From NCBI GenBank assembly GCA_017960645.1, contig JAGCYU010000022.1:1-64000 (forward strand): DNA of 64,000 nt, in the 5' to 3' direction. Made by a program: the position numbers and the translations under genes. Positions within the stretch are counted from its first letter, which is position 1. Every line of letters starts with the position of its first letter. Source of the DNA: Alphaproteobacteria bacterium. Its GTDB lineage: Bacteria > Pseudomonadota > Alphaproteobacteria > CAAHEQ01 > UBA3637. Shown here piece after piece: positions 1-64,000 of the stretch. The notes below the pieces were generated by a model. That model did not search any database. It was not told the origin of the DNA and worked only from the letters and a program-made list of their open reading frames with translations.

Positions 1-34
1 CAATATGTTCGTCAAGTTTTTCCATTTTCCCCAT
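1..34 (-). CDS. Possible 5' end of a gene leaving the window
   Basis: On the minus strand an AAGGAA purine-rich stretch is followed by two in-frame ATG codons (34 and 25), then an open frame to the window edge starting M-G-K-M-E-K-L-D. The ATG at 25 has the better spacing from the ribosome-binding-site-like GGAAATGGGG. Only about ten codons are visible, so no product can be named and the call rests on the start-site context alone. Confidence 0.3.
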   Translation of the reverse strand, partial: MGKMEKLDEHI

Positions 35-50
35 TTCCTTGTCCAAAAGC

Positions 51-76
51 GTTACAAAAAGGTACCTTTATGTAAC
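51..76. promoter_or_regulatory. 26-bp near-perfect palindrome
   Basis: GTTACAAAAAGG and CCTTTATGTAAC form a 12-bp dyad with one mismatch, centred on GGTACC. It lies upstream of the partial minus-strand gene and has no T-run right after it, so it looks more like an operator for a dimeric regulator than a terminator. No regulator gene is adjacent within the window. Confidence 0.4.
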
Positions 77-129
77 ATAGGGTTTAGGAACATACGGAAC
101 TGGTAAAACTAATGCTTGTTTTAGCTCGC

Positions 130-216
130 AAAGTTTTGCCTCGTTCCGGGGCTCGGAGAGGGGAGAAATTCCTTGCCGGCCAGAGCTTGGGGCACGGGAA
201 CCTCGTTCCGGGGGTT
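130..216. other. GC-rich intergenic segment with a direct repeat
   Basis: This stretch is much richer in G and C than its surroundings. It contains CCTCGTTCCGGGG twice, about 60 bp apart, one copy at each end. A minus-strand frame of about 55 codons crosses it but has no ribosome-binding site, so it is not called as a gene. It could be a remnant of foreign DNA or an intergenic repeat unit. Confidence 0.4.
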
Positions 217-256
217 GAAAAAACATTGTCATTAAAAAAAAGAAAGGGGAAAGAAA

Positions 257-760
257 ATGAAAAAGTATTTATTATTAACAGCATTGTTTTTGACAACAAC
301 GGCTCAAGCAGATTTCTGGTCGAACTGTACGACCTATGGCGGCACAATCATCACCGCAAATAAATATGGCACCGATGCCAACGGCAACAACTTGGATAAA
401 GGCGGCCTGTGCAACGATCCAAACGATCCCAATCTAACGAACAACTGTAATGGCAAGAAGTTTTGTGTAAGCGGTAACAGAATGAATTGGTGGAGCGCTT
501 TTACTTGGTGTGAAAGTATAGGGGGACAGTTGGCGTCTTTTGAGCATATGTGCCCAGGTACTCAAGCTCTTAATGGAAACGCTTGCCCCAATCTAACAGC
601 AGTTTATAACATAACCAAAACTTATTTGTGGAATTCAGTAAAACTTCCCAACGGGATGATATTGAATGTATCGCCTCAAACAGGGATTACACGAAACTAT
701 TTTGCAAACGAGTCGTATGATTCAAAGGGGTCGGTATTCGCCACATGTGAAGAAAAATAA
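257..760 (+). CDS. Secreted C-type-lectin-like protein of unknown role
   Basis: 167 residues. The ATG has a good ribosome-binding site (AAAGGGGAAAG). The N-terminus is a classical signal peptide: MKKY, a hydrophobic run, then AQA before residue 20. The mature protein is rich in Cys, Asn and Gly. Around residues 75-95 it has the pattern NWWSAFTWCESIGGQLASF, resembling the W..A..WC...G..LA core of C-type-lectin-like folds, and a terminal Cys near the end could close a disulfide. Inference: an exported, disulfide-stabilised surface or adhesion-type protein. It stands alone between a GC-rich intergenic segment and a convergent Nudix gene. No catalytic motif is visible and the binding partner is unknown. 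Confidence 0.65.
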   Translation: MKKYLLLTALFLTTTAQADFWSNCTTYGGTIITANKYGTDANGNNLDKGGLCNDPNDPNLTNNCNGKKFCVSGNRMNWWSAFTWCESIGGQLASFEHMCPGTQALNGNACPNLTAVYNITKTYLWNSVKLPNGMILNVSPQTGITRNYFANESYDSKGSVFATCEEK

Positions 761-780
761 AGGCTGACCTGTCTATGCCG

Positions 781-1254
781 TCAATTGATGTCGCCCAAAT
801 AGATCGTCTCTGTTTGGGTTTGCAACTTATCTGGATCTTGCAAATAAGGAACCAGTTTGCGCGGGAAAAATTTAATCTGTTCCAATTCGGATGCCGTTTT
901 CCAACAAATGACTTGGTTTTTATCCGGCTCGGTTCCTTGCGCCAGGGTTGAAAAGTCCTTCACGTGGCACAAAAACATCAATTCTGTTTGTTGAAAATTC
1001 GGATCATCAAACTCCATATCGTGGTTTTTAGCCAAATAATCGCGGATAAACAGCAATGTGCCTATGTCAGCCTCAAGCCCCAGCTCTTCTTTTAATTCCC
1101 GATGTAAAGCGCCGTGTATAGTCTCACCAAAATGATGTCCGCCACCGGGCAGTTTATAAAACTCACCGCGGCCTTGATTCACCTGCTCTATTAAAAACTT
1201 ACCATCTTTGATGATAATGGCTTTAATGGAATACCTGAAAATAGTATCTGTCAT
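781..1254 (-). CDS. Nudix hydrolase
   Basis: 157 residues, with AGGAG upstream of the ATG. The Nudix box G-x5-E-x7-R-E-x2-E-E-x-G is complete at about residues 37-59 (GGGHHFGETIHGALHRELKE, then ELG). It supplies the metal-binding glutamates for hydrolysis of a nucleoside diphosphate linked to another group. The substrate cannot be told from sequence. The short length fits a single-domain cytoplasmic housecleaning enzyme. The gene is monocistronic and convergent with the lectin-like gene, with about 20 bp between stop codons. Confidence 0.85.
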   Translation of the reverse strand: MTDTIFRYSIKAIIIKDGKFLIEQVNQGRGEFYKLPGGGHHFGETIHGALHRELKEELGLEADIGTLLFIRDYLAKNHDMEFDDPNFQQTELMFLCHVKDFSTLAQGTEPDKNQVICWKTASELEQIKFFPRKLVPYLQDPDKLQTQTETIYLGDIN

Positions 1255-1415
1255 GATCTATTGCTCCTGTGTACTGGAATAACCTTGCTTTTAAAATACT
1301 CTATATTGGTACAAAAATCAATTTTTAATTTTATCACCTGTTTATTCGACCGGTAAAATATCAAACAAAGAAAATCACTCAGAAAAATAATATCCCCACT
1401 CACATTTCAAAAAAC

Positions 1416-1444
1416 TTGACAAAACCAATATCTTATAGTATAAT
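1416..1444 (+). promoter_or_regulatory. Consensus sigma70-type promoter
   Basis: TTGACA (1416-1421), 17-nt spacer, TATAAT (1439-1444): both hexamers perfect. It drives the small membrane-protein gene at 1470. The TTG of the -35 is in frame with that gene and could be misread as its start codon. Confidence 0.85.
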
Positions 1445-1469
1445 TTGCTGTGCAAAGGGAGTTAACCGC

Positions 1470-1697
1470 ATGCAAAATAAAAATATGATGACAAAAGAAG
1501 ATAAACAAATGCAAAAAGGCACTAGAGAAGCGATCAAATTTCTTGCTATTTTGGGCGCAATAGTCGTAACTGGCGGCGCTGTAGGCTCTGCCTTCATGGT
1601 GCATGAAACAGGCGATGGAATCGGAAGCGGTTTTGTGCTCGGCTCTATTATAACAGCGGGGATTCTTGCCATCTCGCACTCAATAACAAACGATTAA
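1470..1697 (+). CDS. Small membrane protein of unknown function
   Basis: 75 residues from the ATG at 1470, which follows AAAGGGAG. The start is chosen because the consensus promoter at 1416-1444 lies upstream. After a charged N-terminus (MQNKNMMTKEDKQMQKGTRE) come two hydrophobic stretches, about residues 21-42 and 51-68, separated by a short polar segment, which suggests a two-helix inner-membrane hairpin. No family is recognised. The near-perfect promoter suggests strong expression. It is followed by a terminator and repeat copy D. Confidence 0.6.
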   Translation: MQNKNMMTKEDKQMQKGTREAIKFLAILGAIVVTGGAVGSAFMVHETGDGIGSGFVLGSIITAGILAISHSITND

Positions 1698-1720
1698 TAC
1701 CCCGCTAGGGGCAAAAATTA

Positions 1721-1846
1721 AACCGTCCCAAAACGGACGGTGTTTTTATTGGTACAACTCGCTTAACGAATACCGAGCCAACAATTTAGCGGATTTTAAA
1801 AAGTTGGCATTACGAGTGGAATCGTTAAACTTTTAAGTTTTTTCAC
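1721..1846 (+). repeat. Intergenic repeat copy D (right half only)
   Basis: It holds the CCGTCC/GGACGG hairpin, then a segment shared with copies A and C that contains TTGGTACAACTCGCTTAACG. From 1747 to the TAA at 1836 it reads Y-W-Y-N-S-L-N-E-Y-R, A-N-N-L-A-D-F-K-K-L-A, and this reading is conserved in copies A and C. It ends in CTTTTAAGTTTTTT, as copy C does. Confidence 0.75.
1722..1747. terminator. Bidirectional hairpin terminator at the start of repeat copy D
   Basis: ACCGTCC (1722-1728), loop CAAAAC, GGACGGT (1735-1741), followed by a T-rich stretch on the plus strand and preceded by an A-rich one. A CCCC-GCTA-GGGG mini-hairpin sits just upstream. The same hairpin recurs at the other repeat copies. 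Confidence 0.7.
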
Positions 1847-1909
1847 CACAAAAAACTTGCTTTTTCAAAATGATTATGTTAGGGTATATATTATAGTCAA
1901 GGAGATAGA

Positions 1910-2797
1910 ATGAAAAAACTATTTTGTTGTCTGACATTACTACTATCAGTAAGTACAATAGCTTTTGCCAAAGAAAATTCCTTGTGTAAAGGTCTTGATT
2001 CATCAAGCAAAGCCTGCAAGGTGGTGGCTGACGTTATGTACTCTGGCTTTATCAATGGGTATATTAACAGGATGAAAAGATCTGTAACACATCCATATGC
2101 TAAGGATAAATTAGTCCAAGATGTAAAAAATTTAATATCACGTGATGCTTTTGATTCCATTTTCTATAAATGTGGAGAAACAATTACAGATCAGAGTTTA
2201 GCCCATAACTGTTTCGAAGAAGAAATTTTAAAATCTGCTATGGTTCGTCATCTGTCTGATTCCACTTCTTCTACAATAACTTCTAACTCCGATAACGCTA
2301 CTGTTTATGGCATTGGCTGTCAATATAATGAAATATATTTACCTATATTTACATATTATCAAAAAAAGTCTACCGATGAAGTAATAAAAATTCTCACCAA
2401 TTTATCCAATCAGCAAATTTTAGAAAAAGATAATTGCTCTGCTGCTGGCATTACTGGCTTTATTACTGGATTATTCATTGAACAGCCAGCACTGTATGAT
2501 CAAATCCATAAACAAAATTATTCAGAAAAAATGCGAAAACTCATTGAATTTTCTCATGCAAGTTCAAAAATTATAGATTGGGAAAAAATAGCCAATAATA
2601 AATCTTTTTTTGTAAAAACTCTAAATACTTATTGGGGACTATTTTTTGCAACAGGAAATGAAACCCCCATAAAAGCAATTGCGAATTTTGCCTACCATAA
2701 TAAAAGTGAAATAGCGTTACGTGCTAAGATGTCTTTAATCTTAAATGGTACACAACACCCTATTGTAAAAAAGATTATTGATAAAAATGAATCATAA
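1910..2797 (+). CDS. Secreted protein of unknown function
   Basis: 295 residues. The ATG follows AAGGAG. An N-terminal signal peptide (MKKLFCCLTLLLSVSTIAFA, then K) predicts export. Cysteines recur in the N-terminal half (for example LCKGL, SKACKVV, YKCGE, HNCFEEE, IGCQYN, DNCSAAG), consistent with periplasmic disulfides. The rest is helical-looking and polar, with no recognised domain. A monocistronic gene flanked by repeat copies D and A, which suggests accessory DNA. Confidence 0.6.
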   Translation: MKKLFCCLTLLLSVSTIAFAKENSLCKGLDSSSKACKVVADVMYSGFINGYINRMKRSVTHPYAKDKLVQDVKNLISRDAFDSIFYKCGETITDQSLAHNCFEEEILKSAMVRHLSDSTSSTITSNSDNATVYGIGCQYNEIYLPIFTYYQKKSTDEVIKILTNLSNQQILEKDNCSAAGITGFITGLFIEQPALYDQIHKQNYSEKMRKLIEFSHASSKIIDWEKIANNKSFFVKTLNTYWGLFFATGNETPIKAIANFAYHNKSEIALRAKMSLILNGTQHPIVKKIIDKNES

Positions 2798-2859
2798 TTA
2801 CCTCTTGGGTTGAAGGCAACCCATTCAATTAATTGATTTATAAAGAAATAAATTTTAAG

Positions 2860-3150
2860 AGTTCGATAATTTACGGATTTTAGGCCTTTTTTATACCCCC
2901 TTGTATGTAAATTGGCTAACGCACAATTTATCCCTCCCTTTGTTCGGGACCGCCTACGGCGTCGTGTCTGCGGCGTTACATTGCACGCCTTGCCACCAAA
3001 CCAGCACAAGCGTTTGAAAACAAAAAAGAAAAACCGTCCCAAAACGGACGGTGTTTTTATTGGTACAACTCGCTTAACGAATATCGAACCAATCATCCAG
3101 AGGATTTCAAAAAATTGGCACAGCAAATTGATCTATTGAAGTTTTAATTT
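2860..3150 (+). repeat. Intergenic repeat copy A (full length)
   Basis: This is the main content of the 400-bp gap between 2797 and 3203. From 2860 to 3066 it is nearly identical to 5597-5802: AGTTCGATAATTTACG, then a GC-richer middle (GTTCGGGACCGCCTACGGCG), then the ACCGTCC/GGACGGT hairpin at about 3033-3052. The right end (3058-3147) again reads Y-W-Y-N-S-L-N-E-Y-R...EDFKKLA to a TAA. No transposase or flanking target duplication is seen. Confidence 0.8.
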
Positions 3151-3202
3151 TAGTTGCAAAATTTTTCAGTTTACCTTAGCATCTACCTTAAAGGAAAAAA
3201 TC

Positions 3203-3808
3203 ATGAAATTATTTTTAAGTGGTTTGAAATTTGGAATGTTGCTACAAATTGCTGTGGGCCCTATGTGCTTAATGGTGTTCAATACAGCGAAAAATACAGG
3301 GTTCTTAACTGCTTTATCTTTAATCTTAGCAATTACACTCGTGGATGCGCTTTACATCACTTTAGCTGGCTTAGGTGTAAGTAAATTATTAAAGGGACAA
3401 AAGCGTACAAAAATTTTAAAAATGATTGGTGCTTTTGTTTTAGTATTTTTTGGACTTAGCATTATTTTAAATGTGGTCGGCATCAATGTCGTTCCGGGAT
3501 TAAATTTAACCCCAACTGCAACAAGCATTTTTGTCCAAGGTTTGATACTAACACTATCTAATCCACTTACCATAGTTTTTTGGACAAGTGTTCTTGTAGA
3601 TAAAATTATAGAAGATAAATTAAAAAACAAACAATTAATTATTTTTTCATTTGGATTGGTTTCCGCAACATTATTGTTTTTGTCCGGCGTAGCTATACTC
3701 GGCAGGACTCTTTCAACATTTATCCCGGCTATGATTTCTGATGTATTAAATATTGCTGTTGGTCTTTTAATTATATTTTTTGGGATTAGATTATTTGTTC
3801 GTCATTAA
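3203..3808 (+). CDS. LysE/RhtB-family amino-acid exporter
   Basis: 201 residues with about six hydrophobic segments, the normal size for LysE/RhtB transporters. The N-terminal segment has the family's conserved patch, here QIAVGPMCLMVFNTAKNTGF (about residues 15-34). A second segment, SNPLTIVFW (about residues 115-124), matches the N-P-x-x-x-x-F-W motif of the family. These inner-membrane carriers export amino acids or analogues using an ion gradient; the substrate is not predictable. The ATG follows AAAGGAAAAA. Flanked by repeat copies A and C. Confidence 0.85.
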   Translation: MKLFLSGLKFGMLLQIAVGPMCLMVFNTAKNTGFLTALSLILAITLVDALYITLAGLGVSKLLKGQKRTKILKMIGAFVLVFFGLSIILNVVGINVVPGLNLTPTATSIFVQGLILTLSNPLTIVFWTSVLVDKIIEDKLKNKQLIIFSFGLVSATLLFLSGVAILGRTLSTFIPAMISDVLNIAVGLLIIFFGIRLFVRH

Positions 3809-3828
3809 AAACACAAATCACATTCCAA

Positions 3829-4027
3829 GAGTTCGATAAATTACGAATTTTGGCACTTTCGGAAGTGGATTTATCGAACCAATACAAGCACTTGGAAACA
3901 AAAAGAAAAACCGTCCCAAATCGGACGGTGAATTTTTTGGTACAGCTCGCTTAAAGAACATCGGGCCAACAATTTAGAGGATTTCAAAAAATTGGCTCTG
4001 CAGCTGAGTCGTTAAACTTTTAAGTTT
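3829..4027 (+). repeat. Intergenic repeat copy C (middle replaced)
   Basis: It starts with GTTCGATAAATTACG, like copies A and B, but the GC-rich middle is replaced by a short segment that makes GTTCGATAAA...TTTATCGAAC, a perfect 10-bp inverted repeat. The CCGTCC/GGACGG hairpin and the right-hand tail follow. The tail reads F-W-Y-S-S-L-K-E-H-R, A-N-N-L-E-D-F-K-K-L-A (3935-4015), with a TGA directly before it in frame. Confidence 0.75.
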
Positions 4028-4051
4028 TTTCCATCGAGGAAAAAGCAAGGA

Positions 4052-5533
4052 CTACCGTCCGCCGGGGCCATCATTGCCACCATTACCACCCAATCCTAGA
4101 ATATGGCTAAACAACCCCTTAATATCTCCAGACTGTGAGGATTTTTGGGAAGATTGATTGGGGTGATTTCTTTTAAGCTCCTCCCGCAGGCGAGAACGTA
4201 GTTTAGTCATCATTTCTACTGTGTGTGTCTCTAGGCTCATAGTGGCCATTAATGCATTCACAAGGTCATTTTTATTCATGGTATTAAGAGCAAGCGTCCG
4301 CAATTTTACGTAGTGAATTCTTAACCGTTCTTCCTCTAATATATCGGTCAAATCTTCCTTTTGAAAAACTATTTTATCAAGATATTCTTCATCTAGACAA
4401 ATGTCTTCTGCATCTGGTAAATTAAAATGTCGTGTCTTAGGATTTCTCAGTATAAAACCTTGATTTTCTGGGGAGTCATCATCAATGATAAAGCCTGTAA
4501 ATAAATACCCGCGATAATCTTCTTTGGGAACAACAGGGAATTTTTCTGTGTCTACTCCCGCCTTTTTCAATCGTTCAGTTTGTTTTTTGATATCGCCACC
4601 GGTAAAGATTGTCACTTTTTCATATTTAGAAATTGCAACCAATGTTTCATACAGGCCTTCTCTAAAATTCCCTTCATCATCAAATAAAGTACCATCGATA
4701 TCAACCCAAATACCGCTGACTTCACCTTTTGGGTGTTCCCTTAGCACTTTTTGAAACTTTTCAACTTGCGCAAGGGAGTTATGAGAGTTACTTGGCATAA
4801 CACAGTTTTGTATCTTTGCATCAGGGTATTTTTTCAATATATCTTTCCATTCTGATGTACTGATTGGTGTTGGTATGCCTTGTTTTTCAGTGTCAACTTC
4901 AGCATATCTTTCAATCCAATCTCGTAGTGTTGTTGCATTGAGAAAGGTTTGTATTTCTTTTGAAGTAATGAATGAATTCTCGCCATATGAAGAATCAACA
5001 AACGGCAAATTAGCAAACTGTGGAGAACGAAAACTTTTGGGCATAACCAGTGGAGCATCAAGGCCATTTTCTTTTAATTGATCCCAGTTATACACCATAA
5101 AACCAGCAATCACACGTTCCATGGAATTAATTGCGTATGCATCACCAACCTCAGCTGTCTTCTTTGCCAAAAAATCAGCTAATTGAAGTGCATATTCAAT
5201 ATTTTGTTTGTTTAAAAGATAATTCCTCGCATTGTGTTGATTGATATCATATTCAAAACCATCGCTGATATGACATGAATGGCGCCAATAACCAAACTCT
5301 TGACCTTGTTCTTTTTGTGTTTTGCCTGTCAAATCAGGGAAACCCTCTATTATGGCATTGATAATTGCTTTTTTTTGAGATGGCTTTAACAAAGCAGGAT
5401 CATAATCCACAGATGCGGGATCAAATAATCGCATTAAAACAGAACTGTCCACCTCACCACGTTTGAGATAAGATGTTTGAATAATTTCGGGAAAAAGTTT
5501 AAAAATTTCTGGATTAATATCTGTTACTTTCAT
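4052..5533 (-). CDS. Large protein with an internal HAD-like domain
   Basis: 493 residues. In the middle it has haloacid-dehalogenase motifs: VDIDGTLFDDEG (motif I, about residues 276-288, with the Asp nucleophile in D-x-D-G-T), IFTGG (motif II, about residue 315) and FIIDDDSPEN (motif IV-like acidic pair, about residue 350). The 270-residue N-terminal region and the charged, helical C-terminal region match nothing I recognise. The C-terminus ends in a Gly/Asn tail (GLGGNGGNDGPGGR). There is no signal peptide. Inference: a phosphatase-type or degenerate HAD core inside a larger, possibly effector-like or phage-type protein. Flanked by repeat copies C and B, hence probably accessory. Confidence 0.6.
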   Translation of the reverse strand: MKVTDINPEIFKLFPEIIQTSYLKRGEVDSSVLMRLFDPASVDYDPALLKPSQKKAIINAIIEGFPDLTGKTQKEQGQEFGYWRHSCHISDGFEYDINQHNARNYLLNKQNIEYALQLADFLAKKTAEVGDAYAINSMERVIAGFMVYNWDQLKENGLDAPLVMPKSFRSPQFANLPFVDSSYGENSFITSKEIQTFLNATTLRDWIERYAEVDTEKQGIPTPISTSEWKDILKKYPDAKIQNCVMPSNSHNSLAQVEKFQKVLREHPKGEVSGIWVDIDGTLFDDEGNFREGLYETLVAISKYEKVTIFTGGDIKKQTERLKKAGVDTEKFPVVPKEDYRGYLFTGFIIDDDSPENQGFILRNPKTRHFNLPDAEDICLDEEYLDKIVFQKEDLTDILEEERLRIHYVKLRTLALNTMNKNDLVNALMATMSLETHTVEMMTKLRSRLREELKRNHPNQSSQKSSQSGDIKGLFSHILGLGGNGGNDGPGGR

Positions 5534-5596
5534 CGTAATCTCCTTGTTGTTATATGAACATTATACCACAGATTTTCAGAATGACAAGCTTTTTTT

Positions 5597-5802
5597 AGTT
5601 CGATAATTTACGATTTTAGGCCCTTTTTATACCCCCTTGTATGTAAATTGGCTAACGCACAATTTATCCCTCACTTTGTTCGGGACCGCCTACGGCGTCG
5701 TGTCTGCGGCGTTACATTGCACGCCTTGCCACCAAACCAGCACAAGCGTTTGAAAACAAAAAAGAAAAACCGTCCAAAATTGGACGGTGAATTTATTGGT
5801 AC
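5597..5802 (+). repeat. Intergenic repeat copy B abutting tRNA-Leu
   Basis: Nearly identical to copy A over about 206 bp up to TTGGTAC. There the shared right-hand tail is missing and the sequence continues as the tRNA-Leu gene. The repeat's hairpin here has a longer stem (ACCGTCCA/TGGACGGT) and serves as that tRNA's terminator. Confidence 0.8.
5760..5788 (-). terminator. Terminator of tRNA-Leu
   Basis: On the minus strand ACCGTCCA, loop ATTT, TGGACGGT, then TTTTTCTTTTTT. It begins about 9 nt after the tRNA 3' end. Confidence 0.8.
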
Positions 5803-5883
5803 CTCTGGTCGGACTTGAACCAACACTCTATTGCTAGAAACAGATTTTGAGTCTGTCGCGTCTACCAATTTCGCCACAGAGGC
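5797..5883 (-). tRNA. tRNA-Leu (anticodon CAA)
   Basis: 87 nt including an encoded CCA. The acceptor stem is GCCTCTG/CAGAGGT and the anticodon stem-loop is ACAGA-CTCAAAA-TCTGT, giving CAA (reads UUG). A long variable arm (class II), GGTTCAAGTCC in the T arm and GGCGAAATTGGTAGACGC in the D arm are all typical of leucine tRNA. A strong minus-strand promoter lies 20 nt upstream. Confidence 0.95.
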
Positions 5884-5890
5884 TTTTTTG

Positions 5891-5931
5891 TTGACAAAGG
5901 CCATTATAGCGCATTATAATTTACTTGTCAA
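5891..5931. promoter_or_regulatory. Overlapping divergent promoters for tRNA-Leu and the SDR gene
   Basis: Minus strand: TTGACA (5931-5926), 17-nt spacer, TATAAT (5908-5903), 20 nt from the tRNA start. Plus strand: TTGACA (5891-5896), 18-nt spacer, TATAAT (5915-5920), serving the gene at 5944. The two elements interleave, so the polymerases probably compete. Confidence 0.8.
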
Positions 5932-5943
5932 GGAGATTTTTTC

Positions 5944-6720
5944 ATGTTGTTTAAAACTTACACACCTAAAACAATTTTTATCACAGGCGCTTCCAGCGGG
6001 CTTGGCGCGGCGTTGGCCAAAGAATACGCCACCGAATCAACAACCTTACATCTATGTGGACGCAACAAAGAACGCTTGGACAAAACAGCGGCTTTATGCA
6101 AAAGCCGTGGGGCGAAAGTTTACACCTATCTGTTTGACGTTCAAAAAGCCGACGAGGCACAAAAGGCATTAGAAAAAGCCTATCAGCGCACACCTTTGGA
6201 TCTGGTCATTGCCAACGCTGGCGTATCAGGTGGCGTATTGGGTGATAAAGAAACTGCAGATGCAACACGCCGCATTATGCAAACGAATATTTTTGGCATG
6301 CTAAATACTGTTTTGCCTGCACTGTCTTTGATGAGAAAACGCCGTAAAGGGCAAATCGCTATTGTTGCTTCATTAGCGGGCTATCGCGGCATGGCCAGCT
6401 GTCCGGCCTATTCTGCCAGCAAAGCCTGTGCCAAGGCGTTTGGAGAAGCTTTATACGGGCAACAAAAATCCCGCGGTATCCGTGTCACAACTATCTGTCC
6501 CGGTTTTATTGAAACACCTTTAACGGACAAAAACAAATTCTATATGCCATTTTTGATGCAGGCTCCTCAGGCAGCGTATATCATCCGCAAACGTTTAATG
6601 CATGCGCCCGCCATTATTGCTTTCCCGTGGATGATGCGCTTTGGTGCGTGGATTGGATCATGTTTGCCCAGCTGTATTGCCCTGCCCTTATTTGCGCTTT
6701 TTCCCAAAAAAGAAAAATAA
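5944..6720 (+). CDS. Short-chain dehydrogenase/reductase
   Basis: 258 residues, the normal size for a classical SDR. The nucleotide-binding motif TGASSGLG is at about residues 14-21. NAG (ANAG) is at about 90, the catalytic Ser is in VASLAGY (about 140), and Y-x-x-x-K is in AYSASKA (about 157). This is a complete active site for NAD(P)H-dependent oxidation or reduction of an alcohol or carbonyl. The substrate is unknown. The C-terminus is hydrophobic and Lys-rich and may touch the membrane. The ATG follows AAGGAG, which overlaps the tRNA-Leu -35 region. Confidence 0.85.
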   Translation: MLFKTYTPKTIFITGASSGLGAALAKEYATESTTLHLCGRNKERLDKTAALCKSRGAKVYTYLFDVQKADEAQKALEKAYQRTPLDLVIANAGVSGGVLGDKETADATRRIMQTNIFGMLNTVLPALSLMRKRRKGQIAIVASLAGYRGMASCPAYSASKACAKAFGEALYGQQKSRGIRVTTICPGFIETPLTDKNKFYMPFLMQAPQAAYIIRKRLMHAPAIIAFPWMMRFGAWIGSCLPSCIALPLFALFPKKEK

Positions 6721-6724
6721 CTTA

Positions 6725-6753
6725 TAGACATTTGCTCTGTTTTTAGCTAGAAT
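6725..6753 (+). promoter_or_regulatory. Promoter of the yfgM-like/bamB/der/yrbL-like operon
   Basis: TAGACA (6725-6730), 17-nt spacer ending in GC, TAGAAT (6748-6753), 20 nt before the ATG at 6774. Confidence 0.6.
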
Positions 6754-6773
6754 AGGACAAAAAGGAGAAGAAT

Positions 6774-7481
6774 ATGTTTAAGAGTAAAGACAAAAATTGC
6801 AAATCCTGTGACAAAGGCTGTTCTTCTTGTCAAAGGTATCAAGAAAAAGCTTTGGAATTGGAAGTTGATGAAGAATTACGCCAAGACAAACTGAACGAAT
6901 TTTGGAAAAAATATCGTTACATCATTTGCGGGGCTATTTTTTTAGTCCTTGCCATCACAGCCGCCACAGAGATTTATCAAACATGGTGGGCAAAGGTTCG
7001 TTTGAGTGAATCTGATACTTTTGAACAAGGAGTCGTGGCCGCCTACAGCGGAGATTATGAGAAATCTCGTCCCTATTTTCAACAGCTGGCCAAAGATGGA
7101 AAAACTGGATATCGCTACCTGGCACAAATAGAGCTAGCAGGTTTGGCTTTACAACATAATGACAAAGAACAAGCTTTATCATTATTAAAAGCCGTGATGG
7201 ATTCTTCTGCACCAAAGGCTTTACGGTCCGTGGCAACGCTGTCCTATGTCGGCAATCAAATGGATACGATGGATTCGGCGCAAGCATTATCCTTGCTAAA
7301 ACCTCTCTTGGCTGAAACTTCCTTTGTGGTGCCTGCCAGCCAACTAGCTGTGGCTGTTTACATGAAATCAGATCAAAAAGATCAAGCGAAAGCGTTATTG
7401 GACCAAGCTTTAAAACTGCCGGACTTAACCGCCGAAGCAAAGAATAAATTGGAAACATTACAAACTATGATCGGACAGTAA
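6774..7481 (+). CDS. YfgM/TPR-type membrane-anchored periplasmic protein
   Basis: 235 residues. The N-terminus is cytoplasmic and Cys-rich (KNCKSCDKGCSSCQ). Next comes a basic/acidic stretch and one transmembrane helix (about residues 46-66, YIICGAIFLVLAITAATEIY). The C-terminal domain is built of tetratricopeptide-like helices (GDYEKSRPYFQQLAKDG and later repeats). This matches the YfgM family, an ancillary partner of the Sec translocon that helps hand over periplasmic proteins. Upstream of bamB and der, as in many proteobacteria, with 3 bp to bamB. The Cys cluster at the N-terminus is unusual and could bind metal. Confidence 0.75.
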   Translation: MFKSKDKNCKSCDKGCSSCQRYQEKALELEVDEELRQDKLNEFWKKYRYIICGAIFLVLAITAATEIYQTWWAKVRLSESDTFEQGVVAAYSGDYEKSRPYFQQLAKDGKTGYRYLAQIELAGLALQHNDKEQALSLLKAVMDSSAPKALRSVATLSYVGNQMDTMDSAQALSLLKPLLAETSFVVPASQLAVAVYMKSDQKDQAKALLDQALKLPDLTAEAKNKLETLQTMIGQ

Positions 7482-7484
7482 AAC

Positions 7485-8735
7485 ATGAAAAATTTATTGT
7501 GTATTTTGTTGTGTTGTACTTTTTTAACCGCCTGTTCCAGCGACAAACGTATTGCACCAAAGGAAGGGCGGATATCCTTGTCTCCTCAAGCAGAGTTGGT
7601 ATCAACTAAAAAGAACATCCAACTAGATACAGCAAAAAATCCGTCTGAATGGGGTCATTTATATCAAAATGCACAAAATAAACACCCCCATATCCAAGGG
7701 ATAACAAACAAAACAAAACTTTGGACTGTTGATATAGGAGCCAATTATTCTGAGCCTGTGCCACAAAGCCCTATCGTTGTATCAAATGATGCAGTATATA
7801 CCTTAGACGGAGCCTTTGGCGTCAGTAAAATTGATAAAAAAACAGGACAATCCGTTTGGCATAAGAAATTACCTGTCAGTTCAGGAAAAGGAATTGGATT
7901 AACAACTGATGGCAATCAAATTTTTGTCATTTTTGATCAAGGAACGTTAGTAGCTTTAAAATCGGATGGAGAAATTGCTTGGCAAAAAGAGTTAGCTATG
8001 CCGATACGAACAACACCAACTTTCAATAATCGATTATTGTTTGTGCTATCTGCCAAAAATGTGATTTTAGCTTTGGATAAAAAAACTGGCAAAGAAGTGT
8101 GGCGTTATCAAACAACGCCTTCTGATACTTTTCTGCAAGGCATGGCACATCCTGCCCTGTCTCAAAACATTTTAATTGTTCCATTCACAACGGGTGAAGT
8201 TATTGCATTTGACGCTGCATCTGGCATGTTGATATGGTCGCAAACAATGATTGGAAATCAACTGGAAGATTTATATGAGCTACCACATATTCTGGCCGCA
8301 CCAGTCATTAGCGGCAATACTGTTTATTTGGCAGGAAATGCAAATTTATTAGGTGCTTATAATTTACAAACAGGGCAAACAAAATGGACACATAATATTG
8401 GCTCTGTTGTGACGCCTGTTTTATCTGGAAATGTGCTATTCGTACTAAGCAAGAATAACCACTTACTGGCTTTAGAAGCAACCACCGGTCGTATCTTTTG
8501 GGATAAAGAAATACCCCATAATAAAAAAACAAACTGGCAAGAGTTAGGGTTAACAGACAATCACTTGGTGCTGTACAGTGATGATAAAGAGCTCTACATT
8601 GATTCAAAATCAGGTGAAATTCAACAAGAACTGGATAAAAAGAATATCATTGCCGGTCCGATTAGCACAGAAAATACAATTTTTTATCTGACGAACCGAG
8701 CAAAGCTACAATCTTATCAACAGGTAACAAAATGA
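7485..8735 (+). CDS. bamB: Outer-membrane assembly lipoprotein BamB
   Basis: 416 residues. The signal peptide ends in a lipobox (FLTAC, Cys at about residue 17), so it is a lipoprotein. The mature part consists of PQQ-like beta-propeller blades with the repeat pattern AL.....G...W (for example GAFGVSKIDKKTGQSVWHK, LALDKKTGKEVWRY, LLALEATTGRIFWDKE). BamB is a scaffold of the BAM complex, which inserts beta-barrel proteins such as the autotransporters encoded at 40-47 kb. The stop overlaps the der start by 4 nt (ATGA). Confidence 0.9.
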   Translation: MKNLLCILLCCTFLTACSSDKRIAPKEGRISLSPQAELVSTKKNIQLDTAKNPSEWGHLYQNAQNKHPHIQGITNKTKLWTVDIGANYSEPVPQSPIVVSNDAVYTLDGAFGVSKIDKKTGQSVWHKKLPVSSGKGIGLTTDGNQIFVIFDQGTLVALKSDGEIAWQKELAMPIRTTPTFNNRLLFVLSAKNVILALDKKTGKEVWRYQTTPSDTFLQGMAHPALSQNILIVPFTTGEVIAFDAASGMLIWSQTMIGNQLEDLYELPHILAAPVISGNTVYLAGNANLLGAYNLQTGQTKWTHNIGSVVTPVLSGNVLFVLSKNNHLLALEATTGRIFWDKEIPHNKKTNWQELGLTDNHLVLYSDDKELYIDSKSGEIQQELDKKNIIAGPISTENTIFYLTNRAKLQSYQQVTK

Positions 8736-10087
8736 AAACAATTGCGATTGTTGGTCGTACAAATGTAGGCAAATCAACTTTATTCAATAAATTATGCCAC
8801 AAAAAATTGGCTATTGTGCATGATAGGCCTGGCGTCACACGTGATAGAAAGGAAGCAGAAGCAATCATTGGCAAAACGCCTGTGCGTTTGATTGATACGG
8901 CTGGTTTAGAAAACTTAACAAGTTTAGCAAAGGCTATGTGGCAACAAACGCAATTAGCGATTGCTGAAGCTGATTTCATCTTTGCTGTTGTGGATGGTCG
9001 TAGTGAAATTTCTGCACTGGATCGTCAACTTGCCAAGGATTTACATAAAACGGGCAAGCCAGTTTTTTTAATTGTGAATAAATGTGAAACACAAAATCAA
9101 ACTGTCAATGATTTTTATCAATTGGGTTTGGGAGAACCCTTTCCTATTTCAGCCGAACATAACCTGGGGATTAAAGAACTGCTTGCCACAGTGGAACCAT
9201 TGTGCAAACAAAAAGATTCCAATGAAGAAAAGACCTCAGCAACACGCCCGCTAAAACTGGCAATTGTAGGCCGTCCCAATGTTGGCAAATCAACACTTAT
9301 AAATCACTTTTTGCAACAAGAACGCTTACTCACGGGACCGGAAGCCGGCGTCACACGTGATGCGATTACCATTCCTTGGACCTGGCAGGGCAAACCTATT
9401 TTGTTAACAGACACAGCTGGGTTAAGAAAATATGGCAAAATCGATGATGAGCTGGAACGCATTTGCGGATACGGTACAAAAAACGCCATTGATTTTGCCG
9501 AGGTTGTTGTGTTGGTTTTGGATGCGACACAACCCATGGAACGCCAAGATTTAGCCATTGCCAGCACTGTGTTACAAGAAGGTCGCGCTTTGGTCATTGC
9601 GTGTAATAAATGGGATATTATTAAAAATCGAACAGAAACCTTAAAGGAAATTAAAGAAAAAATGCAAACTTCCTTGCAACAGGTAAAAGGCATTCCTGTT
9701 GTCCCTATCTCAGGCAAAAGTGGTTTAAATTTAGATTTATTACTGAAAAACATCTTCAATGTGTATGAACTATGGAACAAACGCATTCCGACACATAAAC
9801 TCAATACTTTTCTGGATGAAATTAAACAAGCACACCCTACTCCATTGGCGCGCAACGGCAAACGTGTACCAATGAAATACATGACTCAGGTTAATACTCG
9901 TCCTCCAACTTTTGTTATTTTTACCAGCAATCCAGATTCTCTGCCAGATTCTTATATGCGCTATATTTCCAATGGGTTACGTAAAACTTTTGGAATGGAA
10001 GGTGTTCCTATTCGGATTCATTTACGTAAAAGAGAAAATCCTTATGAAAATAAACAACAAAAACCAGAAAGGAAACGCAAACCATGA
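8732..10087 (+). CDS. der: Ribosome-assembly GTPase Der (EngA)
   Basis: 451 residues with two GTPase domains, the hallmark of Der. The first P-loop is GRTNVGKST (about residue 8) and the second GRPNVGKST (about residue 180). Each has a DTAGL switch II and an NKC or NKWD guanine-specificity motif. A C-terminal KH-like domain follows (about 360-440) with a basic tail (PERKRKP). It acts in 50S subunit maturation. The gene overlaps bamB upstream by 4 nt and the YrbL-like gene downstream by 4 nt, so translation is probably coupled. Confidence 0.95.
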   Translation: MKTIAIVGRTNVGKSTLFNKLCHKKLAIVHDRPGVTRDRKEAEAIIGKTPVRLIDTAGLENLTSLAKAMWQQTQLAIAEADFIFAVVDGRSEISALDRQLAKDLHKTGKPVFLIVNKCETQNQTVNDFYQLGLGEPFPISAEHNLGIKELLATVEPLCKQKDSNEEKTSATRPLKLAIVGRPNVGKSTLINHFLQQERLLTGPEAGVTRDAITIPWTWQGKPILLTDTAGLRKYGKIDDELERICGYGTKNAIDFAEVVVLVLDATQPMERQDLAIASTVLQEGRALVIACNKWDIIKNRTETLKEIKEKMQTSLQQVKGIPVVPISGKSGLNLDLLLKNIFNVYELWNKRIPTHKLNTFLDEIKQAHPTPLARNGKRVPMKYMTQVNTRPPTFVIFTSNPDSLPDSYMRYISNGLRKTFGMEGVPIRIHLRKRENPYENKQQKPERKRKP

Positions 10088-10662
10088 CTTTAATTTTGAA
10101 AAATATGATTCATCATGGCCGTGTGCGTGCATGCTACTATCATCCAGATAATCCGCAATTATGTGTCAAAGTAGCTTTACAAAAAAAACATAACAAGCTG
10201 TTACAAAAAGAAATTGACAATAATGAATTATTTCAAAAGACATTATCTTCTTATGTAACGCGCTATTATGAATTGGTTCCAACGAATTATGGTTTAGGGC
10301 TTATTTCTGATTTAATCACAGATACTCCCACCAACACATTATCTCTTCGTTTGCGTGATTGGTTAAAAATTCACAAGTCTATATCGCCTGAGTTACAGGA
10401 ACAATTTCAAGATTTTTTTAAAAGACTGCTTAAATATAAACTGTGGTTTTATGATTTTAACAATGAAAACTTTTTAGTCCAAAAACAGGGCGACAAACTC
10501 CGTCTTGTTTTTGTAGATACAAAAAGCTTAAACCGCAATAATTCTTGGTCTTTTTTTAAATTGGAATACATTATTCCTACCCTAGCAAAAATCCGCATGA
10601 AAAGACGCATTCATCGTTTTTATAAAGTGCATCACTTAGGCGTACCCAACAGCTTAAAATGA
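10084..10662 (+). CDS. YrbL-like protein
   Basis: 192 residues. The order of segments (MIHHGRVRACYYHPDNPQLCVKVA, then an acidic-basic helix, then FYDFNNENFLV and KLRLVFVDTKS) matches the YrbL family, described in enterobacteria as a PhoP-network product. The fold is kinase-like: VCVKVA resembles the Lys strand, and YDFNNENFLV plus FVDTKS resemble the catalytic-loop Asn and the D-x-K/G region. Function is not established. It overlaps der by 4 nt and ends flush with the convergent lipid-remodelling gene at 10663. Confidence 0.7.
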   Translation: MTLILKNMIHHGRVRACYYHPDNPQLCVKVALQKKHNKLLQKEIDNNELFQKTLSSYVTRYYELVPTNYGLGLISDLITDTPTNTLSLRLRDWLKIHKSISPELQEQFQDFFKRLLKYKLWFYDFNNENFLVQKQGDKLRLVFVDTKSLNRNNSWSFFKLEYIIPTLAKIRMKRRIHRFYKVHHLGVPNSLK

Positions 10663-13600
10663 TTACATATTCAACAATTGGCCAGCTGCTTGATAGTCAA
10701 ACTTTCCTGTCCCTAACTTAGGCGGATTTTTCATGTACTTCACCTGTTTTGGAATCCATAATTCCGAAACGCCACAAGAACGCATAAATTCCCGAACCTC
10801 TGGTAAATTACACCCTTGATGAGAAGTGATAAAAATCAATTCTTCTCCTTTTCTGTCATGTGGAATCGTGACAATACCTTGAGTTTCATTAGGGTATAAC
10901 TTGTCTAAAATCTGTTCAACCGCCGTTAAAGACACCATCTCACCAGCTACTTTAGCAAAACGTTTTAAACGGCCACATATACTTATAAACCCATCCTCAT
11001 CTATTTGAACAATATCCCCCGTTGCATAAGTTTTATCATTGATCTTTTCTAATTTCAAAGGCTTATCAGAACGCATCATACCTTGCATGACATTATCTCC
11101 TGTCACAATCAATTCGCCCCCTTGAGTCACGCCCGGTATCTTCCTTAATTTATATTGAATCCCAGGCAAAATACGGCCAACGCAATTCTGTTTATAATAC
11201 ATAGGTGTATTAAGTGCAATGACCGGAGAAGTTTCAGTTGCGCCATAACCTTGTAAAATACGCACACCAAACTTTTGCATCCATAAATCTGCTGTGGCTT
11301 CTTTTAAACGTTCGCCCCCCACAATTGCATATTTTAAAGACCGAAAATCGTACGGATGCGCGACACGCCCATAACCAAACATAAAGCTGTCCGTTCCACA
11401 AATAACAGTCGCATTAGTATCGTAAAACAACTCTGGAATAACCCGATAATGTAAAGGGCTGGGGTAATAAATTGTTTTAATACCCGACAACAACGTTATA
11501 ATCATACCAACAGTCAATCCAAAAGAATGGAAAATCGGCAACGCATTAAAACAAATATCCTGTGTATTAAAAGGCAAAACAGACACCAGCTGATAACGAT
11601 TGGCTTGTAAATTTTCATGGCTTAAGAAAATGGCTTTTGGCATACCTTCAGAACCAGAAGTAAATAAAATAACTGCTGTATCAGAGGCAGGCACAATTGA
11701 TTTTTTCCTTTTTAAATAATCCGCCAATCCCATCAATTTGATATGTCCTGTGATCTTATGAGCGAAATCTTCTAAATAAATAACTTGGACACCCATTTGA
11801 ATCATCATTTCAACTTGAGCTTCAAAATGTCCTTTTTCGATAAATTGATGCGAGGTAACAACTACTTTTAATCCGACTGTTTTGATACAAGATTCTAATT
11901 GAGCTAGGCCCAAAGAAAAATTCAACATAGCAGGAACTTTTCCAGCTTTTTGAAGCGCATAAAAGCTGATAACCGTTGCCAATGCATTTGGCAAAAATAA
12001 TCCCACTTTATCCGCATCAATATATTTTTGATAGGCTTGAGCCAAAACATAACTTTTAAAAATAAATTGTTTAAAGGTTTGTGGTTTGCGTGCAGTATCT
12101 TCTGCAACAACTCTGTGCCAACCATACCGATTTGCAGCATACAATAAATCGTTAAACACATTTTGATGAATATCTGAGGTATCATAGATCATCTTAGTCA
12201 TCACATCATACAGTTGAACCTCTAATACTTTCCGACGCGCTTTACCCACTAATGCACTATCTACATTTAATTGCACAGGAGATTGTATATTCAATGTAAT
12301 CTTGGGAAAAACATGTTGAATCAACAAACCTTTTTGATACGAAAAATACGACGTATCGGCGCCAATAATTCGTACGGGCAATAACGTTGCTCCGGCTTTA
12401 TCTGCTATGACCGCAGCCCCATCATACATTTTCATCAACGAACCTGTCACAGTGATACGCCCTTCTGGAAATACCATAACTTTTTCACCGGATTTTACTA
12501 AAGCAATTAAAGACCTTAATGCCATAGGATTTAAAGGATCCAACGCATATAAATTGACAAGTGATGAAAAAGGACGTACCCACCATTTTTTTGCCCACAC
12601 AGTATTGATAGCAAAAGTAATTCGTTCAGGCATAAACGAAGCCATCAACAATCCGTCTAATAACGATGTGTGATTGGCAATAATCACAACGCGCTTGCCG
12701 GCCTTTTCAAAATGTTCTAAATTCTTGACGCGCACACGGAACAAACAAATAAGAATTGTTTGGAAAACAGACCTTACTAATGTATCCGGCAACATACGGC
12801 TTAAATACCATATAACACCCAAACTAAATAGCGCCATAGCTAAAAATAGTTGGGGTATTGTCAATCCTAAAGCTAACAAAGCCAAACTCACTCCCGCGAT
12901 TAAAACCATACCGACAGAGTTCACAATATTATTGGCCGCAATAACTGTGGCTAAATATTTTTTAGGTGCCTTCACCTGCATCATCGCATTTAAAGGCACA
13001 ATATAAAGCCCTCCAAAAAAAGCAAAAATAAACAGGTCTAATGAAATTAAAATACCTCGTGTACTTGAAATAAATTGCAATAAGGTCATGGGATCTGCAA
13101 CATTTCCCGCTCTGGTTGTCAATACCCACAACAACGCCAAAGTGACGGCCATCATCAACGCACTAAGCGGGACAAAGGTCACGTGTACCATGCCGCCCAA
13201 TAATTTGTGACAACTAGAAGATCCCACGGCAACACCCACAGAAAATAACACCAGGAAAAAGCTGACAACTCCTTGTGTTGTTTGTAGGGTTTGACTGCAT
13301 AATGGGAAAATTTGAGTTAAAATAAATACGCCCAGCATCCAAAACCAAGTTGCCCCTAAAATACAACGCCATACGGTTGGGTATTGATAAGCAACCTTCA
13401 TCGCTCCAAAAATTTCAACAAATAAATTTTTACTGATTTTTACTTCAGCTCGGGGCGCCGGTGCAGATGGAATCAAACGACTAGCAAAAACCCCAATCAG
13501 CGCACACACCAATAACACACCGACAACTGCCGGGATAGGCAATAATGTCCCAAGGACAGATCCTAATAAAATAGATAAATAGGTAGAACCTTCCACCGCA

Positions 13601-14022
13601 CCATTACCTGCAATCAATTCATCTTTTTTCAATAATTGAGGCAACAAAGCATATTTAATCGGCCCAAAGAATGCGGATTGAGTTCCCATTAAAAATAATA
13701 AAACAATCAATAAATAGACACTGTGGAATATAAAAGTAATACCTGTTAAAATCATCAAAGCAAATTCTGTTACCTTTAGCACGCGTGCGATTGAGGCGCG
13801 GTTATACTTATCAGCCACCTGCCCTGCAACACCCGAAAAAAGTACAAATGGTAAAATAAACAAGCCTGCCACCACTTGGGATAAAACTTCGGCTTGATCC
13901 GTTAAACGAAAAGCAATCAAAATCATCAAGGCATTTTTGAATAAATTATCATTAAAAGCGCCAAAAAATTGCGTCAATAATAATGGTAAAAATCGTCTGG
14001 AACGTAATAATTGGAACAGCAT
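10663..14022 (-). CDS. LplT-PlsC-acyl-ACP synthetase triple fusion (Aas-type)
   Basis: 1119 residues, with AAAGGAGG before the ATG. Residues 1 to about 400 are a major-facilitator transporter (FFGAFNDNLFKNALMIL at the start) like LplT, the lysophospholipid flippase. About residues 430-620 are a PlsC acyltransferase with NHTSLLD (H-x4-D, about 452) and FPEGR (about 520). About residues 650-1115 are an AMP-forming acyl-ACP/CoA synthetase with FTSGSEGMPKA (about 790), GYGATETSP and TGDIV. Together the parts can import a lysophospholipid, activate a fatty acid and re-acylate it. In E. coli these activities are two genes (lplT and aas). It is monocistronic on the minus strand. Confidence 0.9.
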   Translation of the reverse strand: MLFQLLRSRRFLPLLLTQFFGAFNDNLFKNALMILIAFRLTDQAEVLSQVVAGLFILPFVLFSGVAGQVADKYNRASIARVLKVTEFALMILTGITFIFHSVYLLIVLLFLMGTQSAFFGPIKYALLPQLLKKDELIAGNGAVEGSTYLSILLGSVLGTLLPIPAVVGVLLVCALIGVFASRLIPSAPAPRAEVKISKNLFVEIFGAMKVAYQYPTVWRCILGATWFWMLGVFILTQIFPLCSQTLQTTQGVVSFFLVLFSVGVAVGSSSCHKLLGGMVHVTFVPLSALMMAVTLALLWVLTTRAGNVADPMTLLQFISSTRGILISLDLFIFAFFGGLYIVPLNAMMQVKAPKKYLATVIAANNIVNSVGMVLIAGVSLALLALGLTIPQLFLAMALFSLGVIWYLSRMLPDTLVRSVFQTILICLFRVRVKNLEHFEKAGKRVVIIANHTSLLDGLLMASFMPERITFAINTVWAKKWWVRPFSSLVNLYALDPLNPMALRSLIALVKSGEKVMVFPEGRITVTGSLMKMYDGAAVIADKAGATLLPVRIIGADTSYFSYQKGLLIQHVFPKITLNIQSPVQLNVDSALVGKARRKVLEVQLYDVMTKMIYDTSDIHQNVFNDLLYAANRYGWHRVVAEDTARKPQTFKQFIFKSYVLAQAYQKYIDADKVGLFLPNALATVISFYALQKAGKVPAMLNFSLGLAQLESCIKTVGLKVVVTSHQFIEKGHFEAQVEMMIQMGVQVIYLEDFAHKITGHIKLMGLADYLKRKKSIVPASDTAVILFTSGSEGMPKAIFLSHENLQANRYQLVSVLPFNTQDICFNALPIFHSFGLTVGMIITLLSGIKTIYYPSPLHYRVIPELFYDTNATVICGTDSFMFGYGRVAHPYDFRSLKYAIVGGERLKEATADLWMQKFGVRILQGYGATETSPVIALNTPMYYKQNCVGRILPGIQYKLRKIPGVTQGGELIVTGDNVMQGMMRSDKPLKLEKINDKTYATGDIVQIDEDGFISICGRLKRFAKVAGEMVSLTAVEQILDKLYPNETQGIVTIPHDRKGEELIFITSHQGCNLPEVREFMRSCGVSELWIPKQVKYMKNPPKLGTGKFDYQAAGQLLNM

Positions 14023-14101
14023 TCAGCCTCCTTTAAAAATACACAGGTATTACTGTAACTTATTTCATTAAACCAATCAAGCAAAAAATTTCACAAAATG
14101 C

Positions 14102-14130
14102 TTGACAAGACCCAATATCACGTTTAAGCT
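14102..14130 (+). promoter_or_regulatory. Promoter of the three-gene exported-protein operon
   Basis: TTGACA (14102-14107), 17-nt spacer, TAAGCT (14125-14130). The TTG of the -35 is in frame with the first gene, so an apparent early start at 14102 is an artefact. Confidence 0.6.
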
Positions 14131-14164
14131 GGTAGGCAGTTTTATTGACATGGAAAGGCAGACC

Positions 14165-14656
14165 GTGAACAAGTTTTTTATTATTTTGATGAGTGTTATG
14201 TTATGCACTTCCCATTCTGCTTGGGCAGATAAGGCTAGAGCGGATATGACTCGCGCACATCGGGAAAAAGTTGGTGTTACAGCTGGGAATCCCAAAGTGC
14301 TTGATTCAAATGATACCAATAACGGTTCACAGGGACATATAAGGGGTGCCGCTGCCAAACAAAGAAGGGAAGGAAAGGCCCCAGGGATATTTGATCCTGT
14401 GTCACAAAAGCCAACAGATCTGACTGACACAGATATTTTTTCGCAACCGTTGATGGTGTCCCGTGACGCAGAAAGAAAGGCTCGGTTAGAACAACAAAAA
14501 AAATTGGTAGCTGAAATACATCAAGCTATTGATGACATACCTGCGAAAATGAATTGTTCGGGTGCTAACTGTTACAATGTTTATGACAATCCAACGTCTG
14601 ATACAGCAACCTCTATTGCCCCCGCAGGCCTAAGCCAAGAAATTGATATGAGGTAA
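14165..14656 (+). CDS. Exported protein, family with C-terminal CY-VYD...IDxR signature (1 of 3)
   Basis: 164 residues from the GTG at 14165, chosen because GGAAAGG lies 5-7 nt upstream and a clean signal peptide (MNKFFIILMSVMLCTSHSAWA) begins there. An in-frame ATG at 14150 is the alternative. The mature part is polar and basic with a helical stretch (RDAERKARLEQQKKLVAEIH). The last 35 residues hold CSGANCYNVYD, then a Ser/Gly stretch, then ending EIDMR. The same ending recurs in the next two genes. No family is recognised. Only 7 bp separates it from gene 2. Confidence 0.65.
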   Translation: MNKFFIILMSVMLCTSHSAWADKARADMTRAHREKVGVTAGNPKVLDSNDTNNGSQGHIRGAAAKQRREGKAPGIFDPVSQKPTDLTDTDIFSQPLMVSRDAERKARLEQQKKLVAEIHQAIDDIPAKMNCSGANCYNVYDNPTSDTATSIAPAGLSQEIDMR

Positions 14657-14663
14657 AAAATTC

Positions 14664-15761
14664 ATGAAAAAATTTTTATTTGGTATTTGTATTGGGGCTT
14701 TAATAAGCGGAAGTACTATATTTTTAGCATATACAGTTTACGCCAAAGATTATATTGAAACCCAGATGCGCATGGTAACAGACAGCCCAAATGTATTGGC
14801 TTTTGCCACAAATGAAGAGCTGAATAAATACGAAGATAATTTTGTCCGAGCACAAGCTCAATCGTACTTTTATGATCAATTGATAGCTCCTGATGATAAT
14901 AATGCTTCACAATATCGTCTTTCCACAAAAAGAAATGAATTTGGGGCAACAGAATGGGCACTTTATTATTCAGAATGTAACAATGATGCAGCAGGTTGTT
15001 GTGTCAAAAAGACTTCGGGCAGTACACTTTGTGGAGAAAAAGATGAATTAACACTTGATCAACGCATCCAAAATATGGAAGCAGAATGTCAAAAAAAGCC
15101 CACCAGTCAAGACTGTAACAAAATTCTTTTACAATCAATGAAACAAGTCCGTGATATGGATCCAGATAAACGCAAGACATTATATTATGCCCGGGCCTAT
15201 GAAGCATGGAAAAATCCTCGGCCTGAACGAGGAGTATGCGGCGATGATAGAGAAAGTGTAGGATTTGATGAGGTTAAGGACCATTTAGATAAGTTAAAAT
15301 ACAACACAGATATTAACGCTGAAGAATCATCTGCTGCACGTTTTCAATATGAAATGCGCACACGTCTGTTGACAGGGATTTATCCATGTGATGAACAAGT
15401 ATCACTAGAACCACACGTCCCTGATGAAATCGCAAACATCCCTGGATTTTCCGATCTTAGCTATGACCAAAAATGCGCAGTTGCACTATATCAAATGTCA
15501 CAACAGGTGGCTGAACAAATGAAAAGCCATTATGATCAGCAAACAACGTTTCTATCAGGCCTGGCGGCGACAAATGAAAAAGCCCGCCAAGAAAGAATGG
15601 AAAAGAAGAAAGCAGAATTGGCTACTGTGGCACAAAATATCAGTCAAAATTCAAATTGCACCAACCCATCGGATTGCTATATGGTGTATGATGCAGGTCA
15701 TGAAGAAGGCGTTTCCGTCACAGGCGGACAAACTTTAAGCAGTAAAATTGATATCAGATAA
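14664..15761 (+). CDS. Exported protein of the same family (2 of 3)
   Basis: 365 residues. The N-terminus is a signal peptide or anchor (MKKFLFGICIGALISGSTIF, then LAYTVYA). A Cys-rich block follows at about residues 90-170 (WALYYSEC, GCCVKK, LCGEKDELTLDQRIQNMEAEC, DCNKILLQ), ending in YARAYEAWK. A closely matching block is in gene 3. A coiled-coil-like region with basic residues (ARQERMEKKKAELA) precedes the C-terminal signature: CTNPSDCYMVYD, SVTGGQTLS, KIDIR at the very end. Paired cysteines suggest an oxidising compartment. Function unknown. Confidence 0.65.
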   Translation: MKKFLFGICIGALISGSTIFLAYTVYAKDYIETQMRMVTDSPNVLAFATNEELNKYEDNFVRAQAQSYFYDQLIAPDDNNASQYRLSTKRNEFGATEWALYYSECNNDAAGCCVKKTSGSTLCGEKDELTLDQRIQNMEAECQKKPTSQDCNKILLQSMKQVRDMDPDKRKTLYYARAYEAWKNPRPERGVCGDDRESVGFDEVKDHLDKLKYNTDINAEESSAARFQYEMRTRLLTGIYPCDEQVSLEPHVPDEIANIPGFSDLSYDQKCAVALYQMSQQVAEQMKSHYDQQTTFLSGLAATNEKARQERMEKKKAELATVAQNISQNSNCTNPSDCYMVYDAGHEEGVSVTGGQTLSSKIDIR

Positions 15762-15778
15762 GTTGAAAAGGAGGAACT

Positions 15779-16936
15779 ATGAAAAAAATCGTTTTAGCAC
15801 TTGCCGCTTGTGGCGTAATTGTAGGTAGTGGTATATTATGGGGGAATTTAGCATCTGCCAATGAAGAAAAAACGTCCGAAGAGATTGAAGCTCTTGCAAA
15901 ATCTTCAGCTGTTTTAGCCATTACGGATCAACACTCTGTCAATCAATCCTATAATGTTTTGGAACGTTGGATTACACAACAACCGAAGGAGAATGCGCAA
16001 AGCCGCGAGAACAAAGGAGAGGACATACACCAAGAGCAAACTGCACAGGATTGGGCTGTATATTATTCCGAATGTTATAAAACAGAAAAAGGTTGCTGTG
16101 TTACTATACAGGAAGATGGTACTTGCACCTATGACAAGAAAACTTTAGCTGAACGCAAACAACGCATGGAACAAGTTTGTGCGGAAGGTCATCCTGAACA
16201 CGCAAAATGTAATCAAGCATTGTTAGGGGAACTTCAAAAAGTAGAAAACATGTCCGAAGATGACAGACAAGACCTCTTACAAGCCCGTGCTTATGAAGCA
16301 AGAAAAGACATAAATGTAAAATTAGGTCAAGGGGGAGAACCTGGAGCACCTGCCATTGTGTTCAATAATAGAGGGAATCCACTCACTGAGGCCCCTCTCT
16401 CAATGGTATTTCCCACTTCAGAAGCAGTCCATAATGCTTCACACGATGCTTCTAGGAAAGACGATATCAGCCCTGAGCAAACATCTGCAATCAGAGCAAA
16501 TGATGCCTATACCCGTCAACTTGTTGAATATTCTAACAAATCAGAAGAACAATTAAAGGCCATGGGTGTAGATGACACAACAATAAAAAAAGCACAGGAA
16601 ATGCATGAACTCATAAAGGATTTAACACCGGTCCAACAAAAACAATTTGCAGATTACGTTGCCAATGAACAACTCAAAAGGCGTAAAGAACGTCATGCAG
16701 ATATACTTCAAAAGCTATGGGATGAAATTCAAAGAGATGCCGATGAACAAAGACGAAAAGAACTGGCCGCATTACATAATGAATTGGCTGGAATTCAAAA
16801 GATGCTTGGTTCAGAAAATGTCGATTGCAATCCGAATAATCCAGGAGATTGCTATAAAGTTTATGATGCAGAAACCCCACAAGGCGTATCTGTTACTGGC
16901 GGCCGAACAATGAGTGAGACCATCGATATCAGGTAA
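15779..16936 (+). CDS. Exported protein of the same family (3 of 3)
   Basis: 385 residues, with AAAAGGAGG before the ATG. The signal peptide is MKKIVLALAACGVIVGSGIL and on to the Ala-rich end near residue 29. It shares with gene 2 the block WAVYYSEC, GCCVTI, then TLAERKQRMEQVC, KCNQALLGELQKVENM and QARAYEARK. A long charged helical region (about 230-340, KRRKERHADILQKLWDEIQR) follows, then the C-terminal signature DCYKVYD, GVSVTGGRTMS, TIDIR. Likely a tandem duplicate of gene 2. The operon ends 25 bp later at a strong terminator. Confidence 0.65.
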   Translation: MKKIVLALAACGVIVGSGILWGNLASANEEKTSEEIEALAKSSAVLAITDQHSVNQSYNVLERWITQQPKENAQSRENKGEDIHQEQTAQDWAVYYSECYKTEKGCCVTIQEDGTCTYDKKTLAERKQRMEQVCAEGHPEHAKCNQALLGELQKVENMSEDDRQDLLQARAYEARKDINVKLGQGGEPGAPAIVFNNRGNPLTEAPLSMVFPTSEAVHNASHDASRKDDISPEQTSAIRANDAYTRQLVEYSNKSEEQLKAMGVDDTTIKKAQEMHELIKDLTPVQQKQFADYVANEQLKRRKERHADILQKLWDEIQRDADEQRRKELAALHNELAGIQKMLGSENVDCNPNNPGDCYKVYDAETPQGVSVTGGRTMSETIDIR

Positions 16937-16961
16937 CCCTTGGCTATTTGGCATAACAAAT

Positions 16962-16990
16962 CCCCCGCTTGAAAACGGGGGTTATTTTTT
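16962..16990 (+). terminator. Intrinsic terminator
   Basis: CCCCCG (16962-16967), loop CTTGAAAA, CGGGGG (16976-16981), then TTATTTTTT. It ends the three-gene operon and may also stop accBC transcription from the other side. Confidence 0.85.
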
Positions 16991-16998
16991 AATCTTTA

Positions 16999-18345
16999 TT
17001 AACCTGCACGATTCTTTAAAAAATCCGCCAACCAATGAATATCATAGGCACCATCAATAAAGTCCGCGTTTTGAATAATTTCTTGATGCAAAGGGATTGT
17101 GGTAGAAATTCCTTCTATCACAAACTCACCTAAGGCACGTTTCAGCCGCATTAAGGCACCATTTCTGGTCCGTCCGGATACAATCAATTTTGCCACCAAA
17201 CTATCATAATTAGGCGGCACATCACATCCTGCATACATACCGGAATCCACACGCACAGCCAATCCACCTGGCACATGCCACTGCCCTATTTTACCGGGGC
17301 AAGGAACGAATGTATTCGGATCTTCTGCATTGATACGACATTCAATAGCAACACCATGGAATTGAATGTCTTCTTGTTTGATATCCAAAGTCTGACCGGC
17401 CGACAAACGAATTTGTTCTCGCACAATATCCAAACTTGTCACAGCTTCGGTAATTGGATGTTCCACCTGTAAACGCGTATTCATTTCCATAAAGTAAAAC
17501 TGGCCATTTTCATACAAAAACTCAACTGTTCCGACATTGGAATAGCCAATTTTTTTGATGGCCGCCACAACCATTTCCCCCAGTTTTTTGCGTTGCTCAG
17601 GATTCAAAGCCGGCGAAGGTGTTTCTTCTAAAATCTTTTGATGATTCCGTTGCAAGGAACAATCACGCTCGCCCAAATGAATGACATGACCAAAGTTATC
17701 CGCTAAAATCTGCACTTCTATATGACGCGGATGGCTTAAATACTTTTCCATATATACGCCATCATTTTCAAAAGAAGAGCGTGCTTCGTTTTGTGCTAAA
17801 GTAAAGGCCATTTCCATTTCATCGGCCGAATTCACAACACGCATTCCTTTTCCGCCACCACCGGCAGACGCTTTGATAATCACAGGATATCCCAACACTT
17901 CGCCCCATTGAATAGCATCCAACACGTTTTTGATTTCTCCATCAGAACCTGGAATCAATGGCAATCCTGCTTCTTTAGCCAACTGACGCGCCGCAACCTT
18001 ATCCCCCATTTTGCGGATCATTTCGGGTCTTGGCCCAATCCAAACCATGTTATGCGCTTCCACCATCTCAGCAAAATCTGCATTTTCCGACAAAAAACCA
18101 TAACCCGGGTGAATAGCATCCGCCCCTGTCATCAAGGCGGCGGAAATAATATTTGCTTTATTTAAATAAGATTCTTTGGCGCCCGCCGGCCCGATACACA
18201 CAGCCTCGTCCGCCAACTTCACGTGCATAGCATTAGCATCTGCTACAGAGTGAACAGCAACAGTCTTAATTCCCATCTCATGACAAGCCCGATGGATTCG
18301 TAAAGCAACTTCTCCGCGATTAGCAATTAAAACTTTTTCAAACAT
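16999..18345 (-). CDS. accC: Biotin carboxylase AccC
   Basis: 448 residues from the ATG at 18345 (MFEKVLIANRGEVALRI), which starts 1 nt after the accB stop. ATP-grasp biotin carboxylase: the N-terminal biotin-carboxylase domain has GYGFLSENADFA (about 82-93), the Gly-rich ATP loop is KASAGGGGKGMR (about 159-170) and the active-site segment is EMNTRLQVEHPITE (about 287-300). It carboxylates the biotin of AccB in the first step of fatty-acid synthesis. The partner carboxyltransferase subunit accD lies about 10 kb away; accA is not in the window. Confidence 0.95.
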   Translation of the reverse strand: MFEKVLIANRGEVALRIHRACHEMGIKTVAVHSVADANAMHVKLADEAVCIGPAGAKESYLNKANIISAALMTGADAIHPGYGFLSENADFAEMVEAHNMVWIGPRPEMIRKMGDKVAARQLAKEAGLPLIPGSDGEIKNVLDAIQWGEVLGYPVIIKASAGGGGKGMRVVNSADEMEMAFTLAQNEARSSFENDGVYMEKYLSHPRHIEVQILADNFGHVIHLGERDCSLQRNHQKILEETPSPALNPEQRKKLGEMVVAAIKKIGYSNVGTVEFLYENGQFYFMEMNTRLQVEHPITEAVTSLDIVREQIRLSAGQTLDIKQEDIQFHGVAIECRINAEDPNTFVPCPGKIGQWHVPGGLAVRVDSGMYAGCDVPPNYDSLVAKLIVSGRTRNGALMRLKRALGEFVIEGISTTIPLHQEIIQNADFIDGAYDIHWLADFLKNRAG

Positions 18346-18346
18346 T

Positions 18347-18775
18347 TTATTCCATTTCAAACAATGGTTGGTTGTATTCTACAGGCGCCCCGGATTCAAC
18401 TAATACTTTTTTAATTGTACCGGCTTGTTGAGCTACAACAGGATTAAACGTTTTCATGGCTTCTACCATACATAAAGTCTGTCCTTGTTTAACGCTGTCT
18501 CCTTCTTTAACAAAAGTCGGAGCATTAGGGCTGGGTGACAAATACACAACACCAACAATCGGTGATAAAACTTGATTTTTGGGCTTTTCCACTACTTCTT
18601 CTTTTGCTGTATTAGAAATGACAACAGGCGTCTGTGCGGGGGCTGGGGCAACCTCAGTTGCCGGGCCAACCACATGCAATCTTATACCGTCTTTTTCGTA
18701 ATCAATCTCTGCCAAACCTGTTTCTTTTAACAGCTCTGACAACTCTTTAATTGTATCTTTTATGGTGTTATCCAT
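18347..18775 (-). CDS. accB: Biotin carboxyl carrier protein AccB
   Basis: 142 residues, with AAAGGA before the ATG. A helical N-terminus is followed by a Pro/Ala linker (EVAPAPAQTPVV) and the C-terminal biotinyl domain with the canonical VEAMKTFN motif; the Lys is the biotin attachment site (about residue 108). It is the carrier for acetyl-CoA carboxylase. First gene of the accBC pair, 1-nt gap to accC, so expression is coupled. Confidence 0.95.
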   Translation of the reverse strand: MDNTIKDTIKELSELLKETGLAEIDYEKDGIRLHVVGPATEVAPAPAQTPVVISNTAKEEVVEKPKNQVLSPIVGVVYLSPSPNAPTFVKEGDSVKQGQTLCMVEAMKTFNPVVAQQAGTIKKVLVESGAPVEYNQPLFEME

Positions 18776-18904
18776 TTCAATCCTTTTGTTGAATATGGGA
18801 ATATTTTACACCCGTTTTTGGATTCTGGCTATACAACTTTTATGACAAATTATTACAATTTTTTTTACTAGCTTTTTTTCAAAACTTTTGTTATGATGAG
18901 GTCC

Positions 18905-21043
18905 ATGTTCAATCGTTCATACAAAAAATTATTACAAAGCCTTTTGGAATCGGATGATTCTGCCATTCAAGTGCGATCATTCAATAATCGTGTGATCATA
19001 GATAATGCTCAAGGAAACAGCTTGTTTGGCACAGGCGAAAATCCCTTTTTATTTTTAAAAGAAGCAACGCCCAAGGGGATGCTTGAGCAATTATCCTCAG
19101 CGTATATACAACATACGCCCTATCAAATGCGCTTTTATAAAAAAGACAATATCGTTGACATTTCTTTGACGCCAATAACAAAAGCTATGTTGATACAAGC
19201 TGCCGTCACACCAAAGCAAGCAGACGCAAAAGTCACCGAAAACATCCAGCTGACTATATTAAGCGAGGCTTTGCATGCACTTAAAACCCCTGTTTATATG
19301 ACAGATATGCAAGGTGAAATCTTGTATGTGAATCCGGCCTTTTGTGAACAAATTGATTATAAATTTCAAGATTTATTGGGGCAATTTATTGGCAAGGTTT
19401 TGCCTTTAGAAGAAGTACAATTTTTACCTTTTTATGAAACAGACATTCAATTATCAACCCCCATGGGATCTCAATCATTTTATGTATCACAATATCAAAT
19501 TAAAGCGCAAGAAAAAACGATTTATTGCGGCAACTTGGTTCCCACTCAAATCCCTGCACTGAATTTAAACACACCCATTGATTCGATTCCTTTTGCACAA
19601 ATCACAATAACCGTAAATGATTTAAGTATTGTGCATAAAAACACATTCTTTACTGAATTGTTCCCAGCATCCACAAAAAGCTTAACGGACATTTTAACAG
19701 AACAATCCTGCACCGACATCATTAACAAACTAACAAAATCTCACCGCAATCTGGATTCGTCAAAACCCGTTGAAGTCAATACTTTGGATAACCGAACCTT
19801 TTTCTTGTATCCGATATGGCATACAACGGGTCATGATGAAGCCACCTTATTTTTCATTGAAATCACCACCAACAAAGCGCTGGAAACACAAACCCTACAA
19901 TCTCATAAGATGCAAGCTATCGGACAACTAGCTGGGGGTATTGCCCATGATTTTAATAACCTGTTAACTGCGATTATTGGCTTTACAGATCTGCTGTTAC
20001 AAAAACATCCTGTTGGTGACGATTCTTTTGGTGATTTAATGCAAATCAAAGGGAATGCGACACGTGCTGGGGGCTTGGTTGGACAACTCCTTACTTTTTC
20101 ACGCAAAACCCCTGTGCAAAATCGTTATATTTCTGTCCATGATGCCTTTGTAGATTTAAGTGCGTTATTGGAACGGGCTTTGGCACCACATTGTACCCTT
20201 AAAATGGATTTTGCACGCCACTTAGGATGCATTCAAATGGATGCCAACCAATTAACACAAATTTTTTTAAATTTAGCGGTAAATGCTAAAGATGCTATGA
20301 AGCAAGGGGGGCTTTTTACTGTCACATTAACAAAAGAAAAAGTTAAAAAAGCAAAACCATGTGGATTGGATACCTTACCCGCTGGCGATTATATTAAAAT
20401 TACGGCAACAGATACAGGATCTGGCATTGATGCAAATGTATTACCTCATATTTTTGAACCTTTTTTTACAACCAAAAAGAAATCGGCTGAATCTGGAACA
20501 GGACTTGGCTTATCTACCGTTTATGGCATTATTCACAGTGTTGGCGGATATATTAAAGCCGATAGTGTCCCAAACGTAGGCACAACTTTCACGATTTACC
20601 TACCGCGCTTTGATGAAGTCACAACCGAAACAATTTCCGCCCCACAAGAAATTCAAAATGTGTTTTTACCACCAGCTACTAACCCGATTTTATTGGTTGA
20701 TGATGAAGATGGCATCCGCACAATCACAGCCCGAGCCTTAAAAACAAAAGGGTTTGAGGTCATGGAATGTGCCAATGCAGAACAAGCCATTACTCACTTA
20801 AAAAAGCATCCTCAAATTCAATTATTATTAACAGATATGGTCATGCCCGGCATGGATGGAGAAACCTTAATTCATAAAATAAAAGAACTACAACCACATT
20901 TGCCTTGTTTGCTTATGTCCGGCTACTCAGACGCTTTTGAAAAACATACCTCGGACGCTGTTAAGGATTTTGATTTTATTTCCAAACCGTTCACATTGGC
21001 CGACCTGCTTAATAAAGTAAAAGAAATTTTGGAAAGAAAATAA
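18905..21043 (+). CDS. cckA: Hybrid sensor histidine kinase CckA
   Basis: About 712 residues. Two PAS-like regions come first (about 70-150 and 120-230). Next is a HisKA domain with the CckA-type H box (LAGGIAHDFNNLLTAIIGFT, His at about 343). Then a HATPase domain with NLAVNAKDA (N box), DTGSGID and GTGLGLSTVYG, and a C-terminal receiver domain (LVDDEDG; phospho-Asp in LLTDMVMPGMDG, about 645). In alphaproteobacteria CckA feeds phosphate through ChpT to CtrA to control the cell cycle; neither partner is in the window. There are no clear N-terminal transmembrane helices, unlike many CckA proteins. ATGs at 18893 and 18896 are also possible starts. 18905 is preferred because a TATGAT lies 7 nt upstream. 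Confidence 0.85.
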   Translation: MFNRSYKKLLQSLLESDDSAIQVRSFNNRVIIDNAQGNSLFGTGENPFLFLKEATPKGMLEQLSSAYIQHTPYQMRFYKKDNIVDISLTPITKAMLIQAAVTPKQADAKVTENIQLTILSEALHALKTPVYMTDMQGEILYVNPAFCEQIDYKFQDLLGQFIGKVLPLEEVQFLPFYETDIQLSTPMGSQSFYVSQYQIKAQEKTIYCGNLVPTQIPALNLNTPIDSIPFAQITITVNDLSIVHKNTFFTELFPASTKSLTDILTEQSCTDIINKLTKSHRNLDSSKPVEVNTLDNRTFFLYPIWHTTGHDEATLFFIEITTNKALETQTLQSHKMQAIGQLAGGIAHDFNNLLTAIIGFTDLLLQKHPVGDDSFGDLMQIKGNATRAGGLVGQLLTFSRKTPVQNRYISVHDAFVDLSALLERALAPHCTLKMDFARHLGCIQMDANQLTQIFLNLAVNAKDAMKQGGLFTVTLTKEKVKKAKPCGLDTLPAGDYIKITATDTGSGIDANVLPHIFEPFFTTKKKSAESGTGLGLSTVYGIIHSVGGYIKADSVPNVGTTFTIYLPRFDEVTTETISAPQEIQNVFLPPATNPILLVDDEDGIRTITARALKTKGFEVMECANAEQAITHLKKHPQIQLLLTDMVMPGMDGETLIHKIKELQPHLPCLLMSGYSDAFEKHTSDAVKDFDFISKPFTLADLLNKVKEILERK

Positions 21044-21053
21044 TGCTTTTTAC

Positions 21054-21082
21054 TTGACCCCTACCTTAAAAAGTGCTAGTCT
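21054..21082 (+). promoter_or_regulatory. Promoter of the N-ATPase operon
   Basis: TTGACC (21054-21059), 17-nt spacer ending in GC, TAGTCT (21077-21082). AAGGGGG is the ribosome-binding site of the first gene. Confidence 0.7.
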
Positions 21083-21103
21083 GTTCCTGATGGGATGAAT
21101 TAA

Positions 21104-22498
<1,395 letters not shown>

Positions 22499-22903
22499 GT
22501 GGAATTAAAAGTTGTGACACCCACCGAAATTATTTTATCTTGTCCTGTTCAAAAAATCACAATTGAAGGAATTGATGGTTTTCGTTGCTTTTTACCAAAA
22601 CACATAGATTTTATCACCGCTTTAAAACCTGGTATTATGACGTATTTGACTCAAGACAACAAATTAAAATACGTCGCCTGTAACCAAGGATTATTTGTCA
22701 AATGTGGCAATCAAGTTTCCGTTTCCACTCCTTGGGCTGTCATCAGCGATAATTTAGAGCATTTAAAACAACATATTAAACAAGCCTTTCAAGAAATGGA
22801 ACAGGAACGTAAAGAAGTTGGCGTTTCTATGGCTCGGTTGGAAATTGGTTTAACCAAAGGTTTAATGCAATTGCGGCGGGAGGAATCTCATGTCATCCTT
22901 TGA
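22499..22903 (+). CDS. atpC: N-ATPase F1 subunit epsilon
   Basis: 134 residues from a GTG that touches the atpD stop; AAGGGGG within atpD is the ribosome-binding site. The N-terminal beta-sandwich begins MELKVVTPTEIILSCPVQKI, typical of epsilon, followed by a helical C-terminus. It belongs to the central rotor stalk. The start of atpQ (22890) lies inside its end, so translation is coupled. Confidence 0.85.
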   Translation: MELKVVTPTEIILSCPVQKITIEGIDGFRCFLPKHIDFITALKPGIMTYLTQDNKLKYVACNQGLFVKCGNQVSVSTPWAVISDNLEHLKQHIKQAFQEMEQERKEVGVSMARLEIGLTKGLMQLRREESHVIL

Positions 22904-23204
22904 AAAACAAATGGAAAAAACGGCAAAAACTTTGGAGCGCAAGGCGGATAATTTGAAACAGTCCAAAAACAATTCTTATGTATATCGTGCGGCCTTATTG
23001 ACAGTTTACGGGTGGCAAATGTCAATCCCTGTTGTCGTAGGAATTGCTTTAGGATTATTTTTAGATAAAACCTTCCCTCTGCAACATTTCTCCTGGACAC
23101 TGAATATGATTCTTTTTGGATTCGGTGCAGGTTTGTATAACGCCAATACTTGGCTGAAAAAAACAGCTACTTTACCACCTAAAAGGAAGGAAGGTAAAAA
23201 ATGA
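22890..23204 (+). CDS. atpQ: N-ATPase accessory membrane subunit AtpQ
   Basis: 104 residues. A basic, soluble N-terminus is followed by two transmembrane helices (about 42-62 and 67-88), with GWQMSIPVVVGIALGLFLDK resembling AtpI/AtpZ-type proteins. AtpQ is found only in N-ATPase operons and is thought to assist assembly or ion supply. It overlaps atpC by 14 nt and atpR by 4 nt. Confidence 0.8.
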   Translation: MSSFEKQMEKTAKTLERKADNLKQSKNNSYVYRAALLTVYGWQMSIPVVVGIALGLFLDKTFPLQHFSWTLNMILFGFGAGLYNANTWLKKTATLPPKRKEGKK

Positions 23205-23488
23205 CAACACTTTCTATGGCAACGTTAATTGTTTGTATTATCACGGGCATTTTAATCGGGATTGCCTATGAATATTTACTGTGGTTATCTATTAAAACAC
23301 TACCAAAAATCAAACACAAAGGACTGTGGCTACTGTTTACAACTGCGGCACGATTATTTTTGCTTTTATTTACCGCCGTTGTTATGGCAAAAGAAAATGT
23401 CGCCCGGTTTTTGTGGATTATTTTTGCCTTTTTAGTAACACGATGGATTGTTATTAACATTGCCAAAAACATCAAGAGGAAAGCATGA
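23201..23488 (+). CDS. atpR: N-ATPase accessory membrane subunit AtpR
   Basis: 95 residues with about three hydrophobic helices, the small hydrophobic AtpR of N-ATPase operons. Arginines near membrane borders (TTAARLFLLLF and VTRWIVINIAKNI) fit the family, in which intramembrane Arg residues were proposed to contact the c-ring carboxylates. The function is not proven. It overlaps atpQ and atpB by 4 nt each. Confidence 0.8.
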   Translation: MTTLSMATLIVCIITGILIGIAYEYLLWLSIKTLPKIKHKGLWLLFTTAARLFLLLFTAVVMAKENVARFLWIIFAFLVTRWIVINIAKNIKRKA

Positions 23489-24183
23489 TTGAAGATTTAG
23501 ACCATATTATTATGTTTCACTTGGGACCGCTAGGCATCAACGCCACGTTGTTTTTTTCATGGGTTGTGATGGCGATTCTTGTTGTGGGTTCTTGGCTGAT
23601 TACACGCAATTTAAAAACAACAGTTCAAGTAAGCCGCTTTCAAACTTTACTGGAAATGGTTGTCACAACCATCCGAGGTCAAATTCACGCTGTCAGTGGC
23701 GACAATCCAATGAAATATCTTCCTATGATGGGCACTTTTTTCCTATTCATAGCGATGTCTAATCTATTGACTATTATTCCGTGGTTCAAAGCACCCACAG
23801 CCAGCTTATCCACGACAGCGGCATTTGCCTTATGTGTCTTTTGTGCTATGCCCTATTATGGTATTAAAAATGCGGGAATCAAAGGTTACTTAAAAAAATT
23901 CATTGATCCTACACCATTTATGCTACCTTTAAACATCTTATCCGATTTTTCGTCTGCATTTTCTTTGGCATTTCGTTTATATGGAAATATGCTCAGCGGA
24001 GCCGTCATCATTACTGTTTTAATGATGCTTGCCCCATTTTTGATCCCCCTGCCCTTGCAAATTTTAGGGTTAGTCACAGGAACAATTCAAGCTTATATTT
24101 TTGCGCTTCTGGCAATCGTATATGTATCGGCGGTTGCTCCAAACGAAGCCTATGTACAATCCGATACAAAGAAAGGAGTTTAA
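23485..24183 (+). CDS. atpB: N-ATPase Fo subunit a
   Basis: 232 residues with five to six transmembrane helices. The essential stator arginine lies in SLAFRLYGNMLSGAVI (about residues 158-173), the conserved helix that faces the c-ring. It forms the ion half-channels. It starts in an ATGA-type overlap with atpR and ends 1 nt before the atpE start. Confidence 0.9.
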   Translation: MIEDLDHIIMFHLGPLGINATLFFSWVVMAILVVGSWLITRNLKTTVQVSRFQTLLEMVVTTIRGQIHAVSGDNPMKYLPMMGTFFLFIAMSNLLTIIPWFKAPTASLSTTAAFALCVFCAMPYYGIKNAGIKGYLKKFIDPTPFMLPLNILSDFSSAFSLAFRLYGNMLSGAVIITVLMMLAPFLIPLPLQILGLVTGTIQAYIFALLAIVYVSAVAPNEAYVQSDTKKGV

Positions 24184-24184
24184 T

Positions 24185-24469
24185 ATGGATCCTGTAACTT
24201 TAATTGGAGCAATGAGTGTGTTAGCGGCAGGTTTATGCATCGCTATTGGTGGTATTGGCCCTGCTTTGGGTGAAGGAAATGCAGCCGCAAATGCTTTGCG
24301 TGCTATTGCACAACAACCAGATGAAGCCCCAAACATTACACGAACTTTGTTTGTTGCTATGGCTATGATTGAATCAACAGCTATTTATGCATTTGTTGTT
24401 ACAGTACTTATTTTGTACTTCAATCCTTTTTGGGACAAAGCCCTTGAAATAGCAAAATTAGCAAATTAA
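24185..24469 (+). CDS. atpE: N-ATPase Fo subunit c (rotor ring)
   Basis: 94 residues from the ATG at 24185 (GAAAGGAG upstream; longer forms run into atpB). It is a two-helix hairpin. Helix 1 contains GPALGEGNAAANAL with a Glu, and helix 2 contains AMIESTAIYAFVV with the essential Glu followed by Ser-Thr and a Tyr. The E-S-T-x-x-Y pattern is shared with Na+-binding rings, while the second carboxylate in helix 1 (in place of the Gln of Ilyobacter-type Na+ rings) is typical of N-ATPases. Which ion is moved cannot be settled from sequence. Confidence 0.9.
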   Translation: MDPVTLIGAMSVLAAGLCIAIGGIGPALGEGNAAANALRAIAQQPDEAPNITRTLFVAMAMIESTAIYAFVVTVLILYFNPFWDKALEIAKLAN

Positions 24470-24479
24470 GAGGTTTATA

Positions 24480-25262
24480 ATGGGGATAGATTGGGTTACC
24501 TTTGGTGCACAAATTGTCAACCTGTTTGTATTGATTTGGTTGCTTAAACGTTTCTTGTACCATCCAATATTGGAAGTTATTGATAAACGTCAAGCTGAAA
24601 TCAATGCACAGGTAAAATCTGCTCAAGATGCAAAAAACCAAGTTGACCAAGAAAAGGCCGAATGGGAAAAGGAAAAAGCCCACTTTGATGACATGCGTCA
24701 AAAACGCCTGAATGATTTAGCCTTAGAAGAGCAAAACTTACATAAACAATTGAACGTTGATATTCATAAACAGGAACAAGAAAAACGTTCTCAACTGCAA
24801 CAAAATTTAGATACAGAAGTGAAGGCTATTCAAGATGAAATGCGTTCTATTATTGCACATCAATTCGTTGCCTTTTCTCAAAAACTTTTGCAAGAATTAA
24901 CCCAAGGCACACCCTTTGATACTGTCATTCAAACGATTACAAACAAGATAAATAAGCTAGATAAAAAACAAAAATTAGAATTAGAAAAAAATCTATTAAA
25001 ACAAAATGTTATCAATATAACTTCATCTAATCAATTAAGTAAAAAACAACAGCAAGAATTGCTTAAAACTTTCAAAAAAGTTTGTCCAATTAACGCCAAA
25101 ACGAAAGTAATGTGGAAAGTAGATTCTGATTTAATACTGGGATTAGAAATTTACGTTGGTAATAGCTTAATAGAGTGGAACCTAAAAAATTATTTAGATG
25201 AACTAAACTACAATATTCGTTCTGCAACGACTGCTTTGATTTTATCAGAAAAGGATGAATAA
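24480..25262 (+). CDS. atpF: N-ATPase subunit b with delta-like C-terminus
   Basis: 260 residues, much longer than a normal b subunit of about 160. One N-terminal membrane helix (about 8-28), then a long charged coiled coil (about 35-130), then a C-terminal part (about 150-260) resembling the delta/OSCP region, including LILGLEIYVGNSLIEWNLKN. The operon has no separate delta gene (atpH), so this protein probably supplies the whole peripheral stalk. Its end overlaps the atpA ribosome-binding region. Confidence 0.85.
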   Translation: MGIDWVTFGAQIVNLFVLIWLLKRFLYHPILEVIDKRQAEINAQVKSAQDAKNQVDQEKAEWEKEKAHFDDMRQKRLNDLALEEQNLHKQLNVDIHKQEQEKRSQLQQNLDTEVKAIQDEMRSIIAHQFVAFSQKLLQELTQGTPFDTVIQTITNKINKLDKKQKLELEKNLLKQNVINITSSNQLSKKQQQELLKTFKKVCPINAKTKVMWKVDSDLILGLEIYVGNSLIEWNLKNYLDELNYNIRSATTALILSEKDE

Positions 25263-25263
25263 C

Positions 25264-26787
25264 ATGCTGAAAAAAACAACTGTTAATGCAAAAAAAATTT
25301 TAAATAAAGCGATCAAAAAAACGCAGCCTAAAATGCGCGTCAGCGAGCTTAATACAATTTTGTCTTTAGCAACAGGAACTGCAGAGATTTCCGGTCTTAG
25401 CAAAGCTAAAATCAATGAATTATTGACCTTTAAAAACGGGGTCATTGGCATGATCCATTCACTCAAACCAAACTCAGCTGGGGTAATTTTTTTAAGCAAT
25501 GCTGATTCATTAAAAGCTGGCGATAGAGCTGTCCGCACAGAGCGTGTATTGGACGTGCCTGTAGGCTCTGCACTACTTGGCCGAGTTATCAATCCGTTGG
25601 GCCTGCCATTGGATAAAAAAGGCATGATCAGGACAACAGAACGCTTGCCGGTAGAACGTGAATCCCCTGCAATTATGGAACGAGCTACTGTGGATACTCC
25701 ACTTCAAACTGGGATCAAAGCCATTGATGCTTTTATTCCCATCGGGCGTGGCCAACGTGAATTAATTTTAGGGGATAGACAAACTGGAAAAACAGCAATT
25801 GCAGTAGATACCATTTTAAACCAAAAAGATTCAGGGGTAATTTCTATTTATTGTGCAATTGGACAACGAAGCTCTGATACAGCGCGCGTTATTGCCACAT
25901 TACAAGATAATGGGGTTATGAATCAGTGTGTGGTTGTTGTGGCCAGCGGTGAAGATGAAGCAGGACTACAATACATCGCCCCTTATGCAGCCACTTCAAT
26001 TGGCGAATACTTTATGTCCAAAGGAAAAGATGTGTTAATTGTGTATGATGATTTAACCTCCCATGCCCGTGCTTATCGCCAATTGTCGTTGCTATTGCGC
26101 ACACCTCCTGGACGGGAAGCATTCCCTGGGGATATTTTTTACATTCACTCGCGGTTATTGGAAAGATCAACACATTTACGCAAAAAAGATGGCGGCGGGT
26201 CTATGACCGCTTTACCTATTGTAGCCACAGAAGCAGGCAACATTTCAGCCTATATTCCTACAAATATTATTTCCATTACGGATGGACAGATTTATCTATC
26301 CGCTAACTTGTTCCAAAAAGGTTTAATGCCAGCGATTGATACAGGTCCCTCTGTGTCACGTGTCGGTGGAGAAGCTCAACTGCCTGCCTATCGCCAACTT
26401 GTTGGTCCTTTAAAACTCTTTTATTCACAGTTTGAAGAATTGGAATCCTTTTCAAAATTCGGCGTTCAATTAGATGAAGAAACCCAAAAGAAACTAGCAC
26501 GAGGTCGCGCCATACGTTTTGTTTTGCAACAATTGCAATATCATTTAATGGACGTAGCTAGTCAAATTGCTGTTTTCCTTTCAGTGAATGCAGGATTATT
26601 GGATAATGTGCCTCAAGATAAAATCCAGCCAGCACAATCCGTAATCAGCAAAACCATGCATACCAAATTTAAAAACATAGTCGATGCTATTATGCATAAA
26701 GAAAAGTTGGATTCTTTAGCACAAAACAAGCTGATTAAAGCCTTTCAACAATCGTTACTAGATGAAGGAATTACCCCGAGAAAATGA
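25264..26787 (+). CDS. atpA: N-ATPase F1 subunit alpha
   Basis: About 507 residues from the ATG at 25264 (AAAAGGA 8 nt upstream; an ATG at 25255 is the alternative). The P-loop is GDRQTGKTAIAVD (about 170). ALPIVATEAGNISAYIPTN and PSVSRVGGEAQ are conserved alpha motifs. It is the non-catalytic nucleotide-binding subunit. It overlaps atpG by 4 nt. Confidence 0.95.
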   Translation: MLKKTTVNAKKILNKAIKKTQPKMRVSELNTILSLATGTAEISGLSKAKINELLTFKNGVIGMIHSLKPNSAGVIFLSNADSLKAGDRAVRTERVLDVPVGSALLGRVINPLGLPLDKKGMIRTTERLPVERESPAIMERATVDTPLQTGIKAIDAFIPIGRGQRELILGDRQTGKTAIAVDTILNQKDSGVISIYCAIGQRSSDTARVIATLQDNGVMNQCVVVVASGEDEAGLQYIAPYAATSIGEYFMSKGKDVLIVYDDLTSHARAYRQLSLLLRTPPGREAFPGDIFYIHSRLLERSTHLRKKDGGGSMTALPIVATEAGNISAYIPTNIISITDGQIYLSANLFQKGLMPAIDTGPSVSRVGGEAQLPAYRQLVGPLKLFYSQFEELESFSKFGVQLDEETQKKLARGRAIRFVLQQLQYHLMDVASQIAVFLSVNAGLLDNVPQDKIQPAQSVISKTMHTKFKNIVDAIMHKEKLDSLAQNKLIKAFQQSLLDEGITPRK

Positions 26788-27701
26788 GCCTTGAAATCTT
26801 AAAAAAACGGATTCAAACGACAACTGACCTGAAAGAAATTGTCAGCACAATGAAATCTCTTTCCTCTGCCAGCGTTGGTCAGTATGAAAAGGCTCTTGTG
26901 TCCCTTTATCAATATGGGCAAACTGTCAAAGCAGGTTTTAATGGTTTAACCCGAGCAGATTTTTTTACATATCAGCCCATGAAAATACGGAACAATCCAA
27001 ACGTATTGGCCGTTGTTATAGGTTCAGACAATGGCCTTGTCGGTCGCTTTAATCGAGATTTAATGTCCTTTACAGAACAGACATTAAACGAATTGCATCC
27101 AAATGGAGAAAAACATATTCTTGCTATTGGAAAACGTATTGGATTGTTGGCACCACTTTATCATTTGCACTCGGAAGGCATGTATCCCCTATCCAATTCT
27201 GTAAAAGAAATTTCCATTATTTCTGGCATAATCTTAACAAAAATACATGAGCTTATTGCAAAAAAACATATTGACGTTGTTTATTTATTTTTTAATCAAA
27301 AACAAGGAAACACTGCCTTTATCTCCGATTATTTGCAAGTTATTCCTTTGCCCTCGGAACAATTTGGCAATGTCAAAAAAGAAAAATGGCAAGGCCGTAT
27401 GGCGCCTTTAATTACGGCTAGTAAAGACGAACTGTTTCAGGCTCTTGTACGGGAATATTTGGTTGTTGTGTTAGCCCATGCTTTGACTGCCAGCCTGGCC
27501 AGCGAACACTATACACGAATGTTACATATGCAAGAAGCCGAACGCAATATAGATGATTCTTTATCGGCTTTTAATCTGGAATATCAACAACTGCGTCAAA
27601 ATCAAATCACAGACGAATTGATTGATATTGTATCTGGTTCAGAACAGATAAACAAACAAAAAAATCAATCAACACTTGACTTTTTACAAAAAACAGGGTA
27701 A
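26784..27701 (+). CDS. atpG: N-ATPase F1 subunit gamma
   Basis: 305 residues. The N-terminal coiled coil starts MSLEILKKRIQTTTDLKEIV with TMKSLSSAS, a divergent form of the canonical gamma motif, and the C-terminal helix has ERNIDDSLSAFNLEYQQLRQ. It is the central rotor shaft. It is the last gene of the atpDCQRBEFAG operon. No terminator is seen before ihfB 31 nt later, so read-through is possible. Confidence 0.9.
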   Translation: MSLEILKKRIQTTTDLKEIVSTMKSLSSASVGQYEKALVSLYQYGQTVKAGFNGLTRADFFTYQPMKIRNNPNVLAVVIGSDNGLVGRFNRDLMSFTEQTLNELHPNGEKHILAIGKRIGLLAPLYHLHSEGMYPLSNSVKEISIISGIILTKIHELIAKKHIDVVYLFFNQKQGNTAFISDYLQVIPLPSEQFGNVKKEKWQGRMAPLITASKDELFQALVREYLVVVLAHALTASLASEHYTRMLHMQEAERNIDDSLSAFNLEYQQLRQNQITDELIDIVSGSEQINKQKNQSTLDFLQKTG

Positions 27702-27732
27702 AAATTGATAAATAAAAAAGAAAGGAAAAAAC

Positions 27733-28017
27733 ATGATTAAATCAGAACTGGTTGAAAAATTGGCTGAACAGGAAAAATTGTCCGTTCATGTAGCACGTCG
27801 TATTGTTGATACACTTTTTAATGCCATGACGAATGCTTTGGTTGATGGTGATCGTGTGGAATTACGTGAGTTTGGTGTTTTATCCGTCCGGACACGCAAG
27901 GCGAGAACGGGTCGCAATCCTAAAACAGGTGCTCCTGTTGCTGTTCAAGAAAAACGTGTTCCATTTTTTAAAGCTGGCAAAGCAGTCAAGGAAGCATTAA
28001 ATAAAAAAGGTGCTTAA
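27733..28017 (+). CDS. ihfB: Integration host factor beta / HU-family DNA-bending protein
   Basis: 94 residues, with AAAGGAAAAA before the ATG. HU/IHF fold: a helical N-terminus (MIKSELVEKLAEQEKL), then the beta-arm with TGRNPKTGAPVAV, and KRVPFFKAGKAVKEAL at the end. The KSEL start and the V-P-x-F-K-x-G-K ending are closer to IHF-beta than to HU, which the window also encodes at 57383. It bends DNA as part of a heterodimer. It overlaps accD by 1 nt (TAATG). Confidence 0.8.
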   Translation: MIKSELVEKLAEQEKLSVHVARRIVDTLFNAMTNALVDGDRVELREFGVLSVRTRKARTGRNPKTGAPVAVQEKRVPFFKAGKAVKEALNKKGA

Positions 28018-28862
28018 TGAACTGGATCACCACTCGTTCACGTCCTACTGTTAAAAAAGTGAATATTACCAAGGATATTCCCGATAATTATTGGGATAAG
28101 TGTCCGGGGTGTGGAACGATGTTGTTTCATTCAGAAATTCAAAAAAATCATCTTGTCTGTCCGTCCTGCCAATACCATTTTCGCCTACCTGCAAAACAAC
28201 GGTTGGAAATGTTATGTGATGATGGGAAATACACACTGATAAAGCTACCCGCTGTAAAAGAAGATCCTTTACATTTTCGCGACATCAAAAAATATACAGA
28301 TCGCTTAAAAGAAGCACGCAAAAAAACAAGTCAAGATGATGCTATCATAGTAGCTCATGGAAAAATGAATGGGCATCCTGTTGTTATAGGGGTCTTTGAT
28401 TTTAATTTTATGGGCGGTTCTATGGGAACAGCTGTGGGCGAAGCAATTGTCAAGGCCGCAGAGCTAGCGTTATTACAAAAGGCCGCACTCATTTTAATTC
28501 CTGCTTCTGGCGGAGCAAGGATGCAGGAAGGAATTTTATCTTTGATGCAAATGGCACGTTCTATTTTGGCTGTCAAAAAGCTGAAGGAAAAACGATTGCC
28601 GTATATTGTCGTTCTGACAAACCCTACCACAGGTGGTGTGACTGCTTCTTTTGCCATGGTGGCAGATATTACATTGGCAGAACCAAAGGCAACTATTGGG
28701 TTTGCAGGCGCCCGCGTTATTGAACAAACTATTCACGAAAAATTACCGGATAATTTTCAAACTTCTGAATATTTACTGGAACACGGCATGATTGATCAAG
28801 TTGTGCCTCGCATAGACCTTAGAGAAAAAATCATCCACTTTTTGGATTTACTAATGCCATAG
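28017..28862 (+). CDS. accD: Acetyl-CoA carboxylase carboxyltransferase beta AccD
   Basis: 281 residues. An N-terminal zinc ribbon (CPGCGTMLF then CPSCQYHF, about residues 26-50) is followed by the crotonase-fold carboxyltransferase core, with ASGGARMQEG (about 162-171) and TNPTTGGVTASFAM (about 200-213). It moves the carboxyl group from biotin to acetyl-CoA with AccA (not in the window). Coupled to ihfB by an overlapping stop-start. Confidence 0.95.
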   Translation: MNWITTRSRPTVKKVNITKDIPDNYWDKCPGCGTMLFHSEIQKNHLVCPSCQYHFRLPAKQRLEMLCDDGKYTLIKLPAVKEDPLHFRDIKKYTDRLKEARKKTSQDDAIIVAHGKMNGHPVVIGVFDFNFMGGSMGTAVGEAIVKAAELALLQKAALILIPASGGARMQEGILSLMQMARSILAVKKLKEKRLPYIVVLTNPTTGGVTASFAMVADITLAEPKATIGFAGARVIEQTIHEKLPDNFQTSEYLLEHGMIDQVVPRIDLREKIIHFLDLLMP

Positions 28863-28911
28863 TCTTGTCTTTTCATGCACCATATCCCACTTATGAATAA
28901 AGGGAGAATTT

Positions 28912-29919
28912 ATGGTGCAAGTTTTATTTTTTGATGCGGATAAAGATTTAAAAACATTTTTAAAAAAGCATAACTATTGCGGGATAGAACCTGTTTTTTT
29001 CTATGAATCCCTTAATTATGTACCAACACAAAAATTACGCCCTTATTTAAATGCTTCCATCATTTCCATATTTACACACTCTAAAATGGTGGATAACGCG
29101 AAATTAACTCTATTTAAAAACCTTAAGCTGATTGCAACACGAAGCACTGGTATTAATCATCTTGATTTAGATTTTTGCAAACGCCACAATATCCAAGTTG
29201 CAAATGTGCCTTATTATGGAGCACAAACGGTGGCAGAATTTGCTTTTGGCTTATTATTAGCCTTGTCACGCAAAATTATCTTGGCACAATCCGACATGTC
29301 TCGTAATCGTGTGCGCATCCAAGATTATATTGGTTTTGATTTAGCCGGAAAAACAATTGGCATCATTGGCACAGGCTCTATTGGCTCACACATGATTCAA
29401 TTGGCAAAAGGCTTTGATATGAAAGTTTTGGCTTATGATCCTTTTCCAAAAACAGAATTTAGTCCATTATACACCTCATTAAATCAATTATATGCCAAAA
29501 GCGATATCATATCACTCCACATTCCTTCTAGCGACAAAAACAAACATTTATTGAATCAAGCAGCTTTTGTGCGTATGAAAAAAGGTGTTTATATTATCAA
29601 TACAGCCCGTGGAGATTTAATTGATACACAAGCACTTTACCAAGCTGTCCAGCAAGGTATTGTTGCCGGTGCTGGCTTAGATGTACTGGAAAATGAAGAC
29701 TTTTTATTGCATGATGACATAGATCCACAAGGTTATGCCCAAGATACCCCTTTTTTACTAGATTCAGCTCTGAATCTCAAACTATTACAAAATCCAAATA
29801 TTATTGCAACACCGCACATTGCATTCAATACATCGGATGCTTTAGCCCGCATTATTCAAACAACATTAGACAATATTTATAATTTTTTAAATAATAAACC
29901 CAGCCATTTGGTGACTTAA
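28912..29919 (+). CDS. D-isomer 2-hydroxyacid dehydrogenase, D-lactate-dehydrogenase-like
   Basis: 335 residues, with AAAGGGAG before the ATG. The Rossmann motif is GIIGTGSIGSHMIQLAKGFD (about 148-167). The catalytic residues are Arg in NTARGD (about 229), Glu in LDVLENE (about 258) and His in TPHIAF (about 303). The N-terminus (MVQVLFFDADKD) and STGINHLDLDFC fit fermentative D-lactate dehydrogenases, which reduce pyruvate with NADH. With pta-ackA nearby this suggests mixed-acid fermentation. The substrate is inferred. Confidence 0.8.
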   Translation: MVQVLFFDADKDLKTFLKKHNYCGIEPVFFYESLNYVPTQKLRPYLNASIISIFTHSKMVDNAKLTLFKNLKLIATRSTGINHLDLDFCKRHNIQVANVPYYGAQTVAEFAFGLLLALSRKIILAQSDMSRNRVRIQDYIGFDLAGKTIGIIGTGSIGSHMIQLAKGFDMKVLAYDPFPKTEFSPLYTSLNQLYAKSDIISLHIPSSDKNKHLLNQAAFVRMKKGVYIINTARGDLIDTQALYQAVQQGIVAGAGLDVLENEDFLLHDDIDPQGYAQDTPFLLDSALNLKLLQNPNIIATPHIAFNTSDALARIIQTTLDNIYNFLNNKPSHLVT

Positions 29920-30362
29920 TCATCTATTTCTGCAAGAGTTTGTTCATCTAAGGTTTCTGTTGTAATATTAGACGCAACAGTTTGAATAGGCGCTATTTTG
30001 CTTGCAGAATCTTCACATTCCAGCACCCAAACATCATACACAGGATGTTCCATAGCAGACAAAGCAGGATTAGACGAAAACATCCACCCTTGGAACACAG
30101 AATTTCCTGTTTCAGTCTCTTCCACTGTCAAAAAAGCTGTATTTTCTGGGGCTTCATCCACGGGACGTTTTAAACATTTATCAACCACAATCGTCAACTC
30201 TCCAAACGAGGTAGCCTTCCCAACCTTAGCTTCAAACGTTTTAACACGTCCTGTGGTCTTATCCAAACCACGCAACAATACGGAATCTGTTGGAATATCA
30301 GCGGCCGAAGCGTTCACCGTCCATCCTAACAAAAACAAAATCAACAATCTATACATATCCAT
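29916..30362 (-). CDS. DUF2155 exported protein
   Basis: 148 residues. Signal peptide (MDMYRLLILFLLGWTVNASA) then the DUF2155 core: LLRGLDKTTGRVKTFEAKVG, VDKCLKRPVDEAPENTAFL and FQGWMFSSNPALSAMEHPVY. The family is typical of alphaproteobacteria and has no known activity. It follows the two MlaD-like genes by 3 bp on the same strand, so it probably acts with them in the cell envelope. It is convergent with the dehydrogenase gene, overlapping by 4 nt. Confidence 0.8.
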   Translation of the reverse strand: MDMYRLLILFLLGWTVNASAADIPTDSVLLRGLDKTTGRVKTFEAKVGKATSFGELTIVVDKCLKRPVDEAPENTAFLTVEETETGNSVFQGWMFSSNPALSAMEHPVYDVWVLECEDSASKIAPIQTVASNITTETLDEQTLAEIDD

Positions 30363-30365
30363 CCC

Positions 30366-30809
30366 CTATTTTGTAGACAAAAAGATAAATTCGGAAACAG
30401 AATCTTCCAATGATTTATAATTTTTTGTTTGCATAATTTGATCACCATCAGATAACAACGCCTGACTCTTCCCCGGTTCCAAACGAATATATTTATCTCC
30501 CATAATACCGACATCAGCAATCCCTGCCACTGTATCTATAGGCAACTTAACATCTGAGTTGATATTCATAAAAACATCCGCGGCATAAGTCTCTTGATCC
30601 AATTTTGTTGCTAAAACGGAACCAACTTTAATTCCTGCAATACGGACATCCGAACCAACTTCCAAACCACCCACCTTGGAAAAACTAGCCTTAACAGTAT
30701 AACCTGCAATTTCCTTTTTATCAATGCGGGAACTTGCAAAAAATAAAAACAATGCGGTAAACACCAATACAAACACACCCAAAATTGTCTCAATCGGATT
30801 CTTTTTCAT
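30366..30809 (-). CDS. MlaD-domain protein (copy 2)
   Basis: 147 residues. One N-terminal transmembrane helix (about 8-28), then a single MCE/MlaD domain (KASFSKVGGLEVGSDVRIAG, IKVGSV, YIRLEPG). MlaD forms the periplasmic ring of the phospholipid transport system between the inner and outer membranes. It overlaps the upstream MlaD-like gene by 20 nt. The MlaE, F, B and C partners are not in the window. Confidence 0.85.
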   Translation of the reverse strand: MKKNPIETILGVFVLVFTALFLFFASSRIDKKEIAGYTVKASFSKVGGLEVGSDVRIAGIKVGSVLATKLDQETYAADVFMNINSDVKLPIDTVAGIADVGIMGDKYIRLEPGKSQALLSDGDQIMQTKNYKSLEDSVSEFIFLSTK

Positions 30810-31263
30810 CTGAATTCTCCTTTTTACTACGCAAATACGACGTCATTTTTTCCAACAAATCGTTTAAAATTAACACATCTTGAGTATAACCAAAAGTATC
30901 CCCACTCTCCATTATTTCTTCATCGGCCCCTGGTACAATTTCGATATGCTTAGCGCCCAAAATACCATCTGTTTCAATGGTTACAGAAGAATCCACAGGC
31001 AGCGCATACTTTTTATCCAACGCCAACTCAACCTTAATTCTATAACCATCAGTAAAATGTTGAGAAACAACATGGCCTACCTTTAACCCAGCCATACGTA
31101 CATCCGCTCCGTTCATTAAACCGTCGGACTTATCAAAAGCGGCATACAAAGTAAAATCTGTACCATCTTGCGTTAAACCCGATTTACCATGCAAAGAAAA
31201 CAAGATACAGCCCAATAAAAATACAAATAAAAAGCCAATCCATGTTTTTTGAGTATCGCTCAT
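30790..31263 (-). CDS. MlaD-domain protein (copy 1)
   Basis: 157 residues. One N-terminal transmembrane helix, then an MCE domain (YAAFDKSDGLMNGADVRMAG, LKVGHVV, HIEIVPG). It is a diverged paralogue of the next gene, with matching order and spacing of motifs. A charged C-terminus (SKKENSDEKESD) follows. First gene of a minus-strand trio with the second MlaD and DUF2155, divergent from the M48 protease gene across about 100 bp. Confidence 0.85.
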   Translation of the reverse strand: MSDTQKTWIGFLFVFLLGCILFSLHGKSGLTQDGTDFTLYAAFDKSDGLMNGADVRMAGLKVGHVVSQHFTDGYRIKVELALDKKYALPVDSSVTIETDGILGAKHIEIVPGADEEIMESGDTFGYTQDVLILNDLLEKMTSYLRSKKENSDEKESD

Positions 31264-31324
31264 TTTAAACTTCCTTATGTGTTATATTGGATACTATTAT
31301 TTTTAAATTGTCAAGTATTCTTTC

Positions 31325-31353
31325 TTGACGCTGACACTTTTTTTGACTACTAT
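31325..31353 (+). promoter_or_regulatory. Promoter giving a probable leaderless mRNA
   Basis: TTGACG (31325-31330), 17-nt spacer, TACTAT (31348-31353); the gene's ATG is only 7 nt further on at 31361. Transcription should begin at or next to the start codon. No ribosome-binding site is present. Confidence 0.65.
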
Positions 31354-31360
31354 AAAAACT

Positions 31361-32659
31361 ATGAAAAAGATTATTTATATTTGGCTGACAATCCTTATGT
31401 TTTGGAGCTTACCAGCGCATGCGATTTCCCTGATTCGAGATACGGAAGTTGAAGAGGCTGTACTAGCATGGGTTCAAGTTATTTTTAAAGCTGCCAATTT
31501 AGAGCCTGAAAATGCACGCATTATGTTGGTTAACGACCCCAGCATCAATGCTTTTGTAGCAGGCGGTCAAACTATTTTTATTCACACGGGGCTAATTACC
31601 CAATCCAAAATGTTAGATGATTTAATGTTTGTTTTATCCCATGAAACAGGCCATATCGTTGGAGGTCATGTGACACGTGGTATGACGGCCTATAAAAATG
31701 CACAAACAGCCACGTTAATTTCCACTATTTTAGGAGGCGTCATTGCTGTGGCAGCTGGTCGCCCTGATGCAGGAATTGCTGTAATGGTAGGCAGCCAATC
31801 CTCTGCTTTAGGTAGCTTTTTAACCTATCGTCAAACCGAAGAAAGCTCGGCTGATCGTATAGCGATTGATATTATGAATAAACTCGGCTATTCCATGCAA
31901 GGATTTACCAATACAATGCAAGCCATCCAGCATTTAGAACGCATCAATATGTCCGAGGACGGCGGATATCTGCGTACACACCCTTTATCCCAAACGCGTA
32001 TGCAAGATGTGGCTCGTTTTACAAAAAATGCACCAGCGCCCAAGCCAAATAAAACTTTTGATCGTATTCGGGCAAAGTTAATAGGCTTTATGAACGATCC
32101 AAAAGCCAATTTAAAACAGTACCAAGATAATTCTTTAACCTCACAATACATTCGCGCGATTTCTTTGTATCGCTTAAGCAAACGTGACGAGGCCATCGCT
32201 TTACTGGATAAAATAATCACCGTTGAACCCAACAACCCTTATCTATACGAATTGAAAGGACAGTTTTATTTTGAAACTGGCGATATTCCAAAAGCCATTA
32301 CTAACTATGAAAAAGCAAATAATTTAAAACCCAACGCTCCGTTAATTGAAACAGCTTTGGCTCAAAGCTATTTGGAAAACAAAACAACAAGCAATGCCAC
32401 AAAAGCCCTAAAGCTGCTTCAACATGTGGTTTTGGTCGAAGAAGAACCTGTGCTTCCTTGGCGCTTAATGGCCACCGCCTATGATGTGTTAAAACAGCCC
32501 ATAAACGCTCAATACGCAATGGTTGAATATAATTTATCAATCGGCAAAACGACTGTTGCCTTAACTGCCGCCAAAAAACTCACCAAGACAATGCAAAAGG
32601 ATAATCCGCACTACCAGCGTTTATTGGATATCATTGCTTTGGGCGATAAAAAAGATTGA
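31361..32659 (+). CDS. Periplasmic M48 metalloprotease with TPR repeats, BepA-like
   Basis: 432 residues from the ATG at 31361. Signal peptide (MKKIIYIWLTILMFWSLPAH, then A). The zinc motif HETGH (H-E-x-x-H) is at about residue 95 and the third ligand Glu lies in EESSADRIA (about 162). The C-terminal half consists of tetratricopeptide repeats (for example DEAIALLDKIITVEPNNPYL and KAITNYEKANNLKPNAPLI). This is the layout of BepA/YfgC, which degrades or matures stalled outer-membrane proteins at the BAM complex. It probably shares a task with BamB, encoded at 7.5 kb. The next promoter overlaps its stop codon. Confidence 0.85.
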   Translation: MKKIIYIWLTILMFWSLPAHAISLIRDTEVEEAVLAWVQVIFKAANLEPENARIMLVNDPSINAFVAGGQTIFIHTGLITQSKMLDDLMFVLSHETGHIVGGHVTRGMTAYKNAQTATLISTILGGVIAVAAGRPDAGIAVMVGSQSSALGSFLTYRQTEESSADRIAIDIMNKLGYSMQGFTNTMQAIQHLERINMSEDGGYLRTHPLSQTRMQDVARFTKNAPAPKPNKTFDRIRAKLIGFMNDPKANLKQYQDNSLTSQYIRAISLYRLSKRDEAIALLDKIITVEPNNPYLYELKGQFYFETGDIPKAITNYEKANNLKPNAPLIETALAQSYLENKTTSNATKALKLLQHVVLVEEEPVLPWRLMATAYDVLKQPINAQYAMVEYNLSIGKTTVALTAAKKLTKTMQKDNPHYQRLLDIIALGDKKD

Positions 32660-32684
32660 TTTTTACCCCATTTTTTGCTATGAT
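32656..32684 (+). promoter_or_regulatory. Promoter giving a probable leaderless mRNA (trhP)
   Basis: TTGATT (32656-32661), 17-nt spacer ending in GC, TATGAT (32679-32684); ATG at 32692, with 7 nt between. The -35 overlaps the previous gene's stop codon. Confidence 0.65.
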
Positions 32685-32691
32685 TAAAAGC

Positions 32692-33939
32692 ATGAAAAAA
32701 CCGGAACTTCTTTTGCCGGCAGGCACATTGGATAGACTAAAAACCGCCTTTATGTATGGTGCAGACGCTGTTTATGCCGGCATGCCTGCAGTGAGTTTGC
32801 GCAACAAAACTTCATTTACTTTTGATGAAATGAAGGAAGGTATTGACTATGCACACGCTTTAGGCAAAAAAGTATATTTGGCTATGAATTTATTTACCCA
32901 CAACCACGATATTCCTAAGCTAGAACAATTTACAAGCATGTTGGATACGTTACGTCCGGACGGCGTTATTGTCGCAGATCCTGGTGTTTTTGCCTATGTC
33001 AAAGAAAAATGTCCATGGCTTCCTTTGCATATTTCTACCCAAGCAAACGTATGCTCTGCTCTAACAGTTAATTACTGGAAAAATCAAGGGGCTTCTTTGG
33101 TCGTTTTGGGGCGCGAAACACCACTAACTGAAATTAAAGAAATTCGCCAGCAATGCCCCGACATCCGTTTGGAAATGTTTATTCATGGTGCCTTGTGTAT
33201 AAGCTATTCTGGCCGGTGTTTACTGTCTAATTTCATGACAGGACGCAGTGCTAATAAAGGCAATTGTGCCCATTCTTGCCGCTGGAAATACAAAGTCTAT
33301 TTAGAAGAAGAAAATCGTCCAAATGAACTAATGGAAATCAGCGAAGATGAACACGGCACCTATATCATGAACTCCAAAGATTTATGTTTACTGGACAGGT
33401 TAAATGATATTTTGCCCGTTGGCATTGATTCCTTTAAAGTAGAAGGCCGCAACAAATCCGAATACTATGCGGCTATTACTGCCCGTGCTTATCGCGCAGC
33501 CATTGATGCATGGTTTGAAGATCCTAAAAAATGGAACGCAGAGCCCTATAAAAACGAACTTTTAACATTACAAAGTCGGGGCTATACCACGGGCTTTTTG
33601 GATGGAAATGCAGGTCCGGAAGCTCACAACTATGATGTGTCTGCCTCAACGGGAAGCTGGCGTTATGCGGGACAAGTTCTGGGAAACACAGAAGGTCGAT
33701 TGCTTGTTTTGTTAAAACATAAACTGACCATCGGTATGGAGTTGGAAGTTTTGATCCCAGACCAATGGGAGCCTTATCGTTTCCAGATTACAGAAATGTT
33801 TAATCATTCCAATCATCAAGCAGTAGCAGCTATGTCGGCAGGCCCCATTCATCAACAGGTTGAATTAGCTCTGCCGGATAGCACGATGTTATCCAAGATT
33901 CCCCCTTTAACAGTTATCCGCACAAAATTACCAGAATAA
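32692..33939 (+). CDS. trhP: U32-family protein TrhP/YegQ (tRNA uridine hydroxylation)
   Basis: 415 residues from the ATG at 32692; longer forms include the promoter. It begins MKKPELLLPAGTLDRLKTAF. The U32 signature (E-M-F-I-H-G-A-L-C, then SYSGRC) is at about residues 160-180, followed by CAHSCRW; these Cys residues probably bind an Fe-S cluster. In E. coli the family member TrhP makes 5-hydroxyuridine at tRNA position 34 from prephenate. The length fits TrhP rather than the larger or shorter U32 members. Confidence 0.85.
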   Translation: MKKPELLLPAGTLDRLKTAFMYGADAVYAGMPAVSLRNKTSFTFDEMKEGIDYAHALGKKVYLAMNLFTHNHDIPKLEQFTSMLDTLRPDGVIVADPGVFAYVKEKCPWLPLHISTQANVCSALTVNYWKNQGASLVVLGRETPLTEIKEIRQQCPDIRLEMFIHGALCISYSGRCLLSNFMTGRSANKGNCAHSCRWKYKVYLEEENRPNELMEISEDEHGTYIMNSKDLCLLDRLNDILPVGIDSFKVEGRNKSEYYAAITARAYRAAIDAWFEDPKKWNAEPYKNELLTLQSRGYTTGFLDGNAGPEAHNYDVSASTGSWRYAGQVLGNTEGRLLVLLKHKLTIGMELEVLIPDQWEPYRFQITEMFNHSNHQAVAAMSAGPIHQQVELALPDSTMLSKIPPLTVIRTKLPE

Positions 33940-33962
33940 TTTTAATATCCGCAGATTCCCAC

Positions 33963-33991
33963 TTGCAAAAAAGATAAAATTTTGCTAAACT
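33963..33991 (+). promoter_or_regulatory. Promoter of pta-ackA
   Basis: TTGCAA (33963-33968), 17-nt spacer ending in GC, TAAACT (33986-33991). GAAAGGA precedes the ATG at 34019. Confidence 0.6.
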
Positions 33992-34018
33992 TTCGGCATT
34001 ATTTTGAAAGGATAAACA

Positions 34019-35026
34019 ATGGAACAAACTTTGTCTATTGAACAATTTGAAAACAACCTTATCAATGCTGCCAAAGCAAATAAACAACGCATCGTTTTGC
34101 CAGAAGGCGAATGCGACCGCGTTTTAAAGGCGGCACATGACGCTTTGGCACAAGACATTGCTGACATTATTATTTTGGGCAATCCAGAAATGATTCACAC
34201 CAAGGAAAAAGGATTGGGGTTGGATTTATCAAAAGCACACATCATTGATCACTTGAATGCGACCGAGTTTGAAGATTATGCCAACACTTTGGCTGAACTC
34301 AGAAAGGCTAAAGGATTAACGTTGGAAGAAGCGCGTGACATGATGAAAGACGGCGCTTATTTTGGGACAATGATGGTGTATAAGGGCGTTGCTGATGGCA
34401 TGGTCTCTGGGGCAGAACACACAACTGCCAACACAATCCGTCCAGCATTGCAATTCATTAAAACAAAACCAGGTGCCACAATGGTCTCTGGTGCTTTTTT
34501 GATGTGCTATAATGGGCAATTGCAAGTCTTTGCTGATTGTGCTGTTACGCCAAACCCAACTAGTGAACAATTATCAGAGATTGCCGTCACTTCAGCACAA
34601 ACTGCACGAATTTTTGGTCTTGAACCTCGCGTTGCCTTTTTATCATACAGCACAGGAACTTCCAGCAAAGGACCATCTGTGGATTTAGTCAACGAAGCAA
34701 TTCGTTTAACACGTGAAAAAAATGTAGATTTTGCCTTTGAAGGGCCTATTCAATTTGATGCGGCTGTTGATCCAGAGGTTGCAAAAACAAAGCTTCCAAA
34801 CAGCCCTGTGGCCGGTCATGCTAATGTTTTTGTATTTCCCGAATTAAACACAGGTAACTGTTGTTACAAAGCTATTCAACGCGCTCTTGGGGATAAATGT
34901 TTGGCGGTGGGTCCGATTTTGCAAGGGCTCAACAAACCCGTCAATGATTTATCACGTGGGGCAACTGTCAAAGACATTATCAATACAATTGCATTTACTG
35001 CCTTATTTGCTCAACAGAAAGGATAA
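34019..35026 (+). CDS. pta: Phosphate acetyltransferase
   Basis: 335 residues, the size of the short single-domain Pta (PTA_PTB fold). Motifs include RIVLPEGECDRVLKAA (about 22-37), VSGAEHTTANTIRPALQFIK (about 131-150), EGPIQFDAAVDPEVAKTKLP (about 241-260) and GHANVFVFPELNTGN (about 266-280). It converts acetyl-CoA and phosphate to acetyl phosphate and CoA. Co-transcribed with ackA, 3 bp downstream. The pair yields ATP by substrate-level phosphorylation. Confidence 0.92.
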   Translation: MEQTLSIEQFENNLINAAKANKQRIVLPEGECDRVLKAAHDALAQDIADIIILGNPEMIHTKEKGLGLDLSKAHIIDHLNATEFEDYANTLAELRKAKGLTLEEARDMMKDGAYFGTMMVYKGVADGMVSGAEHTTANTIRPALQFIKTKPGATMVSGAFLMCYNGQLQVFADCAVTPNPTSEQLSEIAVTSAQTARIFGLEPRVAFLSYSTGTSSKGPSVDLVNEAIRLTREKNVDFAFEGPIQFDAAVDPEVAKTKLPNSPVAGHANVFVFPELNTGNCCYKAIQRALGDKCLAVGPILQGLNKPVNDLSRGATVKDIINTIAFTALFAQQKG

Positions 35027-35029
35027 CCT

Positions 35030-36235
35030 ATGGCAAAGATTTTAGTGATTAACTGTGGCTCGTCTACAATTAAGTATCAATTGTTCAACATGGATACAAA
35101 GGAAGTTTTGTGTTCTGGATTAGTGGAAAAAATCGGCGAAAGTATCAGCCGCATTACACATAAGAAATTCCCCGATACAGACAAAGCCACGAAAACAGTG
35201 ATTGAAGAACGTTTTCCAACACATGCCGAAGGTATGAAAAAAGCTGTGGATATGATGTTGCACGGAGAAACTGCCGTAATTGACAACATTGATGATATTA
35301 CCGGTGTTGGTCATCGTATCGTGCATGGAGGTTCCTATTTCAAACCTATGAAGGTCACACCAGAAGTGATTGCTAATTTACAAGCTGTGATTCCTTTGGC
35401 GCCATTACATAACCCAGGCCATTTGATTGGTATTCGTGTAGCACAAGAAATTTTTGCCAACGCAACACATATCGTTGTTTTTGATACAGCTTTTCATCAA
35501 ACAATGCCAGATTACGCGTATATGTACCCACTGCCCTATGAAATTTATGAAAAATATGCCGTTCGCAAATATGGCGCACATGGCACAAGCCATAAATATG
35601 TTGCCCGTCGCGCAGCTGAATTATTAGGCAAACCGCTTTCGCAAACCAACTTAATTACTTGCCATATCGGCAGCGGATCCTCTATTTGTGCCATCAAAGC
35701 AGGCAAGTGCATTGACACTTCTATGGGCTTAACACCTTTAGACGGTTTAATGATGGGCACACGTTGCGGATCCATTGACCCTGCTACAGTCGGCTTTTTA
35801 ATGCGCAATGCCAACATGGACATTGACGCTGTGGATAAAATGATGACCAAGCAAAGCGGGCTACTCGGCATTTGCGGAGTTAACGATATGCGTGATGTGC
35901 ATGCAAAAGTCGCGACCAATGACGAACGCGCCAAGCTTGCCTTGAATATGTTGACCTATCGTATTCGAGGCTTTATCGGGAATTATTTTGCTCAATTAAA
36001 TGGAGAACTAGACGCTTTGGTATGGACAGCAGGTGTTGGGGAAAATGATGAAATTGTCCGCCGCGAAGTGATGAAAGGCCTGACAGGGCTTGGCTTTAAA
36101 TTGGATGAAGCCGAAAATGATAAGCGCCCAGGCGAATATGCTTTGATTTCTGAACCAGATTCCAAGTTCAAAATTTATGTGATTCGCACAAATGAAGAAC
36201 TGGAAATTGCCAACGAAACATTGGCGTTAATGTAA
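35030..36235 (+). CDS. ackA: Acetate kinase
   Basis: 401 residues. ILVINCGSSTIKYQLF at the N-terminus is the acetokinase signature with the Asn and Ser of the ATP site. HRIVHGG (about 92), FDTAFHQTMP (about 153), HGTSHKYV (about 185) and MGTRCGSIDP (about 243) are all present. It makes acetate and ATP from acetyl phosphate. A terminator follows at 36258. Confidence 0.95.
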   Translation: MAKILVINCGSSTIKYQLFNMDTKEVLCSGLVEKIGESISRITHKKFPDTDKATKTVIEERFPTHAEGMKKAVDMMLHGETAVIDNIDDITGVGHRIVHGGSYFKPMKVTPEVIANLQAVIPLAPLHNPGHLIGIRVAQEIFANATHIVVFDTAFHQTMPDYAYMYPLPYEIYEKYAVRKYGAHGTSHKYVARRAAELLGKPLSQTNLITCHIGSGSSICAIKAGKCIDTSMGLTPLDGLMMGTRCGSIDPATVGFLMRNANMDIDAVDKMMTKQSGLLGICGVNDMRDVHAKVATNDERAKLALNMLTYRIRGFIGNYFAQLNGELDALVWTAGVGENDEIVRREVMKGLTGLGFKLDEAENDKRPGEYALISEPDSKFKIYVIRTNEELEIANETLALM

Positions 36236-36257
36236 TATTTATTCAAAGCTTATCATG

Positions 36258-36288
36258 ATAGGGTGCGATTTCGTGCCCTATTTTTTTA
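36258..36288 (+). terminator. Terminator of pta-ackA
   Basis: ATAGGG-TGCG-ATTT-CGTG-CCCTAT hairpin (inner stem with G-T wobbles) followed by seven T. Confidence 0.8.
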
Positions 36289-36296
36289 AATAATAC

Positions 36297-36325
36297 TTGC
36301 TTTTTTCATTTTTATGCGGTATAAT
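36297..36325 (+). promoter_or_regulatory. Promoter of tRNA-Ala
   Basis: TTGCTT (36297-36302), 17-nt spacer, TATAAT (36320-36325), 14 nt before the tRNA. Confidence 0.75.
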
Positions 36326-36338
36326 GCACTCTGCTCGT

Positions 36339-36414
<76 letters not shown>

Positions 36415-36482
36415 CTTAAGAAAATTCCATTTATTTTTGGCTTGTCAATCACTTTGTGGAATGGTTAATTCACTCCCAGTCA

Positions 36483-37310
36483 TTATTTTTTCCCTTGAAG
36501 CTTCAAAATACGGATAAAACCAAATAAATAATAACGCCTGCATCCTTCTTTAAATTTAACTTTATACAAAGGTATTTTTATTCCCCTCATTTCCTCAAAC
36601 AAATGATGCAATTTTTTTTGTATAATAAAATCGCTTGAAAGATTTTGAATCAGCATATCTTGCACTTTTTGTGTATCTTTTTTCATAATATTTTTTTTTC
36701 GCGAGATATTATCTGAATGTTGACGACATTTTAATAAAACCTCTTGTAAATTAATTAATTGTAATCCTTTTAAAAGTGCTCGCACCCAAAAATCATAATC
36801 TTCTGCAACAATCAAGCTGGTATCATAGAAAAGATTTTCAAGATCTTTACGACGATACATCGCTGATGATTCACATGTTATATTAGCCCTCAGCATATCT
36901 ATAATATAGACTTTTTCTGGCAATTTGCGTACATAGTGTTTTGGAAACAATTCATACCACGACCCCACATATGAAACCTCCGGATGCTTATCCAAATAAT
37001 TCTTTTGTTTTTCTAAACGGTTGGGTAAAGAAATATCATCGCTATCGGCCCAGGCAACATACTCTGTTTTGGCCAATTGCATCAATTTATTCCGCACAGC
37101 ACTTAAGCCCATATTCTTTTTATTTTGAACAAAATGAATGCGTTTGTCTTGATATGACGTGATAACTTGGGCGGCATTATTCGTGCTGCCATCATCCATG
37201 ATAATAAATTCAAAATCTGTAAAAGTTTGATTCAAGATGCTTTCAATCGCTTGTCTTAAATATTCTTCTTGCGTATTATAAACAGGCATCAAGACGGTAA
37301 TTTTTGCCAT
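36483..37310 (-). CDS. Family 2 glycosyltransferase
   Basis: 275 residues from the ATG at 37310, chosen because GGGAGGAAAA sits just upstream; a 31-residue N-terminal extension would run through a terminator hairpin. The GT-A fold starts ITVLMPVYNTQEEYLRQAIE, then EFIIMDDGSTNNAAQVI, with the metal-binding DxD as WADSDDISLPNRLE (about 85-98). It transfers a sugar from a nucleotide-sugar, probably to a surface glycan. It lies directly downstream of the structured RNA at 37327-37515, which may control it. Confidence 0.85.
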   Translation of the reverse strand: MAKITVLMPVYNTQEEYLRQAIESILNQTFTDFEFIIMDDGSTNNAAQVITSYQDKRIHFVQNKKNMGLSAVRNKLMQLAKTEYVAWADSDDISLPNRLEKQKNYLDKHPEVSYVGSWYELFPKHYVRKLPEKVYIIDMLRANITCESSAMYRRKDLENLFYDTSLIVAEDYDFWVRALLKGLQLINLQEVLLKCRQHSDNISRKKNIMKKDTQKVQDMLIQNLSSDFIIQKKLHHLFEEMRGIKIPLYKVKFKEGCRRYYLFGFIRILKLQGKK

Positions 37311-37326
37311 TTTTCCTCCCAACAAA

Positions 37327-37515
37327 AATAAAAATTCGCCTTGATGAGAGGCGACTGGAAGGTAGAAACTACTTGATATGAAATAGTGCGGTCTATTGAC
37401 CAAAAAGGCTTATTCAACCGCCTTCCAGCCATAGCTAGAAGGCATAAATATTTAACGTCTATTTAGACGCATATCAAGAGGCTTCTACACCTCAGACAAG
37501 ACATCACCTTGTCCG
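37327..37515 (-). ncRNA. Structured RNA candidate: small RNA or terminator-type leader
   Basis: It starts about 7 nt downstream of a perfectly spaced minus-strand promoter and ends in an intrinsic terminator. In transcript order: hairpin GACAAG-loop-CTTGTC (37513-37495); a 9-bp long-range helix CTTGATATG/CATATCAAG (37478-37470 with 37380-37372). Inside that helix lie hairpins CGTCT-AAAT-AGACG, GCCTTC...GAAGGC with inner AGC/GCT, and GGTC-AATA-GACC. The terminator is TCGCCT-loop-AGGCGA (37354-37336), then AATTTTTATTTTT. There is no open frame with a ribosome-binding site in it. I could not match it to 6S, SRP, tmRNA or a known riboswitch by eye. Confidence 0.6.
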
Positions 37516-37521
37516 CGTGAT

Positions 37522-37550
37522 ATGCTAGCATTAAGCAAACACAATGTCAA
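37522..37550 (-). promoter_or_regulatory. Promoter of the structured RNA
   Basis: Minus strand TTGACA (37550-37545), 17-nt spacer ending in GC, TAGCAT (37527-37522). Confidence 0.8.
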
Positions 37551-37552
37551 AT

Positions 37553-37579
37553 AAAAAATCCCCGACTTGAAATCGGAGA
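37553..37579 (-). terminator. Minus-strand intrinsic terminator
   Basis: TCTCCGA (37579-37573), loop TTTCAAG, TCGGGGA (37565-37559), then TTTTTT. It must end a minus-strand transcript coming from beyond 37580; the only candidate there is the small ORF at 37597-37701. Confidence 0.75.
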
Positions 37580-37596
37580 CTTTCATTCATTGAGTT

Positions 37597-37701
37597 TTAT
37601 TCTTTAACATCTGCCGCCACTTGCATTTGCGCAATAATATCCGAATTCACAACGTTTATTTGTTCATTCTTATTAAAAGTGGCCTTTTTGTTGTAAAACA
37701 T
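37597..37701 (-). CDS. Possible small protein, 34 residues
   Basis: An ATG at 37701 opens 34 codons to a TAA at 37597, and a good terminator follows 18 bp later. The peptide is polar, with a C-terminus NSDIIAQMQVAADVKE that reads like genuine protein. Against it: no ribosome-binding site, and only a weak TATTAT just upstream that overlaps the promoter of the divergent lipoprotein gene. It could equally be the tail of a decayed gene. Confidence 0.35.
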   Translation of the reverse strand: MFYNKKATFNKNEQINVVNSDIIAQMQVAADVKE

Positions 37702-37719
37702 AACAATGTAAGATATAAT
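37691..37719 (+). promoter_or_regulatory. Promoter giving a probable leaderless mRNA (lipoprotein hydrolase)
   Basis: TTGTAA (37691-37696), 17-nt spacer, TATAAT (37714-37719); ATG at 37726, with 6 nt between. There is no ribosome-binding site. Confidence 0.55.
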
Positions 37720-37725
37720 ACTCAT

Positions 37726-38457
37726 ATGAAAAAATTATTCTTACTTTCATTTTTATTATGTGGGTGTCACAGTCTTGTTATCCCAGATTCTTTTCAGTAT
37801 CAAAAAATACAAACAGATTATTATAAATTAGCTTCCTGGCAAAAGATAACTGATACACGATCTCCAATCCGCATCTACCTGGAAGGCGACGGATACGCGT
37901 TTAATTATGCTGGTCAACCAACAAACAACCCAACACCACGGGGTACTTTTTTGCGAAAAATCGCTTTTAATGATCCAAATTCAAATGTTGTTTATTTGGC
38001 TCGTCCATGCCAATACATAACTGATTCCCTGTGCACCCAAAAAGATTGGACAACCGGACGATTTTCTGAGCACATTATAGATTCCATTTTACAAGCTATT
38101 CAAATCATTTCCAAAAAGCAACCCGTCATTTTAATTGGTTATTCCGGTGGTGCTTTGTTATCCGGTTTGGTCATAAACAAAAATTCAACAATCCCTATCC
38201 AAAAATGGATTACTTTAGCAGGCGTTTTAAATCATACGAAATGGACTCAAAACTTACATTTACCACCTTTAACGGATTCAGCCGATTTAAACAAACTACC
38301 ATCTGTCCCTCAACTTCATTTAATTGGAGATAAAGATCAAGTCGTTCCATATCCCTTGACCAAAACTCTGGTTGATGAAAAAAACTTAATCATCATTCCG
38401 AATGCTACTCATGATACAGGATATGAAAATTATCTGCCTCAGGTTTATGGTAAATAA
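37726..38457 (+). CDS. Lipoprotein alpha/beta hydrolase
   Basis: 243 residues from the ATG at 37726. The signal peptide ends in a lipobox-like LLCGC (Cys at about residue 13), so membrane attachment is likely. Hydrolase features: the nucleophile elbow GYSGGA (G-x-S-x-G, about 145-150), an acid in IGDKDQVVPYP (about 205) and a His in NATHDTGYENY (about 230). It is probably a periplasm-facing esterase or lipase-like enzyme. The substrate is unknown. It is monocistronic. Confidence 0.75.
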   Translation: MKKLFLLSFLLCGCHSLVIPDSFQYQKIQTDYYKLASWQKITDTRSPIRIYLEGDGYAFNYAGQPTNNPTPRGTFLRKIAFNDPNSNVVYLARPCQYITDSLCTQKDWTTGRFSEHIIDSILQAIQIISKKQPVILIGYSGGALLSGLVINKNSTIPIQKWITLAGVLNHTKWTQNLHLPPLTDSADLNKLPSVPQLHLIGDKDQVVPYPLTKTLVDEKNLIIIPNATHDTGYENYLPQVYGK

Positions 38458-38578
38458 AGTCTTATCTCAAATTGAAAATAAAAAAAATCTCAGGGCAATA
38501 AAATTTAGGACACAATATGAAACCAAGGGCTCAAACTGCATTACCCGTCACTCTAGCTGAAAAAGCATTCAAACATAT

Positions 38579-39709
38579 CTATTTGCTAATGGTATTATAC
38601 CAGTGTTGCATTTCCTGTGTCACGGGATATTGATATTCTAAAATAAGCTGTTCATAAAAATTCAGCACATCCTGTTTATATCTATTTTGCAAAGGAACAG
38701 AGAAATTATTATATATATTCCACCACTGAGGTACATATAATTCTAAATAATTATTCAAAATTTCCTTGTTACCATAAGGCTTCACCATAGCAAATACACC
38801 CAATACAACTTGACACCATTCTGAGAAATGAGCATCCAGGTTATGCGTAACACTCGCCTCGTGAACGCGACGGTGATAAAACGTTTCTTTTAAAGATCCA
38901 AACCTTTTAGCTTTAAATATAGCTTCTGTAAAAAACAAAGTATCTTCAAACAATAACGGTTTATTTTCCCATTCAATTCGACAATTTTTTAAAAATTTAT
39001 TTTTATAAATCGTCAAGGCAGTAGAAACAGCAACTTTATGTACAATAGGCTGTATATCTTCAACTGTCATAACTGGCTTTGGATAGGCATCTAACCACTG
39101 AAGACGATGATAGGGCGTTTCATATTCCTTTCGGGTTTCGTCAAAAAATTCTATAGCCATAAATGAGCACATATCCAAATCGTAGATTTTGCTATATAAA
39201 TACAAACATTCACAAGCATCTGCTTCTAAATAATCATCTGCATCCACATATTGTGTATATTCTCCTGTAACATGCGACATTCCAACCCGCCTAGCGATAG
39301 AAGGGCCTTGATTGTTTTGTGATACTATTTTAATCCTCTTATCATGGGCGGCATAGTCCTGTAAAATTTTTAAACTATGATCCATGGAACCATCATTGAC
39401 ACAGATAATTTCTATATTTTGAAGCGTTTGATGAATCAAACTTTCTAAACATTCCGCCAAGTATTTTTCCATATTATAAACGCATACGACTAAGGAAACA
39501 AAGGGGCCTTTTGTTGCAAATAGTTTTTGGCTAATTTTTTTTGGTAATTTTGTCAGAATATCTTTTAAAAATTTTCGTTTTTCTGTTCCCGTCATTAGGG
39601 CAAGTTGATTTTGGAGATGCTTTTTAACTTCTGGCAAAAAAGCTTGTTCATTCTCATTGCACAAAGGTACAGAAAAGTCCATAAAATCATTCGGGTTTTT
39701 AACTTTCAC
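38579..39709 (-). CDS. Family 2 glycosyltransferase
   Basis: About 376 residues from the GTG at 39709, chosen because GAAAGGTGG is 6-8 nt upstream. After a 75-residue helical N-terminal region comes the GT-A domain: VSLVVCVYNMEKYLAECLES (about 96-115), IEIICVNDGSMDHSLKIL and YTQYVDADDYLEADACE with the DxD metal motif (about 185). The C-terminal part is unassigned. Likely a cell-surface glycan enzyme like the one at 36.5 kb, but not co-transcribed with it. Confidence 0.85.
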   Translation of the reverse strand: MKVKNPNDFMDFSVPLCNENEQAFLPEVKKHLQNQLALMTGTEKRKFLKDILTKLPKKISQKLFATKGPFVSLVVCVYNMEKYLAECLESLIHQTLQNIEIICVNDGSMDHSLKILQDYAAHDKRIKIVSQNNQGPSIARRVGMSHVTGEYTQYVDADDYLEADACECLYLYSKIYDLDMCSFMAIEFFDETRKEYETPYHRLQWLDAYPKPVMTVEDIQPIVHKVAVSTALTIYKNKFLKNCRIEWENKPLLFEDTLFFTEAIFKAKRFGSLKETFYHRRVHEASVTHNLDAHFSEWCQVVLGVFAMVKPYGNKEILNNYLELYVPQWWNIYNNFSVPLQNRYKQDVLNFYEQLILEYQYPVTQEMQHWYNTISK

Positions 39710-39784
39710 GAGAGACCACCTTTCACAGAACAATTAAACATACAAAGAACATCCTTTGTGCTGTTTTATGTGTGATTTTCATTT

Positions 39785-39868
39785 TATGATAGAATACGTT
39801 ATTTTGCAACCACAAATGTGGAGCGGACACAGGTGCACAAGCATCACACCATGTGTCACACTTTTTTT
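39785..39868 (+). ncRNA. Weak small-RNA candidate in the gap before tRNA-Gly
   Basis: This gap (39733-39993) holds a TATGAT/TAGAAT -10-like region (39785-39795, no good -35). A hairpin follows, GACACAGGTG (39826-39835) with CACC-A-TGTGTC (39847-39857), and after 4 nt a run of seven T. That would give a transcript of about 70 nt. No open frame or known RNA motif was recognised. Confidence 0.3.
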
Positions 39869-39928
39869 GTGATTGTGCCTCATGGGGGTTTTTAAACAGC
39901 TCTTGATTTGTAATGATTTTTCAAAAAC

Positions 39929-39963
39929 AAAGGATTCCAATAAATCTCGTGGAATCCTTTTTA
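39929..39963. terminator. Bidirectional terminator between tRNA-Gly and upstream region
   Basis: AAAGGATTCCA (39929-39939), 10-nt loop, TGGAATCCTTT (39950-39960): 11 perfect base pairs with T-rich tracts on both strands. On the minus strand it ends the tRNA-Gly transcript. Confidence 0.85.
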
Positions 39964-39992
39964 TAAGCGCTTGGAAAATAAGCTTTTTAAAT

Positions 39993-40067
39993 TGGAGCGG
40001 GCGAAGGGATTTGAACCCTCGACATCAACCTTGGCAAGGTTGCGCTCTACCCCTGAGCTACACCCGC
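39993..40067 (-). tRNA. tRNA-Gly (anticodon GCC)
   Basis: 75 nt with encoded CCA. The acceptor stem is GCGGGTG/CGCCCGC-like, the D arm GCTCAGGGGTAGAGC, the anticodon stem-loop CAACC-TTGCCAA-GGTTG (anticodon GCC), and the T arm contains GAGGGTTCAAATCCCTTC. Confidence 0.97.
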
Positions 40068-40087
40068 ATCTTGCGACAACGGAAATT

Positions 40088-40116
40088 ATTATACACACAT
40101 TTTTTTAAAAAAGCAA
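40088..40116 (-). promoter_or_regulatory. Promoter of tRNA-Gly
   Basis: Minus strand TTGCTT (40116-40111), 17-nt spacer, TATAAT (40093-40088), 20 nt before the tRNA. Confidence 0.75.
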
Positions 40117-40143
40117 GAACTTTTTTAAAAAAACATCCGCAAC

Positions 40144-43100
40144 TTAATACTTCCACTGCAAACTCATGAAAGCACGATAATCCGGTGCAGCATCAGCACG
40201 ATGATCCGGATGCAAACGCGTTCCCAGTTCTGTCTGCCACAAAACATCCGAGCTGATTTGCTCTTTCAAATATAACGATAAATCCAACTCGCGCGCAGAC
40301 GGCGACATATCTACCCCATAAGATTTATAATAGAAAATATCTTCTGTCGGATGACGCCCCACAGGCAATGACACATGCATTGTTCCGGACCTTACACGCA
40401 AAGGAGAAGAAACTTGAAAACCAAGAGCTGAATTGTCCGAGTGATTATATTCAGCAGTCAAAGCAAACCCGTCGCTCATCATCTTGCCTAACGAAATCAA
40501 TCCATCACCTTGTTGTGTGTTTGTTTGACCATAATAATACATCGCATCAAAACGTAAATTATCTAATGGGTTAAAGGTAAGACCTGCCCCCACAAAATAA
40601 GTCTTTGCCCCTTGGATATTAAAGGCACCCGAAGAAACCATACCCAAACTAGAACCATTTTCACGCATGATTCCAGAAGATAACTTCACACCGAACGGTT
40701 GCACCGGACGATAGGTCACACTGGTGGTTAAAGCTTGCATTGAATTATCTGGCAAATTGGTATTTTTATTCATAGCATCTTCGTCAAAGAAACCATTTTT
40801 ACCACTTATCCAGCTAGCATCCACAGACCATTTGGAATTAAACTGCCAACCTGTATTGAGCCCATACGCCTCACGCATTTGAATGAACGGATTGTTTAAC
40901 TTGCGTGTAATATATGAACCAAATGACTTTTGCGTGTTTTCGCTGTAGAACATGCCAAAGGTTGCTTTATCCACCTTAGCCTGAATTTTCATCAAGCCAA
41001 ACCCAACCGGACTTGATTGCGTACTGGTTCTGGATAAATACGACATGCTGAAATTTTCGGACGGATTGGCCACAATTTCATCACGTCCTGCAACGAAAGC
41101 TTTAAAGTCAGACAAAGATTTTGCACGGCGTTTATCAGTTACCTTAAACAACATTGAAGTAGGCAATTCAAACGGCCGATCATACATATCAAATGCCGTA
41201 AAGGAAGACGGTAAAGAAGCACTCAGTCCTACCGACATGGCCGATGTAGAAAGCAAACTGGTAGAAAGCGCAGTCACATTCGTATTGGCATTTAATCTTT
41301 TAACCCATAGACCTTCCATCCCCCCAACCGGAGAAGTTGCCGCATCTAAATCAATCAATCCGCGTCCGAAAATTGAATTATACTTTTCCACTTTCGGATT
41401 AGAATTATTCATATCCAAAATCAACTCCGTTTCCTGATAAACTCCTGCACTGGTAAACGTCACATCTCCCACAGTGTGAGAATAAGCTGTCTCATAAGCC
41501 TCAATCTGTTCTTCCGTTGGTTCAATATAATGTGCTGTTTCAAACAAAATCTCTACAACCTGTTGAGAAGTTAAATGAGGATACGCCCCCTTTAATAAAG
41601 CTACTGCCCCTGCTACAACCGCCGCTGCATTTGACGTAGAATCATTAGACATAAGCGTTGAACTTGAGGATGCAGGAGCCCCGGACAAACTGCCTGGAGC
41701 AACCAAACAATAACTGGCTGAAATACCACAAGGTTGAGCATATGATGCTAAATCCGCATTATCCCCGTCCACATTTGTTACAGCAGAGACCGTAATAAAC
41801 AAGTTCTTTAATACATTATTATCATCTAAGATAGGTAAAGCCCCGCCAGTTTCATCCTCTGACTCATGTGCTGCAATCCAAGAAGGCTTAGATGTATTAA
41901 ACTCATTTAACAAAGGAATCACAGCATCTAAAGTGGGCTGGGAATGCGATATAGTCACAGAACCCGGCGTTGATATATTCGTCGCACTGGACCCTGTTGG
42001 TGTAATATAAATAATCGAATTACTGGCTAACGCTTTAAAAGCATTCAATGTATCTGTTCCAAAATAATTAGCTACAGCCCCTGGGATATATTCTGTCGTT
42101 TCCCCTACTCTGCTATAAGCACCGATTGCGTCATCTACTACTAATGTTCCACCTACAATAGAAGTGGAACCTGTAAGCGTATTACTGGGATAACGTGTTT
42201 GTAACGTTCTATCATTCAAAATAATATCTGATGATGGAATAATAGCATTAAAAGTCTTTGATTGTAATGGATACCATAAATCAGTAATAACAGGCAAAAT
42301 TGCCGCATTATATGCAACGCCATGCATACTATCAGCACCTAAATCTTGATACAACGATGCAACAATTGAAGCTAAAAGTGTCCCTGCATTTCTGGCAGTA
42401 GCACTGGTCGTAATTGTATAGTGCGGAGATGGATCATTTAAATCATACACATAGTTTGCATCATATTCATATGTATCTGCTAATGCTTTCAAATCGTTCC
42501 CTGTATAGCAAGCAAAATATTCGGCATCATCCCCAGTTGGCGCTTCACTATGCAATCCCGCCGGCTGAGCCGTTGTTTTGCTGAACCACAAATATTGAAA
42601 ATTACTATCTGATCCATAAAAACCAAAAGCGTTAGTTTTATTTAAATCCTTTGGGGCCCAACAATTGGTGGTCACCCCTGTGGGACACATACCATAATCA
42701 TAATTAAAACCAAATGGTTGATTGTCTTTTAAAGCAAAGGACGTATCTAAACCTACCCCCCCATCTCTTTCTGTACTGACGTCTGATATCGTACGATTCA
42801 CCATTATCTCTGTTTCAGATTTGTGATAAGACTGTCCTGTTCTTGCTTCTGCGACCTCATAAAAATGAGGATTCACGTCTGTCCAATCCCATACTGGCAG
42901 ATATGAGGTAATTTCTTCAGTAGATCCCCCCACATTATCAGTATTGGTAACCATACGATAACCACCATTTCCTATCGTAGTGCCGCTAGACAATATCGCA
43001 ACAGTCACTTTTTCATTAGTAACAGAAGCAGGATATTCCCCATTCAAAACATCTTGATAACTGGTTTGACCATACGTTAAGCGTCCTGCATTATCACTAC

Positions 43101-44037
43101 GACTTACAATATAGCCCGTATAACCCCGTGCATAAGCATACGCTACATTAATTAAATCAAAAGCGCTTGCGTTCACCGCATAACCCGCGCCATTTCTAAC
43201 ACGTGCCACCCCCTCTTCCAACTCACTTTCCGTTGCGGCAATAGGCGGCGGAGCCACCTGCCAACAGGAAGCATCGGATGAATCACGATAATAATACTCA
43301 GAATCCATAATTTCTTGGTCAATACAAGTGCTTCCCAACCAACAGGTATCACAACTCATACATTTGCTGCCTTGCCAACGCTGCTCTGCAGAACATGTAG
43401 GTGAACCACCACCGCCACCGCTGCCGATTAACAATGCGGCAACTCCTCCGGCTGTAGCAATTCCCAAAGTGGTATAACCAACCAAATCCCAATTAATTTC
43501 AATAGGTTTACAGCTTAACTTATCACGCACAGATTGCGGCACTCTACGCATACAGGCTTGTGCTTCCTGCGCCCCTGCTCTCAATAACGTTTGAATTGCC
43601 TTACAATTTTGAGCATACACAGCCTTACATAACGCAGAATTGCCATCCTCACTATCAACAACATCGACTTGAACATCTATTTTTTCCCATGCAACTAACT
43701 GGTCTAAATCCCCATCCGACGCAGCATCATAAATCATATCAACAGTTACAACTGGAATTTTTTTCAAGCACTCCGGCCGACTATCCGCTCCTGCGGCACG
43801 AAGTGTCGTAATTGCGCGACGTTGCTGCATCCAAATAGCTTGACAATATGCTGTATTCCCATGCACATCCAAGGCATCCAAAGAATAACCCATTTTTTTT
43901 AAATGCTCTAATTGCGCCACGTTGCCTTGAACAGCATACTGATAAATCAAATCACGTACGGAAGTAGGTGTCTGCGCAACAACGGGTGTAGCTAATGCCA
44001 ACCAAAAAAGCATAGCAAAAAGAGCAATAAATTTCAT
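40144..44037 (-). CDS. Ankyrin-subtilase-like autotransporter with degenerate catalytic triad
   Basis: About 1297 residues. Signal peptide 1-21 (MKFIALFAMLFWLALATPVV). Two ankyrin-type repeats follow at about 25-90 and 100-160, then a hydrophobic stretch (GIATAGGVAALLIGS) and poly-Gly, then a Cys-rich segment (about 213-260). The S8 subtilase-like domain spans about 290-900 and an autotransporter beta-barrel makes up about the last 280 residues. The catalytic sites are lost: Asp is Ser350 (AILSSG), His is Asn550 (RNAGTLLASIVA), and the oxyanion Asn is Glu725; only Ser802 remains (STSNAAAVVAGAV). It pairs with the intact paralogue just upstream in transcription order. BAM would insert the barrel. 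It is probably a surface pseudoprotease. Confidence 0.8.
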   Translation of the reverse strand: MKFIALFAMLFWLALATPVVAQTPTSVRDLIYQYAVQGNVAQLEHLKKMGYSLDALDVHGNTAYCQAIWMQQRRAITTLRAAGADSRPECLKKIPVVTVDMIYDAASDGDLDQLVAWEKIDVQVDVVDSEDGNSALCKAVYAQNCKAIQTLLRAGAQEAQACMRRVPQSVRDKLSCKPIEINWDLVGYTTLGIATAGGVAALLIGSGGGGGSPTCSAEQRWQGSKCMSCDTCWLGSTCIDQEIMDSEYYYRDSSDASCWQVAPPPIAATESELEEGVARVRNGAGYAVNASAFDLINVAYAYARGYTGYIVSRSDNAGRLTYGQTSYQDVLNGEYPASVTNEKVTVAILSSGTTIGNGGYRMVTNTDNVGGSTEEITSYLPVWDWTDVNPHFYEVAEARTGQSYHKSETEIMVNRTISDVSTERDGGVGLDTSFALKDNQPFGFNYDYGMCPTGVTTNCWAPKDLNKTNAFGFYGSDSNFQYLWFSKTTAQPAGLHSEAPTGDDAEYFACYTGNDLKALADTYEYDANYVYDLNDPSPHYTITTSATARNAGTLLASIVASLYQDLGADSMHGVAYNAAILPVITDLWYPLQSKTFNAIIPSSDIILNDRTLQTRYPSNTLTGSTSIVGGTLVVDDAIGAYSRVGETTEYIPGAVANYFGTDTLNAFKALASNSIIYITPTGSSATNISTPGSVTISHSQPTLDAVIPLLNEFNTSKPSWIAAHESEDETGGALPILDDNNVLKNLFITVSAVTNVDGDNADLASYAQPCGISASYCLVAPGSLSGAPASSSSTLMSNDSTSNAAAVVAGAVALLKGAYPHLTSQQVVEILFETAHYIEPTEEQIEAYETAYSHTVGDVTFTSAGVYQETELILDMNNSNPKVEKYNSIFGRGLIDLDAATSPVGGMEGLWVKRLNANTNVTALSTSLLSTSAMSVGLSASLPSSFTAFDMYDRPFELPTSMLFKVTDKRRAKSLSDFKAFVAGRDEIVANPSENFSMSYLSRTSTQSSPVGFGLMKIQAKVDKATFGMFYSENTQKSFGSYITRKLNNPFIQMREAYGLNTGWQFNSKWSVDASWISGKNGFFDEDAMNKNTNLPDNSMQALTTSVTYRPVQPFGVKLSSGIMRENGSSLGMVSSGAFNIQGAKTYFVGAGLTFNPLDNLRFDAMYYYGQTNTQQGDGLISLGKMMSDGFALTAEYNHSDNSALGFQVSSPLRVRSGTMHVSLPVGRHPTEDIFYYKSYGVDMSPSARELDLSLYLKEQISSDVLWQTELGTRLHPDHRADAAPDYRAFMSLQWKY

Positions 44038-44083
44038 CTTTTTCAACTAGTTATCCCTTTTTATATTCTCATCGTCTTAGGGT

Positions 44084-44112
44084 ATCCTAGCACATTCCAA
44101 GACCAAAAACAA
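44084..44112 (-). promoter_or_regulatory. Promoter of the pseudo-subtilase autotransporter gene
   Basis: Minus strand TTGTTT (44112-44107), 17-nt spacer ending in GC, TAGGAT (44089-44084). It suggests separate control from the upstream paralogue. Confidence 0.55.
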
Positions 44113-44138
44113 GATAAAAAATAGTTTTGAGCGTTTTT

Positions 44139-47100
44139 TTATATTTCAATTTTAACAGAAATTAAACCACGGTAGTCAGGTGCCGCTCCTGCTTGATGAT
44201 CAGGATTAAACCGAACACCCAATTCTGTTTGTACAGAAACCGCATCTGTTAACCTGTTAGTATAATAACTACTTAAATCATACTCTCTGGCCGAAGGTTT
44301 TAAATCTGCGCGCGCAACGGAACGATACATTACATCTTCATACGAATCCCTAGCCACAGGCAAATTTATTTCAGCAATTCCAGAACGAATACGCATAGGA
44401 GAAATCAATGCCACCCCATAAGAATGCCGTTCATCCGGCGTATACATTGCGTTAAATGCAAAACTTTCCGCCGTTATATTGGACATTTTAATTAACGCAC
44501 TTTGATCAGAGTTATGTGCCATACCGTAATAATACATACCCTCTATTTGGAATTTATTGCTTAAACGCCACGTAGCACCAGCTCCAAAGAAAGTCGTCCG
44601 TGTATTACCAGACTTAAACGCACCTGTGCCCCATAATCCCAATGTGGAAGCACGTTCATCTGTCAAACCAGAAACAAGTTTAAATGCTACATTTTCTAGC
44701 CCAGACCAAGTTAAAGTCGTTTGCAATACGTTCACACGATTAGCATCCATATCGTTCCAATCATCTTCATCCACAAAAGCATTTTTGCCTGTCGCCCACA
44801 TCGTATCCACACGCCAATTTTTTGCAAAATTATAAGAACCGTTCATTCCCCAAGCTTCTTTCATTTTCGTAAATGGATTGTTCAAGGTTCGTCCCATATA
44901 AGTTCCACCATTATTTTCTGTGTTTTCATTATAAAATGCCCCAAATGTTAATTCATCGGATAACGCCATGGCCACATCAACAAAACCATACTTCATCTCT
45001 GAAGAACGATGATCTTCGTGACGTTCAGACCACGCCATCGTAAAACGATCTGTTGCCACAACTTGGTGTTCATCCCCAGCCATCAATGATTTAAAACGAT
45101 TTTTCAATTGATTTTCATGTTTAACCGTTTTAATTAAAGTGGCAGTTGGCACAGCAAACGCACGTTGATATTTATCCAACACAACGATATTTTGAGGCAA
45201 TTTTGCTGTCATACCTTGTAACACAGTTGGAATAGTAATTTTTGAAGAAGCAGTGCTAATACTTGCACCAGAAGCCACTGTACTCATCGCCATAACCGTT
45301 TGTCCAACTGGCTTTGTGGCCGCATCTAAATCGACTAATCCATATCCATAAATCTCATCCACACCTTCTTCACCCAAATCTTGAGCCGTCTCAAACAAAA
45401 TCTGAACAACCTGTTGATTTGTTAAATGCGGAAACGCCCCTTTAATAACCGCCAATGCACCAGATACAAGTGGAGCAGAAGCTGAAGTTCCACTTCCAAT
45501 CATACCATTTACAGAAAGAAGATTTTCTCCTGGAGCAGCAATACACCAATCTTTGTTCTGACCACATATAGCAGAAAAGTCCGAAAGTTTATTATCTGCA
45601 TCAACGGACACTACTGCGACAACTAAATTTGTTAAATCATGATCACTTCCTCTTGAAAATTCCTCAAGAGCAGGAGCAGCAGCTAAAATAGAAGACTCAT
45701 ATCGCCATTCATATGGATTGTTTTCATCAACATCATGCCCCTCTTCATCCCCTTCATTACCCGCAGCAAATACCATTATTTTATTATGATTAGCCGCAAC
45801 TTCATAAGCATGCTTCCATTCTGGATGAACAACAAAATTCGTAGCCAAATTTTTGGCCAGCGTATCGGAACCATCTTTCAATCCTGCCAAAGCCACAGGA
45901 GAAGTAGGAGCTAACGATAAGTTAATAATGTCCGCACCAAATTCAACAGCGTCACTAATATACTCTAATGTTTCACCAGCGGGAAAATCTATTGCAACAG
46001 GTATCCACGCTGCATCAAAAGCGACTCCATGGAAATTGCCTGAGCCATCGCGTGCGCCAACAGCAAGACCTGCCACATAGCTTCCATGCATCATATTTAA
46101 GTTTTCCTTTATAACAAACTGCCCCGAACTTTCTAAGTTTGCAAGCGCACTAGCACTGATAAGTTGATAACCCGTTGTTGTTTTTTGGGCGCAAAACAAT
46201 CGATCTTTAGTACAATAATAAACGGATTGATTCTGTGAAGGATCACCCGGCGTATATACCCAACCCACTGCCAAATCATCAACGCTAAATGTGGGATTCT
46301 CGTCTCGCTGATATATATGCTGACTCCATTGAATAGAATCATTCACTAAAAAGCCATATAATCCATCTGGAGACATCATCATGGCAATATCCGGCGCAGG
46401 AAGTGGATTGTGCGCATCATAAGTATAAAAATCTTGGCCCCCTAAATTAAACGTTGTATTGTATCTGTATTTTTCCCATTCATCCAAATCCACCCACCTT
46501 TGTGTACCATATTCTTGATAAATAAGGATCGATTCCTGACCGCCATGAACCGTTATGGATCCTTCTTTCCAACAGTCGGCATCTCCACTATTTTTACATG
46601 CGCCATAAATTCTGCTTATTACTGGTGGGGAAAATTGACCATTAGCATCAAACAAAGAACTGGCAAGATTACTTTGAAGCTTGGTATTGTTAATAAAAAA
46701 ACCGTTATCTAAAATTGCTATATTTACTTTTTCATCTGTAATAGCATTTTCCCCAGATTCTATTAATTGTCCGGACTCATTCCGATTAACTTTATACCCT
46801 GTGTATCCACGAGCATAAGCCCAAGAAGCGTTAAGAGAAGGTAAGAAGCTATTTGTATAAATATCTTCACCATTTTTGTCCTCACCCATTTTTACTTTTG
46901 CAAAATAGGATACTGTCTCGTATTGTGAAACATCATCCTGATCCGCTTGATAGGGTGAATCTGGAATTATAATAGGGGTATCACCTGAACTGGAACCACT
47001 ACCGGAGTCATCACCACTATCATCATCGGATCCACTACCCGAACCACTACTACTGCCACCGCCGCCACCACCACCAGAGAAAGCTAAGGCCCCCAATGCA

Positions 47101-47519
47101 ACGGCTCCCAAACCAACTTCACCAGAATAAACAAGGGTATCGGCAATAATTGCCCCTGCACCAGGAGTTACTTGAGCATCTGCCATTGTTCCTGTATAAT
47201 ACGTTCCCAGTTTTGGTTGACCAGCATAAAATTCATTTGCAACTTGTGGTGACATATTTTTCATGCAAAGAGCATACAACGCCGCCCCTTGTGTCAATAA
47301 CATTTCATAGCCCTGATAATCCTTGGAATAAACCGTTTCACACAAAGGAGTCATACCATTTGCCGTAGCATTAATATCATAACCAGCAGACACTAATTTT
47401 TTTAATTGAGTCAAATCACGTGCCCGCACAGCACTCATGATACTGTCATAATCCTGAATCCCGGCCAAAGCTGTACTGGCATAACACAATAGGGCAATAC
47501 CTACAACTCGACAACGCAT
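44139..47519 (-). CDS. Ankyrin-subtilase (S8) autotransporter protease, triad intact
   Basis: 1126 residues from the ATG at 47519 (AAAAGGAG upstream). Signal peptide about 1-19 (MRCRVVGIALLCYASTALA). An ankyrin repeat lies at about 25-85 (DLTQLKKLVSAGYDINATAN, then GMTPL). A hydrophobic segment is followed by Gly runs and a Ser/Gly/Asp linker (about 135-180). The S8 protease has Asp271 (AILDNG), His478 (MHGSYVAG), Asn588 (FAAGNEG) and Ser679 (GSGTSASAP). The Asp-His gap of about 207 residues is far larger than in typical subtilisins, so an extra domain is inserted. The beta-barrel is about 840-1126. Likely a cell-surface protease. Confidence 0.85.
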   Translation of the reverse strand: MRCRVVGIALLCYASTALAGIQDYDSIMSAVRARDLTQLKKLVSAGYDINATANGMTPLCETVYSKDYQGYEMLLTQGAALYALCMKNMSPQVANEFYAGQPKLGTYYTGTMADAQVTPGAGAIIADTLVYSGEVGLGAVALGALAFSGGGGGGGSSSGSGSGSDDDSGDDSGSGSSSGDTPIIIPDSPYQADQDDVSQYETVSYFAKVKMGEDKNGEDIYTNSFLPSLNASWAYARGYTGYKVNRNESGQLIESGENAITDEKVNIAILDNGFFINNTKLQSNLASSLFDANGQFSPPVISRIYGACKNSGDADCWKEGSITVHGGQESILIYQEYGTQRWVDLDEWEKYRYNTTFNLGGQDFYTYDAHNPLPAPDIAMMMSPDGLYGFLVNDSIQWSQHIYQRDENPTFSVDDLAVGWVYTPGDPSQNQSVYYCTKDRLFCAQKTTTGYQLISASALANLESSGQFVIKENLNMMHGSYVAGLAVGARDGSGNFHGVAFDAAWIPVAIDFPAGETLEYISDAVEFGADIINLSLAPTSPVALAGLKDGSDTLAKNLATNFVVHPEWKHAYEVAANHNKIMVFAAGNEGDEEGHDVDENNPYEWRYESSILAAAPALEEFSRGSDHDLTNLVVAVVSVDADNKLSDFSAICGQNKDWCIAAPGENLLSVNGMIGSGTSASAPLVSGALAVIKGAFPHLTNQQVVQILFETAQDLGEEGVDEIYGYGLVDLDAATKPVGQTVMAMSTVASGASISTASSKITIPTVLQGMTAKLPQNIVVLDKYQRAFAVPTATLIKTVKHENQLKNRFKSLMAGDEHQVVATDRFTMAWSERHEDHRSSEMKYGFVDVAMALSDELTFGAFYNENTENNGGTYMGRTLNNPFTKMKEAWGMNGSYNFAKNWRVDTMWATGKNAFVDEDDWNDMDANRVNVLQTTLTWSGLENVAFKLVSGLTDERASTLGLWGTGAFKSGNTRTTFFGAGATWRLSNKFQIEGMYYYGMAHNSDQSALIKMSNITAESFAFNAMYTPDERHSYGVALISPMRIRSGIAEINLPVARDSYEDVMYRSVARADLKPSAREYDLSSYYTNRLTDAVSVQTELGVRFNPDHQAGAAPDYRGLISVKIEI

Positions 47520-47552
47520 CTTCACTCCTTTTCTGGAATCAACCACAAAGTA

Positions 47553-47581
47553 AACATACCTTAATAATCAGTCTGTGTCAA
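47553..47581 (-). promoter_or_regulatory. Promoter of the intact subtilase autotransporter gene
   Basis: Minus strand TTGACA (47581-47576), 17-nt spacer, TATGTT (47558-47553). Confidence 0.7.
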
Positions 47582-47594
47582 CAATCTTTTTTAA

Positions 47595-48146
47595 TCAAAC
47601 CAGCGACAAAGGATATTCCTCGGCAACAGTGTAATATTTACCTTCCCCATTTTCCCTAGCATGACTGATAAACAAAACAAAATGATCGACCAAAAATTCA
47701 TCAGAATGGAATAAATTATTTTTAGCAACATAATCCAATACAGCAGAGAGAGGAGTTCCTTGCAATCGCGCCAAAGTCATATGTGGATGAAACTTAAATT
47801 TATCCTGAAAATTAAGTTGTAATTTTTTAACAATATTTGATATTTTTTCTTGCAATTCTCCCAATGCTTTATTTTCGGCAACACCAACCCATAAATGGTG
47901 AGGCAAATCCCCTTTTGTAAAATACCCTATTTCCTTGAACGACAAATGAAATGCGGGAAAACGCACATACTGTAGTTCTTGGCGTAATTCTTCAGCTTGG
48001 GGTTCCTCTATATTTCCAACAAAAGCCAATGTTAAATGCAGTTTTTCCGGCTCTTTCCACAAAGCCCCTGCTAAATTTCTATCTAAATCCAGTACTTGCT
48101 TTTTGATATTATCCGGTATTTTAAGACCTACAAACAGCCGTATCAT
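47595..48146 (-). CDS. thpR: RNA 2',3'-cyclic phosphodiesterase ThpR
   Basis: 183 residues, the normal size of the 2H phosphoesterase LigT/ThpR. Both H-x-T/S-x motifs are present: HLTLAFVGN (about residue 42) and HPHMTLARLQG (about 128). It opens 2',3'-cyclic phosphates on RNA. The role in bacteria is not settled. Divergent from def across about 65 bp. Confidence 0.9.
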   Translation of the reverse strand: MIRLFVGLKIPDNIKKQVLDLDRNLAGALWKEPEKLHLTLAFVGNIEEPQAEELRQELQYVRFPAFHLSFKEIGYFTKGDLPHHLWVGVAENKALGELQEKISNIVKKLQLNFQDKFKFHPHMTLARLQGTPLSAVLDYVAKNNLFHSDEFLVDHFVLFISHARENGEGKYYTVAEEYPLSLV

Positions 48147-48157
48147 GAAAAACTCCT

Positions 48158-48185
48158 TTGCAAAAATCGATTTTTAGTATATAAT
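48158..48185 (+). promoter_or_regulatory. Promoter of def-fmt-truA
   Basis: TTGCAA (48158-48163), 16-nt spacer, TATAAT (48180-48185), 27 nt before the def ATG. Confidence 0.65.
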
Positions 48186-48212
48186 AGAAGAAATTAAATT
48201 GAAAGAAAAAAA

Positions 48213-48737
48213 ATGACGAAATTGACAATTTATGAAATACCAGAACCCGTTTTACGGCAAAAAGCTGAGCCTGTAGAAAATGTGGATTCAACTATTGCTA
48301 AGACATTGGCGGACATGTTGGAAACAATGTATGCAGGCCACGGCGTTGGCCTAGCCGGCAATCAAGTGGGATTGTTACAACGACTGGTTGTTGTAGATTG
48401 CGCGGGGGAAGATGAAAAACCAAATCCGATCAAACTTGTCAACCCTCGCATTATTGCACACTCTGAGGACAAAGTTTGCCATAACGAAGGCTGTTTATCC
48501 ATTCCAAAAGAATATGCGGATGTGGACAGATATGAAACGGTTATTGTTGCTTATCAAGACGAATATGGTCAAAACCAACAAATCGCGGCGGACGGCCTGT
48601 TAGCCGTCGCTTTGCAACACGAAATTGATCATTTAGATGGTATTTTATTTATTGATTATTTATCAAAATTAAAACGCGATAAATTATTACGGCATTTAGA
48701 AAAAAAACGGCGTCAAAAAATGGAGGAAGAACAATGA
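48213..48737 (+). CDS. def: Peptide deformylase
   Basis: 174 residues. The three deformylase motifs are GVGLAGNQVG (about 46-55), EGCLSIP (about 92-98, metal-binding Cys) and QHEIDHLDG (about 135-143, H-E-x-x-H). It removes the formyl group from new proteins. It overlaps fmt by 4 nt, so removal and addition of the formyl group are co-expressed. Confidence 0.95.
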   Translation: MTKLTIYEIPEPVLRQKAEPVENVDSTIAKTLADMLETMYAGHGVGLAGNQVGLLQRLVVVDCAGEDEKPNPIKLVNPRIIAHSEDKVCHNEGCLSIPKEYADVDRYETVIVAYQDEYGQNQQIAADGLLAVALQHEIDHLDGILFIDYLSKLKRDKLLRHLEKKRRQKMEEEQ

Positions 48738-49684
48738 AAATTGTTTTCATGGGAACTCCGGATTTTGCAGTACCTGCTTTACAAAAACTGATAGATTCCG
48801 GTCATCAAATTGTGGCAGTTTATACCAAAGAGCCTAAACCGGCGGGTCAACATCTATGTATGAAATACAGTCCTGTTTATCAATTAGCAGAAAAGAATAA
48901 CTTACCCATTTACACACCCAAAACTTTTAAAAATCCCGAAGCTGTGGAAGCATTTCAAAACTTAGATGCAGATTTAGGCGTTGTTTGTGCCTATGGTTTA
49001 ATTTTGCCACAAGTTATTTTAGACGCTCCAAAAATGGGATGTTGGAATATTCATGCTTCTTTACTACCTCGTTGGCGAGGAGCGGCCCCTATTCAAAGAG
49101 CTATTGAAGCAGGCGATATCCAAACAGGAATTACTATTATGAAAATGGATGCAGGAATAGATACTGGGGACATTTTATCCCAAGAAAAAGTTGATATTAC
49201 GCCCAACATGACTGGCGGGCAATTACATGATATTTTATCAACTATGGGTGCAGATCTGTTGTTACAAACAATTGAAGCACAACCCGCCCCCATAAAGCAA
49301 CCAGAGGAAGGAATATATGCAAAAAAACTGTCCGATGAAGATATGTTTTTAGATTGGAACATGTCCGCAGATCAAGTCTGCAATGCCATTCGTGCCTTTG
49401 CGCCATACCCTGGAAAACGTGTTTATTTAGATAAAATTGATTCTCAAAATCAAATTAAAATTTATTGTGTAGAAGTGGTTGATATTTCTCATAACACGAA
49501 ACCAGGAACAGCAATAGATGATAAATTGTTGATTGCCTGTGGCAAAAATGCGGTCCGCATTCAAGAATTGCAACGCTCGGGGAAAGCCAAGCAATCGGCA
49601 CATGATTTTTTAAACGGAACTGTTGTGGCTAAAGGAACTTATTTGCTGGGCTTAGACGCCATTAAAATTCCTAAAACACCATAA
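48734..49684 (+). CDS. fmt: Methionyl-tRNA formyltransferase
   Basis: 316 residues. The N-terminal formyltransferase domain begins MKIVFMGTPDFAVPALQKL. The folate-site signature is WNIHASLLPRWRGAAPIQRA (about 104-123), with catalytic Asn, His and Asp (the Asp in GDILSQEK). The C-terminal domain binds tRNA. Middle gene of def-fmt-truA, 10 bp before truA. Confidence 0.95.
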   Translation: MKIVFMGTPDFAVPALQKLIDSGHQIVAVYTKEPKPAGQHLCMKYSPVYQLAEKNNLPIYTPKTFKNPEAVEAFQNLDADLGVVCAYGLILPQVILDAPKMGCWNIHASLLPRWRGAAPIQRAIEAGDIQTGITIMKMDAGIDTGDILSQEKVDITPNMTGGQLHDILSTMGADLLLQTIEAQPAPIKQPEEGIYAKKLSDEDMFLDWNMSADQVCNAIRAFAPYPGKRVYLDKIDSQNQIKIYCVEVVDISHNTKPGTAIDDKLLIACGKNAVRIQELQRSGKAKQSAHDFLNGTVVAKGTYLLGLDAIKIPKTP

Positions 49685-49694
49685 AAGGAAAACA

Positions 49695-50432
49695 ATGCGC
49701 TATAAATTGCTTTTAGAATATGATGGGACACCATTTATTGGATGGCAAAAACAAGCTGGAAATTTATCCGTTCAAGGCGTATTGGAAACGGCCTTAAAGA
49801 CCGCCCTGCGTGAAACAATTATCGTTTGGGGAAGTGGCCGCACAGATGCAGGCGTTCATGCCTTGGGACAAGTTGCCCATTTTGAAACAGAACAAAGTAT
49901 AGACACCTATAAATTATTTGAATCATTAAATGCACTGGTACGCCCCTATCCTATTGTTATCCGTGCCATAGAACAAACTGCAGACACTTTTCATGCACGC
50001 TTTAGTGCCAAACAACGCAGCTATGTTTATAAAATTCAAAATACACCTTATCCGGCCGTTGCTTTAACGAATTTAAGAGCATGGTGGATACGCACACCCT
50101 TGGATATAGATAAAATGCAACAAGCCGCAAACTTGCTGTTGGGAAAACATGATTTTTCAACTTTTAGGGCCAGCGAATGCCAAGCTAAAAGCCCTGTTAA
50201 AACTTTGGACACATGCGAGATCAAAAAAAATGGAGAAAATGTGGAAATATGGGTATCTGCAAAATCTTTTTTGCATCACCAAGTCCGTAACATTGCCGGC
50301 GCTTTGGTGCGTGTAGGTACAGACAAATGGTCCGTCCAAGATTTTAAAAAAGCATTTGAAGCATGCGACAGGACAAAAGGCGCAGAAACCGCCCCCGCAC
50401 ATGGCCTATACTTTGTGCAAGTGAAGTATTAA
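49695..50432 (+). CDS. truA: tRNA pseudouridine(38-40) synthase TruA
   Basis: 245 residues, with AAAGGAAAAC before the ATG. The catalytic Asp is in GSGRTDAGVHALGQVAHF (about 48-65). RSYVYKI and FLHHQVRNIAGALVRVG are conserved family motifs. It modifies the tRNA anticodon arm. Third gene of the def-fmt-truA operon. Confidence 0.95.
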   Translation: MRYKLLLEYDGTPFIGWQKQAGNLSVQGVLETALKTALRETIIVWGSGRTDAGVHALGQVAHFETEQSIDTYKLFESLNALVRPYPIVIRAIEQTADTFHARFSAKQRSYVYKIQNTPYPAVALTNLRAWWIRTPLDIDKMQQAANLLLGKHDFSTFRASECQAKSPVKTLDTCEIKKNGENVEIWVSAKSFLHHQVRNIAGALVRVGTDKWSVQDFKKAFEACDRTKGAETAPAHGLYFVQVKY

Positions 50433-50449
50433 ATTCCGGATGATTTTGA

Positions 50450-50478
50450 TTGATTTTTGGCGTGTTTTGCACTATATT
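50450..50478 (+). promoter_or_regulatory. Promoter of the flavodiiron protein gene
   Basis: TTGATT (50450-50455), 17-nt spacer, TATATT (50473-50478). Confidence 0.55.
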
Positions 50479-50501
50479 TTTCCAAAACAGAAAGGAAGCT
50501 T

Positions 50502-51662
50502 ATGCACACAAAATTAACAGACGATATCTATTATATCGGAGCAGATGATAAAACATTAGACTTATTTGAAGGTCAATATATTATTCCCAATGGTATTTCC
50601 TATAATTCCTATGTCATTATGGACGATAAAATTGCTGTGATGGATACAGCGGATAAACGTGTCCACAAAGAATGGTTTGACAATTTACAATCAGCGCTAC
50701 AAGGTCGTACACCAGACTATTTGATTGTACTGCACATGGAACCGGATCATGCAGCCAATTTAGCAGATTTTATGCATCAATATCCAACGGCAAAAATTGT
50801 ATCAAATACTAAAACTATCAAAATGATTCCTCAATTTTTCCCTGAAATTGACTTAACGGATAAAACGGTTGTTGTAGATGAAAACTTCGAACTTGATTTA
50901 GGGCATCACACACTCAAATTTATCATGGCGCCTATGGTACATTGGCCGGAAGTCATGATGGCTTATGATACAAAGGATAAAGTTTTATTTTCAGCTGATG
51001 CGTTTGGTAAGTTTGGCGCTTTAGATACAAAGGAAGATTGGGATTGTGAAGCACGCCGTTACTATATCAACATTGTTGGAAAATATGGTGCACAAGTACA
51101 AAATGTGTTAAAAAAAGTCGCAACATTAGACATACAAAAAATCTTTCCATTACATGGTCCTATGCTGACGTCTGATTTAGGACATTATTTGGAAAAATAT
51201 GATATCTGGAGCTCGTATAAACCCGAAACAAAAGGAACTTTTATTGCCTATGCATCCATTTATGGCAACACAAAGCAAGCGGTTGAAATATTAGCAGAAA
51301 TTTTACGCAACAAAGATGAAAAAATAGAGATTGCAGACTTAGCACGCGAAGATTTTGCAGAAGCGGTTGAAAATGCTTTTCGTTACGATAAAATGGTTGT
51401 GGCTAGCCCAACCTATGATGGGGAAATGTTCCCTGTTGTAGAAGCCTTTTTAAACCATATTAAAGCTAAAAATTATCAAAATCGTACTGTTGCGTTTATT
51501 GAAAACGGATCGTGGGCACCAATTGCGGCAAAAAAAATGCGTGCCAGTTTAGAAAATTGTAAAAATATTACATTTATAGAGCCTGTCGTCAGTATTATGT
51601 CTAGTGTCAAAGAAGCCGATAAAACAGCAATTTCAAACCTAGCTATTTCTTTGGTCGGATAG
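50502..51662 (+). CDS. Flavodiiron protein (oxygen/NO reductase)
   Basis: 386 residues from the ATG at 50502 (AGAAAGGAAG upstream). The N-terminal beta-lactamase-like domain carries the diiron ligands HMEPDHAANL (H-x-E-x-D-H, about 80), a His in MVHWPEVMM (about 146), an Asp in FSADAFG (about 165) and a His in FPLHGPM (about 226). The C-terminal flavodoxin domain (about 250-386) starts IAYASIYGNTKQAVEILAEI, with FMN loop GNTKQ and VVASPTYDGEMFP. It reduces O2 to water or NO to N2O, protecting anaerobes. No rubredoxin gene is adjacent. Confidence 0.9.
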   Translation: MHTKLTDDIYYIGADDKTLDLFEGQYIIPNGISYNSYVIMDDKIAVMDTADKRVHKEWFDNLQSALQGRTPDYLIVLHMEPDHAANLADFMHQYPTAKIVSNTKTIKMIPQFFPEIDLTDKTVVVDENFELDLGHHTLKFIMAPMVHWPEVMMAYDTKDKVLFSADAFGKFGALDTKEDWDCEARRYYINIVGKYGAQVQNVLKKVATLDIQKIFPLHGPMLTSDLGHYLEKYDIWSSYKPETKGTFIAYASIYGNTKQAVEILAEILRNKDEKIEIADLAREDFAEAVENAFRYDKMVVASPTYDGEMFPVVEAFLNHIKAKNYQNRTVAFIENGSWAPIAAKKMRASLENCKNITFIEPVVSIMSSVKEADKTAISNLAISLVG

Positions 51663-51714
51663 CCTTGATTTTTTGATTGATCCTGCTTATGTTTATTCCA
51701 AACAAGGAGAGAAC

Positions 51715-52272
51715 ATGACAAATATTGTAATCATCAATGGCCATCAAAAAACGCCGACTGCACACGGCAAATTAACACGCACTTTGGTTCAAACAATGAA
51801 AGAAGTGTTTGCCAGGAACAAAGACTTTCATGTTAAAGTAAGCACTTTGCAAAAAGGCTGGGATATTAAAAAAGAGCAAGCCAAATTTATGTGGGCAGAT
51901 ACCATTATTTATCAATATCCTATTTATTGGTTTCATGCCCCAGCTTTGTTGCAAAAATATCTGCAAGAAGTATTGGAGTATGGTATTTTTTATGGCACGC
52001 CAAACAGACCCTATGGCGAAGGTGGAAAGTTAACAGATAAAACATATATGCTATCTACGACTTGGAATTCTCCATTAGATGCTTTTGGGCAAGGTTTTTG
52101 GGCTGGCACCCCCTCGCCCGATGACGCATTGATTGCCATGCATAAAGTACAGCAATTTATTGGGTTAAAACCACTACCCAGTTTTTCGTGTCATAATGTC
52201 ATTAAGAATCCAGAAATTCACGAATATATTAACGGTTTAAAACACCACTTAGAGTTAATTTTTTTGAAATAA
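51715..52272 (+). CDS. MdaB-like NAD(P)H quinone oxidoreductase
   Basis: 185 residues from the ATG at 51715 (AAGGAGAG upstream). Flavodoxin-like fold of the MdaB/KefF group: IVIINGHQKTPTAHGKLTRT at the start, then IIYQYPIYWFHAPALLQKYL (about 62-81), a conserved FAD/FMN loop, and LSTTWNSPLDAFGQ (about 112-125). It is expected to reduce quinones by two electrons. It follows the flavodiiron gene by about 50 bp and has its own weak promoter, so the two may form an oxidative-stress pair. Confidence 0.8.
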   Translation: MTNIVIINGHQKTPTAHGKLTRTLVQTMKEVFARNKDFHVKVSTLQKGWDIKKEQAKFMWADTIIYQYPIYWFHAPALLQKYLQEVLEYGIFYGTPNRPYGEGGKLTDKTYMLSTTWNSPLDAFGQGFWAGTPSPDDALIAMHKVQQFIGLKPLPSFSCHNVIKNPEIHEYINGLKHHLELIFLK

Positions 52273-52332
52273 TCCTTGTATTTTCACAAAATTTATGGTA
52301 TTTTAAAGATACTACTTAACAAGGAGTTTTCT

Positions 52333-53637
52333 ATGTCCGAAAATCAAGATAAAGAATTACATTGTTCTTTCTGTGGCAAAAGCCAAAGCGAAGTCAAGAA
52401 ATTGATTGCAGGCAAATCTGTACGCTTGGACAATGGACAAATGGAAACCATTTTTATCTGTGATGACTGTGTTAATTTATGTCACGGAATTATTTCGAAT
52501 GATTCTGCCATTAAAGCTGCTACGGAACAAGGCGAGCTGAAACTGGAAGAAACAAACACCCAACTTCCATTAAAAACACCTGCAACAATACACAAAGTAT
52601 TAGACGATTACGTCATTGGACAAGACCAAGCCAAAAAGGTATTAAGTGTAGCTGTTTATAACCACTATAAACGTTTAAACAGTTTAGAAAAATTGCAAGA
52701 TGTGGAATTAGAAAAATCCAACATTTTATTGGTTGGACCAACTGGTTGTGGTAAAACTTTATTAGCCAAAACTTTAGCAAAAACATTGGACGTTCCTTTT
52801 GCAATAGCGGACGCAACTACCCTGACAGAAGCTGGATATGTTGGTGAAGACGTGGAAAATGTTGTCTTAAAATTGTTGCAAGCGGCCAATTATGACGTCG
52901 CCAAAGCAGAACGCGGCATCATCTATATTGATGAGATTGATAAAATTTCACGCAAATCCGATGGTCCATCTATTACACGAGATGTCTCTGGTGAAGGCGT
53001 GCAACAAGCCCTGTTAAAGTTAATGGAAGGCACTGTGGCCAGCCTACCTCCCCAAGGAGGACGCAAACACCCCAATCAAGAATATATTAAGGTCAATACA
53101 CAACACATTTTATTCATTTGTGGTGGAGCCTTTGATGGATTGGAAAAAGTGATTGCTCGTCGGAATACAGAATACTCTGTTGGTTTTGGTGCAGATGTAA
53201 AAAATAAAGACAACCTGAAAGTAGGCGAATTGCTGACAAAACTGGAACCGGACGACCTATTGAAATACGGTTTGATTCCTGAATTTATCGGACGACTTCC
53301 TGTACATGTCAGCTTGACCGATTTGGATGAAGAAGCCCTAATCAAAATTTTAAAAGAGCCGAAAAATGCCCTTGTCAAGCAATATCAGGCATTGTTTGAA
53401 ATGGAAGATGTAAAATTAACTTTGACACATGATGCCTATACAGCGATTGCCCAGCAAGCCCTTAAGCGCAAAACAGGTGCACGCGGACTCCGCGCCATCA
53501 TGGAGGGATTGCTATTAGATTTAATGTATGAATTACCTGAGAATAAAAATATTCAAGAAGTCATCATTGATAAATCGGTGGTAAATGGGAAATCAAAACC
53601 CAAATTTGTGTACCATTCAGAAAAAGCAAGTGCTTGA
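52333..53637 (+). CDS. clpX: ATP-dependent unfoldase ClpX
   Basis: 434 residues from the ATG at 52333 (AAGGAG upstream). An N-terminal zinc-binding domain (CSFCGK and CDDC, about residues 10-40) is followed by the AAA+ module with Walker [16 protein letters not shown] (about 134-148), Walker [11 protein letters not shown], and [11 protein letters not shown] in the sensor-2 region. It unfolds substrates for ClpP; clpP is not in the window. Confidence 0.95.
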
Positions 53638-53662
53638 CAAAATTGCCTTTGTCCTTTATAAT
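53634..53662 (+). promoter_or_regulatory. Promoter of the unknown gene at 53686
   Basis: TTGACA (53634-53639), 17-nt spacer, TATAAT (53657-53662): both hexamers perfect. The -35 overlaps the clpX stop codon. Confidence 0.85.
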
Positions 53663-53685
53663 TAAGTAGAGCAAGAGGCAAGAAC

Positions 53686-54414
53686 ATGATGACATTTGAT
53701 CAAGCTGTGCAATATACTAACGCCACAACAATAGTATCCAGTTTTCCCTTTACAAAATCTCAATTTGAACAATTACAAAAGCTCAATCTGTTTGCCATAC
53801 ACCAGGCGTGTAATGATGAAGAAGTCCGCTTAATGCCGGCAAAAATGATTTATAAAGTCAATGAAGAATTCAAACTAGCTCTTATGGCCTTATTGGTCAC
53901 ATGTGCCGTTATGGATTTTCATCGTCAAGGTCGTGAATCAAAAGAATTTTTTGATACACAAATAAAAATTACTCAAAAAAAAGATGGCAGAAAAGTACTT
54001 AATTTTGGGATTATTCGCGCCAATCTGCTAGAGCGATTTTTAATCCCCGAAATTGTAGATGATTGGATTACTTATCGTGACGTTAATGGCGATGGCATTC
54101 ATGCTCTAGCTCGTAAAAAAATAGGCTTTATAGGTATTTCAGGTTATGAAAAGGGTGGCGAACCCCTTTATGAATTTGTCCGCTTTTACCATAAATTGAT
54201 GGAACGTAAGCAGCGCAAATCTGAAAAATTATTGGAACAATTCCAACAAGAAGCTATTCATAGCTTAGCCAACAAAGTAGTAGAACAACAACTTTTGGAA
54301 GGGCTATCCCCTGATGCGATTTTAAAAAGTCTAACAGATGAAACGAAAATAAAAAAAACGCCACAACGAATTAAACATTCCAACGATCCTCTGTTGTTAG
54401 AGGATGATTCCTAG
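53686..54414 (+). CDS. Protein of unknown function
   Basis: 242 residues. No signal peptide or membrane segment. One buried-looking stretch (ALMALLVTCAVMDF, about 65-78) lies in an otherwise charged, probably all-helical protein. The C-terminal third is strongly helical (KQRKSEKLLEQFQQEAIHSL) and ends in an acidic tail (LLLEDDS). I do not recognise a family. It has a perfect-consensus promoter, so it is probably well expressed. Its stop is 1 nt from the end of the convergent micro-gene at 54416. Confidence 0.65.
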   Translation: MMTFDQAVQYTNATTIVSSFPFTKSQFEQLQKLNLFAIHQACNDEEVRLMPAKMIYKVNEEFKLALMALLVTCAVMDFHRQGRESKEFFDTQIKITQKKDGRKVLNFGIIRANLLERFLIPEIVDDWITYRDVNGDGIHALARKKIGFIGISGYEKGGEPLYEFVRFYHKLMERKQRKSEKLLEQFQQEAIHSLANKVVEQQLLEGLSPDAILKSLTDETKIKKTPQRIKHSNDPLLLEDDS

Positions 54415-54415
54415 T

Positions 54416-54511
54416 TTATCTGGACTGCGCTACCGCTCTTGCAAAGCAGGCTGCGATAATTACCCAAGTTGCCCAGAACTCATCCCAAGTCATATCCAGG
54501 ATCGGTATCAT
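54416..54511 (-). CDS. Micro-protein 1 of a duplicated pair, 31 residues, membrane peptide
   Basis: The ATG at 54511 follows GGAAGGAGG by 5 nt. Its own promoter is at 54535-54563. The peptide begins MIPILDMTWDEFWA and continues as a hydrophobic Trp/Ile/Ala-rich helix ending in A-R-A-V-A-Q-S-R. The second cassette at 54597 encodes a similar peptide. Over the first 14 codons the two differ by five synonymous and four amino-acid changes, which argues for coding. The size and composition resemble type I toxin or small regulatory membrane peptides; that is inference only. Confidence 0.7.
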   Translation of the reverse strand: MIPILDMTWDEFWATWVIIAACFARAVAQSR

Positions 54512-54534
54512 GTGCGCCTCCTTCCTTCGCTAAT

Positions 54535-54563
54535 ATTATATCATAAAAGCACAAAAAAGTCAA
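54535..54563 (-). promoter_or_regulatory. Promoter of micro-protein 1
   Basis: Minus strand TTGACT (54563-54558), 17-nt spacer, TATAAT (54540-54535). Confidence 0.85.
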
Positions 54564-54596
54564 CGAACAGTCAAATAACAGATTGAAACAAAAGCA

Positions 54597-54689
54597 TTAT
54601 TTCATAGATGCCGCATAAGAGTATATGGCAAACAGAATAATACACGATGCCCAAAAATCACCCCAAGTAATGCCTAAAATAGGAATCAT
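54597..54689 (-). CDS. Micro-protein 2 of a duplicated pair, 30 residues, membrane peptide
   Basis: The ATG at 54689 follows AAAGGAAGG. Its own promoter is at 54714-54742. The peptide begins MIPILGITWGDFWA, then a hydrophobic helix (S-C-I-I-L-F-A-I-Y-S-Y-A-A) and a C-terminal Met-Lys. The same sequence (GTTGACTTTTTT) surrounds the -35 in both cassettes, so promoter, ribosome-binding site and gene were duplicated together. No terminator is evident between the cassettes. Expression is away from lon, whose promoter is back-to-back with this one. Confidence 0.7.
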   Translation of the reverse strand: MIPILGITWGDFWASCIILFAIYSYAASMK

Positions 54690-54713
54690 GTGTCCTTCCT
54701 TTCTTGCATCGGT

Positions 54714-54742
54714 AGTATAACACACGTGCAGAAAAAAGTCAA
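54714..54742 (-). promoter_or_regulatory. Promoter of micro-protein 2
   Basis: Minus strand TTGACT (54742-54737), 17-nt spacer, TATACT (54719-54714). With the lon -35 it forms the inverted repeat GTCAAC-AGAACC-GTTGAC. Confidence 0.85.
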
Positions 54743-54750
54743 CAGAACCG

Positions 54751-54779
54751 TTGACAATTTGATAAAACATACATATATA
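54751..54779 (+). promoter_or_regulatory. Promoter of lon
   Basis: TTGACA (54751-54756), 17-nt spacer, TATATA (54774-54779). Confidence 0.65.
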
Positions 54780-54811
54780 TTAGAAAACAAACCAAAACAA
54801 AGGACAAAACT

Positions 54812-57133
54812 ATGACCGAAAAAGCAGTAGATGGAATTTATGCCGTTTTGGCTTTACGAGACATTGTCATTTTCCCAAATGTTGTTGTCCCGTTATTTGT
54901 TGGACGCGAAAAATCTATTGCGGCATTGGAAAACGCTATGCAAAATAAAAAGCCTGTCCTTTTGATTGCCCAAACAGATGCACAAAATGAAAATCCTTAC
55001 ACTGGCGACTTATTCCGCGTAGGAACATTAGCCGAGGTTTTACAATTATTAAAACTGCCCGATGGCACAATTAAAATTTTAATTGAAGGCAAAGAACGTG
55101 CACGAGTCATGGATTGGACTCAAAGCGAACCGTTTTTTGAAGCACATGCCGCCTTATTAACAGATAAAGACGAAGATGCAACAAAAATTGATGCGTTAAA
55201 GCGTTCTGTTGTGGAACAGTTTGAAAATTATATTCGTTTATCTGGGAACTTGTCTCCTGAAATTTTAACGGCCGTGGCCGATATTAAAGAACCTGCTAAT
55301 TTAGCAAACGTTATTGCAACGCACCTGGCTGTTAAAGTAGATGAAAAACAAAAAATTTTAGAAAATAATTCATTAACAGGACGTTTGGCCGCTTTATTTG
55401 CTGTCATGGAAAAAGAAATTGAAGTTTTGAACGTTGAGCGCAATATTCGCAAACGCGTCAAACGTCAAATGGAAAAATCCCAACGCGAATATTACTTAAA
55501 CGAACAAATGAAAGCCATTCAAAAAGAGTTAGGAGACGGCGATGACACATCTATGATAGAATTGGAAGATAAAATTAAAAAAGCCAATATGTCAAAGGAA
55601 GCCACTGAAAAAGCGCTATCAGAGTTAAAACGCCTGAAGATGATGGGACCTATTTCGGCTGAGGGCGGTGTAATTCGCAACTATATTGAATGGCTGATTT
55701 CTTTACCATGGACCGAAAAAAAGGAACTTTCCTCCGATTTAAAAGCAGCTAAAAAAATTTTAGATGAAGATCATTATGGCTTGGAAAAAGTAAAAGAACG
55801 GATTTTAGAATTTTTGGCTGTGCAACACAGAACAGGTTGTGTCAAAGGGTCTATTTTATGCTTGGTTGGTCCCCCTGGTGTTGGAAAAACGAGCCTCGGT
55901 CAATCTATTGCCAGAGCCACAGGTCGTACTTTTGTGCGCGCCAGTTTAGGCGGCATGCATGATGAAGCCGAAATTCGCGGACACAGACGAACATACATTG
56001 GCTCAATGCCAGGCAAAATCATTCAGAACATGAAAAAAGCAGGCAATATCAACCCCCTCTTTTTATTGGATGAAATTGATAAGCTTGGGAATGACTATCG
56101 TGGAGATCCCGCTTCAGCTTTATTAGAAGTATTGGATCCAGAACAAAATAAAACTTTTGCAGATCATTATTTGGAAGTGGATTATGACTTATCACACGTC
56201 ATGTTTATTACAACGGCTAATACACTAGATATGCCTCGTCCATTATTAGATCGTATGGAAATCATTGAGCTGTCTGGGTATACAGAACAAGAAAAAATGG
56301 AAATTGCCAAGCGTCATTTAATCCCTAAACAGTTTGATTTAGTTGGGTTAAAACCTAATGAATTAACTATTGCAGATGAGGCTATTCAAGAACTGATTAA
56401 CCGCTATACAATGGAATCCGGCGTACGTCAACTTGAACGTGAAATTGCGAACATCGCACGCAAAGTTGTGAAAGAGTTACAAGAAAAGAAAGCCGATCAA
56501 GTAACCATTACCCCTGCCAATTTAAAGAAATATTCGGGCCAGCCAAAACATTTCTTTGGAAAAGCAGAGATAAAAGATTTAGTTGGTGTTTCCACCGGTT
56601 TATACTATTCAGAAGTTGGCGGTGGCATTATGCCCCATGAAGTATTAACTATGCCTGGTTCTGGAAAAATTACCTTTACTGGGAAATTGGGTGAAGTTTT
56701 TAAAGAAACCATTGAAGCAGGCCGTTCCTATGTGCGTGCTCATGCGGAAGAATTCGGCATAGATTCAAAAGTGTTTAATGAAAAAGATATTCACTTGCAT
56801 GTACCGGAAGGCGCTCAACCCAAAGAGGGACCATCCAGCGGAGTGGCTGTTATTACAGCTTTAGTTTCAGCCTTAACTGGGATCCCTGTAAAAAAACAAG
56901 TTGCCATGACGGGAGAAATCACTTTGCGCGGGCATATTTTGCCTATCGGCGGCTTAAAAGAAAAATTATTAGGGGCTTTGCGGGCAGGTATTAAAACGGT
57001 ATTTATCCCAAAAGACAACAAAAATGATTTGGAGGATATTCCAAAAATTGTGAAAGATGAACTGAATATCATTTTGGTATCTGAAATCCCGGAAGTTCTG
57101 AATCAAGCGCTTATTCGCCCTGTTATTAAGTAA
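54812..57133 (+). CDS. lon: ATP-dependent protease Lon
   Basis: 773 residues, with AAAGGAC before the ATG. N-terminal substrate-binding domain (VLALRDIVIFPNVVVPLFVG), coiled coil, then AAA+ with Walker A GPPGVGKTSLGQ (about 350) and Walker B PLFLLDEIDK (about 417). The C-terminal protease domain has the catalytic Ser in PKEGPSSGVA (about 676) and Lys in GGLKEKLLGA (about 719). It is the general quality-control protease. A terminator-like hairpin follows at 57186. Confidence 0.97.
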   Translation: MTEKAVDGIYAVLALRDIVIFPNVVVPLFVGREKSIAALENAMQNKKPVLLIAQTDAQNENPYTGDLFRVGTLAEVLQLLKLPDGTIKILIEGKERARVMDWTQSEPFFEAHAALLTDKDEDATKIDALKRSVVEQFENYIRLSGNLSPEILTAVADIKEPANLANVIATHLAVKVDEKQKILENNSLTGRLAALFAVMEKEIEVLNVERNIRKRVKRQMEKSQREYYLNEQMKAIQKELGDGDDTSMIELEDKIKKANMSKEATEKALSELKRLKMMGPISAEGGVIRNYIEWLISLPWTEKKELSSDLKAAKKILDEDHYGLEKVKERILEFLAVQHRTGCVKGSILCLVGPPGVGKTSLGQSIARATGRTFVRASLGGMHDEAEIRGHRRTYIGSMPGKIIQNMKKAGNINPLFLLDEIDKLGNDYRGDPASALLEVLDPEQNKTFADHYLEVDYDLSHVMFITTANTLDMPRPLLDRMEIIELSGYTEQEKMEIAKRHLIPKQFDLVGLKPNELTIADEAIQELINRYTMESGVRQLEREIANIARKVVKELQEKKADQVTITPANLKKYSGQPKHFFGKAEIKDLVGVSTGLYYSEVGGGIMPHEVLTMPGSGKITFTGKLGEVFKETIEAGRSYVRAHAEEFGIDSKVFNEKDIHLHVPEGAQPKEGPSSGVAVITALVSALTGIPVKKQVAMTGEITLRGHILPIGGLKEKLLGALRAGIKTVFIPKDNKNDLEDIPKIVKDELNIILVSEIPEVLNQALIRPVIK

Positions 57134-57185
57134 GTTTGTCCACTTATTGGATTCAAACGAATCGTATATTCTAATTATGTTTAAA

Positions 57186-57226
57186 GGTAGTTTTCGACAA
57201 AAAATACACCTAAACTACCTGTTTTT
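57186..57226 (+). terminator. Terminator of lon
   Basis: AGGTAGTTT (57186-57194), 17-nt loop, AAACTACCT (57212-57220), then GTTTTT. Confidence 0.65.
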
Positions 57227-57291
57227 CCCTAAAAAAATGGCCAAAATGAGCAAAAAAATAAAAAAAATCGCTTTTTTTTATAAAAAGAGTG

Positions 57292-57321
57292 TTGACAATT
57301 GATTAAAAATAGGCATAAACT
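57292..57321 (+). promoter_or_regulatory. Promoter of hupB
   Basis: TTGACA (57292-57297), 18-nt spacer, TAAACT (57316-57321). A leader of about 55 nt follows before the ATG. Confidence 0.7.
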
Positions 57322-57382
57322 GAATTCAGTAAGGTAAAAGGCCTTGCTAAAAAGAAACAACTTTATATAAAGGAGTATTAAA

Positions 57383-57646
57383 ATGAGTAAACAAGAAATC
57401 GTAGAAGCTGTAGCAAAAAAAACAGGCGCTTCAAAAGCAGCCACTGGTGCAGTATTGGATGCATTGGTTGAATACATCAAAAAACATGGCAATGTTCAAT
57501 GGCCAGGTTTTGGTTCTTTTGTTGTGAAAAAAGTTCCTGCTCGTACAGGTCGTAACCCTGCTACAGGCAAAGACATTAAAATTCCTGCTCATAAAGTCAT
57601 CCGTTTCAAACCTGGTAAGGCTTTGAAAGATGCAGTTAACAAATAA
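57383..57646 (+). CDS. hupB: HU DNA-binding protein
   Basis: 87 residues, with AAAGGAG before the ATG. HU fold: helices [20 protein letters not shown], then GFGSFVVKK, the beta-arm with [18 protein letters not shown], and [14 protein letters not shown]. It is a nucleoid-compacting homodimer. Placement after lon is common in proteobacteria. It is monocistronic between its promoter and a strong terminator. Confidence 0.92.
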
Positions 57647-57668
57647 CTAACCGTTAATAAAGCAGAGA

Positions 57669-57698
57669 AAAGGGAAGGTTATTTGACCTTCCCTTTTT
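57669..57698 (+). terminator. Terminator of hupB
   Basis: AAGGGAAGGT (57670-57679), loop TATTTG, ACCTTCCCTT (57686-57695), then T. Confidence 0.85.
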
Positions 57699-57744
57699 AA
57701 TACTCCAATCAAACAAAACCATAGTATATAAAACAAATAAAATG

Positions 57745-57773
57745 TTGACTTTTGATGCGCCTTTACTTATACT
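57745..57773 (+). promoter_or_regulatory. Promoter of the TrmN-like gene
   Basis: TTGACT (57745-57750), 17-nt spacer, TATACT (57768-57773). Confidence 0.75.
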
Positions 57774-57808
57774 ACGCGGAACCATAAATTATTTAAAGGA
57801 GGTCTGAT

Positions 57809-58519
57809 ATGCACTCAACAGATGCCTTTTTGGGCGGGAAAATTAAGTTAAAACAAAAAATACATGGGCTCAGAGCCACCTCTGATTCTGTTTTAGTGGC
57901 AGCCGCTGTGCGTGCAAAACCTCAAGAAACCATCTTAGATGTAGGGGCTGGCAACGGTGTCATCGGACTTTGCATATCCGCTCGTGTTCCCATTAAACTA
58001 ACGGCGTTGGAAATTCAAGAAGATTTGGTGAGCCTGATTCAAGAAAATGCCCTGTTAAATGATAAAAAAATTACCGTTATTCGCAATGATATTTTTCAAG
58101 CAAAAGACCCTTTAAAAGGCCAATTATTCAATCATGTTGTGACGAACCCTCCTTTTTATGACACAACCGGGAAAGCCCGCGAAAACGAAGAACAAGCTTT
58201 GGCCTACACAGCAGATTTTGACCTTAAAAAATGGCTAGAATATTGCTTAAAGCACGTCAAGTCCAAGGGCAGTTTGACCATTATTCACAGACCAGAATGC
58301 CTAAATGATATTTTGCCGGTGTTATCCAAAAAATTGGGGGATATCCAGTTAATCCCTATTTTATCAAAAGCAAACACCGCGGCTAAACGCATTATCATCA
58401 GGGGAACTTTAGGTAGTGCAAAACCTTTGACAATCTGTCCACCAATTGTGATGCATACACAAACAGAAAGGCCTTCACAACTTGCCAATTCCATTTTGCG
58501 TTCCGGCCATTCTATTTAA
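57809..58519 (+). CDS. tRNA(Val) adenine-N6 methyltransferase-like (TrmN6/YfiC family)
   Basis: 236 residues, with AAAGGAGG before the ATG. The start TDAFLGGKIKLKQKIHGLRA is typical of the family. The SAM-binding motif is ILDVGAGNGVIGLCIS (about 43-58), and the N6-adenine catalytic motif NPPF (about 113-116) is present. It is expected to methylate adenine 37 of a tRNA. The end overlaps the convergent recJ gene by 4 nt. Confidence 0.85.
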   Translation: MHSTDAFLGGKIKLKQKIHGLRATSDSVLVAAAVRAKPQETILDVGAGNGVIGLCISARVPIKLTALEIQEDLVSLIQENALLNDKKITVIRNDIFQAKDPLKGQLFNHVVTNPPFYDTTGKARENEEQALAYTADFDLKKWLEYCLKHVKSKGSLTIIHRPECLNDILPVLSKKLGDIQLIPILSKANTAAKRIIIRGTLGSAKPLTICPPIVMHTQTERPSQLANSILRSGHSI

Positions 58520-60282
58520 ACAGCTGAGCGCATATCAACAATATGTATTTGGACTTGTTCTGTGCCACGCCATATAGTTGCATGGACTGTGACAGCCACA
58601 TCAAAAAAATGATTCCCATGCGAAGCAAGAATTTGACGTCCCATTTCTGTATCTGCTGCATGGAAAGCCACCGCACGCATCGTCAGTCCTGCTTCATTGG
58701 TTAAGGTACAACTGATATGCCCATTTTTTAATAAATTGCAATAGGGAATCCGAACATGTTGAATCACGAACAAAGGCTCTTTATTGCCCTCACCAAACGG
58801 TTCCAACAATTGCAAACTTTTGGCAAACTCCAAATTAATTCCAGATAAATTAAATACACCAAAAATATCCAAAGATGGAACAGCACTACGGACCTGTTCC
58901 TCCTTTATATGTTTATGCAAAAAAGCAACAAACTCATCCAATTTCCCCGGCTGTAAAGAAAAACCGGCGGCCATAGGATGCCCTCCTCCATGCGACAAAA
59001 TCCCTTGGGCCAAGGCTTGCATAATTAAATCTCCAACATCCACACCTATGACAGAACGAGCCGACCCTTTAAGTTCATCCTTTTCTTGCGTCAAAGCAAA
59101 CACCGGTAAATTATAACGTTCCTTTAACCTGCCAGCCACAATGCCAATCACGCCACAATGCCAATTATCTCCTTTGACAACAATGAAAGGTGTATCTTTG
59201 GTACGATTCTCCACTTGTTGAATGGCTTGAGCCAAAACATCATTTTCAATTTCTTTGCGCAAGCTGTTAAACGTTTCCATCTCATGTGCCAAAATATCTG
59301 CTTCATACGGATCTTGGCAAAACAATAATTTTGCGCCCAGTGCAGACGTGCCAACACGCCCGCATGCATTAACCCTGGGTCCGAATAAATATCCTAAATG
59401 AAAGGCATTTGGCTTTTCTTCTAAATTAACCAACCTAGCTAATGCACTCAATCCCATATTTTGTCCCGTTGCCATTTGAACCAAACCAGTTTTGACAAAT
59501 AATCGATTCACCCCTGTTAACTTAACAACATCACAAATTGTCCCGAAAGCAACCAAGTCTAAAAATTGGATTAAATTAGGCTCCGTTTTATTTTTCCAAA
59601 AACCTTGTTCGCGCAAAATTTTATTTAAAGCAACAATAAATAAAAAGACCACCCCAACCGCGGCCAAGTGATGGCAAGGATGATCTACCGCTTCATCCAA
59701 CCGCTTGGGATTCACAACGGCATAGGCATTCGGCAACGTACTTTCAGCATTATGATGATCCAAGATAATGACATCCAACCCTAAATCTGTCCCAAATTGT
59801 ACAGGTTCAAAAGCCGTTGTTCCACAGTCCAAAGTTGCCACAACCGAACAACCGGCATTTTTATATTCTTGCATTTTTTTTGCATTTGGGCCATATCCAT
59901 CTTCGCGCTCGGGAATAAAAGTTAAAACCTGAATACCGCACTTTTCCAGATATAATTTTAATGCAGAAGTTGAGGTGGCACCATCTACATCATAATCCCC
60001 CATGATGCCTATGGGCTCACCATTGATTACAGCCTTAGCCATACGCTTTGCCGCTTTTTCCATGTCTTTCAAGGAAAACGGATGTGGCAATTGCTCTTTC
60101 AATTTTGGAAATAAAAAGGCTTGGGCCGTTTCTAAAGAGATACCGTTTTCCAACAAAATACGCGCCGTTGCAATAGGTAAAGAGAAACGCTCAGCTAACA
60201 CTTCTGCTGCCTGCTCCGAACATGACAAAAGATGCCATATAAAACCATTCAAAGACGGTGTTAAGTACTCATCACACGCCAT
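58516..60282 (-). CDS. recJ: Single-stranded-DNA exonuclease RecJ
   Basis: 588 residues, with AAAGGATT before the ATG. DHH superfamily: GDYDVDGATSTSALKLYLEK (about 93-112), ATLDCGTTAF, ILDHHNAE (D-H-H, about 173) and the DHHA1-domain motif SHGGGHPMAAGF (about 428-439). The C-terminal OB-like domain follows. It acts in recombination and repair as a 5'-3' exonuclease. Confidence 0.95.
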   Translation of the reverse strand: MACDEYLTPSLNGFIWHLLSCSEQAAEVLAERFSLPIATARILLENGISLETAQAFLFPKLKEQLPHPFSLKDMEKAAKRMAKAVINGEPIGIMGDYDVDGATSTSALKLYLEKCGIQVLTFIPEREDGYGPNAKKMQEYKNAGCSVVATLDCGTTAFEPVQFGTDLGLDVIILDHHNAESTLPNAYAVVNPKRLDEAVDHPCHHLAAVGVVFLFIVALNKILREQGFWKNKTEPNLIQFLDLVAFGTICDVVKLTGVNRLFVKTGLVQMATGQNMGLSALARLVNLEEKPNAFHLGYLFGPRVNACGRVGTSALGAKLLFCQDPYEADILAHEMETFNSLRKEIENDVLAQAIQQVENRTKDTPFIVVKGDNWHCGVIGIVAGRLKERYNLPVFALTQEKDELKGSARSVIGVDVGDLIMQALAQGILSHGGGHPMAAGFSLQPGKLDEFVAFLHKHIKEEQVRSAVPSLDIFGVFNLSGINLEFAKSLQLLEPFGEGNKEPLFVIQHVRIPYCNLLKNGHISCTLTNEAGLTMRAVAFHAADTEMGRQILASHGNHFFDVAVTVHATIWRGTEQVQIHIVDMRSAV

Positions 60283-60351
60283 GGCTTAATCCTTTCGTTG
60301 GTGATAATAATTTTTTTTAAGAGAAAAAGCAAGAAAAAATCAAAAAAACGC

Positions 60352-60380
60352 TTGCTAATAAAAAAAAACTTATTTATACT
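60352..60380 (+). promoter_or_regulatory. Promoter of glgA-ddh
   Basis: TTGCTA (60352-60357), 17-nt spacer, TATACT (60375-60380), 21 nt before the ATG. Confidence 0.6.
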
Positions 60381-60401
60381 CAGTTTGTAAAGGGAGAACA
60401 A

Positions 60402-61871
60402 ATGACAGCAAAAAAGATTTTGTTTATCGCAAGTGAGATGACACCCTTTGTCAAAACGGGGGGCTTAGGGGATGTGGTTGGAGCGCTACCGAAATCCTTA
60501 GTTACAAAAGGTGTTGATGTTAAAGTTATTGTTCCCTTATATTCTGTGATTGATTATGAAAAATACAAACTTGAAAAAGTCATGGACGGCAACTGTGTCG
60601 CTATGGGGAACTGCAGTGAATTCTTCTCAGTACATCATTCAAGCTATGTTAAAGGCGTTGATACTTATTTTATCGAATTCAATAAATATTTTGATCGCAA
60701 CGGCGTTTATGACGATATGTGGACGCGCGTTGCTTATCAAGATAACGGCTATCGTTACGCCTTCTTTGATAGGGCGGCTTTACAAACCGCAAAGGATTTA
60801 GGTTTTCAACCAGATGTTATTCATCTGCATGATTGGCAAACAGGACTTGTCCCTTACTATGTCAAACATGATGGGGATGCATTCTTTGCAAAAACAAAAA
60901 CATTATTAACGATTCACAATCTTCCTTATCAAGGACGTTTTGGAGCCGATTTATTATCCTATGCTAAAATTAACATGGCGGATTTTCATGCGGGTGCCTT
61001 AGAAGATTACGGATGCATCAATTTTTTAAAAGGGGGCATTCGTTTTGCCGACAAGCTGAATACCGTCAGTCCTAATTATGCTCGTGAAATTTTAACGCCT
61101 GAGTTCGGCGCAGGATTAGATTGGTTACTACGCGAACGCCAAAATGATTTATGTGGTATTTTGAATGGTATTGATACAGAACTTTGGAACCCCAAAAAAG
61201 ATATTATTATTCCTGAAAAATATTCAATCAAAACCCACTTAGCAGGCAAAGAAGAAAACAAACGCCATTTGGTTCAAGCCACAGGCTTATCCAGCACGGA
61301 CAAACCAATTGTCTCTATGTGCGTGCGTTTAGCTGAACAAAAAGGCATTAAAATGCTGGCTAATTGCATTGAACCTGTTTTAAACACTATGGAAACACAG
61401 TTTGTGATTATGGGGCAAGGGGAACAATGGGCCAACAATTATTTTGATTCACTGCCCAAAAAATACCCGGGGAAAATCGCCGTCAAAATTGGATATGATA
61501 CCGCAGGTGAACACTTGATGTGCTCGGGGGCAGATTTTGCTTTGGTACCCAGCTTATACGAGCCATGCGGTTTAACCCAAATGGTCAGCCAAACCTACGG
61601 CGCTTTACCGATAGTGCGCTCCACAGGTGGTTTGGAAGATACTGTTTTAAATTACAATGAATACTATGGTGTTGGCACAGGCTTTAAATTTAATGATGTT
61701 TCTGCTAACGCTTTGTATAACACCATTGGGTGGGCGAACGCCACATACTATGATCGCCCGGAGCATATTCTTAAAATGCGTGAAATGGCCATGCGTAAAG
61801 ATTATTCTTGGGATAAATCTGGTAACGATTATAAACAACTATATCAAGAAATGGCTGGAGGTTTTATTTAA
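60402..61871 (+). CDS. glgA: Glycogen synthase
   Basis: 489 residues of the GT5 type. The ADP-glucose-binding motif KTGGLGDVVGALPKSL is at about 19-34 (K-x-G-G-L). HDWQTGLVPYY is at about 141-151, and the C-terminal site is PSLYEPCGLTQM (E-x-x-G-L, about 383-394). It extends alpha-1,4-glucan. No other glg gene is present in the window, which is unusual for glycogen clusters. The stop overlaps the ddh start by 1 nt. Confidence 0.92.
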   Translation: MTAKKILFIASEMTPFVKTGGLGDVVGALPKSLVTKGVDVKVIVPLYSVIDYEKYKLEKVMDGNCVAMGNCSEFFSVHHSSYVKGVDTYFIEFNKYFDRNGVYDDMWTRVAYQDNGYRYAFFDRAALQTAKDLGFQPDVIHLHDWQTGLVPYYVKHDGDAFFAKTKTLLTIHNLPYQGRFGADLLSYAKINMADFHAGALEDYGCINFLKGGIRFADKLNTVSPNYAREILTPEFGAGLDWLLRERQNDLCGILNGIDTELWNPKKDIIIPEKYSIKTHLAGKEENKRHLVQATGLSSTDKPIVSMCVRLAEQKGIKMLANCIEPVLNTMETQFVIMGQGEQWANNYFDSLPKKYPGKIAVKIGYDTAGEHLMCSGADFALVPSLYEPCGLTQMVSQTYGALPIVRSTGGLEDTVLNYNEYYGVGTGFKFNDVSANALYNTIGWANATYYDRPEHILKMREMAMRKDYSWDKSGNDYKQLYQEMAGGFI

Positions 61872-62779
61872 TGCAAAGGATAAATGTTGCAATTATTGGT
61901 TGGGGAAATGTGGGACGCGGTTGCAAACGTGCTATTGAAGAATCTAAAGATATTGTTTTGACTGGAGTTGTACGCCGTCCGGCAAGTTTATTGAAAAATC
62001 TGGATGAATTAAAAAACACCACAGTTGTATCAGATATTCAAGAATTGGACAAAGTTGATGTTGCTTTGCTGTGTGTTCCTTCTCGTGAAGTTCCGGAAAA
62101 AATGAAAATGTATCAAAAATTGGGCATATGCACAGTAGACAGTTATGATGAGCACGAACATATTTTGGATTTAAAGCAGGATGGAGATTTATCGGCCAAG
62201 ATTAACAAAGTTGTTTCCATGACCGCTTGCGGATGGGATCCGGGTACAGATTCTGTCGTTCGAGCCTTGATGAAGATGGTGGCAATCACAGGTAAAACGA
62301 CAACTACTTTTGGAGGTGAAAAGGGCGGACGCAGCATGGGACATACTGTTGCTGTTAAAGCCATTCCTGGTGTCAAAGATGCTGTTGCATTAACTTTAGC
62401 CAATGGCCGCGGAAAACATAAACGGCGTGTCTATGTGGTTTTAGAAAAAGATGCTAACGAACAAAAGGTGGCCGCTGCAATTCAAAAGGATCCTTACTTC
62501 AAACAAGATCCAACCGAGGTTTTATTTGTTAAAGACATTAACAAATATAATACATTACATCATGAAGGTGATATAGAACGTACTGCGATGGAAGTACACC
62601 AACAATATACTGTATCGGGCGATAATCCTGACTTTACCGCCAACGTGATGGTGTCATGTGCCAGGGCTTGCATCAATGCTATGGCCAAAGAAGAATATGG
62701 TTGTTATACTTTAATTGAACGCCCATTGATAGATTGCTTGTTTGGCGCCACATTAGAAGAAAAATTAGCAGGCTATTAA
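61871..62779 (+). CDS. ddh: meso-diaminopimelate dehydrogenase
   Basis: 302 residues. The nucleotide-binding start is INVAIIGWGNVGRGCKRAIE, then GVVRRPASLL, ALLCVPSREVPEKM, and the substrate-site stretch CGWDPGTDSVVRALM (about 119-133), with GGEKGGRSMGHTVAVKAIPG (about 150-169). The enzyme makes meso-DAP in one step from tetrahydrodipicolinate, bypassing the succinylase route used by most alphaproteobacteria. It is translationally coupled to glgA, an unexpected partner, which suggests acquisition or chance operon building. Confidence 0.88.
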   Translation: MQRINVAIIGWGNVGRGCKRAIEESKDIVLTGVVRRPASLLKNLDELKNTTVVSDIQELDKVDVALLCVPSREVPEKMKMYQKLGICTVDSYDEHEHILDLKQDGDLSAKINKVVSMTACGWDPGTDSVVRALMKMVAITGKTTTTFGGEKGGRSMGHTVAVKAIPGVKDAVALTLANGRGKHKRRVYVVLEKDANEQKVAAAIQKDPYFKQDPTEVLFVKDINKYNTLHHEGDIERTAMEVHQQYTVSGDNPDFTANVMVSCARACINAMAKEEYGCYTLIERPLIDCLFGATLEEKLAGY

Positions 62780-62887
62780 AGGCATAAAGGTATCTGCAAC
62801 AAAAAACACAAGTTATATCATCAGTTGTCCTTACTTTGTTGTGTAAGTATTTATCGCAAATGATTTACCGATGTAATGATTTACAAA

Positions 62888-62916
62888 TTGACATAAAGTA
62901 AAAAATGTGCTATGAT
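62888..62916 (+). promoter_or_regulatory. Promoter of the terminal unknown cluster
   Basis: TTGACA (62888-62893), 17-nt spacer ending in GC, TATGAT (62911-62916). An 80-nt leader follows before the ATG at 62999. Confidence 0.8.
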
Positions 62917-62998
62917 GCGGTCGGTTTGGATGGCTGTGGGAAGACTGTCGTTTGGATCTAAGGTAGAGGATGACTAACGTTATAACGAAAGGATAACG

Positions 62999-63679
62999 AT
63001 GACAACAAACAATGCCATGGCAGCCAAAGCCAAGAAAATCGCAGCATATAGAGATTTAATGAAAATGAAAGATTACTTTCATTTGTGCTATGGAGAAACA
63101 CGCCAAGAAGAATTGGATAAAAGCTTGATGGATTTTGCGACCAAAGGATCTCTTGTTTCACCACTAAACATAAACCATGTAGAGATAGAGAATCGTATTG
63201 TTCGGTTAATGATAGATGCTGGAGCTAATCCTAATGCGGAAAGGATGGGATTGTTTAAGCCAGAGTCTCTTTTTGAAGTATTCATGGAATTTGGTAAAGT
63301 TAAACCTCATTGTGCGTTAGAAATTGCAAAAGTGAATGGTTTTAAACCGCCGAAAGATGTTGATCCAATTTTTGGGAGATTAGAATATCTATTGGAACAA
63401 CAGATAACAGAAGGCAAACCTTCTCGAATAGTACACCCGATAACTATGGTAGATTATGATGACGATGAAACAAAGCAAGACTTTGAAGTACGCAAAAAGC
63501 TTTGTAGATATGGGCAAGCATTAGTATACACCTTGTTTGAAAAAGGAATAAAACCAAAAGACAAAAAGCTTCTTAAAAGCTTACAACCTGTCTATGAAGC
63601 TGAGAAGAAAAGATTGGCACAGTCTTCAAGGCCTACGAGTAATACCCCCACAGGTGGGCATTCTGGCGCAAGTAGATAA
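62999..63679 (+). CDS. Cytoplasmic protein of unknown function
   Basis: 226 residues, with GAAAGGAT before the ATG. No signal peptide. A stretch VRLMIDAGANPNAE (about 57-70) resembles the end of an ankyrin repeat, but full repeats are not evident. The middle is helical and charged, and the C-terminus is a low-complexity Ser/Thr/Gly tail (SSRPTSNTPTGGHSGASR). It is probably co-transcribed with the next gene, 33 bp downstream. Together with its strong promoter and long leader this looks like an accessory locus. Confidence 0.6.
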   Translation: MTTNNAMAAKAKKIAAYRDLMKMKDYFHLCYGETRQEELDKSLMDFATKGSLVSPLNINHVEIENRIVRLMIDAGANPNAERMGLFKPESLFEVFMEFGKVKPHCALEIAKVNGFKPPKDVDPIFGRLEYLLEQQITEGKPSRIVHPITMVDYDDDETKQDFEVRKKLCRYGQALVYTLFEKGIKPKDKKLLKSLQPVYEAEKKRLAQSSRPTSNTPTGGHSGASR

Positions 63680-63712
63680 AGAACGTTTAAGTATAATTGA
63701 AAGGATAACAAA

Positions 63713-64000
63713 ATGAAAAAAATTAAAATTAGCATTCCCAAAATCAAACTCCCTGAATTGAAGGAAGAAACAAAGGACAAATTGGTAAGTGGTGCGAAAA
63801 TAACAGCAAAAACTTTGCTTGGATTGTTTGCTTTAGGTGTATGTCTAAAAGGTTGTGCTAGTTGTGCCGTTCGTTCTGTCCAACAGGAAGAAGCACAAGA
63901 AGCATTGGATCGAAAGACACCTGCGACTTTAATTGACAAAAGTATTACTCCCGCACGCTGTTGTGATGCCAAAAAAGATGTAACGCTTTATTTCGATACC
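63713..64000 (+). CDS. Exported or membrane-anchored protein, truncated by the window end
   Basis: The ATG at 63713 (AAAGGAT upstream) opens a frame with no stop before 64000 (96 codons). A basic amphipathic start (MKKIKISIPKIKLPELKEET) precedes a hydrophobic segment (TAKTLLGLFALGVCLKGCAS, about 32-51) with Cys residues. A lipobox-like LKGC could be a lipid anchor, though the long N-terminal extension is unusual. Further Cys (TPARCCDAKK) follow. The rest lies outside. Confidence 0.55.
   Translation, partial: MKKIKISIPKIKLPELKEETKDKLVSGAKITAKTLLGLFALGVCLKGCASCAVRSVQQEEAQEALDRKTPATLIDKSITPARCCDAKKDVTLYFDT

Follow-up and report, generated by a model that had tools for sequence, protein, structure and literature searches.

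The window, by which we mean the whole stretch of 64,000 nucleotides that was analysed, comes from a genome of 1.14 Mb, whose size and kinship group suggest an anaerobic order of alphaproteobacteria with small genomes. Between a gene denoted here 'up' and lon it contains two tandem units on the minus strand, each consisting of a near-consensus promoter, a ribosome-binding site and a hydrophobic open reading frame (ORF) of 30 or 31 residues, which confirms the arrangement proposed in an earlier sequence-only reading of this DNA. Unit A is proximal to lon and stands back-to-back with it, while unit B is the second and lies further away. The features are as follows.

53686–54414, plus strand: 'up' (242 aa), lying between clpX and the micro-genes and convergent with the latter; genus-restricted, with a predicted fold that has no match in the PDB
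54416–54511, minus strand: ORF B, 31 aa, the paralogue MIPILDMTWDEFWATWVIIAACFARAVAQSR
54517–54522, minus strand: Shine–Dalgarno sequence of ORF B, AGGAGG, assigned from sequence
54535–54563, minus strand: promoter of unit B, TTGACT-17-TATAAT (11/12), with TG before it
54597–54689, minus strand: ORF A, 30 aa, a single-span peptide, MIPILGITWGDFWASCIILFAIYSYAASMK, stop included
54693–54697, minus strand: Shine–Dalgarno sequence of ORF A, AAGGA, assigned from sequence
54714–54742, minus strand: promoter of unit A, TTGACT-17-TATACT; a TG precedes the −10 element
54751–54781, plus strand: lon promoter, TTGACA ... CATACATATATATT
54812–57133, plus strand: lon (ATP-dependent protease), the divergent neighbour; Pfam Lon_C, 1.7e-83

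The minimum interval of the micro-gene locus is 54416–54742, or to about 54781 when the overlap with the lon promoter is counted. In both units the distance from the −10 element to the ATG is 23–24 nt, giving a leader of about 16 nt that has room just for the Shine–Dalgarno sequence. The stop codons of ORF B and 'up' are 1 nt apart. The 'up' protein is found in this genus only, in varied neighbourhoods, and is predicted to be mostly helical; a fold search returned no match with E ≤ 0.001, and so no partner is inferred from it. We also note that the 15 nt that open ORF A (ATGATTCCTATTTTA, 54675–54689) recur inverted, with one mismatch, at the end of 'up' (54404–54418), and that 'up' here has a C-terminus unlike that of its homologues, which end in ...KK. 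A comparable repeat occurred in 9% of Markov-shuffled regions, and this one may be either chance or the remnant of an inverted duplication.

ORF B matches ORF A with an E value of 3e-5 in a search within their own genome. Apart from weak matches (E 0.05–0.4) located away from the locus, these two ORFs were all that single-sequence searches recovered from this genome and from those of its genus and family. Similarity to the own peptides thus misses the family, and it is synteny, promoter anatomy and the pattern of codon substitution that reveal it in five species; genes of 24–31 codons are shorter than the usual annotation limits. All four congeners with the order clpX–'up'–lon (G002, G003, G005 and G010) have minus-strand micro-ORFs in the 'up'–lon gap. 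With the present genome (G000) counted, micro-ORFs lie at the locus in 5/5 syntenic genomes, and lon is in each case on the other strand. The peptides are MELNDILVSLFMVLAFSGFLNSGK in G002, MMSLDDLFVSAFIILVCMGVFNGK and MEIDGEWLVIAFIILCFVGITVRTRDEHGKKKDG in G003, MMTLHDLIVSLCIVLAFSGFLNGK and MDIDTEWLVFGFIILCFIGVSLRTKDQHGNHEN in G005, and MMALNDFCVSVFIILAFMGMFNGK in G010. A 24-residue form is present in four species, in each of which it has a 12/12 consensus promoter, and a form of 33–34 residues is present in two. The second units of G000 and G003 have their own promoters, distant from lon, and G005b has none of its own. In a tree of lon the five carriers form one clade with support of 100/99.

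Profiles of the 24-residue and 33–34-residue forms recovered only the copies at the lon locus in 43 genomes of the family, which are also the whole order in the sample. No comparable cassette was found at 80 lon loci of other alphaproteobacteria, nor at 25 lon loci outside the carrier clade (22 from other genera and three from congeners). Other genes flank lon in G006, G007 and G009, and 'up' lies elsewhere, without micro-genes, in G001, G006, G009 and, in part only, G007. G006 has a lipoprotein-like ORF of 60 residues with its own ribosome-binding site (MQKFFLILIVFALAGCTYAG..., L102:2124–2306). In the 97%-complete congener G001 the best hit for lon had E 2.5e-4 and is not a true match, which reflects either loss of lon or an assembly gap. 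Searches of Pfam, NCBIfam and PADLOC gave no match to the peptides and PHROGs none with E < 0.4, all of these being weak tests for 30 residues; Rfam showed nothing meaningful across the region, and the micro-peptides matched neither viral contigs and phages nor solved structures. Nothing relevant was found in the literature on small proteins divergent from lon.

The 24-residue and 33–34-residue forms resemble one another (hhalign P 4e-5). The two peptides of the present genome, which begin MIPIL, align in register with the 24-residue profile (hhalign P 2.9e-4; p = 0.07 against a shuffle that keeps composition) and agree with the congener peptides in position, anatomy and charge pattern. Their homology to the congener peptides is argued from where the ORFs lie and how the units are built, and it is unproved at the level of sequence. 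Conservation of the frame in relatives, whose absence had been named earlier as a refutation, holds at the level of the family, while the exact MIPIL peptides are confined to this genome among those searched.

The codon changes bear on whether the ORFs are coding. Over their first 14 codons ORF A and ORF B show the five synonymous codons and four amino-acid differences that the sequence-only reading had counted, with 1/2/8 nucleotide changes at the three codon positions. Summed over four independent pairs (A–B, G003a–G010a, G005a–G002a and the 33–34-residue pair), the changes at positions 1/2/3 are 32/18/58 (chi-square p = 1e-5). The third-position excess persists without the G000 pair (p = 5e-5), and when A and B are compared by themselves at full length the bias is weak (p = 0.12). 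The pN/pS values are 0.37/0.74 for A–B, 0.15/0.58 for G003a–G010a, 0.22/0.64 for G005a–G002a and 0.24/0.82 for the 33–34-residue pair; in two further comparisons involving G002 pN is nearer to pS (0.36/0.38 and 0.28/0.45). With pN well short of pS in most of the pairs and nearer parity in those two, the peptides are under real but loose selection. These substitution patterns indicate that the micro-ORFs are real coding genes. The undescribed small-protein family that had been suspected is borne out as an unannotated family of membrane proteins, since the frames recur at the locus in four congeners with mostly synonymous changes.

The combination of parts is also rare. With loose criteria (promoter at least 8/12, ribosome-binding site at least 4/6, hydrophobic, outside long ORFs), units A and B are the sole matches in the 64-kb window. 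Across 368 kb in stretches sampled from this genome and its congeners, every match falls at the clpX–'up'–lon micro-gene locus; anatomical paralogues are possible in the remaining genome.

The peptides share a common design. All eight have an acidic head, a hydrophobic, uncharged core of about 15 (13–18) residues and a tail with basic residues, with a net charge of −1 to −3 on the N-terminal side and +2 to 0 on the C-terminal side. The insertion energy is negative in 8/8 on a home-made approximate scale (not TMHMM), and the AlphaFold model of peptide A has a helix at residues 9–29 with a pLDDT of 91. For all eight, the charge pattern, assessed with the same approximation, predicts a single helix with the N-terminus outside and the C-terminus inside.

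The position of the locus relative to lon is equally constant. The inverted repeat GTCAAC-agaacc-GTTGAC reported at this point is indeed present, but it is simply the −35 element of unit A facing that of lon, 8 nt away. In all five species the −35 element of the first micro-gene is 4–8 nt from that of lon, and this divergent geometry is kept although the peptide next to lon changes from species to species (the 24-residue form in G002, G005 and G010, the 34-residue form in G003 and the MIPIL form here). From known footprints, two polymerases would be unable to bind at once to elements so close together. Of the link to protease control proposed earlier, the geometry suggests only a form at the level of the promoter, in which the divergent promoters would be mutually exclusive. 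The lon promoter form TTGACT-17-CATATT recurs in the four congeners. We note that at many lon loci of the family (L171–L198) a motif, CATACATATATAT, follows TTGAC or TTTACA at a distance of about 17 nt, whether micro-genes are present or absent. It partly resembles an alphaproteobacterial heat-shock promoter, and the lon promoter is possibly of the heat-shock type. A stronger version of the link, in which the perfect housekeeping promoter of a clade-specific membrane micro-protein and the lon promoter would form an exclusive switch yielding either micro-protein or Lon, with the peptide slot swapped between paralogous forms among species and the switch kept, strikes us as unlikely.

The same geometry could mean that transcription itself is what matters, the peptide being incidental: the strong divergent promoter would hamper lon, or its RNA would be antisense to the 3′ end of 'up', or both. 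The spacing of 4–8 nt between −35 boxes in all five species is in keeping with this, as is the fact that the micro-gene stops abut or nearly abut that of 'up' (TAATTA is common to both in G002, G003 and G010). In G002 (L221:1932–2006 and downstream), too, a strong intrinsic terminator begins to play a part in this picture, lying within the 3′ end of 'up' and 36 nt past where the micro-gene stops. However, the third-position excess and pN below pS show selection on the peptide, good ribosome-binding sites would be superfluous, and the second units of G000 and G003 have promoters of their own away from lon. We regard this explanation, too, as unlikely. That the ORFs are chance or decaying frames downstream of a bidirectional lon promoter might be argued from the confinement of homologues to five species and of the exact MIPIL peptide to one genome, but it is already largely contradicted by a full anatomy that is unique in 368 kb, by its presence in 5/5 syntenic genomes and by the synonymous bias; we consider it very improbable. 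A peptide that serves a gene further downstream as its leader or attenuator might be expected to look similar (a short ORF, a strong ribosome-binding site and a promoter close by), but there is no structured leader and the sole downstream gene, 'up', is convergent, so that gene order excludes this candidate and we give it next to no weight.

A further alternative is a type I toxin, in which the peptides would depolarize the membrane and be silenced by an antisense RNA. Their size, hydrophobicity and tandem copies do recall the Ldr, Ibs and Zor loci (PMC4147584; PMC3919570), and there is a 10/12 antisense promoter-like site within the G010 ORF. Against synonymous-codon randomization, however, antisense promoter scores do not exceed expectation in 7/8 genes and are weakly above it in G010 (p = 0.04, uncorrected for eight tests), a scan that addresses overlapping RNA and leaves a trans-acting RNA outside its reach. 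The antisense RNA sought on the earlier suggestion thus gave no promoter signal in the ORFs beyond the marginal G010 site. The RNA folds no better than its shuffles (z of 0.2 and 0.6) and the leader is only about 16 nt, a locked or structured mRNA being common but not universal among type I toxins. Near-consensus promoters would be surprising in front of a gene with a lethal product. Each genome has one locus, with no further copies elsewhere in the genomes searched; viral contigs and phages yielded nothing that matches the micro-peptides, and Pfam, Rfam, NCBIfam, PADLOC and PHROGs gave no match to a known toxin family (a weak test for 30 residues). The description 'toxin-like' is consequently not upheld, given antisense promoters not above the codon-imposed level (G010 weakly so), a short unstructured leader and near-perfect promoters, and we think a toxin quite improbable.

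In our view, the most consistent interpretation, which we hold with moderate confidence, is a clade-specific micro-gene locus between 'up' and lon that codes for diverging single-span inner-membrane proteins of 24–34 residues, strongly expressed, probably accessory or regulatory, and putatively coupled inversely with lon. Within this interpretation, the clade-specific, unannotated family of single-span membrane micro-proteins is regarded as real, an accessory or regulatory role is most likely and coupling to lon at the level of the promoter is possible. Its origin, or its establishment at this position between 'up' and lon, would have been a single event within one clade of an AT-rich genus of alphaproteobacteria. 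The near-perfect sigma-70 promoters, the leaders of about 16 nt and the lack of regulatory structure suggest strong peptide production in growing cells. The peptides would then insert in the inner membrane and may pack helix-to-helix against a larger membrane partner, like small accessory or regulatory subunits. Because the −35 elements of micro-gene and lon are 4–8 nt apart in all five species, one RNA polymerase would exclude the other and transcription of the two would be inversely coupled. The locus offers a compact test case, both of how small membrane proteins originate and diverge next to the gene for a major stress protease and of exclusion between divergent promoters at lon.

KdpF, CydX, AcrZ and MgrB belong to a class of small single-span accessory or regulatory membrane proteins. 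Like these, the micro-proteins are very short, with one hydrophobic helix, few end charges and a poorly conserved sequence; unlike them, they are encoded without an adjoining partner operon, divergently from lon and in duplicate, and no sequence similarity was found in the libraries searched. MgrB has been described as a small membrane protein (PMC10576120). With the type I toxins Ldr, Ibs, Zor and Hok (PMC4147584; PMC3919570) the micro-genes share a short hydrophobic peptide and tandem duplicates, but they differ in lacking an antisense promoter signal (marginal in G010) and a long or structured leader, and in having a constitutive-looking promoter and one locus per genome. The family also resembles the genus-specific smORF families of microbiome catalogues (PMC11364881), which are likewise found in one genus, unannotated and partly transmembrane; in contrast to those catalogue entries, the micro-genes described here have synteny, the geometry of their promoters and selection at the level of codons to back them.
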